A stretch of DNA of 14,881 bases. Source: an uncultured Bacteroidota bacterium. Lineage in GTDB: Bacteria; Bacteroidota; Bacteroidia; Chitinophagales; Chitinophagaceae. This document shows, one piece after another, positions 1 through 14,881 of the stretch. The notes under the pieces were generated by a model. That model saw only the letters and a list, made by a program, of their open reading frames with translations. It made no database searches and was not told the origin of the DNA. The first letter of the stretch is position 1. Each line of letters starts with the position of its first letter. Both the position numbers and the translations under genes were made by a program. The DNA lies in NCBI GenBank assembly GCA_903906615.1, contig CAIVKT010000535.1, forward strand, positions 1 through 14,881, given 5' to 3'.

Positions 1-65
1 AGTACCAGCGCCACGCCCATGATGGCATTGAAGTAAGTAGGTTTCGCTTTTTTGCCTGTCGCCAT
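1..65 (-). CDS. FtsX-like cell-division/ABC permease protein, N-terminal fragment
   Basis: Read on the minus strand, an ATG at 63-65 opens a frame that runs off the left edge after 21 codons: MATGKKAKPTYFNAIMGVAL and onward. A short Lys-rich cytoplasmic leader followed by a first hydrophobic stretch (IMGVALVL) is the pattern I know from Bacteroidota FtsX, the membrane partner of FtsE in activating peptidoglycan hydrolases at the division septum. That assignment rests only on a remembered resemblance of about 20 residues, so another small-leader membrane protein remains possible. The start is supported by a TAnnTTTG promoter box about 45 bases upstream. The gene is cut by the window edge and nothing can be said of its C-terminus. 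Confidence 0.5.
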   Translation of the reverse strand, partial: MATGKKAKPTYFNAIMGVALV

Positions 66-247
66 TAGTGGTTAATTCAGTTGCGGGTATTAATATACGC
101 GCACGTTGTTCAAAAATATATAAAAACACGGGCATTTTGGCGGCGGTTGCGCCTATTTAACAAAATGCGTGTATGGTACTGTGCGAATAGCGTAGCCCCT
201 ACGGGGCAATACTTGTTTGTAGCCCTTGTAGTGCTGCTATCCCTTTA
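66..247. other. Intergenic region with a possible dispersed repeat
   Basis: This 182-base gap holds the promoter side of the FtsX-like gene at its left end. At its right end (about 190-245) lies a GC-rich stretch with a small hairpin GCCCC-TAC-GGGGC at 195-207, followed by two copies of TTGTAG. I see no open frame or RNA gene. The right-hand stretch looks like repeat-derived filler of the sort found between Bacteroidota genes, but one copy in one window cannot prove that. It lies just downstream of the gene ending at 248. Confidence 0.35.
111..118 (-). promoter_or_regulatory. Bacteroidota -7 promoter box for the FtsX-like gene
   Basis: On the minus strand this reads TATTTTTG, an exact match to the Bacteroidota sigma-70 -7 consensus TAnnTTTG. 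It would place the transcript start near 104 and give a leader of about 40 bases before the ATG at 65. No convincing TTTG -33 element is seen at the expected distance, so the match is single-sided. Confidence 0.5.
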
Positions 248-706
248 CTAATTAGCTTTCTTCTTTTCTGCCTTCTTCTTTTCTGCCTTCTTCTTTTCGG
301 GTTGTGGCATGAGTGTTGTGAACGCAACAGAAGTATCGGCTGCAGGTGCGGCGCCCTTGATGTCGAGCTGGGTAGGGCCGCTTTTGATGACAACACCGGT
401 AACCATCATGTCTTTGGCACCAGGGTACACGATCTTTACATTATAAGTGCCGGGCATTACCGCATTGGTCTCGTAGTGGCCCATAGAGTCGGTATAGCCT
501 GATGCGATGATGGTGGAATCTTTCTGGTAAATGAATGCCTCTACGCCACGCACGGGGTGGTAGTGCGCATCCCTGATGGTCCCCTCAACAGATGGCCTTA
601 CAGGCTTGTGTGCAGGAGCGCCCTTATGGGCAGCAGGGTTCTTGGTTTGTGCAAAAGCAGATGCGACTGCGCAGATGCAAACGGCCGTAGCCATTATTCT
701 TTTCAT
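248..706 (-). CDS. Secreted protein with one CarboxypepD_reg-like domain and KKKAE tail
   Basis: The 152-residue product starts with a typical Sec signal peptide (MKRIMATAVCICAVASAFAQ, probable cleavage after SAFA, residue 19), so it is exported to the periplasm or outside. A basic, Pro/His-rich linker follows (about 20-38). Residues about 39-115 (VEGTIRDAHYHPVRGVEAFIYQ... MPGTYNVKIVYPGAKD) have the rhythm of a carboxypeptidase-regulatory-like beta-sandwich, known in Bacteroidota from TonB-dependent receptors and adhesion proteins. There is no receptor barrel or catalytic domain attached. The end (about 137-152) is three EKKKA-type repeats encoded by a 15-base tandem repeat. Specific function unknown. 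It is divergent from the flippase gene with about 140 bases between them, and that gap carries promoter-like boxes for both. Confidence 0.75.
   Translation of the reverse strand: MKRIMATAVCICAVASAFAQTKNPAAHKGAPAHKPVRPSVEGTIRDAHYHPVRGVEAFIYQKDSTIIASGYTDSMGHYETNAVMPGTYNVKIVYPGAKDMMVTGVVIKSGPTQLDIKGAAPAADTSVAFTTLMPQPEKKKAEKKKAEKKKAN
257..301 (-). repeat. 15-bp tandem repeat, 3 copies, coding for EKKKA tail
   Basis: Three consecutive 15-base units (257-271, 272-286, 287-301) sit at the 3' end of the secreted-protein gene. On the plus strand the core unit is CTTCTTCTTTTCTGC; the second is the reference, the first differs at one base and the third at its last bases. Each unit adds five residues (K/E-rich), so copy-number change would lengthen or shorten the basic tail without a frameshift. 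Confidence 0.85.
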
Positions 707-732
707 AAAAATTTGTGTGTGTAGTTATTGAC

Positions 733-756
733 TAAGCCTTTAATTAAGCCTTTAAA
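733..756. repeat. Two adjacent 12-bp direct repeats in divergent intergenic region
   Basis: TAAGCCTTTAAT (733-744) is followed at once by TAAGCCTTTAAA (745-756), identical at 11 of 12 positions and joined through the palindrome TTAATTAA. It lies between the divergent secreted-protein and flippase genes, overlapping the candidate -7 box of the former, so it could be a tandem regulator site or simply a short duplication. Confidence 0.6.
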
Positions 757-760
757 AGTA
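753..760 (-). promoter_or_regulatory. Candidate -7 box for the secreted-protein gene
   Basis: On the minus strand 753-760 reads TACTTTTA, seven of eight positions of TAnnTTTG, with a TTG at 779-781 about 18 bases further upstream that could serve as the -33 element. The leader to the ATG at 706 would be about 40 bases and would contain the two 12-base direct repeats at 733-756. Confidence 0.35.
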
Positions 761-821
761 AGCAATATTATAAAAAATCAATAAAATGTTGGTTTTGAGG
801 GCGCAGGGCGGCAGTTCGGCT

Positions 822-829
822 TATATTTG
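822..829 (+). promoter_or_regulatory. Bacteroidota -7 promoter box for the flippase gene
   Basis: TATATTTG is an exact match to TAnnTTTG. A TTTG at 794-797 lies upstream, but its 24-base spacer is longer than the usual 19-21, so the -33 element is uncertain. The box covers the TTG at 827 that would give the longest reading frame, and transcription would start near 836. This argues that translation starts further in, at the TTG at 848. Confidence 0.55.
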
Positions 830-847
830 CCTTATATTACACATACA

Positions 848-2353
848 TTGGCATCAATAAAAAAATTAGCAGGGCAAACGGCATGGTATGGCATCAGCTC
901 CATAGCGGCGCGGTTCATTAACTACCTGCTGACCCCATACCTTACCTACAAACTGTCGGAGGCTACCTATGGCGAGCAGAGCACCATCTATGCGGCCATA
1001 CCCTTCCTTAATGTGGTCTTTACCTATGGTATGGAAACGGCTTACTTCCGCTACAGCAATAAAGACGAGAGCGATGAGCAAAAAGTGTTCAGCACAGCCA
1101 GCTTTTCGCTCATAGCTTCTACAGTGTTCCTTACCGGTGTATTGCTATTGTGCAGGCAATCAGTTGCCACCTTACTGAATATACAAATGCACCCGGAGTT
1201 CATCACCTGGTCGGCATATGTGATAGCGCTGGATACGCTCACCACGCTGCCCTTTGCCAAGCTGCGCTTCAGCAACCGTCCAAAGAAATACGCCTTCATA
1301 CGGGTGATGAATATACTGATGAATGTGGGCCTTGTATATTTCTTCTACAGCCAGTTGCCCCTTCTTGCTGCGGCGCATCCCGGGTCCATCTTCGCGAGGT
1401 ATTACGACCCCAATGTGGGAGCGGGCTACTACATTATTGCCAATATTGTGGCCTCCGCGCTCACCTTTGTGATGCTGCTACCGGAGTTCCTTTCTGTAAA
1501 ATTGAAATGGAGCAGCGCGCTGTGGAAAGAAATGATGGTGTACTCCCTGCCGCTGATGGTGGCTGGCTTTGGGGGTATGATCAATGAAACGTTCGACCGC
1601 ATCATGCTGGGGTGGTGGGCGCCTGTGCCTACGGCTGAGGGCCGCCTGCGGCAGGTGGGTATCTACTCGGCCTGCTACAAGCTGTCGCTGCTCATCACGC
1701 TGTTCATACAGGCATTCAGGATGGGGGCAGAGCCGTTCTTCTTCCAGCACTCGAAGGGCGAGGATGCGCCCAAGACCTATGCACGGGTGATGAAGTTTTT
1801 TGTGATCACCATCTGCTGCATGTTCCTGTTCGTGATGCTGTACCTCGATGTGTGGAAGCACTTTATACGCAACAGGCATATGTGGGAGGGATTGAAAGTG
1901 GTGCCTATACTGCTGGTGGCCAATATGTCGCTGGGGGTGTATTACAACCTGGCCATCTGGTACAAGCTGTCGCACAACACAAGAGCGGGCGCTACCATTA
2001 CGATCATAGGCGCGGTCATAACGCTGCTCATCAATTACTTCTTCATACCCCGTTACAGCTATATGGCGTGCGCATGGGCCACTATGATCTGCTACAGCAG
2101 TATGATGGTGATATCGTACATATGGGGGCAGCGGGTGTACCCCGTGCCGTACAATGCCAAAAAGCTGCTCGGCTTTTTCGGGGTGATGCTCGTGTTCTAT
2201 TTTGTGGATGTAGCCGTGTGCGCGATCACAGATATGTTCCTTATTCGTTTCATAGCGGGTACGGTGCTAATGCTGCTGTTCCTGCGGTTTGTATTGGGGG
2301 TGGAAAGAAAGGAGTTGCAACGGATGCCTGTGATCGGGAAGTATGTGAAATAA
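848..2353 (+). CDS. Oligosaccharide/polysaccharide flippase (MOP superfamily, Wzx/PST-type)
   Basis: The product (501 residues from the start chosen here) is an integral inner-membrane protein with roughly 12-14 hydrophobic segments spread over its whole length. Its N-terminus (ASIKKLAGQTAWYGISSIAA, then a segment rich in YLLTPYLTYKLSEATYGE) is the typical opening of Bacteroidota polysaccharide biosynthesis/flippase proteins, which move lipid-linked sugars across the membrane for envelope polysaccharide. The exact substrate cannot be read from the sequence, and no glycosyltransferase or polymerase neighbours it, so a capsule or LPS locus is not indicated. The frame can be extended upstream to a TTG at 827, but that codon lies inside an exact TAnnTTTG box. 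I therefore prefer the TTG at 848; no ATG exists before residue 60 or so. After the stop comes a repeat mosaic rather than another gene. Confidence 0.85.
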   Translation: MASIKKLAGQTAWYGISSIAARFINYLLTPYLTYKLSEATYGEQSTIYAAIPFLNVVFTYGMETAYFRYSNKDESDEQKVFSTASFSLIASTVFLTGVLLLCRQSVATLLNIQMHPEFITWSAYVIALDTLTTLPFAKLRFSNRPKKYAFIRVMNILMNVGLVYFFYSQLPLLAAAHPGSIFARYYDPNVGAGYYIIANIVASALTFVMLLPEFLSVKLKWSSALWKEMMVYSLPLMVAGFGGMINETFDRIMLGWWAPVPTAEGRLRQVGIYSACYKLSLLITLFIQAFRMGAEPFFFQHSKGEDAPKTYARVMKFFVITICCMFLFVMLYLDVWKHFIRNRHMWEGLKVVPILLVANMSLGVYYNLAIWYKLSHNTRAGATITIIGAVITLLINYFFIPRYSYMACAWATMICYSSMMVISYIWGQRVYPVPYNAKKLLGFFGVMLVFYFVDVAVCAITDMFLIRFIAGTVLMLLFLRFVLGVERKELQRMPVIGKYVK

Positions 2354-2621
2354 CCCAGACCCTTCTAAAGGAGTCCGTTTGGTTGAGTTGCTTCATCAGC
2401 GCGAGGGTGTTGGTGGGACACCAACACCGGCGGGAGAAGCGGAACCTTGTGCCGGACGCGAGTACAACCCCTACCCTAAAGGGGGAAGTTTGGTTGAGTT
2501 GCTTCATCAATATAAGTGAGTTAATACCTACAGAAAAAATTAAAAAATTTGAGGCACGCAATGGCTCCCGGCACAAGGTCCCGCTTTTTAAACGGGCGGG
2601 TAGGGGTTGTAATCGCGCTAT
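2354..2621. repeat. Intergenic mosaic of direct and inverted repeats
   Basis: This gene-free region is built from repeated pieces. A perfect 22-base direct repeat sits at 2377-2398 and 2488-2509, 111 bases apart, both preceded by a related CTAAAGG motif. Two inverted pairs link the left half to the right half: 2437-2455 with 2568-2586 (18 of 19 pairs) and 2457-2476 with 2598-2617 (19 of 20 pairs). The arms occur in the order A-B-A'-B', so they cannot all pair as one nested stem. A separate perfect hairpin is at 2406-2428. Long frames across it on both strands contain no recognisable protein and are repeat artefacts. It probably consists of several inserted or rearranged copies of a genomic repeat family. 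Confidence 0.8.
2406..2428. repeat. Perfect 10-bp hairpin with 3-nt loop
   Basis: GGTGTTGGTG (2406-2415) pairs perfectly with CACCAACACC (2419-2428) around a GGA loop. No T-run follows on either strand, so it is not a standard intrinsic terminator, although it lies 53 bases after the flippase stop codon and could stall polymerase or protect the 3' end. It sits between the two copies of the 22-base direct repeat. Confidence 0.75.
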
Positions 2622-3032
2622 TCACAATCCCAAGTCTTTAACTTTTATCTCCTCCCCGCTTCTCCTGATAAAGTGTATCAGGTTCCTATCATTCCAGGAA
2701 CGAAGAATGTCCAGAGTAAGTTTAGTGTGGCCATTGAAGGAAAGATGTATATCGCGTTCATGACAAAAAAGTAACTGCACCTCCATTTCTTTAATCACGA
2801 TGTACACATCATTACCGGGAAATTCGTTTTCCCGTGATTTATACGTCTCAACTTCAGACATAATGTTTGTTGCATTAGTGTCAAAAGAGGTCCAGTCGCC
2901 CCATGACCAGCCAAAATACATCTCTACATTGGTAATATTATTTTTCAGTAGTTGTTTAAGTACAATATCCATTTCAGCCAGAAAATACCGATCATCCATC
3001 ATGGGTGTATATACTTCTGTAGCTAATTCCAT
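2622..3032 (-). CDS. Hypothetical protein, AT-rich, downstream of priA
   Basis: This 136-residue, soluble, acidic protein has no signal peptide or membrane segment and I do not recognise its family. It has an N-terminal helical-looking part (about 12-31, FLAEMDIVLKQLLKNN), a Trp-rich motif (about 40-48, YFGWSWGDW) and a strand-like region with VQLLFCHERDIHLSF (about 84-98). Its DNA is poorer in GC (about 35-42% in sampled lines) than priA and the flippase. It follows priA on the same strand after a 26-base A+T gap, so it may be read through from priA. Size, composition and its place beside a repeat mosaic would fit a recently acquired accessory protein, for example an orphan immunity-type protein, but that is only a guess. 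Confidence 0.6.
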   Translation of the reverse strand: MELATEVYTPMMDDRYFLAEMDIVLKQLLKNNITNVEMYFGWSWGDWTSFDTNATNIMSEVETYKSRENEFPGNDVYIVIKEMEVQLLFCHERDIHLSFNGHTKLTLDILRSWNDRNLIHFIRRSGEEIKVKDLGL

Positions 3033-3058
3033 GGTTTACTATTTTTTAAAATAAAAAA

Positions 3059-5500
3059 TTACATCGGGTCCACATCAAAGATCACCTGCACATTGGCGTT
3101 GCCTTTTTTACCGAGTATCTGTTGCTTGTGGTCTTTGAGGAAGGTGCGGAGGGCGGTGGATATTTTATTGTCGCGCGGGCATTTGATCCATATCTCCTGT
3201 ATGTATTGGTTGCGCACACGTGGCACTATGGCCGGGCCGGGGCCTTGTACCAGTATCTCTGCAAAAGTTTGCAGCGCTTCGGCCATTTGTGTGGCGGCGT
3301 TTATGGCCTTTGTTTCATCGGCATGTTTAAAGATGACCTTGATGATGCGGCTATAGGGCGGGTAAGAAAAATGCTCCCTGAATTTTATTTCGTGCGCGTA
3401 AAACTCATGCACGTTGTGCTCCTTCACCCATTGCAGTACCGGGTGTGCCAGGTTGTAAGCCTGTATCAGCACACGGCCATTGCCATCGGCACGGCCGGCA
3501 CGGCCACTCACCTGCTCCATGATCTGAAAGGCCCGCTCGTTCACCCTGAAGTCGGGAAAGCTCAACAGGCTGTCGGCGCTGAGTATGCCCACCAGCGCTA
3601 CCGATGCGAAATCCAGCCCCTTCACCACCATTTGTGTGCCTACGAGTATATCCACCTTGCGCTGCTCCAGCTTAGTGAGCAACTCGCCCATACTGTGCTT
3701 GCCGCGCATACTGTCTACGTCCATACGGGCCACACGGGCATTCGGGAATACCTGCTGCACCTCTTCTTCTATACGCTCGGTGCCAAAGCTTTTGCTGGCG
3801 AGCTGGGTGCTGTTGCACTGCGGGCATACGTGCATCACAGGGGCTTTGAGGCCGCAGTAGTGGCAGTGCAGTTTGTCGGTACTTTTGTGGTAAGTGAGCG
3901 ATACCGCGCAGTTGCGGCACTGCGGCACCCAGCCGCATACTGTACATATCTGGAAGGGGGCATACCCCCGCCTGTTCTGGAACAGGATCACCTGCTTGCG
4001 CTGTTGCAACGCATCTGTTATAGCTACGATCAGCTCGGGTGTCAGTATCTTTAATCCCTGCGGTGCGGTGGTAGCCAATGACTTCGCATTGATCACTTCT
4101 ATCACCGGCATCTGCACGCCCAGGTAGCGGTCTTTTAGGGCCACATAGGCATACTTTTTCTGCTGTACATTAAAGAGGCTTTCCACCGATGGCGTAGCTG
4201 ATCCCAGTATCACCTTTGCATCAAACAGTGAGGCCAGGTATATAGCCGCATCGCGCGCATGAAAGCGGGGGGCGGGGTCTTTCTGTTTGTATGAGGTATC
4301 ATGCTCTTCGTCCGCTATGATCACGCCTATATCGTTGTAGGGCAGCCACAGGGCAGAGCGCGGACCTGCCACTACTTTGTATGCGCCCTTGCGCACCTTC
4401 TCCCATATCTCCACCCGCTCATTATTACTGAAGTGCGAATGATACACGCCCAGGTCATCTCCAAAATAAGCATGCAGCCGCGATACCAGTTGAGTGGTAA
4501 GCCCTATCTCCGGCAGCAGCAGTATAGCCTGCTTGCCTGCGGCTATGCACTCCTTTATCTTGTTGATGTATAGCAGTGTTTTACCACTGCCCGTTACGCC
4601 ATGCAGCAAGGCTACGTTCTTTTCTTTCAGCCCTTCGTTCAGTTCGTGGTAGGCGGTTTGCTGTGCCGGTGATAAAATAATATCCTTTGCTTCCTTTTGC
4701 TCAGGGAAAAAGACGCGGTCTACATTTTTCTCTTCTACTGTAAATATGCCCTTATCGGTCAATGCTTTTACCTGCGTGGCCGATGCGCCTGTGCGGTCTA
4801 TGAGGTCGGCCTGCTTCACTACACCGTGCTTTATATTCAACTCGGTATAGGCCATCAGCAATTCCAGTTGCTTGGGTGCACGTGATAGCTGATCGAACAG
4901 GGCTATGAGTTCTTTCTCGTCTTTATATTTTGCGGCCAGTGTCACCACCTTCTCCCGCCGTGGGCGGTAAGATGTTTCCAGGTTCTCATTGATGCGCACC
5001 ACCTCCTGCTCCAGCAGCTCATTGATCACCGCCGCGAAATGGCGCGCGCCAACTACCGCGCGCAGCTCAGTGATGGTGAGCTCCATACGCACCTGCAATG
5101 CCTCAGCGGCCAGGTGGGCCTCGTGGCTCCAGTCATACACCACGCTTTCATCCCCCACCCATTCCAGGCGGGTCTCGCCCATCAGCTTCAGGTGGGCGGG
5201 CAGGGCTGCCTGCATCACCTCGCCGGGGGCAGCCATATAGTATTGCCCTATCCACCGCCAAAACTGCAGTTGCTTGTCATTCACTACCGGCTCCTCGTCT
5301 ATGATGCCGCGAATGGGCTTTACCATGTACAGCTCCGGTTTCTCGTTGTGCAGCCGCTCTATGATGCCCGAATACTGTTTGTTTCGGCCTAATTCCACCT
5401 CTACCCGCATACCGGGGCGCAGGAATTCCTGCATCTCGTGCGGAACACCATAAGTAAGCACCTGCGGCAAATTGAGGGGAAGGATAACATCGGCAAACAT
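3059..5500 (-). CDS. priA: Primosomal protein N' (replication restart helicase PriA)
   Basis: PriA is the 3'-to-5' superfamily 2 helicase that recognises stalled forks and D-loops and reloads the replicative helicase. The 813-residue product shows the whole architecture: N-terminal 3'-DNA-binding domain (about 1-100), winged-helix region, then Walker A GVTGSGKT (301-308), DEEH box (397-400) and motif VI VSGRAGR (664-670). Between the helicase lobes lies a zinc region with eight cysteines, C519, C522, C528, C531, C546, C549, C559 and C562, the two-zinc set needed for primosome assembly. At about 80 residues longer than the E. coli protein it is within the usual range for Bacteroidota. The start MFADVILPL is typical. 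It is divergent from the efflux operon, with 141 bases between the start codons. Confidence 0.97.
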   Translation of the reverse strand: MFADVILPLNLPQVLTYGVPHEMQEFLRPGMRVEVELGRNKQYSGIIERLHNEKPELYMVKPIRGIIDEEPVVNDKQLQFWRWIGQYYMAAPGEVMQAALPAHLKLMGETRLEWVGDESVVYDWSHEAHLAAEALQVRMELTITELRAVVGARHFAAVINELLEQEVVRINENLETSYRPRREKVVTLAAKYKDEKELIALFDQLSRAPKQLELLMAYTELNIKHGVVKQADLIDRTGASATQVKALTDKGIFTVEEKNVDRVFFPEQKEAKDIILSPAQQTAYHELNEGLKEKNVALLHGVTGSGKTLLYINKIKECIAAGKQAILLLPEIGLTTQLVSRLHAYFGDDLGVYHSHFSNNERVEIWEKVRKGAYKVVAGPRSALWLPYNDIGVIIADEEHDTSYKQKDPAPRFHARDAAIYLASLFDAKVILGSATPSVESLFNVQQKKYAYVALKDRYLGVQMPVIEVINAKSLATTAPQGLKILTPELIVAITDALQQRKQVILFQNRRGYAPFQICTVCGWVPQCRNCAVSLTYHKSTDKLHCHYCGLKAPVMHVCPQCNSTQLASKSFGTERIEEEVQQVFPNARVARMDVDSMRGKHSMGELLTKLEQRKVDILVGTQMVVKGLDFASVALVGILSADSLLSFPDFRVNERAFQIMEQVSGRAGRADGNGRVLIQAYNLAHPVLQWVKEHNVHEFYAHEIKFREHFSYPPYSRIIKVIFKHADETKAINAATQMAEALQTFAEILVQGPGPAIVPRVRNQYIQEIWIKCPRDNKISTALRTFLKDHKQQILGKKGNANVQVIFDVDPM

Positions 5501-5515
5501 AGGTGCAAGTTAATT

Positions 5516-5547
5516 AGACAATTCGGCAATGAGACAATTTGCCAATC
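5516..5547. repeat. 16-bp tandem duplication upstream of priA
   Basis: Two adjacent 16-base units, AGACAATTCGGCAATG (5516-5531) and AGACAATTTGCCAATC (5532-5547), agree at 13 of 16 positions. They begin 16 bases upstream of the priA start codon, within its likely 5' leader or promoter region, and face the divergent tetR promoter about 80 bases away. They could be paired regulator half-sites or a chance duplication. Confidence 0.5.
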
Positions 5548-5596
5548 ACCTGAAAATGAAGGAATAAAATAAGCCCATAGAAAATAACTATACTCA

Positions 5597-5624
5597 GGAA
5601 ACTTTTTTTATCAAAAACGTTTCC
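5597..5624. promoter_or_regulatory. Predicted TetR operator, 28-bp palindrome
   Basis: The arms GGAAAC (5597-5602) and GTTTCC (5619-5624) are exact reverse complements. Inside them a T-run (5604-5608) pairs with an A-run (5613-5617) and the central A/T pair lies at 5610-5611, so 12 of 14 base pairs of a 28-base palindrome match. It ends one base before the -7 box of the tetR operon (5626-5633), in the position where a bound repressor would block polymerase. TetR-family regulators typically bind such palindromes next to their own gene, so this is probably the autoregulatory operator of the adjacent regulator. Confidence 0.7.
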
Positions 5625-5625
5625 A

Positions 5626-5633
5626 TAGTTTTG
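5626..5633 (+). promoter_or_regulatory. Bacteroidota -7 promoter box of the efflux operon
   Basis: TAGTTTTG matches TAnnTTTG exactly. The T-rich run at 5603-5609 occupies roughly the -33 region but is not a clear TTTG. A transcript from here would start near 5640, next to the ATG at 5642, so the mRNA would be leaderless or nearly so. The GTG at 5633 overlaps the box and is an unlikely start. Confidence 0.6.
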
Positions 5634-5641
5634 TGCCCGAA

Positions 5642-6262
5642 ATGGAACCGTTAACCAAAATACTGACCTCATCCGCCGAATTGTTTAGCCAATATGGCTT
5701 TAAAACAATTACGATGGATGATATTGCCCGCCGGGCGGGTATTTCTAAAAAAACGCTTTACCAGCATTTTGCCAATAAGCAGGAGGTCGTGAATGAATCT
5801 GTTATGTGGTATCAAAACCATATGGCAGAAAGTTGCCAGATGCAGATAAAGGATGCCATGGATGCCATAGATGCCATGGTACAGATGATCGCTTTTATGG
5901 ATGAGACCCACAAGCGCATCAACCCTATGGCGTTATTTGAAATGCAACGCTTCTTCCCGGAAGCCTACAACACATTCAGGGAACAGCTATCTATTCGTGA
6001 TGTTGCCATGATCCGGGAGAATATAGAACAGGGCATGAAAGAAGGCATATACCGCGAGGGGCTGAATGCCGACCTGCTGGCGAGGTACCGTGTGGAATCG
6101 TCCCTGCTCATACTACAGCCCAACCTGCTGGTGAATGACCGCAGCGACCTGATGTCGGTGGCCCTGGAAGTTGCCGAGCATTTTATGTATGGCATTATGA
6201 ATACAAAGGGAGAAGCACTTTATCAGAAATACAAAACAAAATATTTAAAGCAAGCAAAATAA
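5642..6262 (+). CDS. TetR/AcrR-family transcriptional repressor of the efflux operon
   Basis: The 206-residue protein has the TetR layout. An N-terminal helix-turn-helix region lies at about residues 24-50 (ITMDDIARRAGISKKTLYQH, ending FANKQEVV), and an all-helical C-terminal domain would bind ligand and dimerise. By family knowledge such proteins repress an adjacent pump and release DNA when an effector, often the pump substrate, binds. I place the start at the ATG at 5642 rather than the GTG at 5633, because the GTG overlaps the -7 promoter box. It is first in the operon and only 4 bases separate its stop from the channel gene. A 28-base palindrome upstream is its likely operator. The effector is not predictable from sequence. 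Confidence 0.9.
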   Translation: MEPLTKILTSSAELFSQYGFKTITMDDIARRAGISKKTLYQHFANKQEVVNESVMWYQNHMAESCQMQIKDAMDAIDAMVQMIAFMDETHKRINPMALFEMQRFFPEAYNTFREQLSIRDVAMIRENIEQGMKEGIYREGLNADLLARYRVESSLLILQPNLLVNDRSDLMSVALEVAEHFMYGIMNTKGEALYQKYKTKYLKQAK

Positions 6263-6266
6263 ATTT

Positions 6267-7622
6267 ATGAGAAGACTCTGTATCATATTATTAGGTGTTC
6301 TTTCCTTTTCTTCAGCAACCTATGCGCAGGAAACCATGCGGATGAGCCTGAATGAATGTATGGACTATGCCCTGAAACATAACTACAACGTGAAGAACGC
6401 ACGTATAGATGTACTCATTCAGACCATTCAGAATAAAGAGACACTTTCCGCTTCTTACCCGCATATTAACGGCAAAGCCGAATTTGATGATTTTTACGTT
6501 CCCCAAAGTACATTCATTGACGCCAGCACCTTCGCCTTTCCGGGCACACCGGCTGCGCCAAAAGGCACTATTGAAGCACTCAACTTCACACTGCCATATG
6601 CCGCCTCCGCCAGCGTTACCACCTCACAGCTTTTATTTGACGGAGCTGTATTTGTAGCATGGAAAGCCCGCAACAGTGTATTGGAATTTGCCCACAAAAA
6701 TCAGGAGGTGACCGAAGAGAACATACGGTACAACATATATAAATCGTACAATTCTCTTGTTATTGCCTACCGGCAGTATAGCATTGTCAGTAGTTCCCTG
6801 TCTTATGCGCGCAGCTTGCAGCACGACCTGGAAGTAACCCGCCAGAACGGGTTTGCCGAAAAAATTGACGTTGAACGCACCGATGTACAGGTTAACAACC
6901 TGGCAACTGACAGCATCAGTATAGGTAATATGCTGACGATATCAGAAGATGCGTTGAAGTACCAGATAGGTATGGACATGAGCAATAAACTCGTGCTTAC
7001 CGACACGATGGTGGAAGAACGTAAGCAAGCTGCTCTTGACTTGCTGGTGCAGGAAAAAAGCTATGATCGCGTGCCGGAATACAGCGCCCTTACATCTGCA
7101 CTTACGCTGAACCAGTACAACCTGAAACGTTACCAGCTTTCCGCACTGCCATCGCTCAATGCGTTCTGGTCTTATGGATCAAATTATGGATCTACGAGGG
7201 CCAGTGATATGTTCCTGTTCAACAGATATTCACCAAGCTCTGTAATTGGCATCCAGCTCAATGTGCCGATCTATAACGGTTCATTAAGGCACTATCAGGT
7301 GCAGGAGGCGAAGATGAATATTGAAAAATCGGAAAATAACCTGGCTAATATGAAGCAAACTATAGATTTCCAGGTTTCGCAGTCGCGTACCACATTAAAG
7401 AATGCCATACTGCAGGCTCAAAGTCAGCACCGCAATATGGACCTCGCAGATGATGTGCTGGACCTTGCCCAAAAGAAGTACAAAGCCGGAGTGGGCAGCA
7501 ACCTCGAAGTAACACAAGCACAAACCGATCAACTTCGCGCGCAGACGAATTATTTTAATGCCCTGCTGGATATTATCAACGCAGAAGCCGACCTGAAAAA
7601 AGCACTTGGCCTTTTAAAATAA
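6267..7622 (+). CDS. TolC-family outer membrane efflux channel
   Basis: The 451-residue product begins with a Sec signal peptide (MRRLCIILLGVLSFSSATYAQ, cleavage likely after TYA) and continues with MSLNECMDYALKHNYNVKNA, the helical opening of outer membrane efflux proteins. Two such repeats are visible: the first half about 25-220, and the second about 250-451, ending with a long helical stretch containing DLAQKKYKAGVGSNLEVTQA. In the family three subunits form a beta-barrel in the outer membrane and a long alpha-helical tunnel in the periplasm that docks with the adaptor and RND pump. It starts 4 bases after the tetR stop, so translational coupling is likely, and it ends 65 bases before the adaptor gene, a gap holding an 18-base palindrome. 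Confidence 0.93.
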   Translation: MRRLCIILLGVLSFSSATYAQETMRMSLNECMDYALKHNYNVKNARIDVLIQTIQNKETLSASYPHINGKAEFDDFYVPQSTFIDASTFAFPGTPAAPKGTIEALNFTLPYAASASVTTSQLLFDGAVFVAWKARNSVLEFAHKNQEVTEENIRYNIYKSYNSLVIAYRQYSIVSSSLSYARSLQHDLEVTRQNGFAEKIDVERTDVQVNNLATDSISIGNMLTISEDALKYQIGMDMSNKLVLTDTMVEERKQAALDLLVQEKSYDRVPEYSALTSALTLNQYNLKRYQLSALPSLNAFWSYGSNYGSTRASDMFLFNRYSPSSVIGIQLNVPIYNGSLRHYQVQEAKMNIEKSENNLANMKQTIDFQVSQSRTTLKNAILQAQSQHRNMDLADDVLDLAQKKYKAGVGSNLEVTQAQTDQLRAQTNYFNALLDIINAEADLKKALGLLK

Positions 7623-7640
7623 CCCATATTCACTAACGAC

Positions 7641-7658
7641 TCCCGATAGCTATCGGGA
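7641..7658. repeat. Perfect 18-bp palindrome between channel and adaptor genes
   Basis: TCCCGATAGCTATCGGGA is a perfect palindrome in the 65-base gap between the tolC-like and adaptor genes. As RNA it could form a short stem, but no T-run follows, so it is not a standard terminator. I recall similar CCCGATAGCTATCGGG motifs in intergenic DNA of Bacteroidota, so it may be a copy of a dispersed short palindrome. Within the operon it could lower downstream expression or define an mRNA processing site. Confidence 0.75.
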
Positions 7659-7687
7659 CTAACAACTAAACTTCTAAACATAAGATA

Positions 7688-8800
7688 ATGAAACGTTTAT
7701 TCCTTTTACTTGTTCCCGCGATCATCCTGGCATCCTGCGGCGGTGGCAAAACCGATAAGACCGGCAACTTAGCCAAGCTGAAAGCAGAACGCGCCAAGCT
7801 GGACGAACAGATAAAAACACTGGAAGGCCCGGGCAGCGATACCTCGAAGAAGGCCACAGCAATATCTGTAATGACCTTACAGCCTACCGACTTTGTGGCT
7901 ACTATCAATGTGCAGTCGCAGATCACCGGCGACCAGAATATATATGCCAGCCCGCAAGCCGCTGGTATTGTGAATAATATATTGGTGCATACGGGCGAGC
8001 ATGTGGCTAAAGGTCAGGTACTTGCAATACTTGATGCAGCCGCTATACAGCAACAGATAGACGGCCAGCAAACACAGTTGACCCTTGCAAAAACCGTATA
8101 TGAAAAGCAAAAAAACCTCTGGTCACAGAATATAGGTACCGAGGTGCAGCTTTTACAGGCCAAGGCAAACTACGAAACAGCACAAAGCCAGTTGGCAGGT
8201 CTTGTAGTGCAAAAAAATATGTACCGGATAGTATCGCCGATAACCGGCGTTATAGACCAGATGACGCTGAAGGTAGGTGACATAGCATCTCCCGGATCAG
8301 GAACATCGCAAAGTTCAGCAAGCATCATACGCGTAGTGAACACCGATAAGCTGAAAGCTGAAGCCAACCTGGGTGAGAACTACCTTGGCAAGGTGAAGAG
8401 CGGCAACAAAGTGACGCTCATATTCCCGGATATCAACGACTCTATTAAAACCACGCTGAGCTATGTGGCAGAAGCAGTGGACCCTAACTCCCGCGCCTTT
8501 GTAGTGCAAGTGCAATTGCATGATGCTAAACTGCACCCCAACATGTCGTGCATCATGGAGATAGCCAACTACGAAAGCAAGAACTCGCTGGTAGTACCCA
8601 TATCAGTGATACAGAAAACAAGCAAGGGCGAGATGTTGTACGTGGTTGATGGAGACAAGGCCAAGGCTGTATATGTAAAGACCGGCGCTAACTCAAATGG
8701 CAGCGTAGAGATACTATCGGGCCTGCATGCAGGTGATAAGATCATCACTGCCGGCTTCGAAGACCTGGACAATGGCGACCCTATATCTGTACAACAGTAA
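7688..8800 (+). CDS. RND efflux periplasmic adaptor (membrane fusion lipoprotein)
   Basis: The 370-residue protein starts with a lipoprotein signal, MKRLFLLLVPAIILASC, with C17 as the lipidated residue, so it is anchored in a membrane facing the periplasm. A short coiled-coil-like segment (about 29-47) follows. Then come a biotinyl-lipoyl half (about 85-120), a helical hairpin (about 120-170, rich in Q, A, K and L), the second lipoyl half (KNMYRIVSPITGVID, about 176-190), a beta-barrel domain (about 215-290) and a membrane-proximal domain to the end. This is the standard order in the HlyD/AcrA family, which bridges RND permease and TolC channel. It lies between those two partners in the operon, 65 bases after the channel gene and 40 before the permease gene. 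Confidence 0.94.
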   Translation: MKRLFLLLVPAIILASCGGGKTDKTGNLAKLKAERAKLDEQIKTLEGPGSDTSKKATAISVMTLQPTDFVATINVQSQITGDQNIYASPQAAGIVNNILVHTGEHVAKGQVLAILDAAAIQQQIDGQQTQLTLAKTVYEKQKNLWSQNIGTEVQLLQAKANYETAQSQLAGLVVQKNMYRIVSPITGVIDQMTLKVGDIASPGSGTSQSSASIIRVVNTDKLKAEANLGENYLGKVKSGNKVTLIFPDINDSIKTTLSYVAEAVDPNSRAFVVQVQLHDAKLHPNMSCIMEIANYESKNSLVVPISVIQKTSKGEMLYVVDGDKAKAVYVKTGANSNGSVEILSGLHAGDKIITAGFEDLDNGDPISVQQ

Positions 8801-8840
8801 GCATACACATCATTTTTACTTTAGCAGCTAATCATTATAC

Positions 8841-11800
8841 ATGAAAGACGCATTTAAGGAGTTTAAACCATCCAGTTGGGCGATAGATAACCGCACCGCG
8901 GTATACATTATCACCATCTTCATTACCCTCGCGGGCCTGGTCACTTACCTTACTCTGCCCAAGGAGCAGTTCCCCGAGATCAAGATACCGCAGATCATTG
9001 TACAGACCTACTTCCCCGGCACATCGCCGGAGAATATGGAGAACCTGGTGACCAAGCACCTGGAAAAGCAAATGAAGAACCTTACCGGCATCAAGAAGGT
9101 GACCAGTAATTCCTTCCAGGACTACTCGGTAGTGATAGCGGAATTCAATACTAATGTGCAGGTAGATAAAGCCAAGCAGGATGTAAAGGATGCCGTAGAC
9201 AAGGCCAAGACCGATCTGCCCAAGAACCTGCCCAACCAGCCGGAGGTAAAAGACATAGACCTCTCGGAGGTGCCGATATTGAACGTGAACATATCCGGCA
9301 ACTACGACCTGAACAGGCTGAAGAAATACGCCGACCGCATCAAGGACAATATAGAGGCCATGAAGCAGATCAAGCGCGTGGACATTGTAGGCGCGCTGGA
9401 CAGGGAGATACAGATAAACATGGACATGTATAAAATGCAGGCTGCGGGCATCACCTTCGGAGATGTGCAAAATACTGTTGCTGCTGAGAACGTGTCAGCC
9501 ACTGCGGGCCAGGTGACCATGGGTACACAAAAGCGCCTGCTGAGCATAAAGGATGAATTCAAGTCGGCAGCCGAAATAGCCAATGTGGTGGTGAAAAGCC
9601 AGCAGGGCAAGGCTGTGTACCTGCGCGATATAGCACAGGTAACAGACAGCTTCCAGGAGCAGAAGAGCTATGCCCGCCTCGATGGCGCTAATGTGATCAC
9701 CCTGAACGTGATCAAGGCCAAGGGCGAGAACCTGATTGAAGCGTCGGACAATATCACGGCGCTGATGGCTAAGATGTCGGGTACAGAATTACCCAAAGAC
9801 CTGAAGATAGTGATCACCGGCGACCAGTCGGAGAAAACAAAGTCTACCCTTACAGACCTTGTCAATACCATCATTATCGGTTTTATCCTTGTTACGGTTA
9901 TCCTCATGTTCTTCATGGGTGTTACCAATGCGCTTTTCGTGGCCATGTCAGTTCCGCTTTCCTGTGCTGTGGCCTTCCTGGTGCTGCCTACTATTGGCTT
10001 CACTATGAATATGATCGTGCTGTTCTCCTTCCTGCTGGCGCTGGGTATAGTGGTGGATGATGCTATCGTGGTGATAGAGAATACCCACCGTATTTTTGAT
10101 AACGGTAAGATACCTATAGCACAGGCGGCCAAGTTTGCCACCGGCGAGGTGTTCCTGCCCGTGCTGGCCGGTACTGCTACTACGCTGATGCCGTTTATCC
10201 CACTGGCCTTCTGGCCCGGCATTGTAGGCAACTTCTTATTTTATTTACCCATCACCCTCATCATTACCCTCGTGGCATCGCTGCTGGTAGCCTATATCAT
10301 CAACCCCGTATTCGCGGCCAGTTTCATGAAGCCCCACGACTTTGATCATGAGAATGATAAGCCACGTTTCACTAAGAAAGACAGGGCGCTGGCAGTTATT
10401 TTCCTGTCTATCGCGGCTATCTGCTACCTATGCTCGGCTATTGGCACAGGCAACTTTGTAGTGTTCATATTCCTGTTCATCCTTCTGGAGAAATTTGTGC
10501 TGGCCAAAGGGATACATGCTTTCCAGAACAAGTATTGGCCTGCCTTCCAGAACTGGTATACGCGCTGGCTGAAGAAAGCGCTGGCCTATCCCGGCACGGT
10601 GATGGCGGGTACACTGGTGCTTTGCGTATTGGCTATGGTATTATTTATTATGCACGGCCCTACGCCTGTGTTCTTCCCCGCATCGCAGCCCAACTTCACT
10701 TATGTGTACCTGAACCTGCCCGTGGGCACCGACCAGGCGCATACCAATGATGTATTGCTGCAACTGGAAAAGCGTGTGAATGATGCCGTTATAGACCCTG
10801 CCACGCACAAGCGCTTTGTATCTGTGAAATCGGTGATCGCCAACGTAACGGTGGGCGCAGTAGATCCTAACAGCGGAGAGATCGGCGACTTCCCAAATAA
10901 GGGTAAGATAACAGTAGCCTACGAAGAATTCTCGAAGCGCAAAGGCGAATCTACCGTAGCCATTATGGAGAAGATACGTAATTCTGTAAAGGGCGTGCCC
11001 GGTGCAGAGATAACCGTAGACAAAGAAAGCAGCGGCCCGCCCGTGGGCAAGCCGGTAGTTATAGAAATGACCGGCGATAACCTGGATACCCTGGTGAATG
11101 TATCGGAAAGATTGAAGCGGTACCTGGTAGAGAAGCAGATACCTGGTATAGAAGAGCTGCGCAGCGACTTCCAGGCCAAGAACCCGGAGATCGTCTTCGA
11201 CCTGGACCGCGAACGTATGAACTCGGAAGGCATCACCACCACTACCGTAGTGAACAACCTGCGTACAGCAGTATTCGGTACCGAGATATCCCGTTTCCGC
11301 GATCAGAATGATGATTACCCGATGACACTGCGCGTGATCGGCACAGAGCGGCAGGATATAGATGCCATACGCAATATGCCTATCGTGTACCGCGATATGG
11401 GCTTGGGAGGTATCATTCGTTCGGTGCCTATCAGCGCCTTTGCCAATGTTTATTATTCTACTACCTATGGCGGTATTAAGCGCAAGAATGAGAAGCGGTA
11501 TATCAGCCTGTCTTCTAACGTGATCAGTGGCTTTAACGCTAATGAAGTGGTGGCTAATGTGAAGACCGAACTCAGCCAATTCAAATTGCCATCAGGCATA
11601 GTGCTGAAAATGGGCGGCGACCAGGAAGACCAGGCAGAGACCATGAGCTTCCTCGGTAAGGCTTTCGGTATAGCTATGGCGCTCATCTTCATGATACTTA
11701 TACTGCTCTTCAACTCCATCAGTAAAACGATGATCATACTGAGCGAAGTATTGTTCAGCCTCTTTGGTGTGTTCCTGGGCCTGGGCATCTTTAAGACGCC

Positions 11801-12635
11801 ATTCTCTATAGCCATAAGCGGTATAGGTATTGTGGCCCTTGCAGGTGTGGTGGTGCGAAACGGGATATTGCTGGTAGAGTTTATGGACCTGATGCTGAAA
11901 GAAGGCATGAGCGAGATAGATGCCATCATAGAATCGGGACGTACGCGTATGACACCGGTATTGCTTACGGCGATAGCTGCGATACTGGGCCTTATACCGC
12001 TTGCTGTGGGTATGAACATTGATTTTGCTTCCTTGTTCCAGCACCTGAACCCGCACGTGTTCTTCGGCGGCGATAGCGCCGACTTCTGGGCGCCGCTCGC
12101 ATGGACCATGATCTATGGCCTCAGCTTCGCTACCTTCCTCACACTTATAGTAGTGCCTGTGATGCTGTTGCTCAGCTTCCGCTTCAAGGCGTGGATCAAG
12201 CGATTGTTTAGCAATAAGCAAGTTGCATCAATTAGCCCTACAACATATGCTTCTTTCTGGTCTCGGCTAGGAGCGTTAGTTATCGATATTATCGTACTTA
12301 TGATACCGGTAGTGATTATTGTGTTGGCTTTAGGTAGTGATGCTCAGTTTTTAAAAGTAATTGTGATACTCCTTATCAGTTTATTCTATCGTACTATCAT
12401 GGAATCTAGTAAGTTCATGGGCACCCTTGGGAAAAATGCTATGGGAATCATTGTGACAGATGTAGATGGTAATAGAATTACATTCCAGAAAGCATTGGGT
12501 AGAAATTTGGGTAAGTATATTTCCGGAGCTATATTAGATATCGGCTACTTGATGATGATATGGAGTGATAAAAAACAGACATTGCATGATAAAATTGCAG
12601 GCACTGTTGTAGTCAAGAGTAATTATCTGCCATAG
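8841..12635 (+). CDS. RND efflux permease (HAE-type) with C-terminal RDD domain fusion
   Basis: The 1264-residue protein is an inner-membrane proton-driven RND pump joined to an RDD domain. The RND part (about 1-1122) has the first membrane segment near 18-38, porter domains, and TM4 with the adjacent proton-relay aspartates D406 and D407 (VVDDAIVVIENT). TM10 has VVVRNGILLVEF with R1006 where AcrB has its essential lysine K940. Between the two six-helix halves is an insert of about 60 residues (about 497-560) with two extra hydrophobic stretches. From about 1136 on the sequence is a complete RDD domain: FWSRLGALVIDIIVL (R1142, D1149), then GTLGKNAMGIIVTD and an end with KQTLHDKIAGTVVV. The RDD-coding DNA is about 37% GC against about 50% just before it. 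The substrate is unknown. An intrinsic terminator follows. Confidence 0.93.
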   Translation: MKDAFKEFKPSSWAIDNRTAVYIITIFITLAGLVTYLTLPKEQFPEIKIPQIIVQTYFPGTSPENMENLVTKHLEKQMKNLTGIKKVTSNSFQDYSVVIAEFNTNVQVDKAKQDVKDAVDKAKTDLPKNLPNQPEVKDIDLSEVPILNVNISGNYDLNRLKKYADRIKDNIEAMKQIKRVDIVGALDREIQINMDMYKMQAAGITFGDVQNTVAAENVSATAGQVTMGTQKRLLSIKDEFKSAAEIANVVVKSQQGKAVYLRDIAQVTDSFQEQKSYARLDGANVITLNVIKAKGENLIEASDNITALMAKMSGTELPKDLKIVITGDQSEKTKSTLTDLVNTIIIGFILVTVILMFFMGVTNALFVAMSVPLSCAVAFLVLPTIGFTMNMIVLFSFLLALGIVVDDAIVVIENTHRIFDNGKIPIAQAAKFATGEVFLPVLAGTATTLMPFIPLAFWPGIVGNFLFYLPITLIITLVASLLVAYIINPVFAASFMKPHDFDHENDKPRFTKKDRALAVIFLSIAAICYLCSAIGTGNFVVFIFLFILLEKFVLAKGIHAFQNKYWPAFQNWYTRWLKKALAYPGTVMAGTLVLCVLAMVLFIMHGPTPVFFPASQPNFTYVYLNLPVGTDQAHTNDVLLQLEKRVNDAVIDPATHKRFVSVKSVIANVTVGAVDPNSGEIGDFPNKGKITVAYEEFSKRKGESTVAIMEKIRNSVKGVPGAEITVDKESSGPPVGKPVVIEMTGDNLDTLVNVSERLKRYLVEKQIPGIEELRSDFQAKNPEIVFDLDRERMNSEGITTTTVVNNLRTAVFGTEISRFRDQNDDYPMTLRVIGTERQDIDAIRNMPIVYRDMGLGGIIRSVPISAFANVYYSTTYGGIKRKNEKRYISLSSNVISGFNANEVVANVKTELSQFKLPSGIVLKMGGDQEDQAETMSFLGKAFGIAMALIFMILILLFNSISKTMIILSEVLFSLFGVFLGLGIFKTPFSIAISGIGIVALAGVVVRNGILLVEFMDLMLKEGMSEIDAIIESGRTRMTPVLLTAIAAILGLIPLAVGMNIDFASLFQHLNPHVFFGGDSADFWAPLAWTMIYGLSFATFLTLIVVPVMLLLSFRFKAWIKRLFSNKQVASISPTTYASFWSRLGALVIDIIVLMIPVVIIVLALGSDAQFLKVIVILLISLFYRTIMESSKFMGTLGKNAMGIIVTDVDGNRITFQKALGRNLGKYISGAILDIGYLMMIWSDKKQTLHDKIAGTVVVKSNYLP
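12210..12635 (+). other. AT-rich segment encoding the RDD domain of the permease
   Basis: By hand count 12241-12480 is 88 of 240 G+C (about 37%), while two sampled 60-base lines of the RND part just upstream (12001-12060 and 12121-12180) are 29 and 30 of 60. The change falls at the junction between the last RND residues (WIKRLFSNKQ) and the RDD start. The frame stays open across it. This suggests that the RDD module joined the permease gene later than the rest. Confidence 0.7.
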
Positions 12636-12650
12636 ATTTCCATTGTCCTG

Positions 12651-12695
12651 AAAGCAGAAGGGGCTGTCTGAAAAGATAGCCCCTTCTGCTTTTTT
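12651..12695 (+). terminator. Intrinsic terminator of the efflux operon
   Basis: A 15-base perfect stem pairs 12651-12665 with 12678-12692 (core GCAGAAGGGGCT with AGCCCCTTCTGC) around a 12-base loop, and six T residues run from 12690 to 12695. It starts 15 bases after the permease stop codon and separates the operon from the convergent antitoxin-like gene ending at 12707. The shorter A-run on the other side might give some activity for the opposite strand too. Confidence 0.9.
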
Positions 12696-12706
12696 GTAAG
12701 ATGACC

Positions 12707-12943
12707 TTATCGGGTTATTTCTTTGTCCAGTTCAATGAACAGACCTTCTATATCTTCAATAGACTCGAGATCATCTTCAATAGCTTTCAACCTTCTATCT
12801 ATCATGTCCTTTTGCCATTGAGGTATATCACTGTCTAAATCGTCCACATCGGGATATTTAGTTTTAATTTTTCTCCAATCGCCAATGGATATTTGCACCG
12901 CAATGGTTTCTCCCGTGTTGTCTGAAACATAATTAACCGACAT
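12707..12943 (-). CDS. Small antitoxin-like protein without partner toxin
   Basis: The frame can begin at a TTG at 12952, but I prefer the ATG at 12943, giving 78 residues (MSVNYVSDNTGETIAVQISI and onward). A beta-strand-like N-terminus with GETIAVQISIGDWRKIK (about 11-27) is followed by an acidic linker and the helical segment PQWQKDMIDRRLKAIEDD (about 40-57). This arrangement resembles the small Bacteroidota addiction-module antitoxins that precede RelE/ParE toxins (typically PEWHKxxLDERL). No toxin gene follows: only 15 bases separate its stop from the terminator. It may be an orphan antitoxin or a small protein of other function. The DNA is about 37% GC in a sampled line. An exact -7 box lies 18 bases upstream of the ATG. 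Confidence 0.6.
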   Translation of the reverse strand: MSVNYVSDNTGETIAVQISIGDWRKIKTKYPDVDDLDSDIPQWQKDMIDRRLKAIEDDLESIEDIEGLFIELDKEITR

Positions 12944-12960
12944 AAAAATCAATTTACAGG

Positions 12961-12968
12961 CAAAAATA
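12961..12968 (-). promoter_or_regulatory. -7 promoter box for the antitoxin-like gene
   Basis: On the minus strand this reads TATTTTTG, an exact TAnnTTTG match. Transcription would start near 12954, which lies upstream of the ATG at 12943 but overlaps the alternative TTG at 12952. This supports the ATG as the start. The region at -33 is T-rich without a clear TTTG. Confidence 0.5.
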
Positions 12969-12987
12969 AACCTTGTATAAAATTAAG

Positions 12988-13019
12988 AAAAATCGAACAC
13001 AATACTGCGTGCGATTTTT
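12988..13019 (-). terminator. Probable terminator of the aldo/keto reductase gene
   Basis: AAAAATCG (12988-12995) and CGATTTTT (13012-13019) are exact reverse complements around a 16-base interior in which GTG and CAC can add three pairs. On the minus strand the stem is followed by a T-rich stretch. It lies about 20 bases beyond the end of the reductase gene, so it would separate this gene from the antitoxin-like gene. Confidence 0.6.
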
Positions 13020-13040
13020 AATATTCTACCTATAAAGAGG

Positions 13041-14075
13041 TTATTTTTTAGCCTGGTTCAGCGTCCTGTCTCCACTCTGCCGCTCTACCATCCAGCCGGG
13101 GTATTCTTTTGGTAAAGCGCTTACTTCATTAAGTTGTTTCAGTTCCTCATCAGATAGCTGTATAGACGTAGAGTGGATATTGTCCTTCAGTTGTTCTACT
13201 TTCCTGGCGCCAATGATGGTGCTGGTGATACCCAACTGGCGGCGCACCCATGCCAGCGCCACGGCGGCTACAGATGTTTTATGCGCTTTGCTTATCGGGT
13301 CCATTATTTCTATGATGTCGTAAGCCTTCTCTTTATTTATCGGCGGAAAGTCGAAGTTATCCCTGCGGCCACCGGCATTCTTTTCATTCTCCCTTGTATA
13401 CTTACCACTGAGGAAGCCACCTGCCAGCGGGCTCCAGGGCATTACTGCCAGGTTCTGGTCTATGGCCATTGGCAGCACCTCGCGCTCTATATCGCGGCCA
13501 GCTATGGAATAGTAGTATTGCAGCCCTTCAAATTTATTCCAGCCATGCTGTGCCGCTATGCCTTGCGCCTTCATCACCATCCATGCCGGCCAGTTGCACA
13601 CTGCTATGTAGCGCACCTTGCCTGAGGCTACTACATCATTCAGGGCGCGCATGGTTTGCTCCAGTGGCGTCAGCGGGTCTACGCCATGCACATACAGTAT
13701 GTCTATGTGATCCATCTGCAGGCGTTGCAGGCTTTCATCTACCGATTGCAGTATGTGGTAGCGGCTCAGGCCTGCATTGTTTTGTCCTTCGCCCATACGG
13801 CCACGCACCTTGGTGGCTATGACCAGGTCGTTGCGTTTGATGCCGAGATTTTTTATAGCGCAGCCCAGCAGATGCTCCGATTGGCCGTAAGAGTATACAT
13901 TGGCCGTGTCTATGAAGTTAATGCCGCCGTCTACCGCGCATTTGATCAGTTCATCGGCCTGTGCCTGTTCCAGGCCGCCTATGTTTTTCCATATACCATC
14001 GCCGCCAAAGGTCATAGTGCCAAAGCAAAGCTCTGATACCACAAGGCCGGTATTTCCTAATAAATTGTATTTCAT
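13041..14075 (-). CDS. Aldo/keto reductase
   Basis: The 344-residue protein is a full-length NADPH-dependent oxidoreductase of the aldo/keto reductase superfamily, a cytosolic (beta/alpha)8 barrel that reduces aldehydes or ketones to alcohols. The N-terminus (MKYNLLGNTGLVVSELCFGT) is characteristic. The catalytic tetrad is visible as D56 and Y61 in IDTANVYSYG, K89 in VIATKV and H130 in ILYVHGVDPL. A NADPH-binding loop with STIIGARKVEQLKDN lies near 291-305. A segment at about 210-245 has PWSPLAGGFLSGKY, seen in the branch related to beta-subunit/YajO/Tas-like enzymes, so the true substrate is uncertain. It stands alone, with its own -7 box upstream and a hairpin downstream. Confidence 0.95.
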   Translation of the reverse strand: MKYNLLGNTGLVVSELCFGTMTFGGDGIWKNIGGLEQAQADELIKCAVDGGINFIDTANVYSYGQSEHLLGCAIKNLGIKRNDLVIATKVRGRMGEGQNNAGLSRYHILQSVDESLQRLQMDHIDILYVHGVDPLTPLEQTMRALNDVVASGKVRYIAVCNWPAWMVMKAQGIAAQHGWNKFEGLQYYYSIAGRDIEREVLPMAIDQNLAVMPWSPLAGGFLSGKYTRENEKNAGGRRDNFDFPPINKEKAYDIIEIMDPISKAHKTSVAAVALAWVRRQLGITSTIIGARKVEQLKDNIHSTSIQLSDEELKQLNEVSALPKEYPGWMVERQSGDRTLNQAKK

Positions 14076-14094
14076 GGTAGTTTATTTTAGACGG

Positions 14095-14102
14095 CAAAGG
14101 TA
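14095..14102 (-). promoter_or_regulatory. -7 promoter box for the aldo/keto reductase gene
   Basis: On the minus strand this reads TACCTTTG, an exact TAnnTTTG match 19 bases upstream of the start codon at 14075. The transcript would start near 14088 and have a leader of about 12 bases. I see no clear -33 TTTG. Confidence 0.5.
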
Positions 14103-14200
14103 ATGGCTCTTGCTATGGTACATACACTATAATAACTGATAGCCCGATAACCGGATATTATAGCCGCAATGAATTTGGTCCAGATAGCTACCAGGATGGA

Positions 14201-14285
14201 ATTTGGACACTGAAATTTGGGATTTGGACACTGGGATTTGGGATTTGTCCCCTTGGAATTTGAGATTTGGACATTGGAATTTCCC
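14201..14285. repeat. Minisatellite, four units of 21-22 bp
   Basis: Units start at 14201, 14222, 14243 and 14265, each beginning ATTTG. The first two agree at 19 of 21 positions (ATTTGGACACTGRRATTTGGG, R = A or G); the third is degenerate and 22 bases long; the fourth keeps ATTTGGACA and TTGGAATTT. A further ATTTGG lies at 14173. The array sits in the gap upstream of the aldo/keto reductase promoter and downstream of the terminator of the H1-like gene. No frame is encoded. Replication slippage is the simplest origin. Confidence 0.85.
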
Positions 14286-14303
14286 CCTCAGGTATGGGCA
14301 TAA

Positions 14304-14333
14304 AAAAAAGAGACTGTAAACAGTCTCTTTTTT
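14304..14333 (-). terminator. Intrinsic terminator after the H1-like gene
   Basis: AAAAAAGAGACTG (14304-14316) pairs perfectly with CAGTCTCTTTTTT (14321-14333) around a TAAA loop. The stem ends in a run of A on one side and T on the other, so it can act in both directions. It lies 16 bases beyond the stop of the H1-like gene on the minus strand, which it most likely terminates. Confidence 0.85.
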
Positions 14334-14348
14334 AAGAACGCGAAAAGA

Positions 14349-14549
14349 TTATTTTCTTTTAGCGGCAGTCCTTTTTGCAGGACCAGCATTCTTTTTAGCT
14401 GCAACCTTCTTAGGTGCTGCTGCTTTTTTAGCAGGCGCTGCTTTTTTAGCAGGTGCCGCTTTTTTAGCAGGTGCTGCTTTCTTCGCAGGAGCTGCTTTTT
14501 TTGCAGGTGCTGCTTTTTTAGCAGGGGCTGCCTTCTTTGCTGTTGCCAT
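14349..14549 (-). CDS. Histone H1-like lysine/alanine/proline-repeat protein
   Basis: The 66-residue protein is almost only Lys, Ala and Pro. After MATA come six perfect KKAAPA repeats (residues 5-40) and a less regular basic tail (KKAAAPKKVAAKKNAGPAKR and onward). It resembles the C-terminal tail of eukaryotic histone H1 and the H1-like proteins of several bacteria, which bind DNA without sequence specificity and affect nucleoid packing. No globular domain is present. The repeats come from an 18-base DNA unit (about 14430-14537) whose copies differ mainly at third codon positions, so the protein sequence appears to be maintained. It lies downstream of rpmA on the same strand, with its own candidate promoter and a strong terminator. 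Confidence 0.8.
   Translation of the reverse strand: MATAKKAAPAKKAAPAKKAAPAKKAAPAKKAAPAKKAAPAKKAAAPKKVAAKKNAGPAKRTAAKRK
14430..14537 (-). repeat. Six 18-bp tandem units coding for KKAAPA
   Basis: Each 18-base unit encodes KKAAPA. Units differ by silent changes (for example GCAGGTGCTGCTTTTTTA and GCAGGAGCTGCTTTTTTT on the plus strand), which distinguishes this from a freshly expanded array. Loss or gain of units would change the length of the basic tail in steps of six residues. Confidence 0.85.
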
Positions 14550-14571
14550 AACTGTGAATTTAAGGGTTAAA

Positions 14572-14579
14572 CAAAAATC
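14572..14579 (-). promoter_or_regulatory. Candidate -7 box for the H1-like gene
   Basis: On the minus strand this reads GATTTTTG, seven of eight positions of TAnnTTTG. The leader to the ATG at 14549 would be about 15 bases. The rpmA 3' hairpin just upstream (14597-14627) would help to separate the two transcripts. Read-through from rpmA is also possible. Confidence 0.3.
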
Positions 14580-14596
14580 TTTATGCTATATGGCAA

Positions 14597-14627
14597 AATC
14601 GCCGTAGGGGGTTAGGCCTCGGCGATT
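14597..14627 (-). terminator. Hairpin over the rpmA stop codon, weak terminator
   Basis: AATCGCCG (14597-14604) and CGGCGATT (14620-14627) are exact reverse complements. The rpmA stop codon (14612-14614) lies in the 15-base loop. On the minus strand only four T residues follow the stem, so termination may be partial. Ribosomes ending translation of rpmA would cover the stem. Confidence 0.5.
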
Positions 14628-14881
14628 ACTGTGTCAACTGTTTTTACTGATATTAATGTCTTGGTACGTGTCTTACGGAATTCTACGATACCATCAGCTA
14701 TTGCGAAGATGGTAAAGTCCTTACCTAATCCTACATTATTACCGGGGTGGTACTGGGTACCACGCTGGCGTACTATAATATTACCATTGATCGCTGGCTG
14801 ACCACCGAAGATCTTAACGCCAAGTCGTTTACTATGTGAGTCCCGGCCGTTCCTTACACTGCCTTCACCTTTTTTATGTGC
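14612..14881 (-). CDS. rpmA: 50S ribosomal protein L27, lacking only the start codon
   Basis: The minus-strand frame from the right edge reads [20 protein letters not shown] and continues [20 protein letters not shown], then [20 protein letters not shown], ending at a TAA at 14612-14614. This is the full L27 sequence except for the initiator Met, which lies just outside the window. L27 is a small basic protein of the large ribosomal subunit whose N-terminal tail reaches the peptidyl-transferase centre. The N-terminus begins directly with (M)AHKKG, so there is no cleavable extension of the Firmicutes kind. The gene normally follows rplU, which would lie outside the window to the right. Confidence 0.97.

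Follow-up and report, generated by a model that had tools for sequence, protein, structure and literature searches.

An RND efflux permease with an in-frame C-terminal RDD membrane domain in three related bacteria

Permeases of the RND family, such as MdtB, MexK, and AcrB, share the ACR_tran domain, and an RND permease can be adjoined by a small accessory membrane element: AcrZ and cardiolipin are described as modulators of AcrB (PMC7267776). AcrZ is a separate small protein and not an RDD domain. RDD proteins (PF06271; YckC-like) are usually small and stand alone, although this state is not defining for the family, since VanZ-RDD and nSTAND-RDD fusions exist. The VanZ-RDD proteins hold an RDD domain in one chain with another membrane domain, and PMC12419801 states, citing a manuscript in preparation, that RDD has an intramembrane site that faces the cytoplasm. 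The partner in that case is a lipocone-family domain, whereas the partner described below is an RND pump. Published functions of RDD proteins differ: Na+(Li+,K+)/H+ antiport has been reported for the one from Halobacillus andaensis (PMC5996927), and the RDD protein SppI forms a complex with a membrane protease, which it inhibits (PMC7568657).

Here, we describe an RDD domain carried in frame behind an RND permease. The locus lies in a window of 14,881 nucleotides, which is the whole stretch of DNA that was analysed, and it consists of the following features:

5633..6262, plus strand: TetR-family regulator, 209 aa (Pfam TetR_N, E 1.1e-15)
6267..7622, plus strand: TolC-type outer membrane channel, 451 aa (Pfam OEP, E 6.2e-42)
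7642..7657, no strand: palindrome CCCGATAGCTATCGGG, close to the left edge of the proposed replacement tract (positions 302-317 of locus L007 are window positions 7642-7657)
7688..8800, plus strand: RND periplasmic adaptor (MFP), 370 aa (TIGR01730, 165.2 bits, cut-off 94.9)
8841..12203, plus strand: RND permease part, residues 1-1121 (ACR_tran at 12-1110, E 1.2e-186)
12204..12632, plus strand: linker plus RDD domain at the C terminus, residues 1122-1264, with RDD at 1136-1254 (PF06271, 83.2 bits)
12650..12693, plus strand: strong terminator-like hairpin right after the stop codon (-36.4 kcal/mol, z -8.7)
13041..14075, minus strand: aldo/keto reductase, right flank of the proposed tract (Pfam Aldo_ket_red, E 1.3e-76)

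The fused frame and its operon

The original prediction held that a complete RND permease continues in frame into a full RDD domain. Running the Pfam check proposed with it, we found both domains at full length and far above their cut-offs in a single open frame of 1264 aa, which starts with ATG at 8841 and ends at 12635 on the plus strand. ACR_tran (PF00873) covers residues 12-1110 with profile positions 3-1018 of 1021 (622.9 bits, cut-off 28), and RDD (PF06271) matches over its entire profile, 1-137 of 137 (E 2.7e-23, cut-off 24.1). R1142, D1149, and the terminal motif TLHDKIAGTVVV stand at the positions claimed for them, and D1250 supplies the third hallmark, an Asp. This fused frame recurs in two other assemblies, in each of which Pfam detects both domains: G025 (JABDCE010000054.1) encodes a protein of 1262 aa that is identical, letter for letter, to database entry P0001, and G006 (CAIJNJ010000338.1) encodes one whose length is 1278 aa or 1290 aa according to which start codon is used. 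Given this recurrence, an error at the junction, whether a frameshift or a misassembly, is unlikely and was rejected, and the RND-RDD fusion is confirmed as real.

The remainder of the operon is intact, as had been predicted, with genes for the regulator, the channel, and the adaptor upstream on the same strand (Pfam and TIGR01730), and this layout resembles the RND systems of MdtB, MexK, and AcrB. In the permease, the candidate proton-relay residues D406, D407, R1006, and R1036 are present and invariant in a 47-row alignment (A4). We take them to match AcrB D407, D408, K940, and R971 (two Asp in TM4, the basic residue of TM10, and the Arg of TM11), with Arg here where AcrB has Lys at the K940 position. 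The pump looks intact, and by its family we infer that it is a proton-driven tripartite RND efflux pump. The best solved relatives of the permease by sequence were MdtB (9lyq) and MexK (20yy). The RND part is longer than the solved chains listed (1121 residues versus 1022-1069), and the C-terminal RDD domain is a difference from MdtB, MexK, and AcrB. Extra hydrophobic stretches were also seen before TM7, at residues ~513-561; they are presumably additional relative to AcrB, and the RND part may thus have two helices more than the usual 12, apart from those of the RDD.

The hairpin at 12650..12693 starts ~15 bases past the stop codon and has 20 pairs, and a T run continues from its 3' arm. It was absent from the output of a simple consensus terminator scan. 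The hairpin suggests that the RDD tail is the end of the transcription unit. A small minus-strand gene at 12707-12952, which weakly matches an antitoxin family (PF09720, 23.7 bits versus a cut-off of 23.3), lies between this terminator and the aldo/keto reductase.

Modeled with residues 1079-1264, the RDD domain forms three helical membrane segments (pLDDT 88.4). A single-chain model of residues 66-1264 (1199 residues, 47 rows) had a pLDDT of 68 overall and ~25-41 in the RDD; it gave no confident arrangement of the RDD on the RND part. PDB sequence searches with RDD profiles returned no solved relative, and kinase matches at E 0.47-0.69 were taken as chance. The fused domain has the full-length profile, the R/D/D residues, and the three membrane segments in common with stand-alone RDD proteins, but it stands behind an RND permease as part of a 1264-aa frame and falls into its own clade among the RDDs compared. 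The family hallmarks, an Arg and an Asp in the first helix and an Asp beside a C-terminal His (here H1249-D1250), are all present, and R1142, D1149, K1198, R1221, H1249, and D1250 are invariant across all 52 rows of an RDD alignment (A3).

Distribution and descent of the tail

The fusion is rare and was found in three related bacteria. An orthologue of the permease is present in 33 of the 35 genus genomes, and three of these 33 carry the tail: the source genome of the window (G000), G025, and G006. No close orthologue was found in G015 and G030, both of which are incomplete; G005 and G032 have the gene divided between contigs, with an unfused C end. The nearest of the 30 orthologues without a tail (G001, G026, G020, and G028) are 85 to 87% identical over the RND part and end at 1131-1132. 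An apparent match of G026 up to residue 1159 was rejected, as its frame stops at 1131 and the remainder was taken for chance, and no RDD remnants were found when looked for behind the unfused sisters. Named records among the closer relatives included Flavipsychrobacter and Taibaiella, besides MAGs named only to higher ranks, and the genus probably lies near Flavipsychrobacter (Chitinophagaceae).

Beyond the genus, one genome in a family sample of 294 matched across the tail and RDD, namely, the window's own; neither G025 nor G006 was among the matches of this sample. RDD was detected at E up to 1e-5 in 205 of 395 Bacteroidota genomes. Among the matches listed, only the window's RDD lay in a frame of >1000 aa, and only two frames exceeded 350 aa (G000 C535, 1267 aa; G584 C1, 839 aa). 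A search of 5.8 billion proteins with the RDD part, restricted to 0.55 to 1.75 times the query length and to relatives sharing short exact words, gave two matches among 249 candidates, the G025 copy (P0001) and an nSTAND-RDD protein (P0121). The G006 copy was absent from this output, and the protein database is therefore incomplete. The architecture was not found in the literature searched either. Within the scope of these searches, which leave room for distant RND-RDD cases, the expectation that the fusion is not an established architecture was borne out; the opposite idea, a common architecture, was rejected, as no further case was seen in the protein search, the 294 family genomes, or the listed rows for the 395 Bacteroidota genomes. 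Some distant relatives of the permease, at loci L077, L083, L106, L114, and L116, carry other C-terminal extensions bearing hydrophobic stretches.

In a tree of 22 chosen RND rows, G000 and G025 form a pair (95/94), G006 groups with the unfused G004, G021, G013, and G016, and a single clade of the three fused RND parts was rejected (p-AU 1.2e-65). An earlier quick tree of 59 rows had left G000, G025, and the unfused G001 unresolved. The three fused RDDs, however, form one clade, both relative to the 14 stand-alone RDDs detected in the genus (100/99) and relative to 126 others (SH-aLRT 99), a set that included 112 of 120 listed database matches with lengths up to 200 aa. Within that clade, a weakly supported arrangement (82/63) places G000 closer to G006 than to G025. 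An alignment mixing RND and stand-alone RDD rows (A2) looked misaligned from its summary and was not used. Since the fused RDDs are one clade but the RND parts are not, the trees leave three histories for the tail: two or more separate gains out of one RDD lineage, transfer between permeases, or a single old fusion followed by many losses. On the reading that we favor, recombination or repeated fusion would spread the tail through the genus.

Stand-alone RDD genes were also seen in these genomes. In the window's own genome, two of them lie in tandem at ~1820-2759 of L139 (G000 C439), beside a DnaG-like primase frame (assigned by eye), and are 40 to 46% identical to the fused RDD. A divergent one lies at 10168-10620 of L107, behind an 88-aa gene and downstream of an unfused orthologous RND gene. 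Of the unfused named loci, 78 in number and in many cases shortened by contig ends, L107 was the only one in which a stand-alone RDD was found near the orthologous RND gene, so gene neighborhood gives a shared function no support.

Constraint on the tail and its possible role

Compared pairwise among the three fused copies, the RDD codons showed pN of 0.27-0.32 against pS of 0.68-0.80; at synonymous sites (dS), two of the pairs were saturated. dN was 0.33-0.42 for the RDD and 0.076-0.207 for the RND part, which puts the rate of amino acid change in the RDD at 1.6 to 5 times that of the RND part. The tail is, therefore, constrained coding sequence under purifying selection that evolves faster than the pump. 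Its divergence is also out of step with that of its carrier: between G000 and G025, dN was 0.38 for the RDD and 0.076 for the RND part, and between G000 and G006, the values were 0.33 and 0.206.

We give slightly less than an even chance to the reading that the locus encodes an ordinary tripartite pump with the RDD as a built-in accessory membrane module, comparable by analogy to AcrZ on AcrB. The tail follows directly on TM12, whose end lies in the cytoplasm in RND permeases. The RDD would, for this reason, enter the membrane from the cytoplasmic side, beside TM12, and its polar residues could face the cytoplasm. Three such modules per pump trimer would tune the transmembrane part, probably by binding a lipid or other inner-leaflet ligand at a putative conserved polar site, much as AcrZ acts with cardiolipin on AcrB. 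The original prediction proposed that the fused domain could modify substrate range, energy coupling, or assembly. The complete domains and operon, the recurrence in 3 of 33 genomes, the constraint on the RDD, the single clade of fused RDDs on two RND backgrounds, the invariant polar residues, the confident RDD model, and the precedents of AcrZ, VanZ-RDD, and SppI argue for this accessory role. The 30 orthologues without a tail, near sisters included, and the low-confidence placement of the RDD in the longer model count against it. In one RDD protein, the first-helix Arg and Asp were dispensable for ion transport (PMC5996927), so conservation alone does not indicate a known activity.

In our view, it is rather unlikely that the RDD is an additional membrane anchor that came with the fusion, is carried along nearly neutrally, and leaves pumping unaffected. 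Its presence in only 3 of the 33 genomes and its faster amino acid change would fit such a passenger, but pN lies well below pS, the hallmark residues are kept in all three fused copies, and the tail occurs on two RND backgrounds.

We consider it improbable that the RDD brings its own ion transport and so links pumping to the gradient of a second ion. The antiport reported for the H. andaensis protein would speak for this; furthermore, the essential D154 of that protein, beside a His, would by spacing correspond to D1250, and its R35-D42 spacing of 7 equals that of R1142-D1149 (PMC5996927). By spacing only, R124/R129 would be matched by R1221/K1225. The essential D158, however, would by spacing fall on G1254. 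SppI, which is 39% identical to the H. andaensis protein and has all six residues, likewise speaks against such a role, in that its deletion or overexpression left salt and alkaline resistance unchanged (PMC7568657).

Possible exchange of adaptor-permease segments

PriA is encoded in the window. In a PriA tree built from 19 of the 31 genus genomes with a match, the genome nearest to the window was G024 (93% aa identity, pair support 100/99), a species relation resting on one housekeeping gene, which is thin evidence, and on draft assemblies. Gene order is common to both. The products of the MATE-type gene, PriA, TetR, and TolC are 92 to 96% identical to those of G024 (TolC, 96%), and that of a 152-aa gene is 79% identical, while the adaptor reaches 59 to 60% (79% to G026) and the permease reaches 73%. 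No RDD was found in the compared G024 region, and window positions 2356-3058, with a 136-aa frame, have no counterpart in the compared stretch.

At the nucleotide level, identity to G024 averages 78 to 85% in the blocks left of the operon and is 82 to 92% over TetR and TolC in 200-base bins. It is still 85% in the 7401 bin, falls to 64% in the 7601 bin, and stays at 62 to 80% in a tract from ~7600 to 12204. On the right, the aldo/keto reductase is 87% (aa) and 81% (nt) identical to a G024 gene that lies on another contig, near the contig end; seven other close copies are 75 to 79% identical (aa). Given main flanking genes at 87 to 96% (aa) but an adaptor at ~59% and a permease at 73%, the simplest reading is that the adaptor and permease-RDD segment (7600-13065) represents an allelic replacement in the window's lineage. 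Exchange of adaptor-permease segments may be frequent, as G006 and G001 switch neighbors between the PriA and RND trees.

It is highly improbable that the junction or the tract joins DNA from two organisms through assembly or binning: the source assembly comprises 757 contigs, is 86% complete, and changes identity to G024 abruptly near 7600, but the fusion is present in three separate assemblies, and the right flank is again closest to G024, so that a chimera of the tract would require two joins.

Together, these observations suggest that efflux operons within one genus swap adaptor-permease segments and C-terminal domains. We hold it possible, if on balance unlikely, that recombination passes the RDD tail among the RND permease alleles of one genus as a portable module, acting as a cytoplasmic-leaflet sensor or in lipid handling. 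If true, every subunit of the trimer in this class of efflux pump would have its own built-in regulator, which might be gated by lipid. The RDD family is widespread and of largely open function; because nature has joined an RDD here to a well-understood pump, comparing the tailed and tail-less forms of that pump would show directly what the domain does.
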